Assembly: GCF_020541325.1 (NCBI RefSeq)
Contig: NZ_CP047399.1
Span: 62,001-126,000, forward strand
Length of the DNA stretch: 64,000 nucleotides
DNA from: Candidatus Vallotia laricis
GTDB taxonomy: Bacteria; Pseudomonadota; Gammaproteobacteria; Burkholderiales; Burkholderiaceae
Direction of reading: 5' to 3'
In this document: one piece after another, positions 1-64,000 of the stretch
Numbering within the stretch: the stretch's first letter is position 1
Layout of the letters: the number at the start of each line of letters is the position of its first letter
Position numbers and translations under genes: made by a program
The notes under the pieces: generated by a model
Told to the model about the DNA's origin: nothing
Database searches by the model: none
Seen by the model: the letters and a program-made list of their open reading frames with translations, nothing else

Positions 1-1345
<1,345 letters not shown>

Positions 1346-1433
1346 ATAACTGGTCCGTTTTGATGTTGTGCTATTATCTACTAACTGCTTTTACCCCAGA
1401 CTAGTTACGCGCTATAGCGTAACAACAGTTTTT

Positions 1434-1550
1434 TGCCTGATGACTATAGTAAGTTGGCCCCACCCCTACCCATCCCGAACAGGACCGTGAAACGACTCCA
1501 CGCCGATGATAGTGCGGATTGCCCGTGTGAAAGTAGGTAATTGTCAGGCT
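1434..1550 (+). rRNA. 5S ribosomal RNA
   Basis: Begins TGCCTGATGAC and ends GTCAGGCT, so the two termini form the closing helix. The internal block CCCATCCCGAACAGGACCGT and GAAAGTAGGTAAT are typical of betaproteobacterial 5S. It follows the 23S gene by about 90 bases, as expected for an rrn operon, and is directly followed by a strong hairpin. Confidence 0.96.
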
Positions 1551-1556
1551 CTTCTT

Positions 1557-1607
1557 TTTAAAACACGACGCCCGCTTTAAATAATGAAGCGGGCGTCGTG
1601 TTTTAAA
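1557..1607 (+). terminator. rrn operon terminator (21-bp perfect stem)
   Basis: Arms at 1557-1577 and 1587-1607 are perfectly complementary over 21 bp with a 9-base loop. The core of the stem is GC-rich (CGACGCCCGC) and the flanks are A/T runs, so it can work as a rho-independent terminator in both directions. It lies immediately downstream of the 5S gene. Confidence 0.9.
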
Positions 1608-1765
1608 TCTCCTGAAAATTGGATGGATACTGGAAGTAAGTATCTCATAAGGTTGCATGCAGGTTGCATACTCCAAATAGCCTATACAAGATAGGCAGGC
1701 TAGCCCGTATGTTAGGCCATAGAAAAACTAAAATGCGCTATAAGTAAGCGGGCGAGTAGGGGAGG

Positions 1766-1794
1766 TTGACACTTGCATCCAATTAGCTGACAAT
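1766..1794 (+). promoter_or_regulatory. sigma70-type promoter for the tRNA-tuf operon
   Basis: A perfect -35 TTGACA at 1766-1771 is followed after 17 bases by GACAAT at 1789-1794 as -10 (4 of 6 consensus). The predicted start would fall just before tRNA-Tyr at 1810, downstream of the rrn terminator. This matches the need for a separate promoter for the tRNA-tuf transcript. Confidence 0.65.
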
Positions 1795-1809
1795 GCACAT
1801 CTTAGGCTA

Positions 1810-1895
1810 GGAGGGGTGCCCGAGTGGTTAAAGGGGGCAGACTGTAAATCTGTTGGCTCACGCCTACGTTGGTTCGAATCCAACCTCCTCCACCA
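1810..1895 (+). tRNA. tRNA-Tyr (GTA)
   Basis: 86 bases including an encoded CCA. The acceptor GGAGGGG pairs with CTCCTCC, the anticodon loop is CTGTAAA (GTA), a long variable arm typical of tRNA-Tyr is present, and the T loop is GGTTCGAATCC. It is first in the Tyr-Gly-Thr-tuf cluster also known from the E. coli tufB operon. Confidence 0.97.
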
Positions 1896-1931
1896 AAATT
1901 TTGCGGTAGCGGTATGAGACAAAACTATATT

Positions 1932-2005
1932 GCGGGTGTAGCTTAATGGTAAAGCAGAAGCCTTCCAAGCTTATGACGAGGGTTCGATTCCCTTCGCCCG
2001 CTCCA
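1932..2005 (+). tRNA. tRNA-Gly (TCC)
   Basis: 74 bases with encoded CCA. The acceptor GCGGGTG pairs with CGCCCGC through one G-T wobble, the anticodon loop carries TCC inside CTTCCAA, and the T arm is GGGTTCGATTCCC. It is second in the tRNA-tuf transcript. Confidence 0.97.
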
Positions 2006-2019
2006 ATGTTTAAGTGTTT

Positions 2020-2094
<75 letters not shown>

Positions 2095-2161
2095 GTAGAC
2101 CAGTAAGTCTCAGTAATACGTTTGCGCGCGAAGCAACAGATCAAATCCCTGTTAGGAGCTA

Positions 2162-3368
2162 AAAATGGCCAAAGGCAAGTTTAGACGAACCAAGCCGCAC
2201 GTGAACGTAGGTACGATCGGTCATGTTGACCACGGAAAGACTACGCTGACGGCAGCGCTTGCGACAGTGCTCTCGTCGAAATTTGGTGGAGAAGCGAAGA
2301 AGTACGATGAGATTGATGCAGCACCAGAAGAAAAAGCCCGTGGTATCACGATTAACACAGCGCATATCGAGTACGAGACAGAACAGCGTCACTACGCACA
2401 CGTGGACTGTCCGGGTCATGCAGACTACGTAAAGAATATGATAACAGGCGCAGCGCAAATGGACGGTGCGATCCTGGTTGTGTCGGCTGCAGACGGCCCG
2501 ATGCCGCAAACGCGTGAGCATATTCTACTAGCACGTCAAGTAGGTGTACCGTATATCATTGTTTTCCTCAACAAGTGCGATATGGTAGACGATGCGGAGC
2601 TTCTTGAGCTGGTAGAGATGGAGGTTCGCGAGCTACTATCTAAGTATGAGTTCCCTGGCGATAACACGCCAATTATAAAAGGTTCGGCAAAACTAGCGCT
2701 AGAAGGGGATAAAGGGGAGTTAGGTGAGGTAGCAATGATGTGTCTAGCTGACGCGCTAGACACATATATTCCAACACCTGAGCGCGCGATTGATGGTACG
2801 TTTCTTATGCCAGTGGAAGATGTTTTCTCAATTTCTGGTCGGGGCACAGTAGTCACAGGGCGCGTAGAGCGCGGGGTGATCAAGGTCGGTGAAGAAATAG
2901 AGATTGTAGGTATCCGTAACACGGTGAAGACAACATGCACGGGCGTAGAGATGTTCCGAAAGCTGCTAGACCAAGGTCAGGCAGGTGACAACGTAGGTAT
3001 CTTACTACGAGGCACTAAACGTGAAGATGTAGAGCGTGGCCAAGTACTTGCTAAGCCCGGAACAATTACTCCACATACACAATTCACGGCAGAAGTGTAT
3101 GTGCTAAGTAAAGATGAGGGTGGGAGACATACACCGTTTTTTAATAACTATAGGCCCCAGTTCTATTTTCGTACAACAGATGTAACGGGTTCCATTGAGT
3201 TGCCTACCGACAAAGAAATGGTCATGCCAGGTGATAACGTATCTATCACAGTCAAGTTAATTTCGCCAATCGCGATGGAAGAGGGTCTACGCTTTGCGAT
3301 CCGCGAGGGTGGACATACTGTTGGTGCCGGTGTTGTTGCTAAAATTATCAAATAAGATCACGGGATTT
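2162..3368 (+). repeat. tuf repeat, copy 1 (about 1.2 kb, identical to 21561-22767)
   Basis: The whole tuf coding sequence plus three bases before the start and 13 bases after the stop appear identical to the second copy; flanks diverge abruptly on both sides. The boundaries just outside the gene point to gene conversion rather than recent segmental duplication. Confidence 0.93.
2165..3355 (+). CDS. tuf: elongation factor Tu, copy 1
   Basis: EF-Tu carries aminoacyl-tRNA to the ribosomal A site as a GTP complex. The 396-residue product has the full family length. The P-loop [10 protein letters not shown] is at residues 19-28, DCPGHADY follows near 80-87, and NKCD lies near 136; the effector region holds the conserved GITI. 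Domains 2 and 3 are complete and end in VVAKIIK. A weak Shine-Dalgarno AGGAGC precedes the ATG. It is cotranscribed with tRNA-Tyr, -Gly and -Thr upstream and tRNA-Trp downstream, the arrangement called tufB in E. coli. The nucleotide sequence matches the second tuf of this window throughout. Confidence 0.98.
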
Positions 3369-3411
3369 AAGAACTGCAGTAATGGCGGCTATTGCTGCCA
3401 TAGCAGATTTT

Positions 3412-3487
3412 AGGGGTATAGCTCAACTGGTAGAGCGTCGGTCTCCAAAACCGAAGGTTGGGGGTTCGATGCCCTCTGCCCCTGCCA
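3412..3487 (+). tRNA. tRNA-Trp (CCA)
   Basis: 76 bases with encoded CCA. The acceptor AGGGGTA pairs with TGCCCCT (one wobble), the discriminator is G, the anticodon loop is CTCCAAA (anticodon CCA), and the T arm is GGGGTTCGATGCCC. It lies between tuf and secE as in most proteobacteria. Confidence 0.97.
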
Positions 3488-3526
3488 ATGTAGCACAGCT
3501 TATGCGGTGCGTTTGTTTGGAGTGTT

Positions 3527-3901
3527 ATGGCGCATTCATCCATCGAAACTGTAAATACTACAGGCGATAAACTATTACCTATACTAAGCGTATTGCTCGT
3601 TATTGCCGGCATTTCTGCTTTTTATCTTCTAGAGACATATAATTGGTATGTGCGTAGTTTAGTTTTGGTATTTAGTATTTCTGTGGGTATTGCAGTAGAG
3701 CTTTATTCCGCCTCAGGAAGAAACTTTATCGCATTCGCGAAAGATTCGTATCACGAAATTTATAAAGTTGTTTGGCCAACTCGAAAAGAAGCCATTCAAA
3801 CAACTATAGTTGTATTTGGTTTTGTGTTACTGATGGCAATCTATCTTTGGATTAGCGATAAAACTATCGAATGGATTATTTTTTCGCTAATTCTGGGTTG
3901 A
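3527..3901 (+). CDS. secE: preprotein translocase subunit SecE
   Basis: Small inner-membrane subunit of the SecYEG channel that stabilises SecY. The 124-residue product shows three hydrophobic segments near residues 16-35, 43-60 and 93-109, the three-helix form found in Proteobacteria. The conserved amphipathic stretch [13 protein letters not shown] sits at about 77-89, just before the essential last helix. Its TGA stop is 7 bases before nusG, with which it forms the usual secE-nusG pair. SecY is encoded in the spc operon of the same window; secG is not seen here. Confidence 0.95.
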
Positions 3902-3908
3902 AAATGAT

Positions 3909-4466
3909 ATGAATGATAGCGCAGCGTTATCAGGTGAAAATCGTTGGTATGTCGTGCACGTTTACTCAGGTATGGAAAAAAGCGTACAGCATACGCTCCA
4001 AGAGCGTATTAGGCGCGCTGGCATGCAGGATAAATTTGGTCGAATCTTAGTCCCAACAGAAGAAGTCATCGAGATTAAGGGTGGACACAAGTCTCTAACC
4101 GAGCGCAGATTTTTTCCAGGCTACGTGCTAGTAGAAATGGTCATGACTGACGAAACATGGCATTTAGTTAAAAATACCGCTAAAGTAACTGGTTTTGTTG
4201 GTGGTGCTCGGAATCGCCCAAGCCCAATCTCTCAACATGAAGTTAGTAAGATTATGTCGCAAATGCGTGAGGGTGTCGAGAAACCGCGGCCAAAAACTCT
4301 ATTTGAGGTTGGAGAGCTTATTCGAGTTAAAGATGGTCCATTTACAGATTTTAATGGTAGCGTCGAAGAGGTTAATTATGAGAAGTCGCGAGTTCGTGTT
4401 TCAGTGACTATTTTTGGTCGCGCTACACCGGTTGAGCTTGAGTTCGGGCAGGTTGAAAAAGTCTAA
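3909..4466 (+). CDS. nusG: transcription termination/antitermination factor NusG
   Basis: NusG binds RNA polymerase and links it to Rho or to the leading ribosome. The product has 185 residues, equal to Burkholderia NusG. The N-terminal NGN domain starts at [15 protein letters not shown] (about residue 12) and contains [12 protein letters not shown]; the C-terminal KOW domain follows from about residue 130 with [16 protein letters not shown]. Several ATGs are close together at the start; this one gives the family length and follows secE closely. Confidence 0.97.
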
Positions 4467-4482
4467 AAAATAAGATTTATTC

Positions 4483-4488
4483 TTGACA
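4483..4488 (+). promoter_or_regulatory. possible -35 element upstream of rplK
   Basis: A perfect TTGACA lies in the 162-base spacer between nusG and rplK, where many bacteria start the ribosomal protein L11 transcript. No good -10 is seen at 16-18 bases, so the call is weak and rests on the single hexamer and position. Confidence 0.3.
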
Positions 4489-4628
4489 TGCACATATCAC
4501 GTAACAAAGTTCTGTGAAGAATTAAAGCACACTCAATGCGTTCATCTTTTATTAAAAAGCGCTGATAATAATTTTCTAGGAAGCGCATTATTACTCGCCG
4601 AACGTTAGGTGTTTATCCAAGGTTTTAA

Positions 4629-5060
4629 ATGGCAAAAAAAATTATTAGCTTTATTAAGCTGCAGATTCCTGCAGGTAAGGCCAATCCTTCGCCGCCTATC
4701 GGCCCAGCACTAGGTCAGCGAGGACTAAATATAATGGCGTTTTGTAAAGCATTTAATGCGCAAACTCAAGGCCTCGAGCCAGGTTTGCCAACGCCGGTTT
4801 TAATTACCGCTTATGCAGATAAAAGTTTTACATTCGTTCTAAAAACTCCACCGGCAGCTGTGCTTATTAAAAAAGCAGCAAAAATTGATAAAGGATCAAA
4901 TAAGCCGCATATGGATAAGGTGGGTAATATCACATACGCGCAAGCCGAAGAAATCGCTAAGGTAAAAATGCCAGATCTTACTGCAGCTAGTCTCGATGCG
5001 GCAGTTCGAACAATCGCCGGCACGGCTCGTTCGATGGGCATTACTGTGGATGGTGTATAA
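4629..5060 (+). CDS. rplK: 50S ribosomal protein L11
   Basis: L11 forms the GTPase-associated stalk base with 23S rRNA helices 43-44 and L10. The product has the standard 143 residues. The N-terminal domain begins [20 protein letters not shown] with the proline-rich linker [13 protein letters not shown], and the RNA-binding C-terminal domain ends [12 protein letters not shown]. The stop codon abuts the rplA start with no spacer, so the two are translationally coupled. Confidence 0.98.
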
Positions 5061-5756
5061 ATGAGTAAAGTTTCAAATCGCCTGAAAGTACTAAAAAGTA
5101 AGGTCGATCACCTAAAGCTGTATCCAGTAGATGATGCATTGTCACTTGTGAAACAGTGTGCAACTGCTAAATTTGATGAGTCAATCGATGTCGCGGTGCA
5201 GCTTGGTATTGATTCAAAAAAATCAGATCAAGTAGTTCGTGGCTCGGTTGTATTGCCGGCGGGCACGGGAAAAAGTGTGCGTGTTGCTGTATTTGCACAA
5301 GGTGATAAAGCGGAGCAAGCTAAAGCTGCGGGCGCCGAAATTGTCGGGATGGAAGACTTAGCTGAACAAGTAAGGGCCGGTAATCTAAATTTCGACAGCG
5401 TGATCGCATCACCAGATACGATGCGCGTAGTTGGCGCGCTTGGTCAGATCCTAGGTCCGCGCGGTTTGATGCCGAATCCTAAAATGGGCACGGTTACACC
5501 AGACGTAGCAACTGCAGTAAAGAATGCGAAAGCTGGTCAGGTGCAGTTCCGCGTTGATAAAGCCGGAATTATTCACGCGACAATTGGCCGTGCATCATTT
5601 AAATCTACCGATTTAAAATCTAATCTAACTACATTAGTCGGTATGCTACAAAAGGTAAAACCTACGACTAGTAAGGGCGTCTATCTACGAAAAATTGCGA
5701 TATCAAGCACAATGGGTATCGGTATTCGGGTCGACCTAAATACTATTGTTGCATAA
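5061..5756 (+). CDS. rplA: 50S ribosomal protein L1
   Basis: L1 builds the mobile L1 stalk at the E site, and in E. coli represses its own L11-L1 mRNA. The 231-residue product has the family length and the signature [19 protein letters not shown] in the middle third, followed by [16 protein letters not shown]. It is directly joined to rplK and followed by the long rplJ leader. Confidence 0.98.
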
Positions 5757-6067
5757 AAAGAGATATCTATAAAATGTGCCCAAGAAGTTGTAATTTCTAA
5801 CTAAATATAGACTAGGCAACCGTGTTATTGTTGTAAAAAACGACATAGTAATTGTCACAGACCGTTGGTGAAAGGGTGATTATAGCGCCCGTTCTTAATT
5901 AAAAACCAACGCAGATGGCGAACCCGAAACAGTTTTGCTGAATAGAAGCTAGAAACTGTAATTATTTGTACTAGCCGAAATACTCTAACAATCTCGGGAG
6001 CCGGTTATAAACGCGGTGCGCGATGTGGTCGAACGACCCTCTAGCGGACCAAATCTGGAGGTTAAAC
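5757..6067 (+). promoter_or_regulatory. rplJ leader, probable L10 autoregulatory region
   Basis: A 311-base non-coding stretch between rplA and rplJ with several pairings: 5863-5869 with 5905-5911 (CGTTGGT/ACCAACG) enclosing 5874-5878 with 5886-5890, 5929-5935 with 5953-5959 (ACAGTTT/AAACTGT), and 6027-6031 with 6034-6038. In many bacteria the L10(L7/L12)4 complex binds such a leader to repress translation of rplJ-rplL. The position and nested stem fit that role; assignment to the known L10 leader family is inference. Confidence 0.45.
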
Positions 6068-6556
6068 GTGCCACTTAATCGTGAAGATAAGCGAGCCATC
6101 GTGGCTAAAATTTCCGCTAAAGTTGAAAGAGCTCAGACTATTGTATTAGCAGAATATCGTGGAATTTCCGTTAGTGATCTAAATAATCTTCGCGCAAAGG
6201 CATGCGAGCAGCAGGTATACCTGCGCGTGTTAAAAAATACACTCGCACGTCGCGCGGTCATGGGTACTCCATTTTCTTTGCTCGCCGAGCATATGACAGG
6301 TCCATTGATTTATAGCATTTCAGATGATGCAATTCCGGCGGCCAAAGTTATCTATGACTTTAGTAAAACTACTGACAAGCTCGAAATTAAAGCCGGCTTC
6401 TATAACGATAAGGTAATAAACAAGGCTGATGTGCAAGCGTTGGCTTCTATTCCGAGTCGAGAGGAACTGCTTGCGAAGCTTTTGGGAGTTATGCAAGCAC
6501 CTGTTTCCGGCTTTGCGTGCGCTTTAGCTCTTCTAGTAAAAAAGCAAGCAGCATGA
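6068..6556 (+). CDS. rplJ: 50S ribosomal protein L10
   Basis: L10 anchors the L7/L12 dimers to the ribosome. The GTG start is chosen because it follows GGAGG at 6057-6061 by 6 bases and gives the Burkholderia N-terminus (V/M)PLNREDK; an in-frame ATG 45 bases upstream would add a non-conserved stretch inside the leader. The 162-residue product carries [13 protein letters not shown] and [10 protein letters not shown] in the rRNA/L11-binding domain, and ends in the long helix that binds L7/L12. Confidence 0.95.
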
Positions 6557-6645
6557 ATGAGGTCGTCTGACAGGCAGCCGAGTACGAGCTCGGTTAACTG
6601 CGGATCATTAGCTAAAATCCAAATTCCAAGTTAGGAGTATTTTAA

Positions 6646-7026
6646 ATGGCAATCGCAAAAGAAGACATCTTAGAAGCCGTTGGCGCGATGTCAGTCCTGG
6701 AGCTAAATGAGTTAGTTAAGGCCTTTGAGGAGAAGTTTAGTGTATCGGCTGCTACTGCGCTTGCTATTGCGGGTCCAACAGGTGCAAGTGGTACTACTGC
6801 GATAGTAGACGAGCAGACAGAATTTACAGTAAACCTACTAGAAATCGGTGTGAATAAGGTATCAGTTATTAAAACTGTTCGTGAACTTACGGGTCTTGGT
6901 CTAAAAGAAGCAAAAGATTTAGTTGATGGCGCACCAAAGCCTATTAAGGAGGCGGTGCCAAAAGATGTCGCTGAAGAAGCTAAGAAAAAGCTCGAAGACG
7001 CTGGCGCAAAAGCTGAAATTAAATAA
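6646..7026 (+). CDS. rplL: 50S ribosomal protein L7/L12
   Basis: Multicopy stalk protein that recruits translation factors. The product has 126 residues. The N-terminal dimerisation helices cover about residues 1-30 ([20 protein letters not shown]), a small-residue hinge follows at about 36-52, and the C-terminal factor-binding domain holds the conserved [21 protein letters not shown] good AGGAG precedes the ATG, in line with its need for high translation. It is 89 bases downstream of rplJ. Confidence 0.97.
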
Positions 7027-7047
7027 TTTTCAGTTTTTTGCGCGAAG

Positions 7048-7077
7048 GGCTGGCGGTTCCAGACCGTCAGCCTTTTT
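7048..7077 (+). terminator. attenuator-type terminator between rplL and rpoB
   Basis: Stem 7048-7057 with 7063-7072 (GGCTGGCGGT/ACCGTCAGCC, 10 bp with one G-T pair, 5-base loop) followed by five T. Its location after rplL matches the partial terminator known in E. coli that lowers rpoBC transcription relative to the ribosomal protein genes. Confidence 0.8.
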
Positions 7078-7235
7078 GCGCTTTGTAGATCTGGCAGCAC
7101 TCCATATGTTAGGTGTCGATGTAATTGCCACGGAAATCAAGGGAAAAGTCTTTGCATAATGTATTTATCTTTTCCTTGTCTTCTAAGGCGACCGCAGAAG
7201 ACAAGTTTGGTCCGGGTAGCGGCGAGGAATATAGG

Positions 7236-7307
7236 CAACCGCTGCTGTCAGCCAGCGGTTGGTAGCGGCCAACCACCAAGCTTCTTGGTCTGTTCAAGCG
7301 TCTGAAC
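7236..7307 (+). promoter_or_regulatory. series of hairpins in the rpoB leader
   Basis: Four pairings follow one another: 7236-7244 with 7253-7261 (CAACCGCTG/CAGCGGTTG), 7257-7262 with 7269-7274 (GGTTGG/CCAACC), 7275-7280 with 7284-7289 (ACCAAG/CTTGGT), and 7292-7296 with 7303-7307. The first two share 7257-7261, so they exclude each other. Function unknown; RNase III processing or attenuation are the known roles of this spacer in E. coli. Confidence 0.55.
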
Positions 7308-7396
7308 AACCATATGGTTTCAGTCGGTGAACACTCGGGCAATTTTGTTCGCTGCTGTTGGAACAATGAACTATTACGCCGTGATTCGGAGATCGT

Positions 7397-10300
7397 ATGC
7401 AATATTCCTTCACCGAGAAGAAGCGTATTCGCAAGAGTTTTGCGAAACGCCCTATCGTTCACCCGGTTCCTTTCCTGCTGGCTACTCAGCTTGAATCATT
7501 TAGTGCTTTCTTACAAGCGGATATACCTGCTACACAACGTAAGCCAGAAGGGCTGCAGGCTGCTTTCATATCAGTTTTTCCAATTGTCTCGCATAATGGA
7601 TTTGCCCAGCTTAAGTTTGTCAGCTATGCGTTATCATCACCAGTATTTGACGTTAAGGAATGCCAGCAGCGTGGATTAACCTATTGTTCTGCGTTGCGGG
7701 CTAAAGTTCGCTTAGTAATCCTTGACAAGGAATCGTTAACTAAGCCAGTTGTAAAGGAGGTTAAGGAGCAGGAAGTGTACATGGGCGAGATTCCGCTTAT
7801 GACGCCGACCGGCTCTTTCGTAATTAATGGCACCGAGCGTGTAATTGTCTCACAGCTACACCGATCACCAGGTGTGTTCTTTGAACACGATAAGGGTAAG
7901 ACACATAGCTCGGGTAAGTTATTGTTCTCGGCGAGAATTATTCCCTACCGCGGTTCTTGGCTAGACTTCGAGTTTGACCCGAAAGATATTCTATATTTTC
8001 GAGTTGATCGTCGCCGTAAAATGCCAGTAACAATTCTCCTAAAAGCTATTGGCTTAACGCCAGAGCATATATTGGCTCATTTCTTCGTATTCGATAACTT
8101 CACGTTAATAAACGAAGGTGCGCAAATGGAGTGTGTGCTGGATCGTCTACGAGGTGAGATTGCGCGTTTTAATATTACCAACCGGGATGGAAGAATTATT
8201 GTTCAGAAAGACAAGCGGATTAATACTAAGCACATCTATGATCTTGAAAACGCAAAGATAAAGTACCTCTCGGTGCCAGATGACTATCTGATTAGCCGTA
8301 TTCTTGCAAAAAATGTGATTGATACTAATACCGGTGAAGTGATTGCTAATGCAAATGACGAGATAACTGAGACTTTACTTGAAAAGTTCCGAGAAATGCG
8401 TGTGCAAGAAATTCAGACGCTATATACGAACGATCTAGATCACGGCCCATACATATCATCGACACTCCGTATCGATGATACCACCGATAAAACTGCCGCC
8501 AGAATTGCAATCTATCGAATGATGAGGCCAGGTGAGCCGCCTACAGAAGACGCAGTTGAGGCGTTATTTAACCGTCTCTTTTATAGCGAGGATGCGTACG
8601 ATCTGTCGAAGGTTGGTCGCATGAAGTTTAATCGTCGTGTTGGTCGTGAGGAAGTTCATGGTCCAATGACCTTAACCGATGATGATCTTCTCTCGGCGAT
8701 TAAAATTTTAGTCGAGTTGCGTAATGGCAGGGGTGAAGTAGATGATATTGACCACTTAGGAAACCGTCGTGTACGCTGCGTCGGTGAGTTAGCCGAGAAC
8801 CAGTTTCGCGCTGGACTAGTGCGAGTAGAGCGCGCCGTTAAAGAGCGTCTTGGTCAGGCGGAGAGTGAAAATCTAATGCCGCACGACCTGATTAACTCAA
8901 AACCGATTTCGTCAGCGATTCGTGAGTTCTTCGGCTCCTCGCAGCTATCGCAGTTTATGGATCAGACTAACCCTCTATCTGAAATTACGCATAAGCGGCG
9001 TGTATCGGCGCTAGGACCTGGAGGATTGACGCGTGAGCGTGCTGGCTTTGAGGTGCGTGATGTACACCCGACCCACTACGGTCGTGTATGCCCAATCGAA
9101 ACGCCGGAAGGTCCAAATATCGGTCTGATTAACTCACTCGCACTGTATGCTCATCTGAATAAATATTGTTTTCTCGAGACACCATATCGTAAGGTAATCG
9201 ATAGCAAAGTAACCGACCAAATTGATTACCTATCTGCGATCGAGGAGGGGCGATATGCAATCGCTCAAGCAAATGCGGCAATTGACGATGAAGGTAGACT
9301 AATTGACGAACTAGTTTCGGCTCGTGAAGCTGGTGAAACGCTGATGGTTATACCAGATCGCATTCAATATATGGATGTCGCGCCATCACAGATCGTATCT
9401 GTAGCTGCGTCACTGATTCCGTTCCTTGAGCATGATGATGCAAACCGTGCATTAATGGGTTCAAACATGCAGCGGCAGGCGGTGCCTTGCCTGCGGCCAG
9501 AAAAAGCGGTAGTTGGCACTGGAATCGAGCGTAGAACTGCCGTAGATTCCGGTACGACAGTGCAGGTTTTCCGTGGTGGAGTAATTGACTATGTTGACGC
9601 TAGCCGCGTAGTCATTCGCGTAAATGATGACGAAGCGGTAGCTGGTGAGGTTGGCGTTGATATATACAATCTAATTAAATATACACGCTCGAATCAAAAT
9701 ACGAATATCAACCAGAGGCCTATCGCGAAGGTTGGAGATCGTGTTGCACGTGGTGACGTAATTGCTGATGGTGCGTCAACCGATTTGGGTGAGCTTGCAC
9801 TTGGCCAGAATATGCTGGTGGCGTTTACGCCGTGGAACGGCTATAACTTCGAGGATTCACTCTTAATTTCTGAGCGCGTTGTTTCCGATGACCGATATAC
9901 CTCGATTCACATTGAGGAGCTTAATATTGTGGCACGCGATACAAAACTCGGACCAGAAGAAATTACGAGAGATATCTCTAATCTAGCTGAGGTGCAGCTA
10001 AATCGCCTAGATGAATCTGGAATTATTTATATCGGCGCTGAAGTCGAATCGAGTGATGTATTGGTTGGTAAAGTAACACCGAAAGGCGAGACTCAGTTGA
10101 CTCCAGAAGAAAAGCTTCTACGAGCGATCTTCGGTGAGAAAGCGTCTGATGTCAAGGATACCTCCCTGCGTGTTCCATCGGGCATGACCGGAACAGTAAT
10201 CGACGTACAAGTATTTACACGCGAAGGAATCCAGCGAGATAAACGCGCGCAGCAGATCATTGATGACGAACTGAAACGCTATCGACTAGACTTAAATGAC

Positions 10301-11509
10301 CAATTACGTATTGTCGAGAGCGATGCATTCGAACGGTTAGCGCGTATGCTTCACGGCAAGATTGCGAATGGTGGTCCAAAAAAGCTCGTAAAAAATGCGA
10401 AGATTACGCAGGAATACTTAGATAATTTAGATCATTATCACTGGTTCGACATCAGTCTTTCCGATGAAGAGGCGGCAGCGCAACTAGAAGCAATTAAAGA
10501 ATCAATCGAGCAAAAGCGTGATCAGTTTAGCCTTGCATTTGAAGAAAAGAGAAAAAAACTTACGCAAGGAGATGAACTCCCCCCGGGCGTACTAAAAATG
10601 GCTAAAGTATACCTGGCAGTCAAGAGGCGATTGCAGCCTGGCGATAAGATGGCGGGTCGCCACGGTAATAAGGGTGTCGTCTCTAAGATCGTTCCGATTG
10701 AAGATATGCCATATATGGCTGATGGTCGTCCATGCGACGTTGTATTAAATCCACTAGGTGTGCCATCAAGAATGAACGTTGGACAGATCCTTGAGACCCA
10801 CTTAGGCTGGTCTGCAAAAGGCTTAGGTTGGCGCATAGGTGAAATGTTGCAAGCCAAGAAAGTAACGCTAGTCCAAGATCTACGATTATTTTTGACGAAG
10901 ATCTATAATGAGTCAGGTCATCTAGAGTCGATTGATGAGATGTCTGATGATGAAATTATTGAGCTTGCCAAAAACTTAAAAGAAGGGGTGCCATTTGCAA
11001 CACCAGTATTTGATGGAGCGCACGAAAGAGAGATTTCACGCATGCTTGATCTAGCGTTTCCCGATGAGATAGCGAAGCAATTGGGAATGACGAAATCGAA
11101 GAACCAAGTGACACTGTACGACGGAAGAACAGGTGAGGCCTTCGAACGTCCAGTAACAGTTGGCTATATGCATATGCTGAAGTTACATCATTTAGTAGAT
11201 GATAAAATGCATGCCCGATCGACTGGTCCATATTCACTAGTAACACAGCAGCCATTGGGCGGTAAAGCACAGTTTGGTGGCCAACGATTTGGGGAAATGG
11301 AAGTTTGGGCGCTAGAGGCATACGGCGCATCTTATGTGTTGCAAGAAATGTTGACGGTGAAGTCGGATGATGTAACGGGTCGCACGAAGGTATATGAGAA
11401 CCTCGTCAAGGGTGATCACATGATCGATGCGGGGATGCCGGAATCATTCAACGTGCTAGTAAAAGAAATACGGTCACTCGGTATTGATATCGATCTAGAC
11501 CGGAACTAA
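7397..11509 (+). CDS. rpoB: DNA-directed RNA polymerase subunit beta
   Basis: Beta subunit of the core RNA polymerase. The 1370-residue product is full length for Burkholderia (about 1368). The start [18 protein letters not shown] is the conserved family N-terminus. The rifampicin region is wild type in outline ([22 protein letters not shown]), and the conserved blocks [32 protein letters not shown] and the C-terminal LPESFNVL-like [15 protein letters not shown] are all present. It lies 21 bases before rpoC in one transcript with rplKAJL. Confidence 0.99.
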
Positions 11510-11530
11510 TCGGACTACTGGAGAAAAGCA

Positions 11531-14500
11531 ATGAAAGCTTTGCTCGATCTATTCAAGCAAGTCCAACAAGAAGAAGTTTTTGATTCCATCAAGATAGGCC
11601 TGGCCTCGCCAGATAAGATCCGGTCCTGGTCGTTTGGTGAAGTAAAAAAGCCAGAAACTATCAATTATCGCACCTTCAAGCCAGAACGCGATGGTTTATT
11701 CTGCGCGAAGATTTTTGGCCCAATCAAGGATTACGAGTGTTTATGTGGCAAGTATAAACGCTTAAAACATCGTGGTGTAATTTGCGAAAAGTGCGGTGTT
11801 GAGGTGACACTTACAAAAGTACGCCGCGAGCGTATGGGCCATATTGAGCTTGCTTCTCCGGTTGCACATATATGGTTTCTAAAATCTCTGCCGTCACGCT
11901 TGGGTATGGTGCTCGATATGACATTACGCGATATCGAGCGCGTGCTTTATTTCGAGGCATATGTCGTTATCGATCCAGGCATGACATCGCTGAAAGCGCG
12001 GCAGATTATGACCGAGGAAGATTACTATAAAGCCGAAGAAGATGGTGAAGAATTCCGAGCAGAAATGGGCGCAGAAGGTATACGTGAGTTGCTTCGAGCT
12101 ATCGATATTGACGCACAGATTGAGCAACTTCGAGCGGAGTTAAAGACCACCGGCTCGGAAGCAAAGATTAAGAAGTACGCAAAACGCCTAAAAGTGCTTG
12201 AAGCATTTCAGCGTTCCGGGATTAAGCCAGAATGGATGATTCTTGAGGTATTGCCTGTGCTGCCGCCGGAGTTACGTCCGCTAGTGCCGTTGGACGGTGG
12301 CAGGTTCGCGACGTCAGATCTAAACGACTTATATCGTCGTGTGATTAATCGTAATAATCGGTTAAAGCGTTTACTTGAACTAAAAGCACCCGAGATAATT
12401 ATTCGAAATGAAAAGAGGATGCTGCAGGAAGTAGTCGATTCGCTACTCGATAATGGACGTCGTGGTAAGGCGATGACTGGTGCTAATAAACGACCCCTAA
12501 AGTCACTTGCTGATATGATTAAAGGCAAAGGCGGCCGCTTCCGCCAGAATTTACTTGGCAAGCGTGTTGACTACTCTGGCCGTTCAGTGATTGTCGTCGG
12601 TCCAACACTTAAACTGCATCAGTGCGGCTTACCTAAGTTAATGGCACTTGAATTGTTTAAACCGTTCATTTTTAACAAGCTCGAAGTAATGGGTGTTGCG
12701 ACGACAATCAAGGCAGCAAAGAAGGAAGTTGAAAGCCAGACATCGATTGTGTGGGATATTCTTGAAGAAGTTATCCGTGAGCATCCAGTGATGCTGAACC
12801 GCGCACCAACGCTACATCGTCTAGGGATTCAAGCATTTGAGCCGGTACTAATAGAGGGAAAAGCAATCCAATTACACCCACTCGTATGCGCTGCGTTTAA
12901 TGCGGATTTTGATGGTGACCAAATGGCTGTGCATGTACCGCTTTCGCTCGAAGCACAGATGGAGGCGCGCACACTAATGCTTGCATCTAATAACATTTTG
13001 TTCCCGGCTAACGGTGATCCCTCTATCGTTCCATCACAAGATATCGTTTTGGGTTTGTACTATGCGACGCGCGAAGCAATCCATGCGAAGGGCGAAGGAA
13101 TGGTCTTTACTGGCGTAGGAGAAGTGCTTCGAGCATATGAGAATAAGACAGTAGAACTAGCGTCGCGCGTTAATGTACGGATTACCGAGAGGGTGGCTAA
13201 TGAGGATCATTCTAATGATTCGCCTAAATTCGTATCCAAGATTTCCCTATATGCTACTACCGTAGGTCGTGCGATTCTATCAGAAATTTTGCCACCTGGC
13301 CTGCCATTTAGAGTCCTAAATAAACCTTTGAAGAAGAAGGAAATCTCTAGACTAATTAATACTGCTTTCCGTTGTTGCGGCTTACGCGAAACAGTCATTT
13401 TTGCTGACCAATTAATGCAATCCGGATTTCAGCTAGCCACTCGAGCTGGAATCTCGATCTGTGTTGACGATATGCTTGTGCCAGTACAAAAGGGAGCAAT
13501 CGTCGGTGAAGCTGCTAAAAAAGTCAAGGAATATGATCGACAATATATGTCGGGATTGGTTACTGCCCAGGAGCGTTATAACAACGTAGTCGACATTTGG
13601 TCAGCAACCTCTGAGTTAGTTGGAAAAGCAATGATGCATCGACTTTCAACTGAACCAGTAATCGATAGAAATGGCAATAAAACGCATCAAGAGTCATTCA
13701 ATTCGATTTATATGATGGCAGACTCTGGTGCCCGTGGTTCAGCAGTGCAGATTCGTCAATTAGCTGGTATGCGTGGTCTTATGGCTAAGCCGGATGGCTC
13801 GATCATCGAAACGCCAATTACTGCAAATTTCCGCGAAGGCTTAAATGTGCTGCAATACTTTATCTCAACGCATGGAGCCCGTAAAGGATTGGCGGATACT
13901 GCATTAAAAACTGCGAACTCAGGCTATCTAACTCGTCGTTTAGTTGACGTAACACAAGACCTTGTAGTGGTTGAAGACGATTGCGGCACTAGCCAGAGCG
14001 TAGTAATGAAAGCTCTAATCGAAGGCGGTGAGGTTATCGAAGCGCTACGCGACCGGATTTTAGGCCGAGTAGCAATATCCGATATAGTCAATCCAGAAAT
14101 CCAGGAAACGCTATACAAATCAGGCACTTTACTAGATGAAGCTGCGGTTGAAGAAATTGAGCGCCTCGGCATTGATGAGGTGCGCGTACGTACGCCACTT
14201 ACCTGCGAAACACGCTATGGTTTATGCGCGAAATGCTATGGTCGAGATCTTGGACGCGGCGCACTGGTAAATGTAGGTGAGGCGGTAGGTGTAATCGCCG
14301 CGCAATCAATTGGCGAGCCTGGTACGCAGCTAACAATGCGCACATTCCATATCGGTGGTGCTGTATCACGATCAGCTGTAGCTTCTAGTGTTGAAGCGAA
14401 GTCTAATGGAACTGCACGCTTTACCCCAACAATGCGCTATGTTACGAACACAAAAGACGAGCAGATTGTTATTTCTCGTTCTGGAGAAATGATTATCGCA

Positions 14501-15778
14501 GATGACCACGGTCGTGAGCGTGAATGCCACAAAATTCCATATGGTGCAACGCTACTACAATTAGATGGCATGCAGATCAAAGCGGGTACACAGCTTGCGA
14601 CGTGGGATCCCATGACACGTCCGATTATTACCGAGTACGGTGGTACGGTAAAATTTGAAAATGTTGAAGAGGGAGTAACCGTCGCTAAACAGATCGATGA
14701 AGTAACCGGCCTATCGACTCTCGTTGTTATTGACTCAAAGCACTGTGGCTCTCAATCACCTAAGAATGTACGCCCACAGGTAAAGCTTCTATATGAGACC
14801 GGTGACGAAGTAAAAATTCCAGGTACAGAGCATGCGGTGCAAATTGGTTTCCAGGTCGGTGCATTAATCACTGTTAAGAATGGCCAGAAGGTGCAGATCG
14901 GTGAGGTGCTTGCGCGGATTCCAACTGAGTCGCAGAAGACTCGCGACATTACTGGCGGCTTACCCCGAGTTGCAGAGCTATTCGAGGCGCGTTCTCCAAA
15001 AGATGCGGGCTTTCTAGCAGAAGTCACCGGAACAGTATCATTCGGAAAAGATACGAAGGGAAAGCAGCGTTTAATCATCACAGACCTAGACAGAAATCAA
15101 CATGAATTTCTAATTTCTAAAGAAAAGCAAGTACTTGTACACGATGGCCAAGTTGTTAACAAGGGCGAAATGATCGTCGACGGTCCGGCAGATTCGCATG
15201 ACATACTGCGCCTGCAGGGTGTCGAGGCGCTCTCTCGCTATATCGTTGATGAAGTGCAAGACGTATATCGCTTACAGGGTGTGAAAATTAATGATAAGCA
15301 TATTGAAGTGATTGTGCGCCAAATGCTGCGACGCGTGCAAATCGTGGATAATGCTGATACTCGGTTTATCCCGGGCGAACAAGTAGAGCGTTCCGATATG
15401 CTTGACGAGAATGATCGGATTATTGCGGAAAGTAAACGGCCAGCAACTTATGAAAATGTGCTACTTGGTATTACAAAAGCGTCACTATCGACTGATTCAT
15501 TTATCTCAGCTGCATCGTTCCAGGAAACAACGCGCGTGCTGACTGAAGCAGCGATTATGGGCAAGCGCGACGATCTTCGTGGTTTAAAAGAGAATGTGAT
15601 TGTTGGTCGCTTGATTCCAGCTGGTACAGGGCTTGCATTCCACAAAGCTAGAAAGAGTAAGGAGATGGCTAATAGAGAACGTTTTCAGCAGATTAAAGAA
15701 GAGGAAGATAATTCGAGTCCATTTGACTTTACTATGCCCAAAATACCAGTCGAACAGCCGTTTTCTGAAAAAAAATAA
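11531..15778 (+). CDS. rpoC: DNA-directed RNA polymerase subunit beta'
   Basis: Catalytic subunit of RNA polymerase. The 1415-residue product matches the family length. The N-terminal zinc site CLCGKY...CEKCGVE is near residues 70-88, the catalytic Mg-binding NADFDGD is at residues 457-463, and the second zinc cluster ([15 protein letters not shown]) is in the C-terminal third, followed by [19 protein letters not shown] Shine-Dalgarno GGAGAA lies before the ATG. The lineage-typical C-terminus ends in a charged tail. It is the last gene of the operon; a long empty region follows. Confidence 0.99.
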
Positions 15779-15859
15779 TGCTCCAGCCCGCTAGTTTAGA
15801 ATTAACGATTCTAGAGAGCCAAGTTATGCACCAAATATTAGTTCGGCAATAAATTCTGC

Positions 15860-15901
15860 GTACATGTACAAGAGTGTTTTTGTGTACATGTACAAGAGTG
15901 T
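15860..15901 (+). repeat. 18-bp direct repeat pair
   Basis: The 18 bases GTACATGTACAAGAGTGT occur at 15860-15877 and again at 15884-15901, separated by six bases. Each copy contains the 10-base palindrome GTACATGTAC. It lies 80 bases after the rpoC stop in non-coding DNA and looks like a slippage product. Confidence 0.9.
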
Positions 15902-16344
15902 GTGAGATTTATTTTTATGTAAATCGACTGAAACAGTTAGCGACAAAGATTTGTATAGTTAAAAGTTTTATTTTTTTACTTTTCGCCCGATATTTAGCTT
16001 GTTTTACATTCAAAGTCTTAGATAAGAACAGCATATATGATGAAAAGCAAAGTATAAAACTGGGGTAGTTTAAGATTTCTAGTCGACTAAATACTCATAA
16101 AATTTATGAGAGTATCTTCTAGAGTATGTCTTATTACCACTTTTCTTAAATTATTTGAATGCATGTGCTTAGTGCAGTAGCAGAATAGTTCATCGCATAA
16201 CTGACTTTTAGTGCAGGTAACTCTGCTAAGCAGCATAGAATTACGACTTACTTGAGGTTATAAAACCTATAAATAAGACAAGAAACTTTAATATCAATAG
16301 TAACACTGTTGTGCAATATCTCCATCAGCACAGACAGATAGGCT

Positions 16345-16362
16345 ACCATTCATATGAATGGT
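16345..16362. repeat. 18-bp perfect palindrome
   Basis: ACCATTCATATGAATGGT is self-complementary over its full length. It lies 67 bases before a much longer palindrome in the same gene-free region. No neighbouring gene explains it as an operator. Confidence 0.85.
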
Positions 16363-16429
16363 TTGGTAGAAAATTGGATATACTAATTTTGTAATGTTAA
16401 AAACTAAATTTTTGTCCCCCGAAGAACCA

Positions 16430-16479
16430 AAATACCTTCTGCTTCATAGAGTAATTACTCTATGAAGCAGAAGGTATTT
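16430..16479. repeat. 50-bp perfect palindrome (25 bp arms, no spacer)
   Basis: Arms at 16430-16454 and 16455-16479 are exact reverse complements (the left arm begins AAATACCTTCTGCTTCATAG and ends AGAGTAA). There is no unpaired spacer, so as RNA it would form a very stable hairpin and as DNA a cruciform. It is not followed by a clear T-run, although the arm ends in TTT. It lies about 650 bases after rpoC and may act as a bidirectional terminator; that is inference. Confidence 0.92.
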
Positions 16480-18276
16480 CATCATAAATCTTCTAATGAA
16501 GCGCCGATTAACTTACAAAAGTAGTAATAAGTTATTATAGATAATGCTAATCAAATAATTAAAGTGCCTATCATTTACAATGAAGAGTTATATGCAGCTC
16601 TTCAACTCTTCAATAAAGTACAAGCAAAACACGAGACGTTTTTAAACTGCTACCACTGCTTCTGTTGCGGGTAAGGAAAAAAGATAGACCGATGAGCTAG
16701 TAATACTAAAGACTAGGGCGGATTGTTAACAGCGAACTTCATAGAACTGCTCACGAGAAGTCAGTAAAGTTATTTGCAATTAGTAAAGCTTCTGTATATC
16801 TCAGTAAGGCTATGTTTACGGTGCAAGTACATGTGTATGCATATATATTGCAATATTATCGTGCATTTCTAGAATGTACGCTGCATTGTCCAGACCTCCA
16901 TATCAAGGACGCGTTTGCACGAGAATAATCATCAAGTGGCTATTGCACTAAACAACGTACCAAACAATATTCGAGTATTTTTTCCGAATTTTAATTGATC
17001 GAACATTGATTACCAAATCGTTGAGAAAAATAATGCGTATATACAAATTATACTTTACTCACGCTTAGTCTGCTAACGCAGACAGCGCTGTTGATTCGCG
17101 TATTATGTATTGCGCCTATCTCCCCGGAAAAATGAATAATTAGCTAATTTAGTGGGGAATACAGGCGTCACCCTGCTAGTAACTCGGCTTTGTTAACAGA
17201 GAGCGGGCATTATAAATATATCAACATTCCCTTTAGAATAAAACTTAGTAAACTAAGCACGCATTTTATCCCGCATCTCTTCCTAAGAGTATTAAGACTT
17301 TCTTAGAAAACTAGCGGCTGCTAATAATAACCTTTCCTTGAATACATATATATTCCGCTGTCTAAACGATGTTATGCAGCGGAGCTGAATGATTCGTGAG
17401 TCTATGTATGGCTAACGAATTACATAGTCAAGTATAGGCAGAAAGCTTGAGATGTGTTGCATGTATTGTGCAGACACTAAATATCAATGTGTACAGAGCT
17501 GCTTAGCCACTTAGATAGATAGCTAACCTGCTCGTATCTAGCCAAAACCCCCTAATAACACAAGCGCAGCATTGAAATAATCCCGTTAGTATACCGCGCA
17601 CATCGGGCTAGTAGATTTGATTTGGGAGCACTTAATCGATATATTATAAGGTAATAATCTCATAGATTAAGCGCTAGGAGGATCTAATTCCATGAGAACT
17701 TTTAGTATTATTAACTTCTTGTTAGGGGTGTAATAGCAATAAATTCATAAATTCATCGATGTCCCTCTTTCCAGATATTACAAGTCTATGGAGAACCACT
17801 TCTTACAGAACCAAGTAAAATTAGCACTAATGGGAGTGTAGTGTTACGATTCGTCAATATACTGTATCTAAGTAAAGTAAAGATAAATATCCGTACATAT
17901 CATAGTAAGCGTACGGCCTAGACATAGCCCGCAGAGTATCGCCGTCCCGGCGTATGTTCTGAGATTAATTAGCGGCTTTTATATATCAATATAATTACAC
18001 GATACGGTATAAGATAGCATATCGTTAGTACATATATTTTAGTCACTACCACTCAAGAGTAAATAATATATAATAGCACTGGCTATGTTGGTGACGCGAG
18101 AAAATTCCGAAATCTATTGACGTACCTAAAAAGTCTAGAATAAAATAGCGGGTTATTCTATCGGCGAAGCTGCGCGAACATTACTAGCCACTTATTCAAT
18201 ATCTAAGCCGGCTGATTTTCAGCATACTGCTGCCCGGGCCAGCGTTATCCGGTTTTGACCACTTCCAGGAATCATG

Positions 18277-18657
18277 ATGCCAACCATCAATCAATTGGTT
18301 CGCAAAGGCCGCGCTTCGGAGCATACGAAGAGTAAAAGTCCTGCATTACAAGACTGTCCGCAGCGCCGCGGTGTATGTACTCGTGTGTACACGACAACGC
18401 CAAAGAAACCGAACTCAGCACTTCGTAAAGTCGCAAAGATTCGTTTGACAAACGGCTTCGAGGTTATCTCATATATTGGTGGTGAAGGCCATAACCTACA
18501 GGAGCACTCAGTTGTGCTAATTCGTGGCGGCCGAGTTAAAGATCTTCCGGGCGTACGTTACCACACAGTGCGCGGGTCCCTAGATACCCAGGGAGTCAAG
18601 AACCGTAAGCAAGCGCGCTCAAAATACGGCGCAAAGCGCGCTATTACAGGTAAGTAA
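18277..18657 (+). CDS. rpsL: 30S ribosomal protein S12
   Basis: S12 sits at the decoding centre and is the streptomycin target. The start is the second of two adjacent ATGs, giving the conserved [12 protein letters not shown] and 126 residues; the first ATG would only add one methionine. An AGGA lies 6 bases upstream of that second ATG. The decoding-site loops [13 protein letters not shown] and [13 protein letters not shown] keep the usual lysines of streptomycin-sensitive strains. It opens the str operon with rpsG, fusA and tuf. Confidence 0.97.
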
Positions 18658-18820
18658 GTAATATTTCTGCCAATGTATGGGCGATAATACTAAAATTAGT
18701 CGGCCCTATCGAGTAAGCGCTTAGATGATTAATATAGTTAATCGTAAGATGGATCGAGATTTAGTAGATAGCCTCGAGAGAAAAGAAAAACCGATTCAAT
18801 CGAATAGTTAAAGGAAAAAA

Positions 18821-19291
18821 ATGCCGCGTCGTCGCGAAGTTCCTAAGCGGGAAATATTGCCAGATCCAAAATTCGGTAATGTTGATGTTGCAAAATTCAT
18901 GAATGTATTGATGCTTTCAGGTAAAAAATCAGTCGCCGAGCGCATCGTATACGGGGCTTTTGAGCAAATACAGGGAAGAGGTGGGAAAGACCCACTAGAG
19001 GTGTTTACAGTCGCACTGAGCAACGTGAAGCCGGTAGTCGAAGTGAAGAGTCGTCGTGTGGGCGGAGCGAACTATCAGGTTCCAGTTGAAGTTCGGCCAT
19101 CACGTCGTATGGCATTATCAATGCGTTGGTTGCGCGAGGCTGCGAAGAAACGTAGTGAGAAGTCTATGGCGCTGCGTCTAGCGGGTGAATTACTAGAAGC
19201 TGTAGAAGGTCGAGGGGGTGCTATGAAGAAGCGTGATGAAGTACACAGAATGGCGGAGGCAAATAGAGCTTTCTCCCATTTCCGTTTCTAA
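18821..19291 (+). CDS. rpsG: 30S ribosomal protein S7
   Basis: Primary assembly protein of the 30S head and a neighbour of the mRNA exit channel. The product has the standard 156 residues, with the N-terminal [19 protein letters not shown] and the C-terminal [20 protein letters not shown] typical of proteobacteria. A clear AAGGAAA precedes the ATG. It is 163 bases after rpsL and is followed by a hairpin before fusA. Confidence 0.98.
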
Positions 19292-19330
19292 TAGCCATTA
19301 GTCTGGCGATCCGTAATAAACGAAAAATTT

Positions 19331-19368
19331 CGGGCGGGTGCGCTTACGAAGCGCCTCGCCCGTTTATA
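19331..19368 (+). terminator. hairpin between rpsG and fusA, possible attenuator
   Basis: CGGGCG at 19331-19336 pairs with CGCCCG at 19357-19362; an inner GCGCTT/AAGCGC stem closes a three-base loop, and two further pairs with a bulged T connect the stems. The hairpin is followed by TTTATATT. GC-rich stem plus T-rich tail suggests partial termination within the str operon. Confidence 0.6.
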
Positions 19369-19418
19369 TTAAGGCGCATCGCGATTTTCCCGCTGCGCAA
19401 TCCTCTTGAGAGATTAAA

Positions 19419-21521
19419 GTGGCTCGTAAGACTCCTATCGAGCGTTACCGTAATATTGGTATTAGTGCTCATATTGACGCCGGCAAAACCACGACAACAG
19501 AGCGTATCTTATTTTACACTGGTGTAAATCACAAGATCGGCGAAGTACATGATGGTGCTGCGACGATGGACTGGATGGAGCAAGAGCAGGAACGTGGTAT
19601 TACAATTACGTCCGCTGCGACGACAGCTTTCTGGAAAGGCATGGGTAATAACTACCCAGAACATCGCATCAACATTATCGATACGCCAGGTCACGTAGAT
19701 TTTACGATTGAGGTCGAGCGCTCAATGCGCGTGCTCGATGGAGCATGCATGGTGTACTGCGCCGTTGGTGGCGTTCAGCCGCAGTCCGAAACGGTATGGC
19801 GGCAAGCTAACAAATACAAGGTACCTCGGCTTGCATTTGTTAACAAAATGGACCGTACTGGCGCAAACTTTTTTAAGGTATATGATCAGCTAAAGGCACG
19901 CCTAAAAGCTAATCCAGTACCGATTGTAGTACCGATTGGTGCAGAAGAGTCGTTTAAGGGTGTTGTGGACCTGTTGAAAATGAAGGCGATTATTTGGGAG
20001 GATATTTCGCAAGGAACGAAGTTCGAATATGTTGATATTCCAGCAGAACTCTTAGATATGTGTCAAAAGTGGCGTGAGAAAATAATTGAGTCGGCAGCTG
20101 AAGCCAGTGAGACACTTATGGAAAAGTATCTTAGTGGAGAAACATTAAGCGAACCTGAGATCGTTAAAGCGTTACGAGATCGCACGATTGCCTGTGAAAT
20201 TCAACCAATGTTGTGTGGAACCGCATTTAAGAATAAGGGTGTGCAACGCATGCTAGACGCGGTGATTGACTTCCTACCATCGCCAATCGATATTCCGCCG
20301 GTTACGGGAGAGATGGAGGGTGGTGGGGGTATACAACGTAAGGCATCCGATGACGAAAAATTCTCAGCACTTGCATTCAAAATTATGACAGACCCGTTTG
20401 TGGGTCAATTGATTTTTTTCCGCGTGTATTCAGGTGTAGTAAATTCCGGCGATATAGTGCTAAATTCGACGAAGGGCAAGAAAGAGCGTATCGGACGGAT
20501 TCTGCAGATGCATGCGAATCAGCGCGAGGAAATTAAAGAAGTGCGCGCTGGAGACATTGCCGCCGCGGTCGGCCTAAAGGAAGTGACAACTGGTGACACA
20601 CTATGTGCTCTAGTCAACCCAATTGTGCTTGAACGTATGTTATTCCCAGAGCCTGTTATCTCGCAAGCCGTCGAACCAAAGACAAGAGCCGACCAGGAAA
20701 AAATGAGTATTGCACTAAACCGCCTAGCGCAAGAAGACCCATCGTTTCGTGTACATACTGACGAAGAATCTGGCCAGACAATTATCTCAGGTATGGGAGA
20801 GTTGCATCTAGAAATTCTAGTCGATAGAATGAGGCGCGAATTCAACGTCGCAGCGACAGTCGGTAAGCCGCAGGTTGCTTACCGTGAAACAATTCGAAGC
20901 TCAGCAATCGATATTGAAGGAAAGTTTATTAAGCAATCTGGCGGCCGAGGTCAATATGGTCATGTGGTAATCAAGCTAGAGCCTAATGAACAGGGAAAGG
21001 GCTATGAATTTCTTGATGAGATAAAAGGTGGTGTGATTCCGCGTGAGTACATCCCTGCAGTTGATAAAGGTATTCAAGAAACTCTGAAAAGCGGCGTGCT
21101 TGCTGGTTTTCCGGTAGTCGATGTAACGGTACACTTAACGTTCGGTTCGTATCATGATGTAGATTCAAATGAAAACGCATTTCGGATAGCCGGATCGATG
21201 GCGTTTAAGGAAGCTATGCGTCGGGCGAGTCCCGTAATTCTTGAGCCAATGATGGCTGTCGAAGTTGAGACACCAGAAGAGTATATGGGCAATGTAATGG
21301 GTGATCTATCCGGCCGCCGCGGTATCGTGCAAGGCATGGAAGATATGACTGGCGGCGGTAAGATTGTCCGTGCTGAGGTGCCTATGTCTGAAATGTTTGG
21401 ATACTCCACGTCGCTGCGCTCGCTGACACAAGGCCGCGCAACGTATACGATGGAGTTCAAACATTATTCCGAGGCCCCAAGAAATGTGGCTGATGCAATT
21501 ATTAATGCAAAAGCGAAATAA
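19419..21521 (+). CDS. fusA: elongation factor G
   Basis: GTPase that drives ribosomal translocation. The 700-residue product has the full five-domain length. G1 [13 protein letters not shown] is at residues 17-29, G3 DTPGHVDF and G4 NKMD follow, and domain IV/V motifs GGRGQYGHV and [20 protein letters not shown] are intact. The start codon is GTG, supported by the conserved N-terminus [19 protein letters not shown] and a GAGAG upstream. It is followed after 42 bases by tuf copy 2. Confidence 0.98.
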
Positions 21522-21560
21522 CAGTTAGCAAGTATTCACGAAACACTTTTGGAAGAAGAG

Positions 21561-22767
21561 AAAATGGCCAAAGGCAAGTTTAGACGAACCAAGCCGCACG
21601 TGAACGTAGGTACGATCGGTCATGTTGACCACGGAAAGACTACGCTGACGGCAGCGCTTGCGACAGTGCTCTCGTCGAAATTTGGTGGAGAAGCGAAGAA
21701 GTACGATGAGATTGATGCAGCACCAGAAGAAAAAGCCCGTGGTATCACGATTAACACAGCGCATATCGAGTACGAGACAGAACAGCGTCACTACGCACAC
21801 GTGGACTGTCCGGGTCATGCAGACTACGTAAAGAATATGATAACAGGCGCAGCGCAAATGGACGGTGCGATCCTGGTTGTGTCGGCTGCAGACGGCCCGA
21901 TGCCGCAAACGCGTGAGCATATTCTACTAGCACGTCAAGTAGGTGTACCGTATATCATTGTTTTCCTCAACAAGTGCGATATGGTAGACGATGCGGAGCT
22001 TCTTGAGCTGGTAGAGATGGAGGTTCGCGAGCTACTATCTAAGTATGAGTTCCCTGGCGATAACACGCCAATTATAAAAGGTTCGGCAAAACTAGCGCTA
22101 GAAGGGGATAAAGGGGAGTTAGGTGAGGTAGCAATGATGTGTCTAGCTGACGCGCTAGACACATATATTCCAACACCTGAGCGCGCGATTGATGGTACGT
22201 TTCTTATGCCAGTGGAAGATGTTTTCTCAATTTCTGGTCGGGGCACAGTAGTCACAGGGCGCGTAGAGCGCGGGGTGATCAAGGTCGGTGAAGAAATAGA
22301 GATTGTAGGTATCCGTAACACGGTGAAGACAACATGCACGGGCGTAGAGATGTTCCGAAAGCTGCTAGACCAAGGTCAGGCAGGTGACAACGTAGGTATC
22401 TTACTACGAGGCACTAAACGTGAAGATGTAGAGCGTGGCCAAGTACTTGCTAAGCCCGGAACAATTACTCCACATACACAATTCACGGCAGAAGTGTATG
22501 TGCTAAGTAAAGATGAGGGTGGGAGACATACACCGTTTTTTAATAACTATAGGCCCCAGTTCTATTTTCGTACAACAGATGTAACGGGTTCCATTGAGTT
22601 GCCTACCGACAAAGAAATGGTCATGCCAGGTGATAACGTATCTATCACAGTCAAGTTAATTTCGCCAATCGCGATGGAAGAGGGTCTACGCTTTGCGATC
22701 CGCGAGGGTGGACATACTGTTGGTGCCGGTGTTGTTGCTAAAATTATCAAATAAGATCACGGGATTT
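21561..22767 (+). repeat. tuf repeat, copy 2 (about 1.2 kb, identical to 2162-3368)
   Basis: Identity with copy 1 starts three bases before the ATG and stops 13 bases after the stop codon (both have GATCACGGGATTT there). Beyond these points no similarity remains. Such sharp limits indicate ongoing gene conversion between the two loci about 19 kb apart. Confidence 0.93.
21564..22754 (+). CDS. tuf: elongation factor Tu, copy 2
   Basis: Second gene for the aminoacyl-tRNA carrier, in the str operon position called tufA in E. coli. The ATG used here gives the same 396-residue protein as copy 1; an upstream ATG in frame would add five residues (MEEEK) that are really the purine-rich ribosome binding site GGAAGAAGAG. 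P-loop [18 protein letters not shown] and NKCD are present. A strong terminator lies 42 bases after the stop. Confidence 0.98.
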
Positions 22768-22796
22768 TAATATAGAAATTATACGTAGTGTCTGGG

Positions 22797-22837
22797 GCAG
22801 CCTCCCGTTAATAGGAAAACGGGAGGCTGCTTTGTGT
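22797..22837 (+). terminator. str operon terminator after tuf copy 2
   Basis: Arms 22797-22809 and 22818-22830 (GCAGCCTCCCGTT/AACGGGAGGCTGC) pair perfectly over 13 bp around an 8-base loop and are followed by TTTGTGT. It ends the str transcript before the S10 operon. Confidence 0.88.
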
Positions 22838-22850
22838 TCTTTTGTGGCGA

Positions 22851-22856
22851 TATAAT
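22851..22856 (+). promoter_or_regulatory. possible -10 box for the S10 operon
   Basis: A perfect TATAAT lies directly after the str terminator and 28 bases before the rpsJ start. No convincing -35 is found at the usual distance. The position between a terminator and the first gene of the next operon supports it. Confidence 0.4.
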
Positions 22857-22883
22857 ATCGCTTCGCTCTTTACAGGAAATGTC

Positions 22884-23195
22884 ATGCAAAAGCAGAAAAT
22901 CCGTATTCGGCTAAGAGCTTTTGACTATAAACTAGTTGATCAATCAGCGCGCCAGATTTTTGAGACGGTACAGCGTACCGGAGCAGTTCTCGTCGGACCA
23001 ATTCCGCTGCCTCGGCGTATCCAGCGCTTTGACATTCTACGTTCGCCCCATGTAAATAAAACATCGCGTGATCAATTAGAAATCCGCACACATCTGCGTC
23101 TTCTAGATATTGTTGATCCGACAGACAAAACTGTCGATGCCCTTATGAAGCTTGATTTGCCTGCTGGTGTCGACGTCGAAATAAAACTGCAGTAA
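22884..23195 (+). CDS. rpsJ: 30S ribosomal protein S10
   Basis: S10 belongs to the 30S head and is also NusE in antitermination. The start is set at the internal ATG giving [15 protein letters not shown] and 103 residues, the family length; it follows AGGAAA by 5 bases, and the longer reading would run into the promoter region. The signature [22 protein letters not shown] and the C-terminus [13 protein letters not shown] are conserved. The next gene, rplC, is 206 bases away, an unusually wide gap for this operon that shows no further gene. Confidence 0.96.
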
Positions 23196-23401
23196 CACTA
23201 CTGTATAGTGCTTTTTATGCAGTCCTGTGTGCTGCTCGAAAATAATTTTTATTTTAAAAAAACGAGAATTCTGTTAAAATTCTTCCGTATTTGCGTTTTA
23301 AAAATTTGTATAGTCCACATATCTCAAACCATCACATATTTGTCAGTCATTAGTAATTAGTAGTCAGCCCCGACCAATCGCAGTCGGAAATGGAGAAAAT
23401 A

Positions 23402-24058
23402 ATGAGCCTTGGACTCATAGGTCGCAAAGTTGGGATGACCCGAATTTTCGCGGATGACGGTTATTCAATTCCTGTAACTGTGCTAGACGTGTCAAACAAC
23501 CGAGTAACGCAAATTAAATCTGTTAAAACAGATGGTTATGCGGCGGTTCAGCTTGCCTTCGGAAAGCGTCGCGCTTCGCGCGTAACTAAACCGCAAGCAG
23601 GACATTTTTCTAAAGCCGGTGTTCAGGCTGGTGAAATTCTTAGAGAATTTCGGTTGAGGACCGATCAAACAGTTGAGTTATTACTAGGCGAAGTAATTAA
23701 TCATAATTTATTTGAGGTGGGTCAAAAAGTTGATGTTCGAGGTGTCTCTCTTGGTAAAGGCTATGCTGGTACGATTAAGCGCTATAACTTTAGTTCAGGT
23801 CGTGCATCGCACGGTAATTCACGTTCGCATAACGTGCCAGGATCTATCGGTATGGCGCAAGATCCAGGTCGTGTATTTCCTGGTAAGCGCATGACTGGTC
23901 ACCTCGGTAATATACCAGTTACCACCCAAAATCTTGAGATTGCTCGCATAGATATAGCGCGCGAACTTATCTTTATTAAAGGTGCGGTACCGGGCGCAAA
24001 AAATGGAAAAGTTTTTGTGACGCCAGCTGTCAAGGCTCTCGCAAAGAAAGGAGCATGA
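23402..24058 (+). CDS. rplC: 50S ribosomal protein L3
   Basis: L3 is an early assembly protein reaching towards the peptidyl-transferase centre. The start giving [16 protein letters not shown] is used because GGAGA precedes it at 7 bases and it is the conserved N-terminus; an ATG four codons upstream overlaps that site. The 218-residue product has the [19 protein letters not shown] and [16 protein letters not shown] blocks of the family. Its stop lies just before the rplD start. Confidence 0.96.
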
Positions 24059-24060
24059 CA

Positions 24061-24681
24061 ATGGAACTAAAGCTCCTAAACGAAGAAGGTCAGGAGAATG
24101 CGGGCGTAAACGTATCAGATCTTGTATTTGGTTGTGCCTACAATGAAGCGCTAATTCACCAAATCGTCGTTGCATACCAAGCGAATGCACGCGGTGGCAA
24201 CCGCGCGCAAAAAGATCGACAGCAAGTTAGACATACAACTAAAAAACCATGGCGGCAAAAAGGTACAGGCCGCGCTCGTGCTGGTATGTCATCAAGCCCA
24301 TTATGGCGCGGCGGTGGCCGTATCTTCCCAAGCTCGCCAGAAGAAAATTTCAGCCAAAAAGTCAATAAAAAAATGTTTCGCGCTGGCGTCCGATCGATTT
24401 TGTCACAACTCGCCCGCGAAAATCGTCTATTAGTGATCGAAGATATTAAAATCGAGGCACCAAAGACAAAGTTACTATTAGCTAAGTTTAAAGCGATGAG
24501 TCTTGAGTCAGTTCTCATAATAACTAATGTTATTGATGAGAATTTATATCTTGCATCGCGCAACCTACCGCATGTGGCAGTAATTCAGCCGCGTTATGCC
24601 AATCCGGTATCGCTGGTCTACTTCAAGAAAGTACTAATCACGAAAACTGCGGTTATGCAAATCGAAGGGCTACTGTCATGA
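24061..24681 (+). CDS. rplD: 50S ribosomal protein L4
   Basis: L4 lines the exit tunnel and in E. coli represses the S10 operon. The start used (MELKLLN, 206 residues) is 7 bases after AGGAG; the ATG six bases earlier overlaps the rplC stop and is only one base from that site. The tunnel loop is recognisable as [20 protein letters not shown] followed by [13 protein letters not shown]. The end overlaps rplW by four bases (ATGA). Confidence 0.96.
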
Positions 24682-24992
24682 GTATCATTTATAAGAATGA
24701 TCATCATTTAATGCAGGTTCTGCTTGCGCCAGTAATTTCTGAAAAAGCAACGTTAGTATCCGATCAAAATAAACAAGTTGTATTTGATGTTGCGCCAAAT
24801 GCTACAAGGCAAGAGATTAAGGCAGCAGTAGAGTTATTATTCAAAGTCGTAGTAAATTCGGTTAATGTGCTTAATATAAAGGGTAAAATCAAGCGATCTG
24901 GCCGTTTTATAGGCCATCGAAAAAGTATTCGTAAAGCGTATATAAGTCTACAGCCGGGTCAAGAGATTAACTTTGAAACGGAGGCTAAGTAA
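24678..24992 (+). CDS. rplW: 50S ribosomal protein L23
   Basis: L23 sits at the tunnel exit and docks trigger factor and SRP. The 104-residue product equals Burkholderia L23 and carries [17 protein letters not shown] at the N-terminus and [19 protein letters not shown] at the end. Its ATG overlaps the rplD TGA, implying coupled translation. Confidence 0.97.
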
Positions 24993-24994
24993 TT

Positions 24995-25822
24995 ATGGGG
25001 CTTATTAAGCTTAAGCCGACCTCGCCCGGCCGTCGTGCGATGGTAAAGATATCTAACAAAGAACTGTATAAAGGTAAACCTTACGCAGCACTTTTAAGTA
25101 AGCAAATCTCTATCGCCGGTCGAAATAATCATGGCCACATTACAACACGACATAAAGGTGGTGCTCATAAACATCACTATCGTGTAGTCGATTTTTGCCG
25201 CAATAAAGATGGTATTCCAGCAAAAGTCGAACGTCTCGAGTATGATCCTAATCGCAGTGCGAATATTGCTCTTCTGTGCTATGTTGATGGAGAGCGCCGC
25301 TATATTATTGCGCCCAAAGGCGTAGTAATTCATGCGCAGCTATTATCGGGTTCAGAAGCACCAATTCGGCCGGGTAATGCACTTCCGATTCGTAATATTC
25401 CAGTAGGCACAACTATTCACTGTGTTGAAATATTACCAGGTAAAGGTGCGCAAATTGCACGATCTGCTGGTTCGTCAGTGATGTTGTTAGCCCGTAAGGG
25501 CGCATATGCACAGCTGCGTTTGCGCTCGGGCGAAATTCGACGTGTACATATTGAATGTCGCGCCACGATTGGTGAAGTCGGTAATGAAGAACATGGTCTT
25601 CGCCAGATTGGCAAGGCTGGTGCAAATCGTTGGCGTGGTATTCGTCCGACAGTCCGTGGTGTTGCAATGAATCCGATTGATCACCCGCATGGTGGCGGGG
25701 AAGGACGTACTGCAGCGGGTCGTGATCCGGTAAGCCCGTGGGGTAAGCCAACAAAAGGCTTCCGCACGCGTCGCAATAAGCGCACGAGGACGATGATCGT
25801 CCAGCGTCGCCATAAGCGTTAA
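24995..25822 (+). CDS. rplB: 50S ribosomal protein L2
   Basis: L2 is needed for subunit joining and peptidyl-transferase activity. The 275-residue product has the family length. [12 protein letters not shown] near the N-terminus, [13 protein letters not shown]-like [18 protein letters not shown], and the catalytic-region [18 protein letters not shown] with its conserved histidines are all intact. It is two bases after rplW and ten before rpsS. Confidence 0.98.
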
Positions 25823-25831
25823 GGAGTAGGA

Positions 25832-26107
25832 ATGGCACGTTCTGTTAAAAAAGGTCCTTTCTGCGATGCCCATTTGCTCAAGAAAGTTGGGATAGCTGTA
25901 GCTTTACGTGACAAAAAACCAATTAAGACCTGGTCACGTCGCTCAACTATCTTGCCCGACTTTATCGGCTTGACAATCTTTGTTCATAATGGCCGCCAAC
26001 ACGTTCCAGTATATGTTTCAGAAAACATGGTAGGTCATAAGCTCGGAGAATTCGCGTTGACCCGTACATTTAAGGGGCACGCAGCTGATAAAAAAGCTAG
26101 GAAATAA
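25832..26107 (+). CDS. rpsS: 30S ribosomal protein S19
   Basis: Head protein near the A-site tRNA. The product has 91 residues with [19 protein letters not shown] at the start and [15 protein letters not shown] at the end. A strong AAGGAG precedes the ATG, immediately after the rplB stop. Confidence 0.98.
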
Positions 26108-26119
26108 GGGACAATTAAG

Positions 26120-26449
26120 ATGGAAGTAAAAGCAATTCATCGCGGCGCCCGTATTTCAGCGCAAAAAACGCGCCTTGTAGCCGACCAGATCCGTGGTTTA
26201 CCAGTTGACAAAGCGCTAAATATTTTAGCATTTTTACCAAAAAAAGCGGCCGGTATTATTAAGAAAGTGCTGCTATCGGCAATTGCTAATGCGGAACACA
26301 ATGAAGGCTCAGATGTCGATAGTCTAAAGATTAAGAGAATTTATGTTGATAAAGCAGCTTCGTTGAAGCGTTTTTTTGCGCGCGCGAAGGGTCGTGGTAA
26401 CCGTATCGAAAAGCAATCCTGTCACATCACTGTGACGCTCGGGAATTAG
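26120..26449 (+). CDS. rplV: 50S ribosomal protein L22
   Basis: L22 reaches into the exit tunnel and is a macrolide-resistance locus in other bacteria. The 109-residue product shows the family core ([25 protein letters not shown]) and the hairpin loop [22 protein letters not shown], with no insertion or deletion visible in the loop. Confidence 0.97.
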
Positions 26450-26460
26450 GGAATCACACG

Positions 26461-27216
26461 ATGGGACAAAAAATTCATCCGACTGGCTTTCGTCTAGCTG
26501 TTAGCCATAACTGGGCATCGCGTTGGTACGCAAATAATACTCAATTTTCTAGGATGCTCAAGGAAGACATCAGTGTTCGAGAATATCTAAAGAAAAAACT
26601 AAAGAATGCATTAGTAAGCCGTGTTGTAATCGAGCGTCCAGCAAAAAATGCACGTCTCACAATCTTTAGTTCGCGACCGGGTGTTGTAATTGGTAAAAAA
26701 GGTGAGGATATTGAGTTGTTGAAAACTGAATTGCAGCGCCGCATGGGCGTGCCGGTTCACGTTAACATCGAGGAAGTCCGTAAGCCAGAAACTGATGCGC
26801 AACTAATTGCTGATTCAATTACACAGCAGCTTGAGCGGCGGATTATGTTCCGTCGTGCGATGAAGCGCGCAATACAAAATGCGATGCGGTTAGGTGCGCA
26901 AGGTATTAAAATTATGAGTGCAGGCCGTTTAAACGGCATCGAAATCGCGCGAACAGAATGGTATCGCGAGGGCCGTGTACCACTGCATACACTGCGTGCT
27001 AGCATTGATTATGCAACTTCCGAGGCAAAAACAACTTATGGAATTATCGGGGTCAAGGTATGGGTTTATAAGGGCGATATGCTTGATCGCAGTGATCCGC
27101 TAATTGCTGAAGAGCCTCGAGAAGATAAACGTTCACGTCGTAATGTCCGGCCAAGTGATCGTCGCCCACGTCGTGGCGGTTTTGCTGTAAGCGGCGATGT
27201 AAAAAGTGGGGCATAG
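26461..27216 (+). CDS. rpsC: 30S ribosomal protein S3
   Basis: S3 forms part of the mRNA entry tunnel. The N-terminal domain [18 protein letters not shown] is followed by a KH domain with the GxxG loop GKKG (about residues 79-82) and the C-terminal domain [25 protein letters not shown]. The 251-residue product is somewhat shorter than the roughly 266 of Burkholderia, the difference lying in the basic variable tail after [10 protein letters not shown], so the core is complete. Confidence 0.97.
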
Positions 27217-27219
27217 AAT

Positions 27220-27636
27220 ATGCTACAACCGAAACGCAGAAAGTACCGTAAAGAGCAAAAAGGCCGTAATACTGGAATTGCCACACGTGGAAATGCAGTA
27301 TCATTTGGCGAGTTTGGGCTGAAAGCAATTGGGCGCGGTCGTTTAACTGCACGTCAAATCGAAGCCGCACGTCGAGCAATGACTCGTCACATTAAGCGTG
27401 GTGGTCGCATTTGGATTCGTATATTTCCAGATAAGCCGATTTCAAAAAAACCTGCTGAAGTGCGGATGGGTAACGGTAAAGGTAATCCAGAATATTACGT
27501 TGCCGAAATTCAACCTGGTAAGATGTTGTATGAAATGGATGGTATTAACGAAAAATTAGCACGTGAGGCGTTTCGTCTGGCGGCAGCTAAGTTGTCATTA
27601 AAGACAATATTTGTTACTCGACAGATTGGTGCTTAA
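27220..27636 (+). CDS. rplP: 50S ribosomal protein L16
   Basis: L16 helps place A-site tRNA. The product has 138 residues. It opens [17 protein letters not shown] and carries [21 protein letters not shown] and [19 protein letters not shown]. It follows rpsC by three bases. Confidence 0.97.
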
Positions 27637-27647
27637 GGAGTTGGGAG

Positions 27648-27836
27648 ATGAAAGCTTTTGAGCTTCGTGACAAGGATAAAGTCTTGCTTAATAAAGAGTT
27701 ATCAGACCTACTAAAAGCCCAATTCGGGTTGCGTATGCGTTTTGCAACTCAGCAGCTACAAAATACTAGTCAGCTTAAAAAAGTCCGCCGCGATATCGCA
27801 CGTGTACGTTCAATATTGACTGAAAAGGCGAACTAA
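27648..27836 (+). CDS. rpmC: 50S ribosomal protein L29
   Basis: Small tunnel-exit protein beside L23. The 62-residue product has the two-helix pattern with [26 protein letters not shown] and ends [21 protein letters not shown] stands before the ATG. The stop is directly followed by the rpsQ start. Confidence 0.95.
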
Positions 27837-28109
27837 ATGAACGATAGTGTTAAAACGTCGCTTAAGCGGATCTTAGTGGGAAAGGTTATTAGTGCTAAAA
27901 TGAATAAAACCGTCACTGTTCTGGTCGAACATCGCGTCAAGCATCCAATCTATGGTAAGTATGTTGTACGCTCAAAAAAGTACCACGCGCACGATCAAGC
28001 AAATATGTATAACGAAGGCGATCTTGTGGAAATTCAGGAAAATCGTCCAATTTCAAAAACAAAAGCTTGGACTGTATCTAACTTAGTTGGAGGAGTAAGC
28101 GTTACTTAA
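27837..28109 (+). CDS. rpsQ: 30S ribosomal protein S17
   Basis: OB-fold protein of the 30S body. The 90-residue product has [31 protein letters not shown], the family signature. It is the last gene of the S10 operon here: 297 bases of non-coding DNA with a hairpin and a promoter-like TATAAT separate it from rplN. Confidence 0.97.
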
Positions 28110-28135
28110 TTAAGTAAAAGCAACACAATTCTACG

Positions 28136-28176
28136 TGTAACAAATAATTATTGCAAAACTATAATTATTTGTTACA
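28136..28176 (+). terminator. 16-bp hairpin after rpsQ, possible S10 operon terminator
   Basis: Arms 28136-28151 and 28161-28176 (TGTAACAAATAATTAT and its exact complement) enclose a 9-base loop. The stem is AT-rich and lacks a T-run, so termination is not certain. A further 16-base palindrome (TTACTTAATTAAGTAA, 28102-28117) spans the rpsQ stop just before it. Confidence 0.45.
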
Positions 28177-28317
28177 ATCTAGTTGTACTTCTTAATACTC
28201 AAGAATAGTAGCCACTAAGTAGTAAAATTAAATTGGCCACTACCATATAGATATTTATTATTTAGCCGCAAGAATTTTAAATTTCATATCATAATCAGTT
28301 CTTGCTTTCGATAAGTT

Positions 28318-28344
28318 TATAATAAGGTCAGTAAATCAACTGAC
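28318..28344 (+). promoter_or_regulatory. possible spc operon promoter and leader hairpin
   Basis: A perfect -10 TATAAT at 28318-28323, with a poor -35, lies 84 bases before rplN. Right after it GTCAGT (28327-28332) pairs with ACTGAC (28339-28344). The wide S10-spc spacer makes a separate spc promoter plausible. Confidence 0.4.
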
Positions 28345-28406
28345 AGAACCAAAACTGATCGGTTGAATAAAAATGACATACCGAATTAAGTTGGGAAAAA
28401 TAAATA

Positions 28407-28775
28407 ATGATTCAGACAGAATCTCGGCTTAAAGTAGCCGACAATACAGGGGCACGAGAAGTATTATGCATTAAAGTGCTCGGTAGTTCAAAGCGTCGCT
28501 ATGCACGTATTGGTGATCTTATTAAGGTTAGTGTTAAAGAAGCTACACCACGTGGGCGTGTAAAAAAAGGTGAAGTTTATAGTGCGGTAGTAGTACGAAC
28601 AGCTAAAGGTGTGCGTCGACACGATGGATCACTTATTAAGTTTGACAATAATGCTGCCGTACTATTGAATAGTAAACTTGAGCCAATCGGCACACGTATT
28701 TTTGGACCAGTTACGCGTGAATTGCGCAGCGAACGTTTTATGAAGATTGTTTCACTAGCGCCAGAAGTATTGTAA
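28407..28775 (+). CDS. rplN: 50S ribosomal protein L14
   Basis: Subunit-interface protein that forms bridges B5/B8. The 122-residue product begins [33 protein letters not shown] and carries [22 protein letters not shown] and [10 protein letters not shown], all family signatures. First gene of the spc operon. Confidence 0.98.
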
Positions 28776-28784
28776 GGAATCGCA

Positions 28785-29093
28785 ATGAATAAAATTCGAA
28801 AGGGCGACAAAATTATCGTTATCGCTGGTAAAGATAAGAGCAAACACGGTACAGTTCTAGTAATTTCTGGCGACTATGTGACGGTTGAGGGTATTAATCT
28901 TGTAAAAAAACATCTTAAACCAAACTCCATAAAAAACGCTACTGGCGGCATAGAACGTAAATTAATGCCGCTACATGTTTCTAACATTGCATTAGCTGAT
29001 GCAAATGGTCGGGCTACACGCGTAGGTATCAAGGTCAAAGATGGACAAAAAGTGCGTTTCTTGAAAACTACCGGTGCTATGCTAAGCGCCTAA
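28785..29093 (+). CDS. rplX: 50S ribosomal protein L24
   Basis: Assembly-initiating protein with a KOW motif. The 102-residue product has [25 protein letters not shown] at the start and GVKKHLKP-like LVKKHLKPN with [17 protein letters not shown] in the middle. It follows rplN by nine bases with AAGGAA before the ATG. Confidence 0.97.
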
Positions 29094-29106
29094 GTTTGGA
29101 GGCAAA

Positions 29107-29646
29107 ATGGTACGTTTTCAACGAGTGTATAAAGAACAAATTATTTCTAAACTTACTAAAAAGTTTGGTTACAAGTCTGTTATGGAGGTGCCTCGTATTA
29201 CGAAAATCACTTTAAATATGGGTCTTGGTGAGGCAGTTGCTGATAAAAAAATTATTGATAGTGCAGTAAGTGATTTGGCAAAAATTTCGGGGCAAAAGCC
29301 AGTTATAACGAAAGCTCGTAAAGCAATCGCAGGATTTAAAATCCGCCAAGGCTATCCTATTGGTGCAATGGTTACGTTGCGCGGTCGAGTTATGTATGAG
29401 TTTCTTGATCGTTTTATAACGATTGCACTGCCGCGTGTACGGGATTTTCGTGGTATCTCAGGTCGCGCATTTGATGGTCGAGGTAACTACAATATTGGAG
29501 TAAAAGAGCAGATTATTTTTCCCGAGATTGATTACGATAAAATCGATGCGCTGCGCGGGTTAAATATAAGTATTACGACTACCGCAAAAGCTGATGAAGA
29601 AGCCAAAGAACTCCTCGCCAGCTTTAAGTTCCCTTTTAGAAATTGA
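29107..29646 (+). CDS. rplE: 50S ribosomal protein L5
   Basis: L5 binds 5S rRNA and contacts P-site tRNA. The product has 179 residues with [46 protein letters not shown] and the C-terminal [33 protein letters not shown] precedes the ATG. The rpsN start follows eight bases after the stop. Confidence 0.98.
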
Positions 29647-29653
29647 GGTTACT

Positions 29654-29959
29654 GTGGCTAAATTGGCATTAATCGAGCGTGAAAAAAAACGTGCCTATCT
29701 TGCGATAAAGTTTGCACCAAAACGCGAAGCTCTAAAATCTGTTATTAATGATACAAGTAAGTCTCAGGAAGAGCGCCATGAAGCACGTCTAAAATTGCAG
29801 CAACTGCCGCGTAATGCTAACCCAACTCGCAAGCGTAATCGCTGCGCGATTACTGGGCGTCCACGCGGTACGTTCCGTAAATTTGGCTTAGCGCGCAGCA
29901 AAATTCGAGAAATTGCATTTCGCGGCGAGATTCCTGGCTTAATAAAAGCGAGCTGGTAA
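29654..29959 (+). CDS. rpsN: 30S ribosomal protein S14
   Basis: Head protein S14. A GTG start is chosen, with GAGG 5 bases upstream, because it gives (M)[12 protein letters not shown] and 101 residues, the family form; an ATG 60 bases earlier lies inside rplE and adds nothing conserved. The protein is the long zinc-free type: [21 protein letters not shown] has a single cysteine. Confidence 0.95.
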
Positions 29960-29970
29960 GGAGCAACATA

Positions 29971-30366
29971 ATGAGTATGAGTGATCCTATCGCTGATATG
30001 CTAACTCGCATCCGTAATGCCCAGATGGTCGAAAAAGAAGCGGTGACGATGCCCTCATCCAAAGTAAAAGTCGCAATTGCGAATGTTCTTAAAGAAGAGG
30101 GCTATATTAGTGATTTTGTCGTAAAAGTTAGCGTCCCAGAGATAAAATTAGATATCGCACTAAAGTATCATGCCGGCCAACCAGTTATTGGACATCTAGA
30201 GCGCATCTCTAAGCCTGGATTACGTGTATATCGTCGTCATAACGAGATACCGCGAGTTATGAATGGCCTGGGCATCGCCATAATATCTACCCCAAAGGGA
30301 GTGATGACTGATCGCAAAGCGCGTGCTATAGGCGTAGGTGGTGAAGTCGTTTGCTATGTCGCCTAA
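29971..30366 (+). CDS. rpsH: 30S ribosomal protein S8
   Basis: S8 binds the 16S central domain and in E. coli represses the spc operon at rplE. The 131-residue product opens [18 protein letters not shown] and ends [32 protein letters not shown] precedes the ATG at 8 bases. Confidence 0.98.
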
Positions 30367-30387
30367 GGGTAGATAGGAGGTTACAAT

Positions 30388-30921
30388 ATGTCTCGAGTAG
30401 GTAAAAGTCCTATTCTTCTGCCTAACAATACAGAAGTAATGCTTAGTAGTGTACAGATTATGCTAAAAGGACAATTAGGCATTATTTCTCAAAAGCTAAA
30501 TCCTTTAGTAACGATAACTAATCATGGCGGTCAACTAAAGTTTGACCCAATCAATGAATCTAGGGAGGCAAAAGCGCTATCTGGCACAATGCGATCACTC
30601 GTTGCAAATATGGTGATCGGCGTTACAAAAGGCTTCGAACGCAAGCTTATGCTAGTTGGTGTTGGTTATCGTGCGCAAGCGCAGGGTAATATATTAAATC
30701 TATTATTAGGCTTCTCGCATCCGATTACATATCACATGCCAGAAGGTGTAATAGTAGAAACGCCGTCACAAACAGAAATTATTATTAAAGGAATCGATAA
30801 GCAAAAAGTCAGCCAAGTAGCCGCAGAAGTGCGTCGATACCGTCCACCAGAACCCTATAAAGGTAAAGGTGTACGCTATGCTGATGAAATCGTAATTCTT
30901 AAGGAAACGAAAAAGAAGTAA
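30388..30921 (+). CDS. rplF: 50S ribosomal protein L6
   Basis: L6 lies near the factor-binding site and sarcin-ricin loop. The 177-residue product has the two L6 repeats, with [20 protein letters not shown] at the first and the C-terminal signature [29 protein letters not shown] before the ATG is a near-perfect Shine-Dalgarno. Confidence 0.97.
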
Positions 30922-30935
30922 AAGTGCGCAAAATT

Positions 30936-31301
30936 ATGGATAAAACTCAATCTCGTCTGCGCCGTGCTCGTCAAACACATATTAAGATTGCAAGGCAACG
31001 AGTAGCGCGTTTAGCCGTACACCGAACTAACCAGCATATTTATGCTCAGGTATTTTCGCCATGCGGTACGCGAGTAGTTGTTGGTGCGTCAACCGTTGAG
31101 AGAGAAGTACGACAACAATTAAGTGAAAAATCTAGTAAAGGTGGTAATATTGATGCGGCTCGGTTAATCGGGAAGCGCGTTGCCGAGAAAGCAAAAGCTG
31201 CCGGTATTGAATCTGTTGCATTTGATCGTTCTGGATTTCGCTATCATGGACGCGTCAAAGCGCTTGCTGATGCCGCACGTGATGCTGGACTTAAGTTTTA
31301 A
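30936..31301 (+). CDS. rplR: 50S ribosomal protein L18
   Basis: 5S rRNA-binding protein. The ATG giving [17 protein letters not shown] and 121 residues is preferred; a GTG twelve bases earlier lies two bases after the rplF stop and would add only [22 protein letters not shown] and [28 protein letters not shown] identify the family. Confidence 0.95.
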
Positions 31302-31315
31302 GGATAAGATTCGTT

Positions 31316-31834
31316 ATGGCAAAAATGCAGGCGAAGATTCAGGCTAGTGAGCGTGATGATGGTCTACGCGAAAAAATGATATCGGTTAATCGTGTAACTA
31401 AGGTTGTAAAAGGTGGCCGAATTCTTGGTTTTGCTGCACTGACAGTAGTCGGTGATGGTGATGGCCGGATAGGTATGGGAAAAGGTAAAGCTAAAGAGGT
31501 TCCGGTCGCCGTCCAAAAAGCAATGGAGCAGGCTCGCCGAAATATGTTTAAGGTGCCCCTAAAAAACGGCACTCTGCAACATGAGGTAGATGGAAAACAT
31601 GGTGCATCAAAAGTTTTACTTGCACCAGCTAAGCTAGGTGCGGGAGTAATTGCTGGTGGCCCGATGCGCGCAGTGTTTGAAGTAATGGGTGTAACAAATG
31701 TCGTAGCAAAAAGTCACGGGTCGACGAATGCGTACAACCTTGTTCGTGCCACACTCGATGGTTTACGCCGTCAGTCTACTCCAAGTGAAATTGCAGCTAA
31801 GCGCAGCAAAAGTATAGAAGAAATTTTAAGCTAA
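31316..31834 (+). CDS. rpsE: 30S ribosomal protein S5
   Basis: S5 helps decoding accuracy and mRNA unwinding at the entry site. The product has 172 residues with [46 protein letters not shown], split here as two conserved blocks, and [26 protein letters not shown] precedes the ATG. Confidence 0.97.
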
Positions 31835-31852
31835 GAGGCAAAGGTAGTCACT

Positions 31853-32035
31853 ATGTCTGAAAAAACTATCAAAGTCCGACTTGTAAAAAGCTTAATTGGT
31901 ACTCGAGATACGCATCGTTCGACAGTGCGCGGTCTCGGTTTGCGTCGCTTAAATTCGGTTAGTGAACTTCAGGATACACCCGCAATACGGGGCATGATTA
32001 ATAAAGTCTCATACCTTGTTAAGATTGTTGACTAA
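31853..32035 (+). CDS. rpmD: 50S ribosomal protein L30
   Basis: Small 60-residue L30 with [31 protein letters not shown] and the C-terminal [14 protein letters not shown]. It lies 18 bases after rpsE and shortly before rplO in the normal spc order. Confidence 0.96.
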
Positions 32036-32061
32036 GTACTATGCGAGCTTAAGGGGTGAGT

Positions 32062-32496
32062 ATGCAACTAAATAATCTCAAGTCAGCTCTAGGCTCTAGA
32101 AACGCCAAGCGTCGCCCTGGACGTGGCATTGGATCCGGTCTGGGTAAAACTGCTGGCCGTGGTCACAAGGGTCAAAAGTCACGCTCAGGTGGCTTCCATA
32201 AGGTAGGTTTTGAGGGTGGACAAATGTCATTGCAACGCCGTTTGCCTAAACGCGGATTTACTTCACTGATGAAGAGATACGTTTGTGAGGTGCGTTTAAG
32301 AGATCTAGAAAAGTTATTGGCTGAAGAAATTGATCTACTAGAATTGAAACGAAGCAATCTTGTCGGCGCCTTTATCAAAAACGCAAAAATTATTGCAACC
32401 GGTAAAATTAGCCGAAAAGTGATAATTAAAGGACTGAGTATCACAAAAAATGCCCGTACCGCAATTGAAGCTGCAGGTGGGCAGATTATTTGCTAA
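32062..32496 (+). CDS. rplO: 50S ribosomal protein L15
   Basis: Late assembly protein of the 50S subunit. The ATG giving [18 protein letters not shown] and 144 residues follows AAGGGG by 6 bases; a GTG six bases earlier sits on that site. The glycine/arginine-rich [19 protein letters not shown] is diagnostic. Confidence 0.95.
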
Positions 32497-32547
32497 GTAA
32501 GTCTTTTTGTAATACAGGATTATTTAGACTTACTACGGAGAGAGTTT

Positions 32548-33882
32548 TTGGCTAACAGTCCCATTTTTTTAAAAACTAGTCGCGGTAAGCAACGGTTTAG
32601 TGACTTACGTCGGCGGCTAATTTTTTTATTGCTAACATTAATTGTTTACCGCATTGGTGCGCATATCCCAGTTCCGGGAATTAACTCTTATCAGCTAGCC
32701 AAGCTTTTCCAAAGTCAGTCCGGTGGTATTTTAGACATGTTTAACATGTTTTCGGGTGGCTCGCTATCGCGGTTTACGATATTTGCGCTGGGAATCATGC
32801 CGTATATTTCGGCATCAATCATTATACAGCTGCTTACAATTGTATCTCCGAAATTAGAAGCCTTAAAAAAAGAGGGGCAAACTGGTCAACGTAAGATTGC
32901 TTACTACACACGTTACTCTACAGTAGCGTTAGCAGTCTTTCAGGCTTTTAGTATTACGCTTGCTCTTGAAAGTCGACCAAATTTAGTAATTAATCCAGGT
33001 ATAATGTTTTGCTTTACAGCTGTAGTAACATTAGTAACAGGAACAATGTTCCTCATGTGGCTTGGTGAGCAGATTACTGAGCGTGGTTTAGGAAATGGGA
33101 TTTCAATTATTATTTTTAGTGGTATTGCTTCAGGCTTTCCGAATGCAGTTTCTAGTTTATTTGAATTAGTAAATACCGGGTCAATCAGCATTATTTCTGC
33201 AATTATTATTATTGCACTAATTGCTGTAGTCACGTATTTAGTAGTTTTTATCGAACGGGGGCAACGAAAAATCCTCGTAAACTATGCAAAGCGCCAGGTT
33301 GGAAAAAAAGTCTATAGTAGTCAATCTTCACACTTACCATTAAAGTTAAATATGTCGGGTGTGATTCCGCCGATTTTTGCGTCATCTATTATTTTATTAC
33401 CTACGACTATTGCTAACTGGGTAAGCACTAGTGCTAGTATACGTTGGCTTCATAAGCTTATGTTGATGTTAGAACCAGGACAACCTTTATATGTAATTTT
33501 ATATTCATTGGCTATTGTCTTCTTTTGTTTTTTCTATACAGCATTAGTATTTAATAGCAAAGAAACGGCAGAAAACCTAAAAAAAAGTGGTGCTTTTATT
33601 CCAGGGGTGCGTCCAGGTGATCACACTTCGCGTTATATTGCTAAAATTCTTACTCGCCTAACGCTAGCTGGCGCAGCTTACATTGTATTTATATCTCTTT
33701 TGCCAGAATTCTTAGTGCTACACTGGAACGTACCGTTTTACTTTGGAGGTACTTCGCTACTAATTATTGTCGTTGTAACAATGGACTTTATGACGCAGGT
33801 GCAGTCGTATGTTATGTCACAACAGTATGAATCGCTACTCAAGAAAGCTAATTTTAAGAGTAGTAACTTTCCGATGCGTTGA
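32548..33882 (+). CDS. secY: preprotein translocase subunit SecY
   Basis: Ten-helix channel of the Sec translocon in the inner membrane. The 444-residue product has the plug and first loop ([14 protein letters not shown]), [34 protein letters not shown], and the cytoplasmic loop [19 protein letters not shown]. The start codon is TTG, supported by GGAGAGAG 6-8 bases upstream and by the conserved ANSP N-terminus of Burkholderia SecY. It pairs with SecE encoded near the left end. Confidence 0.96.
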
Positions 33883-33892
33883 ATACAAAAAT

Positions 33893-34111
33893 ATGGCCAA
33901 AGACGATGTTATTCAGATGCAAGGAGAGGTTCTTGAGAACCTCCCTAATGCAACATTTCGAGTCAAACTCGAAAATGGTCATATTGTATTGGGGCATATC
34001 TCGGGGAAAATGCGTATGCACTATATTAGAATTCTTCCCGGCGATAGAGTAACACTGGAATTAACACCCTACGATTTATCTCGTGCGCGAATTGTGTTTC
34101 GGGCAAAGTAA
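33893..34111 (+). CDS. infA: translation initiation factor IF-1
   Basis: OB-fold factor that binds the 30S A site during initiation. The ATG giving [21 protein letters not shown] and 72 residues is right; a longer frame that begins inside secY is spurious. [13 protein letters not shown] and [13 protein letters not shown] are conserved. It starts ten bases after the secY stop, the normal betaproteobacterial placement. Confidence 0.96.
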
Positions 34112-34129
34112 CTGAGAAAAAGATAATAT

Positions 34130-34246
34130 ATGAAAGTAATGGCATCGGTTAAGTGCGTTTGCCGCAATTGTAAAGTTATTAAGCGCAAAGGTGTTGTACG
34201 TGTTATTTGTAGTTTAAATCCTCGTCATAAGCAACGCCAAGGCTAA
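34130..34246 (+). CDS. rpmJ: 50S ribosomal protein L36
   Basis: A 38-residue protein read directly from the sequence: it begins [18 protein letters not shown] and ends RHKQRQG. The zinc ligands Cys11, Cys14, Cys27 and His33 of the C+ form are all present. It lies 18 bases after infA and before rpsM, its standard position. Confidence 0.95.
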
Positions 34247-34267
34247 AGCTTCGCTTGGGTGTTTTTT
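34237..34267 (+). terminator. weak hairpin with T6 after rpmJ
   Basis: CCAAG at 34237-34241 can pair with CTTGG at 34254-34258, and TTTTTT follows at 34262-34267. It overlaps the end of rpmJ and precedes rpsM, so it may partly separate the spc and alpha operons. The stem is short. Confidence 0.4.
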
Positions 34268-34282
34268 ATTTAAGGAAAAACA

Positions 34283-34648
34283 ATGGCTCGTATCGCAGGG
34301 GTAAATATTCCAGTTCATAAGCATACCGTGATTGGCTTGCAGGCAATTCTTGGTATTGGCATCTCGCGTGCACGATTAATCTGTGCATTATCTGGTGTTA
34401 ATACCTCAAAACGCGTTAAAGAACTGACCGATGCAGATTTTGAAAAGCTGCGGGATGAAGTTGCAAAATTTATTGTCGAAGGCGATTTACGCCGTGAAAT
34501 GACGATGAATATTAAGCGTAAAATGGATATTGGATGCTATGAAGGTGTTCGTCATCGCAAGGGTTTGCCGATGCGTGGTCAGCGCACTCGCACAAATGCG
34601 CGTACTCGTAAAGGTCCACGTCGTGCAGCTCAAGCGCTAAAGAAGTAG
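34283..34648 (+). CDS. rpsM: 30S ribosomal protein S13
   Basis: Head protein contacting P-site tRNA and the 50S subunit. The 121-residue product has [26 protein letters not shown] and the C-terminal [32 protein letters not shown] precedes the ATG. First gene of the alpha operon. Confidence 0.98.
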
Positions 34649-34676
34649 ACAGAACTGATAGTTATAGGAAAACTTA

Positions 34677-35081
34677 ATGGCTAAAGCTTCAAATAGCAGC
34701 ACAGCACAACGCGTTCGAAAAAAAGTCAAAAAAAGTATCGCAGAGGGCGTAGTACATGTTCATGCGTCATTTAATAATACAATTATTACGATCACAGATC
34801 GCCTGGGTAACACCCTAGCGTGGGCAACGTCTGGTGGTCAAGGATTTAAGGGTTCCAGAAAATCAACTCCATTTGCCGCACAAGTTGCAGCTGAATCAGC
34901 TGGCCGCGTTGCGATAGAATACGGTATAAAAAATCTCGAGGTTCGGATCAAAGGTCCTGGGCCGGGTCGTGAATCAGCGGTTCGAGCTCTTCATGGTCTC
35001 GGAATTAAAATAACTACTATTTCTGATGAAACTCCTATGCCTCATAATGGATGTCGTCCGCCGAAACGGCGTCGTATCTAA
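34677..35081 (+). CDS. rpsK: 30S ribosomal protein S11
   Basis: Platform protein at the mRNA exit. The 134-residue product has [44 protein letters not shown] and the C-terminal [15 protein letters not shown], all characteristic. It is followed by a 139-base spacer before rpsD. Confidence 0.98.
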
Positions 35082-35220
35082 AAAAGTGACTCATAAAAGC
35101 TTGCTGTTACGTATAAAGTGACTGTTAACATAAATACTAAATAAGCCCACCGTTTGTCTAAAAAGCACAAACTAGCGAGATCGACCAGGTCCTCGTGAAT
35201 TAATGTTAAGGAATTGCAAA

Positions 35221-35844
35221 GTGGCACGATATACCGGTCCAAAAGCAAAACTGTCTCGTCGTGAAGGCACTGATCTTTTCTTGAAAAGCGCACGTCGTTC
35301 ATTCACCGATAAATGTAAAAGCGATAGCAAGCCTGGACAGCATGGTCGTACGTCGGGTGCGCGCACATCTGATTATGGTCTGCAATTGCGCGAAAAGCAA
35401 AAAGTCAAGCGGATTTATGGTGTACTTGAGCGTCAGTTTCGTCGTTATTTTTCTGAAGCCGATCGCCGAAAAGGCAATACCGGCGAAACACTATTGCAAT
35501 TGCTTGAGTCGCGCTTAGACACTGTTGTATATCGTATGGGCTTTGGATCAACGCGTTCTGAAGCTCGGCAGCTAGTCAGTCATAAGACAATCCTTATAAA
35601 TACTCAAGTAGTAAATATTCCATCCTTTCGAGTAAAAGCTGGTGATGTACTTACTGTACGCGAGCCAGCAAAAAAACAGATACGAATTCAAGAAGCGTTA
35701 TCTCTAGCTGAGCAAAATGGCTTTCCAAGCTGGTTATCGATTGACACAAAAAAATTTGAGGGTACTTTTAAACAAGTACCTGAGCGTAGCGATATTGCTG
35801 GCGATATAAACGAAAGCTTAATTGTTGAATTATATTCGCGCTAA
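35221..35844 (+). CDS. rpsD: 30S ribosomal protein S4
   Basis: Primary 16S-binding protein and, in E. coli, repressor of the alpha operon. A GTG start is used because AAGGA lies 6 bases upstream and it yields the conserved [19 protein letters not shown] and 207 residues; an upstream ATG adds only six unconserved residues. The S4 RNA-binding domain is at about 97-160 ([26 protein letters not shown]). Confidence 0.95.
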
Positions 35845-35864
35845 TCATCTTAATAGTAGAGCTG

Positions 35865-35897
35865 CTTATTTACACCTGTATATATAGGTGTTTCAGC
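35865..35897 (+). promoter_or_regulatory. hairpin in the rpsD-rpoA spacer
   Basis: ACACCTGTAT (35872-35881) pairs with ATATAGGTGT (35882-35891) and the flanks can extend it (GCTG/CAGC with bulges). It lies between the rpsD stop and rpoA. No T-run follows, so it may influence processing or translation of rpoA rather than stop transcription. Confidence 0.3.
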
Positions 35898-35968
35898 TGT
35901 TCGTTTTCAGGTTATCACTCGGGGCCTAGCCTTATCGGTGTAACGAGCCGAGGGTATTGAAAAAACCT

Positions 35969-36946
35969 ATGCAAACTAGTCTGTTAAAGCCCAAAATTAT
36001 TTTGGTAAATTCGCTTGGCGATAACCATGCAAAAGTGGTTATGGAACCGTTTGAGCGTGGTTATGGTCATACTTTAGGGAATGCACTCCGCCGTGTTTTA
36101 TTATCATCAATGATCGGTTATGCTCCGACTGAGGTAATGATTTCTGGGGTCGTTCATGAGTATTCAACTCTTGATGGCATTCAAGAAGATGTAATTAATC
36201 TTCTGTTAAATCTCAAGGGTGTAGTATTTAAGTTACATAATCGCACCGAAGTTACTGTTACCTTACGAAAAGCATGCGAGGGTATAGTGACTGCTAGTGA
36301 TATCAATGTACCTCATGATTGCGATATCGTAAATCCAGATCACGTTATTGCTCATCTCTCAAAGGGTGGTAAGCTTGATATACAGATTAAAGTTGAGAGG
36401 GGACGTGGTTATGTTCCGGGTAACATACGCCGCTATGGCGATGAAAGTGCTAAGGTTATTGGTCGTATCCTTCTCGATGCATCGTTCTCACCAGTTCGTC
36501 GGGTTAGCTACGCAGTTGAGAGTGCGCGTGTCGAGCAGCGTACAGACCTAGATAAACTTGTAATGAATATTGAGACTAATGGCGTTATGTCGCCTGAGGA
36601 AGCGATTCGTCAATCAGCTCGCATCTTAGTTGAGCAGTTATCTGTGTTCGCAGCACTTGAAGGTACTGAAGCAATAGCTGAAACGCCTTTGCGTACACCA
36701 CAGATTAATCCAATTCTTCTGCGCTCTGTTGATGATCTCGAGCTAACAGTTCGATCTGCAAACTGCCTAAAAGCCGAGAATATTTGCTATATTGGCGATC
36801 TAATTCAGCGTACTGAGAATGAGCTACTAAAAACACCGAATCTAGGCCGAAAGTCATTAAACGAGATTAAAGAGGTGCTTTCTTCGCGTGGTTTAATGCT
36901 CGGCATGAGATTAGAAAATTGGCCGCCAGCTACTCTTGGTGAGTAA
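35969..36946 (+). CDS. rpoA: DNA-directed RNA polymerase subunit alpha
   Basis: Alpha subunit, which nucleates polymerase assembly and binds UP elements and activators. The ATG gives [11 protein letters not shown] and 325 residues, equal to Burkholderia; a TTG twelve bases upstream is less likely. The N-terminal domain has [20 protein letters not shown], and the C-terminal domain [15 protein letters not shown] with [14 protein letters not shown] is complete. Confidence 0.96.
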
Positions 36947-36970
36947 AAACTCTGAATTAAGGAAATTAAA

Positions 36971-37366
36971 ATGCGTCACCGTCACGGTTTGCGAAAATTA
37001 AACCGCACGAGCAGTCATCGATTAGCAATGCTCCGAAATATGTCGAATTCGTTAATTAAGCACGAGTCTATCAAGACGGCTTTGCCCAAAGCAAAGGAGC
37101 TGCGTAAAGTTATTGAACCACTGATTACGCTTAGCAAGAAATCGTCCGTTGCAAACCGACGACTTGTCTTCGCGCGATTACGTGACGATAAGTCTGTGTC
37201 AAAGTTGTTTGAAGTATTGGGTCCACGTTATGCAACGCGCTCAGGTGGTTATCTTCGGATTTTAAAGTTTGGTTTTCGCGTTGGTGATAATGCACCCATG
37301 GCTCTGGTTGAGCTAGTGGAGAGTCCGATTATTAATAGCACAATAAAAGCCGTAGAAAACAAATAA
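36971..37366 (+). CDS. rplQ: 50S ribosomal protein L17
   Basis: Tunnel-exit protein and last gene of the alpha operon. The 131-residue product starts [24 protein letters not shown] and has [15 protein letters not shown] and [31 protein letters not shown] precedes the ATG. A long gene-free region follows. Confidence 0.98.
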
Positions 37367-38637
37367 GCTCTATATTTGGAAAAAACAAAAGTAGTGCAAT
37401 ATATAGACACCATTAAGTTTTCACAACATTGAATGTTGTATGTTATCAACCAATATTCTTATATTGACATACATTACATGTATTCCGTAGAAACACTTTC
37501 CAGCACTGTATTAAATAATAGGTTAGCTGCGATGCAACTTGCGTCACTTTATTCAATCTATCACTAGCAAGAAAGGCTAGATATACTAATCAAGTACTCT
37601 CTTATTAAGAGAGTAGCGGTAAAATATGCACTAAGTTAAAAAAATTTTTTGCTAAAAATCATCCCTATTCAGAAATTTTGTTTTGGTCTGATACATCATC
37701 GCCTATCTATGCATTTTAGATTAACATGGAGTATTACGCTCGGGTAATACAGTATTAGTTGACATGTTTAATTAATTTACTAAATTGCTTCAATAATTAC
37801 ATTTTTATGTAATCTGTGCTGATAGTTATATTCTAATATAAAGCTATATTTTTATATTAAATATATTTAAGTGCATTTCATTAGAGAAATTCAGGCTAGC
37901 TATAAATTCATAACAGTGATTATATACTAACTTTTATAAGTTAGAAAATTTGTCACAATAATAAACACAGTATATTATTTTAATATATATTATTAAGTTT
38001 TTTCTAGTTCCGGGGAAGCTTTTAAATTTAATATATATTAGGATATAGTTGATATAGTATCTATAACTTAAAAAAGTTCACCCATATAAATAGTGTAGTA
38101 TGCACTGCACTATTTATTAGTATAGTATATATGCCAATGAGTTTAAATATGATTTTATTATGCTTCAGCTAAGCTAATTAATCTGTGGAATGAGCGGTGT
38201 TATATCTTAGTATATTTACTGTGACTTTAATCTCCATAAACAACGATTAATAAAATGCTGCTATTGTTCAGCTATACTTATAAAATTAATAAACTAGTAA
38301 CGCATGTGCTACGTCTATAATAGCAGTGCTAATTAAAAAAATAAATACCTCGACGCTATATACTATAAAATAGCATTTCTTCTATTAAGAAACTCTCATG
38401 CATCAACAAAATTATTGCGATGCATACCAGTTCTGGCTGCATTACAAAAGTTATTAAGCGCTTATTTACTTATTTATTTTCTGGATTATTATCATTGATA
38501 ATTCCATTACTTTTTCAGAGTGTTTTCCTGTCATTTGACAAAAAATTTAGTCTATTGTATAACTTGAGTAAAGTGAATTTAAATTTTTACCAGTTTTTAT
38601 ATCCATATTTTTTATAGAAAATCAAATATTTGTCCGA
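37367..38637. other. gene-free AT-rich region after rplQ
   Basis: About 1.3 kb of strongly AT-rich DNA without a credible gene. Two small hairpins are seen, 37423-37430 with 37432-37439 and 37595-37604 with 37606-37615, either of which could help end the alpha transcript, but neither has a T-run. A 65-codon frame at 38420-38617 is hydrophobic low-complexity and has no start signal. The region ends where the minus-strand engB stops. Confidence 0.7.
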
Positions 38638-39270
38638 TTATAAATTAATATTAGGCACTAGCCAGTGTTTCAATAGTGTGTGCGCTTGGTCTAGGCCGAT
38701 ACGCTTGATGGATGAGAATAGCTGTATTGTGATTTTGTGATGCAGACCAGTAATCTGATAAACAGTCGCAGATTCCTGCGCAGTACGCAGCGCATTTATA
38801 CCTTCACTATGCGATAACTTATCACATTTAGTTAGCAGAATATGGATCGGATATGTGGTTTTGCTAAACCACCGAATCATATGCTGATCTGATTCTGTGA
38901 ATGGCCGTCGAGAATCCATTACAAGAATCAAGCCACGGATCTGTGTCCGTGTTATCAAATACTGACTAAGTAGTGCTTCCCAATATCTCTTTGTGGCGTT
39001 AGAAACTTTGGCATACCCATATCCTGGTAAATCTACCAGATGCGCAACAGGCATGCTCGATGGCCCAACTGCGAAGTAATTAATATGCTGCGTACGTCCT
39101 GGTGTTTTACTGGAGAATGCTAGCCGCTTCTGGTTGCATAACACATTAATCACAGTAGACTTACCAGTGTTAGAGCGTCCTGCAAATGCTACCTCTGGTT
39201 GTACTGTTTCTGGAAGATCATGAAGATGGTTGACAGTTGTGAAAAAACGGGATTGATATAGAAAGTGCAT
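38638..39270 (-). CDS. engB: ribosome biogenesis GTPase EngB (YsxC/YihA)
   Basis: GTPase required for late 50S assembly. With the ATG start the product has 210 residues; a TTG 18 bases upstream in frame is less likely. The P-loop GRSNTGKST is at residues 31-39, the G3 DLPGYGYAK at 80-88 and the G4 TKCD at 147-150. VAFAGRSN and [12 protein letters not shown] are EngB-specific. In Burkholderia it is next to cytochrome c biogenesis genes, which are absent from the 350-base gap on its upstream side. Confidence 0.95.
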
Positions 39271-39620
39271 AAGATCGCTAATAATCAACTAAGGCGGGAA
39301 AGAGATAGTGATGAGATATCCTAGACGAGTAGTTACGAACGGAAAGTTAATTGTATGGTACAGTAAATTACTGACCGTTTAATAATACGATTACTTGGTT
39401 ATAGAGGTAGGGGAGTGGTTATTAACTTTAGTCGATAACCACATTAGAAGCTTAGCCATATTAACTGTCATGCCAGATTAAATAGGTATACTAGAGATAG
39501 TTAAAGATTTTCTTGGTATATCTCCTTGCATAACAACGGCAAACTCTAGTCAGTGCTAACTGTATACTGCGCCCGCTAAAGTAAAGGTGAACATTGCATA
39601 CACGTATCAACGTGGTTACT
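39271..39620. other. spacer between engB and lysA, no gene seen
   Basis: Roughly 350 bases with stops in all frames. Relatives carry cytochrome c4 and ccs genes between engB and lysA; no remnant could be read here. Confidence 0.6.
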
Positions 39621-40889
39621 TTATATATAGTCTGGCAATACTAATTCCCCATCCATTAACTTAGTAATTGTTTCACGTTGGCGAGCGACATGCACTTGAG
39701 CACCATCTACAAGTAACTCGGCAGCTCTGGGGCGACTATTATAATTTGAGCTAATCGCAAACCCATATGCTCCCACCGATCGTATTGCAAGCAGATCGCC
39801 AGTTTCCAAGATAAACGGACGATCTCGAGCCAACCAATCGCCACTTTCGCACACCGGACCTACAATGTCATAGGTCACCAAAGGCTGGTTATTACGTGGC
39901 GTAACTGCGTCAACAGTATGGTACGCGTTATACATAGCTGGACGAATGAGATCATTCATCGCTGCATCGACAATCGCAAAATTCTTAACTGGTCCGGGCT
40001 TTAAATATTCAACTCGGGTGAGTAAGATTCCTGCATTTCCGACCAGCGAACGGCCAGGTTCGAACCAGATTTCACGATGACTATGTCCGCGTTGAGTGAA
40101 ATGGTCTAATATTGTCTTTACGAACATGCCAATATTTGGGGGCGTTTCGTCGTGATAGCGAATCCCTAATCCGCCACCGATATCAATATGTTGGATTAGC
40201 GCGCCATCTGATTCTACTTGGACAACTAACTCGAGTATCTTATCAATAGCATTAAGGTAAGGCGAAATTTCAGTAATTTGAGAGCCGATATGGCAGTCAA
40301 TGCCAGTAATTCGCAAGTATTTCATGCCTAGCGCCGCACGATATGTTGCTCGTGCATCATCGAAGGCAACACCGAACTTTGTCGATTTTAAACCTGTTGA
40401 AATATACTGATGAGTTTTTACATCAACATCAGGGTTTACTCGCAGCGATATTGGTGCGATTCGGCCAGATTCACTAGCAACTTGGTTTAGGTGCTCCAGT
40501 TCAGCTAAAGACTCGATGTTAAAGCAGCATCCACCCATATCTAACGCAATACGCATTTCAGCGGCACTTTTTCCGACGCCGGAAAACACCACATCATTCG
40601 GCTTTCCACCTGCAGCAAGCACGCGAGCTAGTTCGCCACCAGAAACGATATCAAATCCAGCGCCTAAACGTACAAATACACTCAAGACAGCAAGATTACT
40701 ATTGGCTTTGACAGCGAAATGTACTTTCGCTCGACGGCCAGTGCATGCGTCTGCATATGAGCGATATGCATCTGTTAGAGCGGCTCGTGAATAGACATAG
40801 AGCGGCGTTCCATATTGTTCGGCAAGCATGCTAGCAGGGACTCTTTCAGCATGAAGTTGATTATCAAGATAGGTAAAGGCATTGACCAT
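39621..40889 (-). CDS. lysA: diaminopimelate decarboxylase
   Basis: Last step of lysine synthesis: meso-diaminopimelate to L-lysine with PLP. The ATG start gives 422 residues, full length for the family; a TTG two codons earlier is an alternative. The PLP lysine lies in KVHFAVKANSN (K61). HIGSQI, GGGLGIRY, EPGRSLVGNAG and the catalytic cysteine motif GPVCESGD are all in place in order. No strong Shine-Dalgarno is visible; upstream DNA is rich in G-runs on the plus strand. Retained in a reduced genome, it points to lysine supply. Confidence 0.96.
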   Translation of the reverse strand: MVNAFTYLDNQLHAERVPASMLAEQYGTPLYVYSRAALTDAYRSYADACTGRRAKVHFAVKANSNLAVLSVFVRLGAGFDIVSGGELARVLAAGGKPNDVVFSGVGKSAAEMRIALDMGGCCFNIESLAELEHLNQVASESGRIAPISLRVNPDVDVKTHQYISTGLKSTKFGVAFDDARATYRAALGMKYLRITGIDCHIGSQITEISPYLNAIDKILELVVQVESDGALIQHIDIGGGLGIRYHDETPPNIGMFVKTILDHFTQRGHSHREIWFEPGRSLVGNAGILLTRVEYLKPGPVKNFAIVDAAMNDLIRPAMYNAYHTVDAVTPRNNQPLVTYDIVGPVCESGDWLARDRPFILETGDLLAIRSVGAYGFAISSNYNSRPRAAELLVDGAQVHVARQRETITKLMDGELVLPDYI

Positions 40890-41459
40890 AATCAATCAAT
40901 TGAGAGGGGGTGGGCTGGGGAATAGGGGGGGTCGGATATGATTCGATGGCTAAGCACAAATGAATTGGAGGGTGATATCGTAGATGCGGGTTGTATGCCT
41001 CGTCCTAGACGACGACACAAGTAGACTCTGATTGTATGTGATAATGCCCACAAGAGGTAGTAGTGCACACTCGGCAAGTATCAAGGCCCGCCGCGCGTTG
41101 CGCACAGACGCATAGTAACCGCCTAGACAAACATACCCAACAAGCTACTTAAAAGCGCGTACACGCAGAACTACTACAATGTTTAATAATCCTTAAAACT
41201 ACGCGCATAAAAAACTTTTTCGATTTAACTATTTAGCTTGAAGAATATTTATTATTTTGAGCTCAGCTAAATTGGCACTGTACAGACAATTACGTAAATA
41301 TAAATGCTGGGTGATCATAGATGTAACTTTCTCCAGCATCAATACAGGATAGATAAAAACTTTAGTTGATCTACAAGAGCTAATTCAAATTAGCTAAGCA
41401 TACCGCGAATACATCATATCACGTTCAGGACAAGTGTGCTTACTAGTCCCAGAATAGTT
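40890..41459. other. spacer between lysA and mrcA, no gene seen
   Basis: About 570 bases without a supportable gene. It contains clustered plus-strand G-runs just upstream of lysA, the longest G8 at 40925-40932. A frataxin gene (cyaY) lies here in Burkholderia; no remnant was recognised. Confidence 0.6.
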
Positions 41460-43868
41460 CTAGGATGTACTATCGTTTGGATTTATCAACACTCGATCAA
41501 AGGTATCAACACTCGTATTGATACCTAAGTCAGGGGTATCACTTGTTAATTCCCCAATCTTTACCGAGGAAGACATTCCTACTGTTTCAATAAAGCCTGC
41601 GCCTGGCAGCATACTATCGTAGTACAGCTCGCTATCAATTTCTTTTATGCCGGGTGGGATGGGCATAGTGTATGTAGGCTTATTTTTAAGTGCCTGGCCC
41701 ATGTAATCAATCCAAATGGGCAATGCGAGTTTACCTCCGGTTTCACGAGGACCTAAGCTATGTGAGCTGTCAAAACCGATCCATACGACTGCTACCAGAG
41801 TGTGTTGGTAGCCAGCGAACCAAGCATCGCGCGATTCATTAGTCGTACCGGTCTTGCCACCGATGTCAACACGCTGCAACACATTCGACTTAGAGCCTGT
41901 TCCGTTCTGTGCAACATCGATTAGCATGTTATTCATAATGTACGCATTGCGGGCATCTATCACACGCGGCGCATTTTTCTCTGCAACTACCGGCCGCGCT
42001 TGCGCGATAAGCTGGCCGCGTGCATCTGTAACTTCGGAAATTAAATGTGGATTGACGTAGTAACCGCCATTGGCGAATACCGCATACCCAGCAGCCATCT
42101 GTAATGGCGTGACGATTCCTGCACCAAGCGCCATTGGAAGGTATGCAGGATGTTTATCTTCATCGAAACCAAAACACATAATATACTGTTTTGCGTAATT
42201 TATACCGATATAGCCTAGGATTCGGATTGACACAAGGTTCTGCGATTTCTGTAGCGCAGTGCGCATCGTCATCGGACCAGAATAGTTACCTCCATAGTTT
42301 TTCGGCTCCCAAGCCGGGCCGCCAGGAGTGCTTGATGCAAAGTATAGCGGTGCGTCACTGATAATTGTTGACGGACCTAGACCCTTATCTAAGGCAGCGG
42401 AATAGATGAATGGCTTAAAGCTTGAACCGGGCTGGCGCCATGCCTGCGTAACGTGATTAAATTTACTCTGATTAAAATCAAAGCCACCAATGAGCGATCG
42501 GATTGCGCCGTCTTGGGGCGTAAGTGAGATAAGTGCGCTCTCAACTTGCGGCAACTGAATAATACTAAAAAAACCATGTGCATCTTTAGTGATCCGAATA
42601 ATGGATCCTGGATGGATGCGCTGTTTCTGATTGGCCTGCCCAGATAAAGACGCAGCTGCAAAACGTAGCCCCTCACCTTGAATGATGACGGTATTTCCAT
42701 TTATTAAAGAAGCTCTAACTTCGTGTAAACTAGCTTTAGTGACGACAGCGGCAATTAGATCACCGTTATCTGGATGCTCAAGTAATACGTCATCGATCGC
42801 CCGTTCCCGCTCGACGGAATTACTCGGCAATTTAACAAACCCCTCTGGTCCTCGATAACCATGACGCCGATCATAGTCTATGACGCCTTTGTGTACGGCG
42901 TGGTATGCGGCTTCCTGATCCGATGAATGAATCGTCGTTATGACATTAAAGCCGCGCGTATAAGTCTCATCGCGATACTGAGAATATATTAATTGTCGCA
43001 CTATCTCCGCTACGTACTCAGCGTGTACGCTGCATGAGGTACCTACCGTTTTAAGTGCGATTGGCTCATGTATCGCCGAATTATATTGATCTGTATTGAT
43101 ATAGTGCAACTTAAGCATACGTTGCAGAATGTATTCCTGACGAATCTTAGCCCGCCGAGGATTCACTATTGGATTATATGCCGATGGTGCCTTAGGTAAG
43201 CCAGCCAGCATAGCCTCCTGAGCGAGTGTTAAGTTCTTTAAATCTTTACCGAAGTATATGCGGGCCGCGCTTGCGAAGCCGTATGCTCGTTGTCCCAGGT
43301 AAATATGATTCATATAAACTTCGAGAATTTTATTCTTTGTTAACGCTGACTCAATCTTATACGCAAGTAGGATTTCATATAATTTACGAGTGTAAGTTTT
43401 CTCGCTAGACAAGAAGAAGTTTCGTGCCACTTGCATCGTAATTGTACTAGCGCCTTGCGCATTACTACCACGAGTGAAATTGGTCATACCAGCACGAAGA
43501 ATGCCGGTTAAGTCGACGCCACTATGATCGTAAAAGCGATAGTCTTCGATCGCTAGTACCGCTTTTTTCATTGTCTCCGTAACTTCAGTAAGTTGTACAA
43601 TATTTCTATGTTCCTTGCCAAATTCACCAATTAGTACATGGTCCTTTGTATAGATGCGAAGCGGCACTTTAGGATGATAGTCTGTCAGTGCGTTTAATGG
43701 TGGAAGATTACGACCAGCAATAATCACAACATAGTACAGCATTAACCCCAGTGCTAAGGTCGTTCCGACTAGCAGGCTGACTAGTGCAAGTAAAAGACGA
43801 CACCATGACGTGCGCTTATGCTTAGTACTAGCTGAAAGAAAGGGGGCGTCAGGTGTCGTCGATTGCAT
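41460..43868 (-). CDS. mrcA: penicillin-binding protein 1A (transglycosylase/transpeptidase)
   Basis: Bifunctional class A PBP that polymerises and crosslinks peptidoglycan in the periplasm. The 802-residue product has a membrane anchor at about 24-50, a GT51 domain with catalytic Glu108 in EDYRFYDHSGVD and STITMQVARNFFL, an OB-like insertion, and a transpeptidase domain with SSFK (Ser482, Lys485), SQN (542-544) and KTG (672-674). All catalytic motifs are intact. Together with MurA it shows that cell-wall synthesis continues. Confidence 0.97.
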   Translation of the reverse strand: MQSTTPDAPFLSASTKHKRTSWCRLLLALVSLLVGTTLALGLMLYYVVIIAGRNLPPLNALTDYHPKVPLRIYTKDHVLIGEFGKEHRNIVQLTEVTETMKKAVLAIEDYRFYDHSGVDLTGILRAGMTNFTRGSNAQGASTITMQVARNFFLSSEKTYTRKLYEILLAYKIESALTKNKILEVYMNHIYLGQRAYGFASAARIYFGKDLKNLTLAQEAMLAGLPKAPSAYNPIVNPRRAKIRQEYILQRMLKLHYINTDQYNSAIHEPIALKTVGTSCSVHAEYVAEIVRQLIYSQYRDETYTRGFNVITTIHSSDQEAAYHAVHKGVIDYDRRHGYRGPEGFVKLPSNSVERERAIDDVLLEHPDNGDLIAAVVTKASLHEVRASLINGNTVIIQGEGLRFAAASLSGQANQKQRIHPGSIIRITKDAHGFFSIIQLPQVESALISLTPQDGAIRSLIGGFDFNQSKFNHVTQAWRQPGSSFKPFIYSAALDKGLGPSTIISDAPLYFASSTPGGPAWEPKNYGGNYSGPMTMRTALQKSQNLVSIRILGYIGINYAKQYIMCFGFDEDKHPAYLPMALGAGIVTPLQMAAGYAVFANGGYYVNPHLISEVTDARGQLIAQARPVVAEKNAPRVIDARNAYIMNNMLIDVAQNGTGSKSNVLQRVDIGGKTGTTNESRDAWFAGYQHTLVAVVWIGFDSSHSLGPRETGGKLALPIWIDYMGQALKNKPTYTMPIPPGIKEIDSELYYDSMLPGAGFIETVGMSSSVKIGELTSDTPDLGINTSVDTFDRVLINPNDSTS

Positions 43869-44919
43869 GGAAATACTAAAACACGAACTTGCAATTATAG
43901 CGGAACAGGCAACGCAATTCTTCCCAACCTATCTGAATAGGTGCGGATTATTAGTAATACATAGTGTAATTAATCAACCGCTAGCAAATCGACTAAATTC
44001 GATATTGCTGGTTTGAAATTGGGATGATCATACTTATTCAGCGTTACTAGGTCCACGCGTACAAAGAGATTTTAGACAGAGTGCTGGATACCTACTTATT
44101 CTCACTTCATTATCAGGTATCTCCGGATAAACTCGTCGAATTTAGAATGATACAATGTTAATATCACAGATAACAATCGGTCGACATCGCATGGCTAGTC
44201 TAGGCGATTAATCAGACAGCTCTGGAATCGCGTTCAAATTGTCTAAGCCTTAAGTGGATCCGTTATAATACCAGGCTCCGAGATTTACTAAGAGAGAAGT
44301 ATCAACTAGAAATAATCTTAGCTGTGTAAAGATCTAAAATAAAGAATAGGCTGCATGTTTGGAGATATCTATTTTCTATTCAGCGCTTTGTTTCAATGTC
44401 ACAAGTAAGTGACTATTGTGTTGATACCCTTATTATTGGGCGTCAGGAGCTCGGAAATAGAGTTTAAAGTGCTAGAGGATTTTTAGTCTAACATAGACTA
44501 GAACCTCATGTACCTTAGCTACATTATTACCAGAAAGAAGGCGGTGATCATGCAGATCAGAAATCGAAATAAAGTACACACCAACAAACGTGTTGGATTT
44601 TTCTCCTTAAACACTCAGCATTATGCCTAATAATAGTAGACCGACTGTTATATGGAGATCGGATATAGTCACGTTCGATAATAGCGTCGTCGGTCAGAAG
44701 ACCATATCACTCATCTGATTAAAGTGTTTTCTACATACGACGTATGTGTAAAACAGTTGTCGGTTTCTAATAGACATTGAATTGAATGATGTGTTTATAA
44801 CAGCTTTAGTGCGTTTCTGATGGGGGGTGCCTTCTGCTGAGTAAGTGGAGCTGAGGATCATCCACTCCAAGACATATTTATAATGACGCCGGCTATTTAT
44901 TAACATCACGCTACTATAG
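43869..44919. other. gene-free region upstream of mrcA
   Basis: About 1.05 kb with no convincing gene; frames are short and untypical. In Burkholderia a type IV pilus (pilM-type) cluster is divergently placed next to mrcA, so this may be the scar of its loss, but nothing readable is left. Confidence 0.65.
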
Positions 44920-46638
44920 TCAATCGTCGCCAATCACCTCGATTCTATCGTCGTGCATCGCCTGCACTGACTCTCGGTGTGCAACGCTGACGATAGCTGC
45001 GTGCGCTAAATATTGCCTTAACACCTGGTATAGCGCCGCCTCAGTGTCGAGATCGAGCGCACTAGTAGATTCGTCAAGGAATAAGAAATCAGGCTTTTGC
45101 AGCAGTACGCGAGCAATAGCTAGTCGTTGTTGTTCGCCTGGAGAAAGAATTTGCTCCCAATGAGCGCTCACCTCAAGCTTATCGATTAATTTTTCAAGTC
45201 GACAGTCCCGTAGAACATTAATACAGTCTATATTAGTAAAGGTGTTAGAGTTAGTTGAGTAAGATAGAACGCTCTTAAGCGTGCAAATTGGCACATAACT
45301 TTTCTGCGGCACAAACATAAGCCTCGCGTTAGCTGGAATCTCGATAGTACCGCTACCAAATGGCCATAATCCAGCCATAGAGCGGAGTAGTATGCTCTTG
45401 CCGGAGCCCGATACGCCTCGTACTAACACCCGAGAGCCAGGTGAGATATCAATCGCACCGATTGTCGATAGTGGTGTTCCATCCGGACGCAACAGTCGGA
45501 GAGCCCGTACTCGAAGCGAAGTTGTGTTGGTTATTCGCGTGTAAATACCGTCGTGTTCTTTAGCTCTAGAGACAGACTCGAGTAATTGTGGCCGGATAAT
45601 GCGCTGGAACTCCTTTAGCCGGTTAGTCACTGCGCGCCATGCGGCTAAAGTCGGATAGCTGCTAATAAACCATGAAAACGAACTACTGACTGTACCGAAC
45701 GCGCTGATTGTTTGCTGATAACCGCCGTAGCTAACCACTTGAGCAAAGTATTTCGGTGCGGCAGCGATAAATGGGAATACAATAGCTAGTTGTGAATAGC
45801 TAACCATGACAAGGTTTAAGCGCCGTGTATAGCGCATAATCATCCGCCAATTGTTGCGGATATGCTCGAAGCTGCCCTGCAGTGCCTTCTCCTCAGATTG
45901 CTCACCCTCGTATAGGGCAATCTGGTCTGCGTTTTCTCGTAATCGGATCAATGAAAAACGAAAGTCTGCCTCAACACGTTGTTGTTGATAGTTAATCGAC
46001 GCGAGCGGATTATTGACTCGATGCGTAATGTATGAACCAACTACCGCGTAAAGTAAGCCAGTCCAAACCATGTATCCAGGTACCGTTATATTAATGCCAC
46101 ATACGGTAAGGTTGAGTGAGCCAGCTAAGTGCCATAGGACATTACTAAACCAAAGCAATGTAACAGATGTAGATAAAAAATCGAGTGAAAGAGTTAGCGT
46201 CGTACTTGCCATTTCCTGGAGGTCTATTGAAACCCTCTGGTCAGGATTATCGACGAGCTTATCGCGCTCGATGTGATAGTAAGCGCGGCCTAGTAGCCAC
46301 TCACGCATATATTGCGTGGTAAGCCACTGACGCCAGCGGAACTCAATCATTTGCCGGAAATACATGCGGTATGAACCAAGAAGAATCAGGGCTATTGCAA
46401 TCGCAGTAAATTGCAACAGGGAGTGCTTGAACACTGGATAGTTATACTGCTGGATTGCATCAAAGAATACGCGCTGCCATGTGTTAAACCACGCATTGAC
46501 AGCTATCATGATCATGTTTATTGCAACTACAAGTGAGAGTAGTCCCCGAGCGATCCACTTCTCGCTTGATACCCAATACGGTTTAATTAGGCTCCATGTC
46601 GTAATTCTTTTATTAGCGACTGATGCTGGTTGACTCAT
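44920..46638 (-). CDS. ABC transporter, fused permease and ATPase (YddA/SbmA-like family)
   Basis: The 572-residue product has an N-terminal membrane domain with about six helices (first near 32-52, others to about residue 330) of the SbmA/BacA-like type, and a C-terminal ATPase. Walker A GVSGSGKS is at 408-415, the signature LSPGEQQR at about 499-506, Walker B FLFLDE at 518-523. The frame is intact although flanked by empty DNA and a decayed thiamine locus. Relatives are described as vitamin B12-type or peptide transporters; the substrate cannot be told from sequence. Confidence 0.85.
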   Translation of the reverse strand: MSQPASVANKRITTWSLIKPYWVSSEKWIARGLLSLVVAINMIMIAVNAWFNTWQRVFFDAIQQYNYPVFKHSLLQFTAIAIALILLGSYRMYFRQMIEFRWRQWLTTQYMREWLLGRAYYHIERDKLVDNPDQRVSIDLQEMASTTLTLSLDFLSTSVTLLWFSNVLWHLAGSLNLTVCGINITVPGYMVWTGLLYAVVGSYITHRVNNPLASINYQQQRVEADFRFSLIRLRENADQIALYEGEQSEEKALQGSFEHIRNNWRMIMRYTRRLNLVMVSYSQLAIVFPFIAAAPKYFAQVVSYGGYQQTISAFGTVSSSFSWFISSYPTLAAWRAVTNRLKEFQRIIRPQLLESVSRAKEHDGIYTRITNTTSLRVRALRLLRPDGTPLSTIGAIDISPGSRVLVRGVSGSGKSILLRSMAGLWPFGSGTIEIPANARLMFVPQKSYVPICTLKSVLSYSTNSNTFTNIDCINVLRDCRLEKLIDKLEVSAHWEQILSPGEQQRLAIARVLLQKPDFLFLDESTSALDLDTEAALYQVLRQYLAHAAIVSVAHRESVQAMHDDRIEVIGDD

Positions 46639-46977
46639 GGGGTAGTGGGTCCTTAATCGATCTATTCACTGATATGTCTAATTGTGTCGTGATCATCGCG
46701 ACGGCAGCCACTTTGTTCTAGTAAATACCCGGACTACTTCTGCTTCTTCCGGATTAAGGCCTGAGATGGGCCGCTCCAGCAGCCGTCATTGTGCCAGAGC
46801 AACGCATTGCAGCTAAAAGCAGTTTTGTGATCTAATAGGGATAGTTAAAAAAGTGCTTTTCTCGGCGGTGATATATGTTTATAAGTTGATGTATAGAAAC
46901 CGTGTATTGCCAATCTAGGAAAGTCTATAATTTCCGTGCACCAATCTAACCCTCATTTAGAAACAGCATGTCATGCT
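46639..46977. other. spacer with possible minus-strand coding remnant
   Basis: About 340 bases without a gene. On the minus strand between about 46785 and 46693 an open stretch reads ERPISGLNPEEAEVVRVF and ends in a stop, resembling the last part of a helical protein; it is too short to name. No TPP riboswitch was recognised before the thiO remnant. Confidence 0.35.
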
Positions 46978-48061
46978 GTGCTAACGCCCGATGTTGCGGT
47001 GTTGGGCGGCGGCCTGTCAGACCCGCCTTATTGCTTGGCGCCTCGCCTGCACCGGCTATCGTGTTGCGCGCTATATGAGCAGGGCGATCTTGAGTGGCCA
47101 TAGCGGTACAGCGTGGGTCGCTGCGGCCATGCTAGCGCCACTAGCTGAGGCGGCTAGTTCTGATCAACTTCTAGTGGAAGTTAGTTTTGTCTCTCTCGAT
47201 CGATTGGCCGAATGGTTGCCGCAGCTTCCACAACCGGTATTCTTTCATCGCAACGGCACTTTGGTTGCCTGGCATGCAGCTGATCGTGCAGAATGGTTAT
47301 TTGTTTGAGCGACGCGTGCGCGTGAATGCGCCTATTACGCTACTGCGCGATGGTATCGTTGTACTTCATGGTTCCGAGGTTACCGATTCTGAGCCGGCGC
47401 TTGGTACTCGTTTTCACGATTCGCGTCTCCTGGTTGGAGGGGGGGGCAATTAGATAATCGGCAGTTGCTATGAGCGTTGGCTAATGCGCTTGATGAAATG
47501 CATGTCGATACATATTGGCATGCTTTCGTGTCTGAGGATGCTATGCCCATTGCCGGTTTACTAATAGACTGCCGGGGGGGCTCGGAGCGAAGTGTGTGTG
47601 GTCCCGGTCTTCGCGGCTTGCGGGGTGAAGTTGCTCGTGTTTATGCGCCCGGCATTGGTTTAAGCCGTCCAGCACGCCTCTTACATCCGCGTTATCCATT
47701 GTATATCGCGCCTAAGCAGGATGATCACTATGTAATTGGAGCTACTGAGATCGAGGGCGAAGATATGTCGCCGGTAAGTATACGATCGGCGCTCGAGTTA
47801 TTATCGGCAGCATATTCCTTACATCCCGCTTTTGGCGAAGGCCGAATCCTTGAGTTGAGTACGCATTGTCGACCTACGCTACCGGATCATCGCCCCGCGC
47901 TGTTGTGGGATGGCGTGTCTATTCTGCGCGTTAATGACTTGTACCGCCATGGTTATATGATAGCACCTGAGGTAGCGCGTGAAACTGTCAAGCTAGTTAA
48001 TGCATTGCTCGATACGCGGGTGAGAGATATAGATGGTTTTAACACATGGCGTGCCAGCTAA
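46978..48061 (+). pseudogene. thiO: thiO pseudogene (glycine oxidase, thiazole synthesis)
   Basis: ThiO is an FAD enzyme that oxidises glycine to supply the thiazole of thiamine. The dinucleotide-binding start DVAVLGGGLS is followed by a frameshift at about 47020, then LIAWRLACTGYRVA and AWVAAAMLAPLAEA, a second frameshift near 47300 before LFERRVRVNAP, a third at the G8 run 47439-47446 and a TGA just after LDNRQLL. The C-terminal half (GLRGEVARVYAPGIGLSR, YVIGATEIEGEDMSPVS, CRPTLPDHRPAL) is well preserved, so loss is recent. Confidence 0.9.
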
Positions 48062-48107
48062 CGCTGGCCAACGCTTTATCATCTAGCCAGGCCAGAAAAA
48101 CGCATAA

Positions 48108-48311
48108 ATGAATATTCAAATCAATAACCAGCCGCTCTCCTTGCCAGACGATGCCTTCCTTACTGACTCGTTAGTTTCGTATGGTGCAGCTCTATCCCTC
48201 TACGCAATTGCGATCAATAGTGAATTTGTGCCGCGCGCACAACAGTATTCTGTGCGCGCCCTGAAGCAGGGTGACTGTATTGACGTCATAAAACCAGTAG
48301 CAGGTGGATGA
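48108..48311 (+). CDS. thiS: ThiS sulfur carrier, apparently intact
   Basis: ThiS is a ubiquitin-fold protein whose C-terminal glycine carries sulfur as a thiocarboxylate to ThiG. The 67-residue frame begins MNIQINNQPLSLPDDAF and ends IDVIKPVAGG, with the required terminal Gly-Gly. It has no stop or frameshift, in contrast to thiO before it and thiG and thiE after it. It may be functional, or simply too small to have been hit yet. Confidence 0.8.
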   Translation: MNIQINNQPLSLPDDAFLTDSLVSYGAALSLYAIAINSEFVPRAQQYSVRALKQGDCIDVIKPVAGG

Positions 48312-48379
48312 GAAATTATTAATATTCCTTGGGTGGCGATAATCTAATTTATCAGTCACCGAAATTAACGGAGACAAGG

Positions 48380-49227
48380 ATGAATTCGCACGCCACTGCT
48401 GACGTTCTATTCCTGTATGGACAACTTTTTACAAGTCGACTGTTGCTCGGCACCGCTCGTTACCCCTCACTATATGCACTTGAAGCCTCAATTAAGGCCG
48501 CATGTCCAGCAATGGTAACTGTCGCGCCACGGACGCTAGTTTGCTATGAAAGGCGACGCCCGCCGATATTGGTTTTTTGGGTGCTCTGAGGCGCCAGGGT
48601 ATTGCATTGTTACCCAATACCGCCGGTTATCATGCTGTAAATGAGTCAGTAACGACCGCGAAGATGGTTCGTGAAATGTTCGAAACTGACTAGATTAAGC
48701 TTGAACTTATAGGAGATGATTATACCTTGCAGCCTAATCCAGTCGGTTTGATTAAAGCCGCAAAAATCCTTATACAGGATGGCTTCAAGGTACTGTACGT
48801 ATTGTACGGAAGATCTTGTCGTTGCCGAGCGACTAATCAATATCGGTTGCGAGATATTAATGCCGTGGGGTGCTCCGATTGGAGCTGGAAGAGGGGGGTA
48901 TGATAAACCCGTATGGACTTAAGCTGCTACGAGAGCGCTTGAAAGGCGCCCCTCTGATTGTCGATTCGGGCCTTGGGTCCCATCACATGCTTGTAAAGTG
49001 ATAGAGTGGGGATTTGAAGCCGTACTTCTTAACACGGCAATATCGCAAGCGGGCCAAGCTCGAGGTAATGGCTCGGGCGTTCGCAGATGCTGTTAATGCG
49101 GGCCCGTGAAGCATATTTATCCGGGCCAATGCCGAAGCGCGATAGAGCTTATCCAAGTACACCGGTAGTCAGAATGCCATTCTGGCATCATAAGGATGAT
49201 CATCCCTCACCAGTAATAGCAGCACTC
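48380..49227 (+). pseudogene. thiG: thiG pseudogene (thiazole synthase)
   Basis: Begins well (GGAGACAAGG then ATG; LYGQLFTSRLLLGTARYPSL) but breaks after about 60 codons. Recognisable ThiG segments continue in changing frames: [16 protein letters not shown], an in-frame TAG before [30 protein letters not shown] ending at a G6 run, [37 protein letters not shown] and VVRMPFWH. At least four frameshifts and two stops make it non-functional. Confidence 0.92.
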
Positions 49228-49240
49228 TCTAGTGGGGAGT

Positions 49241-50040
49241 ATGAGCAATTTTCTCCTGGAAGGGCGAGAGGTTTTTTATCCGACTTCAGATAAACTACTG
49301 CAGACAGCAGATCAAATCCGATCAAGCTTGGGTGATTGGCCTCGAGTACGTCATCCTATGCGTATTTGTTTTATTCCACCGCTGTTTTCAATCAGAAATC
49401 ACGATGTAATCGTAATGACTGATACGCGGCCGAGTTCGGCCGATACAGCGTGCTGGGTAGCTTCTGGGGCTACAGGTGCTAGATGCGTCGGCGCGTACTA
49501 TTGTACGATTATATCAAGGCGATACGATTTGTATATTGGAAGCGTCGCGATGCGACGACTGGATTTCGGCATTCGCCTCATTTATCGATTGTGGCTACGA
49601 GCCACATGATGCCCGTGTCTTGCTCTAGCTTGAAGGTCGGGCGATGAGCATGCTCTAGATCCGTGGCTAACTGACCTGTCTCGTTTTCCGCGCGTTTTAG
49701 AGTTGCCAAATGCTCCGAACAGGCCATTCGCTGAGTGCCCGATGGCACTTGGTTTATATCCTGTGGTACCTACGGCAGACTGGATCAAGCGACTTTTATC
49801 ACTAGGAGTATGTATAGTGCAACTACGTCGCAAGGTTGATATAGAGGATGCAAGGTTGATATAGAGGATCCGCGTAATTTAGCTGGCCTGCAGGTCGATG
49901 TGCGCCGGGCTGTTACAGTCGGTCGGAGCTATAAAAATGCGTGCGTGTTTATTAATGATTACTGGAAACTAGCCTAAAAAGAATACGCATATGGCGTACA
50001 TCTAGGCCAGGAAGATTTATGTGGCTTAGACATTATACCG
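49241..50040 (+). pseudogene. thiE: thiE pseudogene (thiamine phosphate synthase)
   Basis: The N-terminal region of the long Burkholderia-type ThiE is readable (FYPTSDKLLQTADQIRSSLGDWP, HPMRICFIPP), then a frameshift near 49560 leads to WISAFASFIDCGYEPHDARVLL and a stop. Later pieces include MALGLYPVVPTADWIKRLL and VHLGQEDLCGLD near the end. A 20-base tandem duplication at 49830-49869 causes one further frameshift. The gene ends without a recognisable C-terminus. Confidence 0.88.
49830..49869 (+). repeat. 20-bp tandem duplication inside the thiE remnant
   Basis: GCAAGGTTGATATAGAGGAT occurs twice without a spacer (49830-49849, 49850-49869). Its length is not a multiple of three, so the duplication shifts the frame. 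Confidence 0.95.
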
Positions 50041-50737
50041 GTGTGCGCGCAGTGCTGCGATCGTTCGAACAATAACACAAGCACATAATATCGAAAAAAC
50101 ATTTTTTTCGATACAAACAAAATTTGATGATAATGTTAAGGTAACTTGTCGTTTCACTATGCCGTGAAGGCGATATGTATCCGCCTTTCTTCGTACCTAA
50201 TATTGCGGTTTCAATCAGCTGCTGTTTTAGCTCTATATTCTATTCTAGTGCTTTTGATAAGAGCTTATGCTGCGCGTTACTACTTTCTACTCCATATTAA
50301 TTCTTATAATTCACGCCATGCGCTAGAGTCTTTGTCAATTGCCGATTGAGTATGTAGCAATTTATCGCAAGCATAGCTGATAGTATCTTTGATGTGCGAT
50401 ATATGTAATCGAGATACTTAGAATTCAGTTTCCTCGCCCGCCTTGATATCGATCCAAGCCACGTCGTTTAGCAAATACCGGATTTTGATATGTCCAAAGC
50501 GCATGAGCTAGTGAAATTAGTGATCCCTAACTTTCTAAGCATTATTTGCCACAAACCGTTGATCAAGAGTGCGCAATATTCACTTATTGAGATAAACCTC
50601 TCATACTAAGAGCTAAGCCTACGCAGTGGGGTTTAATCGCGATAAATAAGATTACCTAGATATGATAACGATATCCTGGCAGCCTAGGAAATTCATACAG
50701 CGGGTCTGCCAGCAGTACAACTCGGAAGTAAACCATA
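50041..50737. other. gene-free region between thiE remnant and murA
   Basis: About 700 bases with no supportable gene. In Burkholderia this interval holds the mla phospholipid-transport genes, an ABC-2 transporter and bolA. The 67-codon frame at 50146-50349 has no family signature. Confidence 0.6.
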
Positions 50738-52123
50738 ATGGATAAATTATTGATCGACGGCGGAATTCGCCTTAATGGAGAGATTTCGGTATCGGGTTCC
50801 AAGAATGCAACGTTACCAATCTTGTGTGCAAGCCTGTTAAGTTCAGAGCCAGTGCGACTCAAAAATGTACCAAACCTGCGAGATGTGCATACTACGTTAA
50901 AGTTGCTCGGTCAGATGGGAATGCACTTAGAGATGAACGGCGACACCGTAACTCTAGATGCATCGCAAGTCGATAACCTAGTAGCTCCATATGAGTTGGT
51001 CAAAAGGATGCGCGCATCGATTCTTGTGCTTGGACCACTAGTGGCGCGATTCGGTTATGCGCAAGTATCGCTGCCCGGCGGTTGTGCGATCGGCGCTCGT
51101 CCGGTCGATCAGCATATTAAAGGCTTAACTGCGATGGGCGCAGAGATCTCGATTAGGCACGGTTTTATTCATGCTCGGGCTCGACGCTTGAAGGGTGCGC
51201 GAGTAATGACTGATATGATTACCGTAACAGGTACAGAGAACCTATTGATGGCAGCGGTGCTTGCAGAGGGGGAAACGATGCTAGAAAACGCGGCGCGCGA
51301 ACCGGAAGTTTCCGATCTAGCGAATTTTCTTATTGCCATGGGTGCTCATATTGACGGGGTTGGTACAAACCGGCTTGTAGTACATGGTGTGTCGCGTCTG
51401 CACGGCGCATGTCATGTAATAATATCGGATCGTATTGAAGCTGGCACATTCCTGTGTGCAGCTGCTGCAACAGGTGGTGACATAACGCTGCACGGTGTCA
51501 ACCCGCTGATCTTGAAAACCGTTATTGATAAGTTGCTCGAGGCGGGGGCTCAAGTTTCGGCTAGAGATAATTGGATCCGCCTTCGGATGGAGAATCATGT
51601 GCATGGGGTATCATTTCGTACTTCCGAGTATCCAGCGTTCCCGACTGATATGCAGGCGCAATTTATGGCGCTAAATGCCATTGCAAGAGGCACATCACAC
51701 GTAGTAGAGACGATCTTTGAGAATCGATTCATGCACGTGCAGGAACTAAACCGACTTGGCGCGAATATCACGATCGACGGTAATACCGCTCTAGTAATCG
51801 GAGTAAATAAGCTATCCGGTGCGAAAGTAATGGCTACAGATCTACGTGCATCAGCCAGCCTCGTAATCGCGGCACTAGTAGCTAACGGGCAAACGTTAAT
51901 CGACCGGATTTACCATCTTGATCGTGGCTATGAACACATGGAGATTAAGCTGAGTGCACTGGGAGCAAGTGTCAGCCGTATCAAAGAAAATAAATCGTTT
52001 GTCGATACCGCGAAGAATGCTGCAGAAACAGTCTTTCAAGACACCTCTATAGCTTGGCAAGATACCGTCGGACCAACGATGGCTGCAGCTGAGGATGGGG
52101 TTGTCTATGGGGCGACGACATGA
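50738..52123 (+). CDS. murA: UDP-N-acetylglucosamine 1-carboxyvinyltransferase
   Basis: First committed step of peptidoglycan synthesis: transfers enolpyruvate from PEP to UDP-GlcNAc in the cytosol. Lys22 (VSGSKNA) and the catalytic Cys116 ([13 protein letters not shown]) are present, as are [11 protein letters not shown] and [11 protein letters not shown]. The conserved core ends near residue 418, close to the 419 of E. coli, but the frame runs on for about 43 residues ([16 protein letters not shown] to VVYGATT) and overlaps the hisG start by four bases. The tail looks unconserved. Confidence 0.95.
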
Positions 52124-52827
52124 GTGTGTCGGTTACGGATAACATCCTAAGAGTTTTGACTCCAGAAGTTCGCTCAGATGTGCCGTTAACATTAGCATTA
52201 TCTAAAGGCCGAATCTTTGAGGAGACATTACCGCTGCTAGCGGCGGCTGGGATCACAGTAACAGAGGATCCGGAGTCATCGCGAAAGTTAATTTTGCTTA
52301 CGACAGATCCAGGCCTGCGCGTAATTATTGTTCGGGCGAGCGATGTGCCAATCTACGTCGAGTACGGTGCCGCCGATTTTGGTGTAGCAGGCAAAGACGT
52401 GTTACTTGAGCATGGTGGCGATGGCCTATACCAGCCGATCGATCTAAATATTGCTCATTGCAGATTGTCGGTTGCGGTACCGCGAGGCTTGGATTATGCG
52501 AATGCAGTACGACAAGGTGCACGACTTCAGGTAGCTACAAAGTACGTAAATAGCGCACGAGAACATTTTGCGGCTAAGGGCGTGCACGTAGACTTGATCA
52601 AGTTATATGGATCGATGGAGCTCGCACCTCTGGTTGGATTGTCAGATGCTATCGTTGATCTGGTGAGCTCTGGTGGCACGCTACGCGCGAACAACTTAGT
52701 TGAAGTCGAGCAAATTATGGAGATCTCATCCCGACTAGTAGTCAACCAAGCGGCACTTAAGCTCAAGAGAGCAAAACTCAGACCTATTCTTGAGGCGTTT
52801 GAGCTTGCTAGCAAGGCCGAGGTGTAA
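52120..52827 (+). CDS. hisG: ATP phosphoribosyltransferase, short form
   Basis: First step of histidine synthesis: ATP plus PRPP to phosphoribosyl-ATP. The 235-residue product is the short HisG type, which lacks the regulatory domain and needs HisZ in the organisms studied; hisZ is not in this window. [31 protein letters not shown] and [18 protein letters not shown] are conserved. About 18 N-terminal residues precede the usual start; the ATG overlaps the murA stop (ATGA). Confidence 0.95.
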
Positions 52828-52907
52828 TCTTCTGTAGCATAGGCGCACTATAAGGATACTTGTACGCCATGCAAATGATATCTCACAATAAGATATAAGG
52901 GATTTTT

Positions 52908-54230
52908 ATGGCGATCAAGATCCGAAAACTCAATTCCTCCGATACTGGTTTCAAAACAGCTTTAGCGAATGTGCTCGAATTTGAGGCAGGTGAGGATGAA
53001 TCAATTGAGCGTTTGGTCGTACAGATTTTGGCTGACGTAAAATTACGTGGCGATGCCGCTGTACTAGAATATACGAGGCGTTTTGACCGGCTAGATGTTG
53101 CTAGTGTTGCATCCTTAGAATTACCAGCTACCCGGCTTCGAGCAGCACTAGATGAGCTAGAGCCCAAGCGCCGAACAGCGTTAGAGGCGGCAGCAGGACG
53201 CGTTCGTATGTATCACAACAAACAAAAAATAGAATGTGGAAGCCATAGCTGGCAATACACCGAGATGGATGGAACAGTGCTCGGCCAAAAGGTGATACCA
53301 CTAGATCGCGTTGGGATATATGTTCCTGGCGGCAAAGCCGCCTATCCATCGTCTGTATTAATGAACTCGATTCCGGCGCGCGTGGCTGGAGTACGCGAAA
53401 TCGTAATGGTAGTACCGACCCCGGATGGCGTAGTCAATAACCTTGTATTGGCCGCCGCACTACTTGGTGGTGTAGATCGGGTATTCAGTATCGGGGGTGC
53501 TCAGGCCATTGGTGCACTCGCATACGGCACGAATAGCATCCCAGCTGTAGATAAAATTGCGGGTCCGGGAAATGCCTATGTCTCCGCTGCCAAAAAACGG
53601 GTATTTGGTACAGTTGGTGTTGATATGATCGCAGGTCCATCGGAGATCTTAGTATTATGCGATGGCACTACGAATCCGCATTGGATCGCAATGGATTTAT
53701 TTTCGCAGGCAGAGCACGATGAACTCGCGCAGTCTATTCTATTGTGTCCAAACGCCGTGTTTATCAGTCGTGTCGAGGCAGCAATGAATCAGTTAATTCT
53801 AACAATGCCGCGGCGGGATGTAATTGTTCATTCGCTGCAAAATCGTGGTGCATTGATTAAGGTTCGGGATATGGATGAAGCGTGCGAGATTGCTAACGAT
53901 ATCGCGCCAGAGCATCTAGAGGTATCAGCGAGAGAGCCCCATAAATGGGCGCAGCATATTCGACATGCTGGCGCAATTTTCCTGGGCCGCTACACAAGCG
54001 AGAGCCTCGGTGATTATTCTGCAGGCCCGAACCATGTGCTGCCAACTTCCCGTACTGCTCGTTTTTCGTCTTCATTAGGCGTATATGACTTTCTTAAGCG
54101 CTCCAGCATAATTGAGGTAAGCCACACAGGAGCACAAACTCTGGGTAAAATTGCCGCAGAACTCGCGTATGGCGAGGGACTTCATGCCCATGCACTTAGC
54201 GCCGAGTATCGGATGAAGACCCGAAACTAA
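52908..54230 (+). CDS. hisD: histidinol dehydrogenase
   Basis: Zinc enzyme catalysing the last two oxidations from histidinol to histidine with NAD. The 440-residue product keeps [27 protein letters not shown], the zinc ligands Gln267 and His270 (SQAEHDE) and the catalytic Glu335-His336 (APEHLE). It follows hisG by 80 bases. Confidence 0.97.
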
Positions 54231-54267
54231 TTTCGCCAACGGAGCAGGAAATTTTCAATACTAGACT

Positions 54268-55338
54268 ATGACAATACTCCGAGACGTTATTCGTGCAGAT
54301 ATATTAGAAATAACAAGCTATCCGATACCGGATGCTACTGGATTTATTAAACTGGATGCGATGGAAAACCCCTACGCTCTACCCTGGCCACTTCCGGATC
54401 AACTTAGCAAGCGCCTTGCACAGGTTGCACTAAACCGCTATCCTATTCCGCATCCACGCTCGTTGTTAGATAAGCTAAAATTCTCTCTGCAGATACCAGC
54501 TGATTGCGACGTGCTGCTAGGCAACGGCTCGGATGAATTAATTAATATGATTGCAACCGCGTGCTCGAAATCAGGTGCTAAAATCTTAGCGCCAGCGCCT
54601 GGATTTGTAATGTATTCTATGTCAGCTAAACTTGCCCATGTAGAATTCGTTGGTGTGCCTTTAAACGTTGATTTGACACTAAACATGGTAGCAATGTTGA
54701 AAGCTATTACTGCGTATCAGCCTGCGGTAGTTTATCTGGCTTACCCAAATAATCCAACTGGAACGCTGTTTAATAATGCGGATATCGAACGGATCATTCG
54801 TGCGGCCAATCGTTCTCTAGTAGTTATCGATGAGGCATATCAACTATTCGCGCAAAGCACCTGGATGTCTCGAATTAGTGAGTTCGATAATGTAGTGGTT
54901 ATGCGTACTGTCTCTAAATCGGGTTTGGCCGGTATCCGACTTGGCTATCTGGTTGGTTTGCCATCCTGGATTAACGAATTCGATAAGGTGCGTCCTCCAT
55001 ACAATATTAATGTGCTAACGCAAACGACGCTAGATTTTATGCTCGATCACCTGGATGTGCTCGAGGCGCAAGCTGCTAAGTCGCGAAAAGAGCGATCGCG
55101 ACTTGCAGAAGCGATCGGGGAGCTATCAGGCGCTCATGTGTTTCCAAGTGCGGCAAATTTCCTACTAGTGCGTGTTTTAGATGCTACAGCAGTATTTGAC
55201 GCACTGATCGGCGAACGGATTTTGATCAAAAACGTGAGTAAAATGCATCCATTACTAGCCGAATGCCTTCGGATTACAGTTGGCATGCCGGATGAAAATA
55301 CACAATTACTAGCCACACTGAGAAAGACTCTACACTAA
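54268..55338 (+). CDS. hisC: histidinol-phosphate aminotransferase
   Basis: PLP enzyme converting imidazole-acetol phosphate to histidinol phosphate. The 356-residue product has the class I/II aminotransferase motifs [17 protein letters not shown] (158-165), VVIDEAY, and the PLP lysine K217 in [12 protein letters not shown]. It is the third gene of the intact his operon. Confidence 0.96.
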
Positions 55339-55396
55339 TAATACTCTAATCGATATACACTCCACCACCCCCATTTTTACATTTTTAGGAATATCT

Positions 55397-55987
55397 ATGC
55401 GTATTGCGGAAGTCGTGCGTAACACACACGAAACGCAGATCCGGATTAAGGTAAATCTGGATGGAACAGGTCAAAGGAAATTAAGCACAGGAATATCATT
55501 TTTTGATCACATGCTCGATCAAGTTGCTTGCCATAGCTTACTCGATCTTGAGGTTGACGCAGTCGGTGATCTGCATATCGATGATCACCATACGGTCGAG
55601 GATATCGGTATTACATTAGGCCAAGCTGTTTCCAAGGCAATCTCTGATCGCAAGGGTATACGCCGCTACGGTTACGCGTACGTACTGCTCGACGAAGCAT
55701 TATCTCGTGTTGTAATTGATTTTTCTGGACGTCCAGGACTAGATTTTCATATACCATTTACACGCGCCCGTGTCGGTAATTTTGACGTTGATCTAACAAG
55801 CGAGTTTTTTCGTGGCTTCGTCAACCATGCTAGTGTCACGCTACATATTGATAACTTACGTGGCATGAACGCGCATCATCAAATCGAAACTATATTTAAG
55901 GCATTTGGTCGGGCGCTACGAATGGCTATTGAGAGCGATGAGCGTTTAGTGGGTCAGATACCGTCGACTAAAGGCACTCTACTGTAG
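55397..55987 (+). CDS. hisB: imidazoleglycerol-phosphate dehydratase
   Basis: Monofunctional 196-residue dehydratase of histidine synthesis. The metal-binding histidine motifs [24 protein letters not shown] and NAHHQIE are in order. There is no phosphatase domain, so histidinol phosphatase must come from another gene. A 330-base gene-free gap follows. Confidence 0.97.
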
Positions 55988-56317
55988 AGTGTGGCCTTAT
56001 TAATTAACTGAAGCCTAGGTGTTTGCGAAGACCTAGTTAATTACACACTGTCTCTTAAGACTAACTATAAAATAGTGTGCGGTGGAAAAAGAATACACTA
56101 ACAGCATTGCATTGATACTAATAATCTATATGATTACTCGCATTAGCTTCACTTGGCAAATGCGTTATCTAGGATATAACCGAAATATAACCGAATAAAT
56201 TACGCCACTAGTCCGGTTTGTTTGAATATACTAAATACACTATACAGGCAGTAGACATATAGTCTAGATAGGTTCCACCATTACGCTTGTAAAGATACGT
56301 ACCATAATCTTATCTGT
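55988..56317. other. spacer between hisB and hisH with imperfect hairpin
   Basis: No gene is seen; Burkholderia often has a marC-family gene here. At the start, AGTGTG/CACACT, TAATTAA/TTAATTA and CTAGGT/ACCTAG pair in order across 55988-56049, with unpaired bases on the left side only. An 11-base tandem repeat (ATATAACCGAA) is at 56174-56195. Confidence 0.6.
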
Positions 56318-56959
56318 ATGAAAACCTCAATAGCGATTATTGACTATGGGATGGGCAACCTGCGCTCAGTTTTTCTAGCTATATTACGCGTAGCACCGGA
56401 AGCAAACGTGGAAGTAGTTAGGACCGCGCACAAAGTACGAGCAGCAGATCGCGTTGTGCTTCCCGGCCAGGGGGCAATGCGCGATTGTATGATGTTCTTA
56501 TCTACTTCCGGTCTTCAGGAGGCAGTGCTAGATGCGGCTCGTACTAAACCAATACTAGGCGTCTGCGTGGGAGAGCAAATGCTCTTTGACTGCAGCGAAG
56601 AAGCCGATACAAAAAGCCTGGGCGTGTTAAGCGGAAAGTGCATGCGTTTTCAGCTGGATGGCAAGCTACAAGATGACGGCTCACGTTTTAAGGTACCGCA
56701 TATGGGTTGGAACCGGGTACGGCAAACCTTATCACATCCGATGTGGAATAGAATCGCTGATAATAGCTTCTTTTATTTCGTACATAGCTATTATGTAGTA
56801 CCTAGCGATATGTCTGATACGGTAGGGGAAACTTTATATGGCATACCGTTTATGTCTGCAGTGGCACGGGATAACATTTTTGCCACACAGTTTCATCCTG
56901 AAAAAAGTGCAGAAGCAGGATTACAGCTGTATCAAAATTTTATCCGGTGGAATCCATAA
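56318..56959 (+). CDS. hisH: imidazole glycerol phosphate synthase, glutaminase subunit
   Basis: Supplies ammonia from glutamine to HisF. The 213-residue class I amidotransferase has the nucleophile Cys83 in [10 protein letters not shown] and His193/Glu195 in QFHPEKS, with VLPGQGAM forming the oxyanion region. Both partners of the complex, HisH and HisF, are encoded nearby. Confidence 0.96.
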
Positions 56960-57098
56960 TTTAGCGCTTGGGTACTGGTACTAAAAAAATTAGCCAAGAC
57001 TTCCGCGAACCTATACTAAACCAGCTAAAGTGTACTATTACACTGTCGCTTAGTACGGGGTACAATAATTCCCAATTCTATACTGAACCCCTATAATT

Positions 57099-57875
57099 AT
57101 GTTGCTTATCCCGGCCATCGATCTAAATGACGGCCAATGTGTTCGTCTAAAACAAGGCAATATAAATGAGTTGACGGTATTTTCCGATGACCCAGCGGCT
57201 ATGGCTCGCCATTGGGTTAATAATGGTGCACGTCGATTACATCTAGTTGATCTAAACGCTGCATTCTCTGGTGACCCAACTAATAAAGAGGCTATTAGAT
57301 CAATTATCACCGAAATCGGTAATGAAGTTCCGGTGCAGCTTGGCGGAGGGATTCGAGCCCTTAATACGATCGAGCAATACTTAGACGATGGGTTATCATA
57401 CGTTATTATCGGTACCGCTACTGTCAAGAATCCAGGATTCCTGCGTGATGCGTGTAATGAGTTTGGCGGCCATATCATCGTTGGTCTGGACGCAAAAGAT
57501 GGTAAAGTAGCTACGGATGGCTGGAGCCAGTTGACTGAGTACGAGGTAGTTGACTTAGCGCGCCAAGTTGAAGGCTATGGTGTTGAAGAGATTATCTATA
57601 CTGATATCGGTCGCGACGGTATGTTACAGGGAATTAATATTCAAGCAACTGTACGTATCGCGCAAGCGCTTAAGATTCCAGTAATCGCTAGCGGAGGTCT
57701 GTCAAATCTAGCCGATATCGATGCGCTATGCGCCGTTAAAAGCAGTGGGGTTAAAGGGGTAATTTGTGGGCGCGCAATTTATTCTGGAGAGCTCGATTTC
57801 ATAGCTGCACAAAATTTTGCTGATTCACTATGCATGAGTATAGTGCCAAAAATAGCATCGAGTATAGCACAATAG
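57099..57875 (+). CDS. hisA: ProFAR isomerase
   Basis: Isomerises ProFAR to PRFAR in histidine synthesis. The 258-residue beta-alpha barrel has the catalytic Asp8 (IPAIDLNDG) and Asp131 (VGLDAKDG), plus phosphate-binding VQLGGGIR and VIASGGLS. It lies 139 bases after hisH. Confidence 0.96.
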
Positions 57876-57925
57876 CAATGCTATTATGCTAAGCATATAC
57901 ATTTCATTTTTTTGCATTTACTTTT

Positions 57926-58699
57926 ATGGCTTTACCCAAGCGGGTTATTCCATGTCTTGATGTATCCTCGGGACGTGTGGTCAAGGGCGTTAATTTTATT
58001 AAGCTGCGAGATGCTGGTGATCCAATTGAGATCGCACGTCGCTATGACGAACAGAGAGCCGACGAACTTACATTTCTAGATATTACGGCAACATCTGACG
58101 AGCGAGATCTAATCCTCCCAATCATTGAGTCGGTTGCCGCGCAAGTATTTATTCCGCTGACAGTTGGCGGGGGCGTGCGTACCGTTGAGGATATACGCCG
58201 ATTGCTTAACGCAGGCGCAGACAAAGTAAGCGTAAATTCCGCTGCAGTAACTAATCCGCAGTTTGTGCGCGAGGCAAGTGAGCGCTACGGTTCTCAGTGT
58301 ATCGTCGTCGCGATTGATGCAAAGCAGGTTGGTACTACGCATAAAAAGCTACGTTGGGAAGTCTTTACGCATAGCGGCCGCAAATCAACTGGTCTTGACG
58401 CTATACAGTGGGCATATCAAATGGCAGAATTTGGCGCTGGAGAGATTTTGCTAACCAGCATGGACCGGGATGGCACTAAAAGTGGATTTGATCTAGCGCT
58501 CACGCGCTTGGTATCCAAGACAGTGCCAGTACCAGTTATCGCCTCTGGGGGTGTTGGTTCTCTACAACATCTAGCTGATGGGATTACTGATGGCCATGCA
58601 GATGCTGTATTAGCTGCTAGTATTTTTCACTATGGTAAATATACAGTTGGCGACGCAAAGCGATTTATGGCTGAACGTGGTATTTCGGTGAGGAAATAA
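57926..58699 (+). CDS. hisF: imidazole glycerol phosphate synthase, cyclase subunit
   Basis: Forms imidazole glycerol phosphate and AICAR from PRFAR with ammonia from HisH. The 257-residue barrel has catalytic Asp12 ([14 protein letters not shown]) and Asp131 (VVAIDAKQ), and TVGGGVRT and IASGGVGS. Its TAA overlaps the hisI start by one base (TAATG), so translation is coupled. Confidence 0.97.
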
Positions 58700-59100
58700 T
58701 GAGCAGCAAAAACTGGTTGAATAAAGTAAAATGGGACACGAACGGCTTAGTCCCTGCAGTCGTACAGCAATCGTCAAGTAACGATATATTGATGGTCGCG
58801 TGGATGAACCGCGAAGCATTAATCAAGACGATCGAACTGAAACGTGCCGTTTACTTTTCTCGCTCGCGAAACAAGCTTTGGTTCAAAGGCGAAGTGTCTG
58901 GTCATCTACAACATGTGCGTGAAGTACGGCTAGACTGTGACAGGGATGTGGTGCTTTTGAGGGTGGAGCAGGTATCTGATATTGCTTGTCATACTGGTCG
59001 GCATTCGTGTTTTTTTTGGAAATTCGAGGGTTTTCTAAATAAAGGTGACTGGATATCAATCGATCCTATCTTGAAAAATCCTGAGAGCATTTATCTATGA
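58699..59100 (+). CDS. hisI: phosphoribosyl-AMP cyclohydrolase
   Basis: Third step of the histidine pathway, opening the purine ring of PR-AMP. The 133-residue stand-alone enzyme has the metal motif DCDRDVV-like LDCDRD and the zinc cysteines in [10 protein letters not shown]. As in Burkholderia it is separate from HisE. It overlaps hisE by four bases (ATGA). Confidence 0.96.
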
Positions 59101-59495
59101 CCTATGATATCAAACCTATGATAAACGAAGCAGTTGATGCCCATAGTCTATGGGACGAAAACTATGCTCGACACGATATTCTTGTATATCTTGCCGCGAT
59201 AATCGACAGCCGAAAAGCAGGAGATCCTAAAGACTCTTATGTTGCACAACTTTGCAATAAAGGCGCCGATGCAATTCTAAAAAAGGTTGGTGAAGAAGCT
59301 ATTGAAGTTGTAATGGCAGCAAAAGATGCTTCTCATAATAGCTCAAGTACAGCATTGGTAAAAGAAATGGCCGATCTATGGTTTCACAGTCTTATTATGT
59401 TGTCCTACTATGGTGTAGGACCTAATAATGTATTGGCCGAACTGAAACGCCGCGCAGGCCTATCGGGCATTGAAGAAAAGGCTCTACGTAAGTGA
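59097..59495 (+). CDS. hisE: phosphoribosyl-ATP pyrophosphatase
   Basis: Second step of histidine synthesis, hydrolysing PR-ATP to PR-AMP. The 132-residue product has the MazG-like metal motifs [13 protein letters not shown] and [13 protein letters not shown]. The N-terminus is about ten residues longer than in relatives, and an internal ATG at codon 7 is an alternative. It closes the his operon. Confidence 0.94.
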
Positions 59496-60245
59496 AATAA
59501 AGCATGCAGTACTGCTGCGGGGCGGTATAAAAATAGTTTGTAAGATACAATAAATCTATAATAATATATTAGCTTCAACTAATATATTTTCTAATTAAAT
59601 TAATAATTTAGATCAATGATCATTTTATAAGAGATTTAGGGAAAGTGTACGTAAAGTACACATCCAGTCTGAAGAAAAAAATTTTATTTTCTATGCATAA
59701 TTAACTTTAACTTAAGGAATGTCTTTTTATATAATTTTTGTTAAATAAGATGTAATTTCTGTAAAGAAGTCTGAGTAGGGAAAACTATAAGTCAAAGATT
59801 TATACTTAATCACTAAGTTATATGTCTATACAGAATACTCATTAAACACGTTAGTTAATTATTAACGGTACAATTCTTATACTTATGTAGTACAAAGCTC
59901 TCAACACTAATTATAATCTCTACGATTATAATTATAAATCCATATCTTATAGATAATAAAGATTGAAAAAAACTGCTGAATGTCATTATTTATGTTTACA
60001 CTATCTCCTTCCATAAAGATCGTGTACAAAATTTTCTGTTATTTATTTTTGTGATCCACTAATTTCTGATACATAGACTCGGCGTTATTGTGACTTAATT
60101 GTTGGGCATTGTTGGGAATAGGTAGTCCGCAAAAACACTAAAGCCAAAAAGAGAAAATAGTAGCTTTAGCTAGTTGTGTATTATTCAGGGGATGTTTGAC
60201 ATCACTATAATTAGTAATCACTAATTATATCAATAGTTTAACAGT
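59496..60245. other. gene-free region after hisE
   Basis: About 750 bases, strongly AT-rich, no gene. In Burkholderia a HIT-family gene and tatABC follow hisE; no remnant can be read. An inverted repeat at 60206-60229 lies just downstream of the minus-strand protease gene. Confidence 0.65.
60206..60229 (-). terminator. 10-bp AT hairpin downstream of the protease gene
   Basis: TATAATTAGT at 60206-60215 and ACTAATTATA at 60220-60229 pair perfectly around a four-base loop, 16 bases after the protease stop on the minus strand. It has no T-run and no G-C-rich core, so termination is only a possibility. Confidence 0.3.
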
Positions 60246-61424
60246 CTACTTGGGCGGTGATAGACGCTTACCAATTGTCACGTTGACGTTTATTTCTCGC
60301 GACTTATGCCACAGGTGCATCCTAGCGACCGTTCCAGGCTTAATCAGTGCGATTGCGTTGAGCAGACTTGCTGTATCTGTAATATTTTCACCGTTTACTT
60401 TCATGAGAATATCTCCTGGCTTGATACCGGCTTTATCTGCGGGCCCACCCCGTAGCATTCCCGACACAAGTACGCCTGATTTTTGCGGTAAACTAAGTAA
60501 TTTTGTTATTTCTGGATTTACTTCTTGTAGTTCGACGCCGATCCAACCACGCATAACTGTTCCTGTTCTGATGATGCTATCAAGCACATTGCGGGCTGTT
60601 GATATGGGAATAGCAAAACCTATTCCTAGAGAACCGCCGCTGCGGGAATATATTGCGGTATTGATGCCGAGCAAATTTCCGTTTACGTCGACTAATGCGC
60701 CACCAGAATTGCCTGGATTGATTGGTGCATCTGTCTGAATAAAGTTCTCGAACGTGTTAATTCCTAAGTGATTGCGTCCGAGCGCGCTAATAATGCCCAT
60801 TGTTACTGTTTGACCGACTCCAAATGGATTTCCGATCGCTAGTACCACGTCGCCGACGCGGGCATTTTCTATCCGTCCGAGCGTGATTATTGGCAAATTA
60901 GATAAAGTGATTTTTAAGACTGCTATATCCGTTTCTGGATCTACCCCGATTATTTTCGCGTTTGCCATGCGCCCATCAGCCAGCGCTACTTTAATCTCAT
61001 CAGCACCATCTACTACATGTTGATTTGTTAAAATATAGCCATCTGAGCTTACAATAACACCAGAACCAAGATTGTCTGCTGGTTCCTGACGTTCACGTTT
61101 ACTCTCATAATTATGCTCATTAAAGAGATAGCGAAATAATCGATCATTAGGACGTAGCTCTAATAGATGAGAGTTATCTTTGATGGAAAATACGTTTACT
61201 ACAGCCGGCATCGCATGCTGAGCGGCATCTGCGTATGATGTAACTAGTTGTCTTCGACCCTCAAGGGTAACCTCCTTTGGCACGGGAATTAGTGGCGAAA
61301 GCTTATGCCCTACTATATCTTTTTCACTTCGTACCCAGTACGGCCTTAAAGTTTTGAAAACAAACATCAACGCAAGCAGTATCGTTACCGCTTGCGCGAA
61401 GAACAGACAAAAGCGTCTAAGCAT
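60246..61424 (-). CDS. periplasmic trypsin-like serine protease (DegQ/HtrA family)
   Basis: Envelope quality-control protease of the HtrA family. The 392-residue product has a single N-terminal membrane anchor (about 5-24), a trypsin-like domain with the triad His136 (TNQHVVDG), Asp166 (DPETDIAVL) and Ser240 (GNSGGALV), and one PDZ domain from about 285 to 385 (GVLVSGMLRGGPADKAGIKPGD). One PDZ and an anchor fit the DegS/DegQ-like Burkholderia protein at this locus. The triad is intact. Confidence 0.94.
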   Translation of the reverse strand: MLRRFCLFFAQAVTILLALMFVFKTLRPYWVRSEKDIVGHKLSPLIPVPKEVTLEGRRQLVTSYADAAQHAMPAVVNVFSIKDNSHLLELRPNDRLFRYLFNEHNYESKRERQEPADNLGSGVIVSSDGYILTNQHVVDGADEIKVALADGRMANAKIIGVDPETDIAVLKITLSNLPIITLGRIENARVGDVVLAIGNPFGVGQTVTMGIISALGRNHLGINTFENFIQTDAPINPGNSGGALVDVNGNLLGINTAIYSRSGGSLGIGFAIPISTARNVLDSIIRTGTVMRGWIGVELQEVNPEITKLLSLPQKSGVLVSGMLRGGPADKAGIKPGDILMKVNGENITDTASLLNAIALIKPGTVARMHLWHKSREINVNVTIGKRLSPPK

Positions 61425-63793
61425 GAGAACTTATAAAGGATAACATAGGGGGGATAACAAGGAATTTGAATGAGTTGTATTGAAAATTTATAGTTTTTGA
61501 AAACTACTATCTCGATAGTTCTCGATTTTAACGGTTATCTCCGTATTGAGAAGGATATTACCATCCTGATCGCTCATACCCGATGTGCTCGGAATCGATC
61601 TTAAATCGAATTGAGAGCACAGTATGCTCGTGCATAACAAGCATTTTTAAAAGAAAAAATTCTAAAAATAATGTAATCTACAAGATTAGGTAATTTTACC
61701 TTATAATTTAAAGTTAATTTATTAGATTAATCTACCACCTATTACGGATGGATGTTTAATCAGGGAATTAAAAAATAATACATATTCAAGCGTAAAGCTA
61801 CAATCTTAGCTATTATACTCATATAATTTAGGCTACCGTGATCCGTCTAAGACAAAAAGAGCGGTATAGTATATTTTTCGGATTACCATTACGTAATTAA
61901 TGGTTTACGCTTAAAATATATGTTTATCAGTATCTATAAACTAGCTAAAAGGCTATATTGATCTTAATCTGATAAATCACTTTTAATCATCTATAAAAGT
62001 TATGAGTGAATAGTTGAATTCTATAATATTCCGATAGAGTGATTAGTTACCGCAGATCACGCTGTCAGTATTGAAAATATCCCATCGCGTTTCAATGTAT
62101 AAGCGGGATGCGCAAGTAAGATGCACTATTGCGTAGGTTTCAAGTAATATCAATTTCTTAATTCTTATTAAGCGGAGATTAATAATAGAGTATGTATTGT
62201 ATAAATTTTCGCTAAACATTTGTATAGAAAATTTAGCAGAATAGAATGCCCCCCATAAATAGCATCCGTATTCCTATCTACCATAAGAGCAATTAGCTAA
62301 AGTACCAGAATTTCACTAAATCATAAGACTTATAGTGGTATCTCTTATAGTGGTATCTTGAATACAAGATTCTTGTAAGTACGTCAAGCTAAGTAGCATA
62401 ACTTTAAAAGTCTTTTATGTTTAGACATTCGAATCAATTTGTCAAATTATAAAAGTTTATTACGATAAAAAATTTTTTATAAAAACATTTTTTTAAATTA
62501 CTCACCGTCTTTATATATTTTTATTTAAAATAATCTACGCTAGATGCGATAAATTTAGTTTTCTAATTTTTTAATCCTACTAGTATCCTCCAGCCATTTC
62601 TATGGTGAATTATAAATGCAATATTAATTGAAGCATTCATGAGCGAGATGCTAGATAGATAAACAGTCTAAATAATGTAGGGTTATTCTGCAAATTTTAT
62701 TAATTTTTGTATCTCAACTAATGATAGTTAATAGCATTATGTAGTTATTTTATATTGCACCGCTTATTTATATTTAACTGATTAAATTCTGATAATAGCA
62801 TTCAGTAAATTTTGATAGATAAACACGAGACTATGACTAAAATATGCTATTTTAGGTAGATTCACTAGTCTATTAAATATAGAATTTAATGACGGAAAAT
62901 TTCAAAAATTATGTTATGATAATCATAGTCATGGATTAATTAAAACCCGTAGTAAAGTAAAAAACTAGTTAGTTGCGGTTCGTACCAGTAATTCTGGAAT
63001 AGCTGGAATTCAACTAAAGTTCTAGTGTGTTGTTATCGTTTATTTTCCTCTATAGTAGCCTAATCTGATTCTAGTCAAGTTTGCATCTATCGTCCGTATT
63101 TTTCTTATGGAATCTTCGTTGTCCTCCCTCTAGACACTCTCTTTGTAGCACCCAGTTTAAATTTCCAACTATGACTGTAATTAGTTAAGGCTCAACAGCT
63201 TATACATTTTCATTTTTAGTAGGCCGCTAACTCGCATTAGTCTATGCTGCTTGAAGCAGCCGCATAAATACGTAAGTTTTAAGCTGCATCACAAATGCAA
63301 TAATATTAGCGTGAACGATAAGAACGTAGTAATAGTTAAATGCGTGTCTTGCTAACAGATACCTACTTGGAGCGAACAAGTATCAGCAAGCTCTATACAT
63401 ACCTCTATATGCTCTCTGGCGACCTAGATGAGCTGAGGCGCAGTACAACTCGTGCTTTTAAATTTGTTGATATGTACTGCGGTTACTACGTAGTAGTAAG
63501 ACTCAAAATTTATTAAAGATACTAGCAATAGTAAAGTATCTTATAAGTGTAATAACCTTACTAAACTGGTTAATTAGCATCATCGCTTTGTATTAGACGA
63601 CTAACAAAACGCACGATTACATAAAATATGGCTCTCACTGTTTCTCAGCATTTTAACTTTATAGAATAAGGAACTCAAGCTTATATACTAGTCAAGTAAA
63701 TATACAATTAGCGATTGTAGGTAGAGCCGAGGGGATAAGTATAAAACGCTTCTTTGCCGCCTCACCCTTTTAGTTTTTCAAGGAAAGTAAAAA
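61425..63793. other. gene-free AT-rich region between protease gene and sspA
   Basis: About 2.4 kb without a supportable gene on either strand. In Burkholderia the cytochrome bc1 genes petABC lie between the protease gene and sspA; no remnant was recognised. A 15-base tandem duplication (CTTATAGTGGTATCT) is at 62329-62358. Confidence 0.7.
62329..62358 (+). repeat. 15-bp tandem duplication
   Basis: CTTATAGTGGTATCT is present twice head to tail (62329-62343 and 62344-62358) in gene-free DNA; a replication-slippage product. Confidence 0.93.
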
Positions 63794-64000
63794 ATGATGG
63801 TTTTGTATTCCGGAACTACCTGTCCATTTTCTCAGCGTTGCCGATTAGTACTATTCGAAAAAGGCATGGATTTTGAGATCCGCGATGTTGATCTTTTTAA
63901 AAAACAGGAGGATATATCAGTGATGAATCCATACGGACAGGTACCTATTCTTGTGGAGCGCGATCTAATCTTATACGAGTCGAACATTATTAATGAGTAT
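63794..64000 (+). CDS. sspA: stringent starvation protein A (partial, runs off window)
   Basis: SspA is a glutathione-transferase-fold protein that binds RNA polymerase with sigma70. The first 69 codons are present. They read MMVLYSGTTCPFSQRCRLVL, then FEIRDVDLFKKQEDI and MNPYGQVPILVERDLILYES, the thioredoxin-fold half of the family, with the cis-proline in QVPIL. AAGGAAAG precedes two adjacent ATGs; either could start. Its place after the bc1 locus position agrees with Burkholderia order. Confidence 0.93.
   Translation, partial: MMVLYSGTTCPFSQRCRLVLFEKGMDFEIRDVDLFKKQEDISVMNPYGQVPILVERDLILYESNIINEY

Follow-up and report, generated by a model that had tools for sequence, protein, structure and literature searches.

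What placed a 50-bp perfect palindrome without a spacer in gene-free DNA of a reduced insect-symbiont genome, and what keeps its two halves complementary? We examined positions 16430-16479 of the window, by which we mean the whole 64,000-nucleotide stretch of Candidatus Vallotia laricis DNA that was analysed. A repeat search of the window confirmed the structure as originally described: the two arms of 25 nt are 100% complementary, with 0 mismatches and 0 nt between them. The setting was likewise borne out, as the palindrome starts 652 nt past the rpoC stop, where no gene is recognised, and a recQ remnant follows further downstream. The name rpoC comes from the initial reading of the sequence and from gene order (rpsL, rpsG, fusA, tuf), not from a family search. 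The features of the locus are as follows.

11531-15778, plus strand: rpoC, the upstream gene, an ORF of 1415 aa
16430-16454, plus strand: left arm of the perfect palindrome (repeat search), a single locus in its own genome
16455-16479, plus strand: right arm (repeat search), the exact reverse complement of the left arm, with a spacer of 0 nt
16723-17709, plus strand: decayed recQ remnant, downstream (tblastn with the RecQ of G007, a relative with a larger genome)
18274-18657, plus strand: rpsL, the first intact gene downstream (ORF), present in 8 of 8 genus genomes

Both the palindrome and the recQ remnant thus lie in a gap of about 2.5 kb between rpoC and rpsL. Within the remnant, tblastn gave a firm match at 16723-17064 (E 2e-7) and weak pieces within 17580-17709 (E 0.05), and a recQ family search of the genome returned no match above the cut-off. 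The lost 5′ end of recQ may once have extended to the palindrome. The gap also holds a direct repeat, GTACATGTACAAGAGTGT, at 15860-15877 and 15884-15901, with starts 24 nt apart and a self-complementary core, GTACATGTAC. Elsewhere in the window, a 20-nt unit is exactly duplicated in tandem at 49830-49869.

The palindrome occupies one locus in the whole of its own genome (G000; two contigs of 1,064,389 and 61,393 bases, 1,125,782 in total). Within the window, a search allowing up to 3 mismatches returned only the site itself, and 100 shuffles returned 0 matches. When the 2495-base rpoC-rpsL gap was used as a query against 41 genomes, the palindrome was matched in its own genome only, and no similar palindrome was found in the seven genus mates. 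With up to 3 mismatches allowed, the arm's inner 19 nt were absent from six of these seven; the seventh, G005, carried one match with 3 mismatches, to a single arm and at another location. The search of the whole genome and related symbionts for the arm sequence, put forward with the original prediction, ended at a single locus, with the palindrome present in 0 of 7 genus mates. A scan of GTDB contigs, which may omit the window's own genome, gave 0 matches to the exact arm. The sole match to a known RNA family was a microRNA, at 27.8 bits against a gathering score of 72 bits (E 0.013), and was rejected; we attribute it to chance, the query being a perfect hairpin.

By a simple estimate that sets the pairing probability at 0.26, about 3e-9 spacer-less palindromes with 25-nt arms are expected in 1.13 Mb. 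The claim that arms of 25 bases are rare thus holds against chance, but long perfect inverted repeats are common within this genome. We counted perfect inverted repeats with arms of 14 nt or more and loops no longer than 20 nt in a 456-kb sample, consisting of the window, which had been selected for its palindrome, and 20 stretches spaced over the genome. The sample contained 52 such repeats, three of them inside the window, whereas the mean of three second-order Markov sequences was 0.0. Ten of the 52 have no spacer, and no pair among them shares a 12-mer. The palindrome, with its 25-nt arms and spacer of 0 nt, agrees with this class both in being perfect with a short or absent spacer and, by a criterion set in the present analysis, in belonging to no sequence family, each repeat being different. 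It is nothing special in its own genome, but one among numerous unrelated perfect palindromes. The longest repeat of the sample, L037:14939-15014, has 30-nt arms; its loop contains a run of ten C, and runs of C and of G also occur in the rpoC-rpsL gap of V. tarda (L020). Lowering the threshold to arms of at least 12 nt gave 82 repeats, of which 67 were non-coding, 14 lay wholly in ORFs and one lay at an edge, as judged with a rough mask of ORFs of at least 120 aa. Two further repeats of the window were compared with V. tarda.

1557-1607, no strand assigned: perfect inverted repeat with 21-nt arms and a 9-nt loop (repeat search; V. tarda comparison)
28136-28176, no strand assigned: perfect inverted repeat with 16-nt arms and a 9-nt loop, 11 of whose 16 pairs form in V. 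tarda

V. tarda also pairs well at the place corresponding to 1557-1607, but in a stem whose sequence differs, so this repeat could be a real terminator with paired arm changes. Some repeats, namely this one and L038:10940-10978, may thus be real terminators whose pairing has been kept. The stem at 1557-1607 sits upstream of three tRNA genes (1810-2094). For the class as a whole, a T-tract (at least 5 T in the 8 bases after either arm) accompanied 8 of the 52 repeats and 25 of 207 displaced places, which is background; on this ground and on that of position, terminators were rejected as the explanation of the class.

We compared repeat density across relatives. V. tarda (G003) had 37 repeats with arms of at least 14 nt in 392 kb, against 0.7 in its Markov control, and G007 had three in 400 kb. 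Expressed per 100 kb, the densities were 11.4 in G000, 9.4 in V. tarda, which may be biased since its stretches were aimed at matching places, and 7.0 in G005 (590 kb), followed by 2.9 in G002 (206 kb), 0.8 in G007 (400 kb) and 0.5 in G004 (206 kb). At arms of at least 10 nt, G007 had 51 repeats against a Markov count of 11.3; larger-genome relatives are thus above chance at shorter arms, and the process is therefore not peculiar to the G000 lineage. G016 (L171-L174), another reduced symbiont and probably Ca. Pandoraea novymonadis, showed a density similar to that of G000, with 10 repeats with arms of at least 14 nt in only 80 kb, or 12.5 per 100 kb. Thin controls gave 0 repeats in 40 kb of G010 and one in 50 kb of E. 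coli at arms of at least 12 nt, and one in G018 and 0 in G024 at arms of at least 14 nt, in 120 kb each. The very AT-rich genomes G012 and G020, with 23 and 2 repeats with arms of at least 14 nt in 80 kb each against Markov counts of 1.7 and 0.3, were kept out of the argument, G012 being likewise above its own control. A published inverted-repeat survey (PMC10434271) counts endosymbionts as 28 of the 200 bacteria with the top inverted-repeat frequencies, a count that in our reading is partly driven by base composition.

Four repeats that lie inside genes were compared over the genus, and all four genes are open frames in G000. Summed over the four loci, 52 of 86 arm positions pair in the relatives' consensus and 86 of 86 in G000; all four had been picked as perfect in G000, which tilts such comparisons towards improvement in this genome. 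At three of the loci, the changes unique to G000 fall in one arm, or nearly so, and make it complement the other. The right arm of L047:9418-9460, in an exchanger-like gene (Pfam) on the plasmid, reads CCG CAR GCN CAY in 7 of 7 relatives but CCG ACA GCG GAT in G000, complementary to the left arm, with one unique site on the left and three on the right. In L042:15891-15941, within a phosphoglucomutase/phosphomannomutase-like gene, the unique sites number three on the left and 0 on the right. A RecD-like helicase gene, likewise on the plasmid, holds L046:7229-7292, where G000 is unique at 9 of 29 sites in the left arm and at 0 of 29 in the right; the aligned stretch is unchanged in length, and at one residue G000 has C against L or V in 7 of 7 relatives. 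This 29-nt-arm repeat lies near the start of the helicase gene (L046:7177-9396) and alters its N-terminus.

The fourth locus, L037:8991-9039 in a YceG/MltG-like gene, is imperfect in all six relatives in which it was found, with 15 to 20 of 22 pairs, and G005 gave no match. Compared with V. tarda, both sides of this repeat differ at 5 of 22 pairs; V. tarda itself forms 17 of 22, which does not exceed the range of the larger-genome relatives (15 to 18). Of the 44 arm sites at this locus, just 2 are unique to G000 (left 0, right 2). By a strict count over the four loci, unique sites make up 18 of 172 arm positions and 51 of 720 flank positions, a difference that is not significant (Fisher p 0.15). 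The apparent signal is one-sidedness together with seemingly copied sequence, in repeats that had been selected for perfection. In a wider comparison with V. tarda, 18 of 64 repeats with arms of at least 13 nt aligned through, and the paired fraction in V. tarda was 0.68 at coding and 0.51 at non-coding sites, against 0.26-0.27 when slid. Such partial pairing is as expected if perfect repeats grow out of imperfect ones; older perfect repeats decaying in V. tarda would give a similar picture.

We consider it probable that template switching in replication (quasipalindrome correction, or sequence-directed mutagenesis) produced the palindrome. The process would start from a short imperfect inverted repeat within decaying DNA. 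Folding back on itself, or switching to the opposite strand, the growing strand would use one arm as the template for the other, which would leave a perfect inverted repeat, and mismatches that arise later could be wiped out by repeated switching. We infer this mechanism for the class, and by analogy the palindrome at 16430-16479 would have arisen in the same manner; the argument is one of analogy because the flanks are too decayed for an ancestor to be read, the rpoC-recQ gap aligning with V. tarda at a score of 127 against a shuffled median of 139, that is, not above shuffles. The original prediction held that the palindrome is either very young or maintained. With a chance expectation near zero, this is sound in form, but the functions suggested as maintainers found no support. 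As renewed switching can undo later mismatches, no selected function is required to explain the symmetry, and maintenance is most likely mutational.

Template switching of this kind is already known, and the palindrome would be a further case. Quasipalindrome template-switch mutation has been described with E. coli lacZ reporters (PMC7202029), in which, as proposed here, an imperfect inverted repeat becomes perfect through arm copying in replication; those reporters were designed, whereas the endosymbiont offers natural products, inferred from 52 repeats in 456 kb. An excess of small inverted repeats in prokaryotes was attributed to sequence-directed mutagenesis by Ladoukakis and Eyre-Walker (cited in PMC4060949). 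There too, inverted repeats occur in coding DNA and the same cause is proposed, although those arms measure 6-9 bp in coding sequence and arms in G000 reach 30 nt. Nematomorpha mitochondria carry many perfect inverted repeats within genes, for which arm conversion and template switching are discussed (PMC6649704); those palindromes are mitochondrial, coding and up to 284 bp long, whereas those of G000 are bacterial, shorter and mostly non-coding. RNA hairpins formed by template switching resemble our case in that perfect stems arise in one event and pairing is retained through later switches (PMC8794818), but they belong to RNA genes (rRNA, microRNA), whereas the G000 repeats are mostly DNA without known function. 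Within the literature collection searched, we found no paper on Vallotia and inverted repeats, on endosymbiont genomes and quasipalindromes, or on quasipalindromes and exonuclease VII.

A variant inside this explanation, whose odds are counted within it and not beside it, is that one switch wrote a reverse-complement copy beside an unrelated 25-mer, with no prior imperfect repeat. We regard this as possible, though doubtful. The missing spacer agrees with it, such events are described (PMC8794818), and the right arm of L041:13640-13673 has no counterpart in V. tarda, where a loss would look the same; the relatives, however, hold imperfect repeats at the four coding loci. The palindrome itself is compatible with either path, correction of an imperfect repeat or a one-step inverted copy.

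The palindrome could instead be a selected RNA hairpin. It would then either stabilise an mRNA or serve, between rpoC and recQ, as an intrinsic terminator, bidirectional or on the minus strand. Folding predicts a hairpin with a 23-bp stem and a 4-nt loop, at -24.7 kcal/mol as DNA and -38.1 kcal/mol as RNA (16410-16499), and the predicted RNA stem is very stable (z -10.3). The minus strand, and only that strand, shows a terminator-like pattern, with a tail, TTTTGGTTCTT, that passes a lax terminator scan; of the 20 pairs counted, no more than 7 or 8 are G-C, and the plus-strand tail is CATCATAAA, so that a GC-rich stem with an immediate U-tract is seen on neither strand. Nor does the palindrome directly follow a gene on the same strand, as rpoC ends 652 nt away and no minus-strand ORF of at least 60 aa lies between rpoC and rpsL; in G005, by comparison, a stem with 12-nt arms is close after rpoC (L022:1190-1218). 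The downstream recQ is a wreck, G002, which kept recQ, has no stem with arms above 9 nt in the region (L021), and T-tracts in the class are at background. V. tarda does have its own hairpin with T/A runs in the corresponding gap (L020:4324-4365), but the 7-mer CATAGAG that it has in common with the palindrome was equalled in 1097 of 20000 shuffles, and orthology of the two is unsupported, the gap alignment being not above shuffles. We therefore judge a selected hairpin quite unlikely, and the bidirectional terminator suggested at the outset is not upheld. The suggested replication signal fared no better: GC skew was 0.111, 0.001 and 0.115 over 14001-16000, 16001-18000 and 18001-20000, and a signal of an origin or terminus found no support, as the sign does not change at the palindrome.

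Fold-back artefacts are known in single-molecule reads, and a chimera of this kind from sequencing or assembly could account for the palindrome. The same repeat excess nevertheless appears in the separate assemblies of V. tarda, G005 and G016, the first and last of which come from different groups and methods (PMC8692619, PMC5632650), and the repeats of the four compared genes sit in open frames; we hold an artefact to be very improbable. That the palindrome belongs to a dispersed element of the REP, MITE or a similar type is scarcely credible. Short palindromic elements of such size do occur in some bacteria (PMC3733652), yet the palindrome is a single locus rather than a multiple-copy family, the 52 repeats share no 12-mers, and the GTDB scan described above gave no match to the exact arm. 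Template switching thus remains our preferred reading.

Furthermore, we considered whether quasipalindrome template switching is set free when the RecQ helicase is lost in genome reduction, so that perfect repeats fill the reduced genomes of symbionts; as a cause, we rate this as unlikely. Were it true, the palindrome would adjoin the wreck of the very gene whose loss permitted it. A recQ above the family cut-off was found in G002, where the match spans positions 3-509 of 591, and in four larger-genome relatives (G001, G004, G006, G007), and recQ is broken in G000, V. tarda and G005. Non-coding repeats with arms of at least 12 nt number 24-35 per 100 kb in the broken-recQ genomes, against 12.3 in G002, 9.0 in G007 and 8.6 in G004. 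Pooled, the three broken-recQ genomes have 170 in 572 kb of non-coding DNA against 8 in 65 kb in G002 (p 0.009), with 9 in 102 kb in G004 and G007 together. In coding DNA, the corresponding counts, 40 in 866 kb and 2 in 141 kb, do not differ significantly (p 0.115), and G005 against G002 alone gave p 0.09 for non-coding and 0.18 for coding DNA. Repeats are commoner in three broken-recQ genomes than in one recQ-keeping symbiont, a correlation over four symbionts that is suggestive only. At the recQ position between rpoC and rpsL (L020, L021, L022 and window 16723-17709), repeat density tracks the intact or decayed state of the gene.

A small tree built from parts of rpoC, rpsL and rpsG pairs G000 with V. 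tarda and sets G002 between this pair and G005, so recQ would have been lost at least twice. The recQ reading is confounded, as the genomes differ in many further respects and V. tarda reportedly also carries pseudogenes of recG, mutL, mutS and uvr genes (PMC8692619). Our own search of repair genes covered recQ, xseA, recJ and sbcD. Loss of exonuclease VII, RecJ or SbcD was rejected as a cause, as none separates the lineages: xseA and recJ pass the cut-off throughout the genus (8 of 8 genomes), and sbcD was found in none of the eight.

Collectively, our findings suggest that perfect symmetry, however striking, need not mark a signal, as in decaying symbiont DNA the mutation process itself can create and renew it. 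In such DNA, hairpins would therefore offer little evidence of function, and so would paired changes in their arms. Relatives that differ in repair genes, such as those with an intact and those with a broken recQ, could make the cause of template switching testable in natural lineages.
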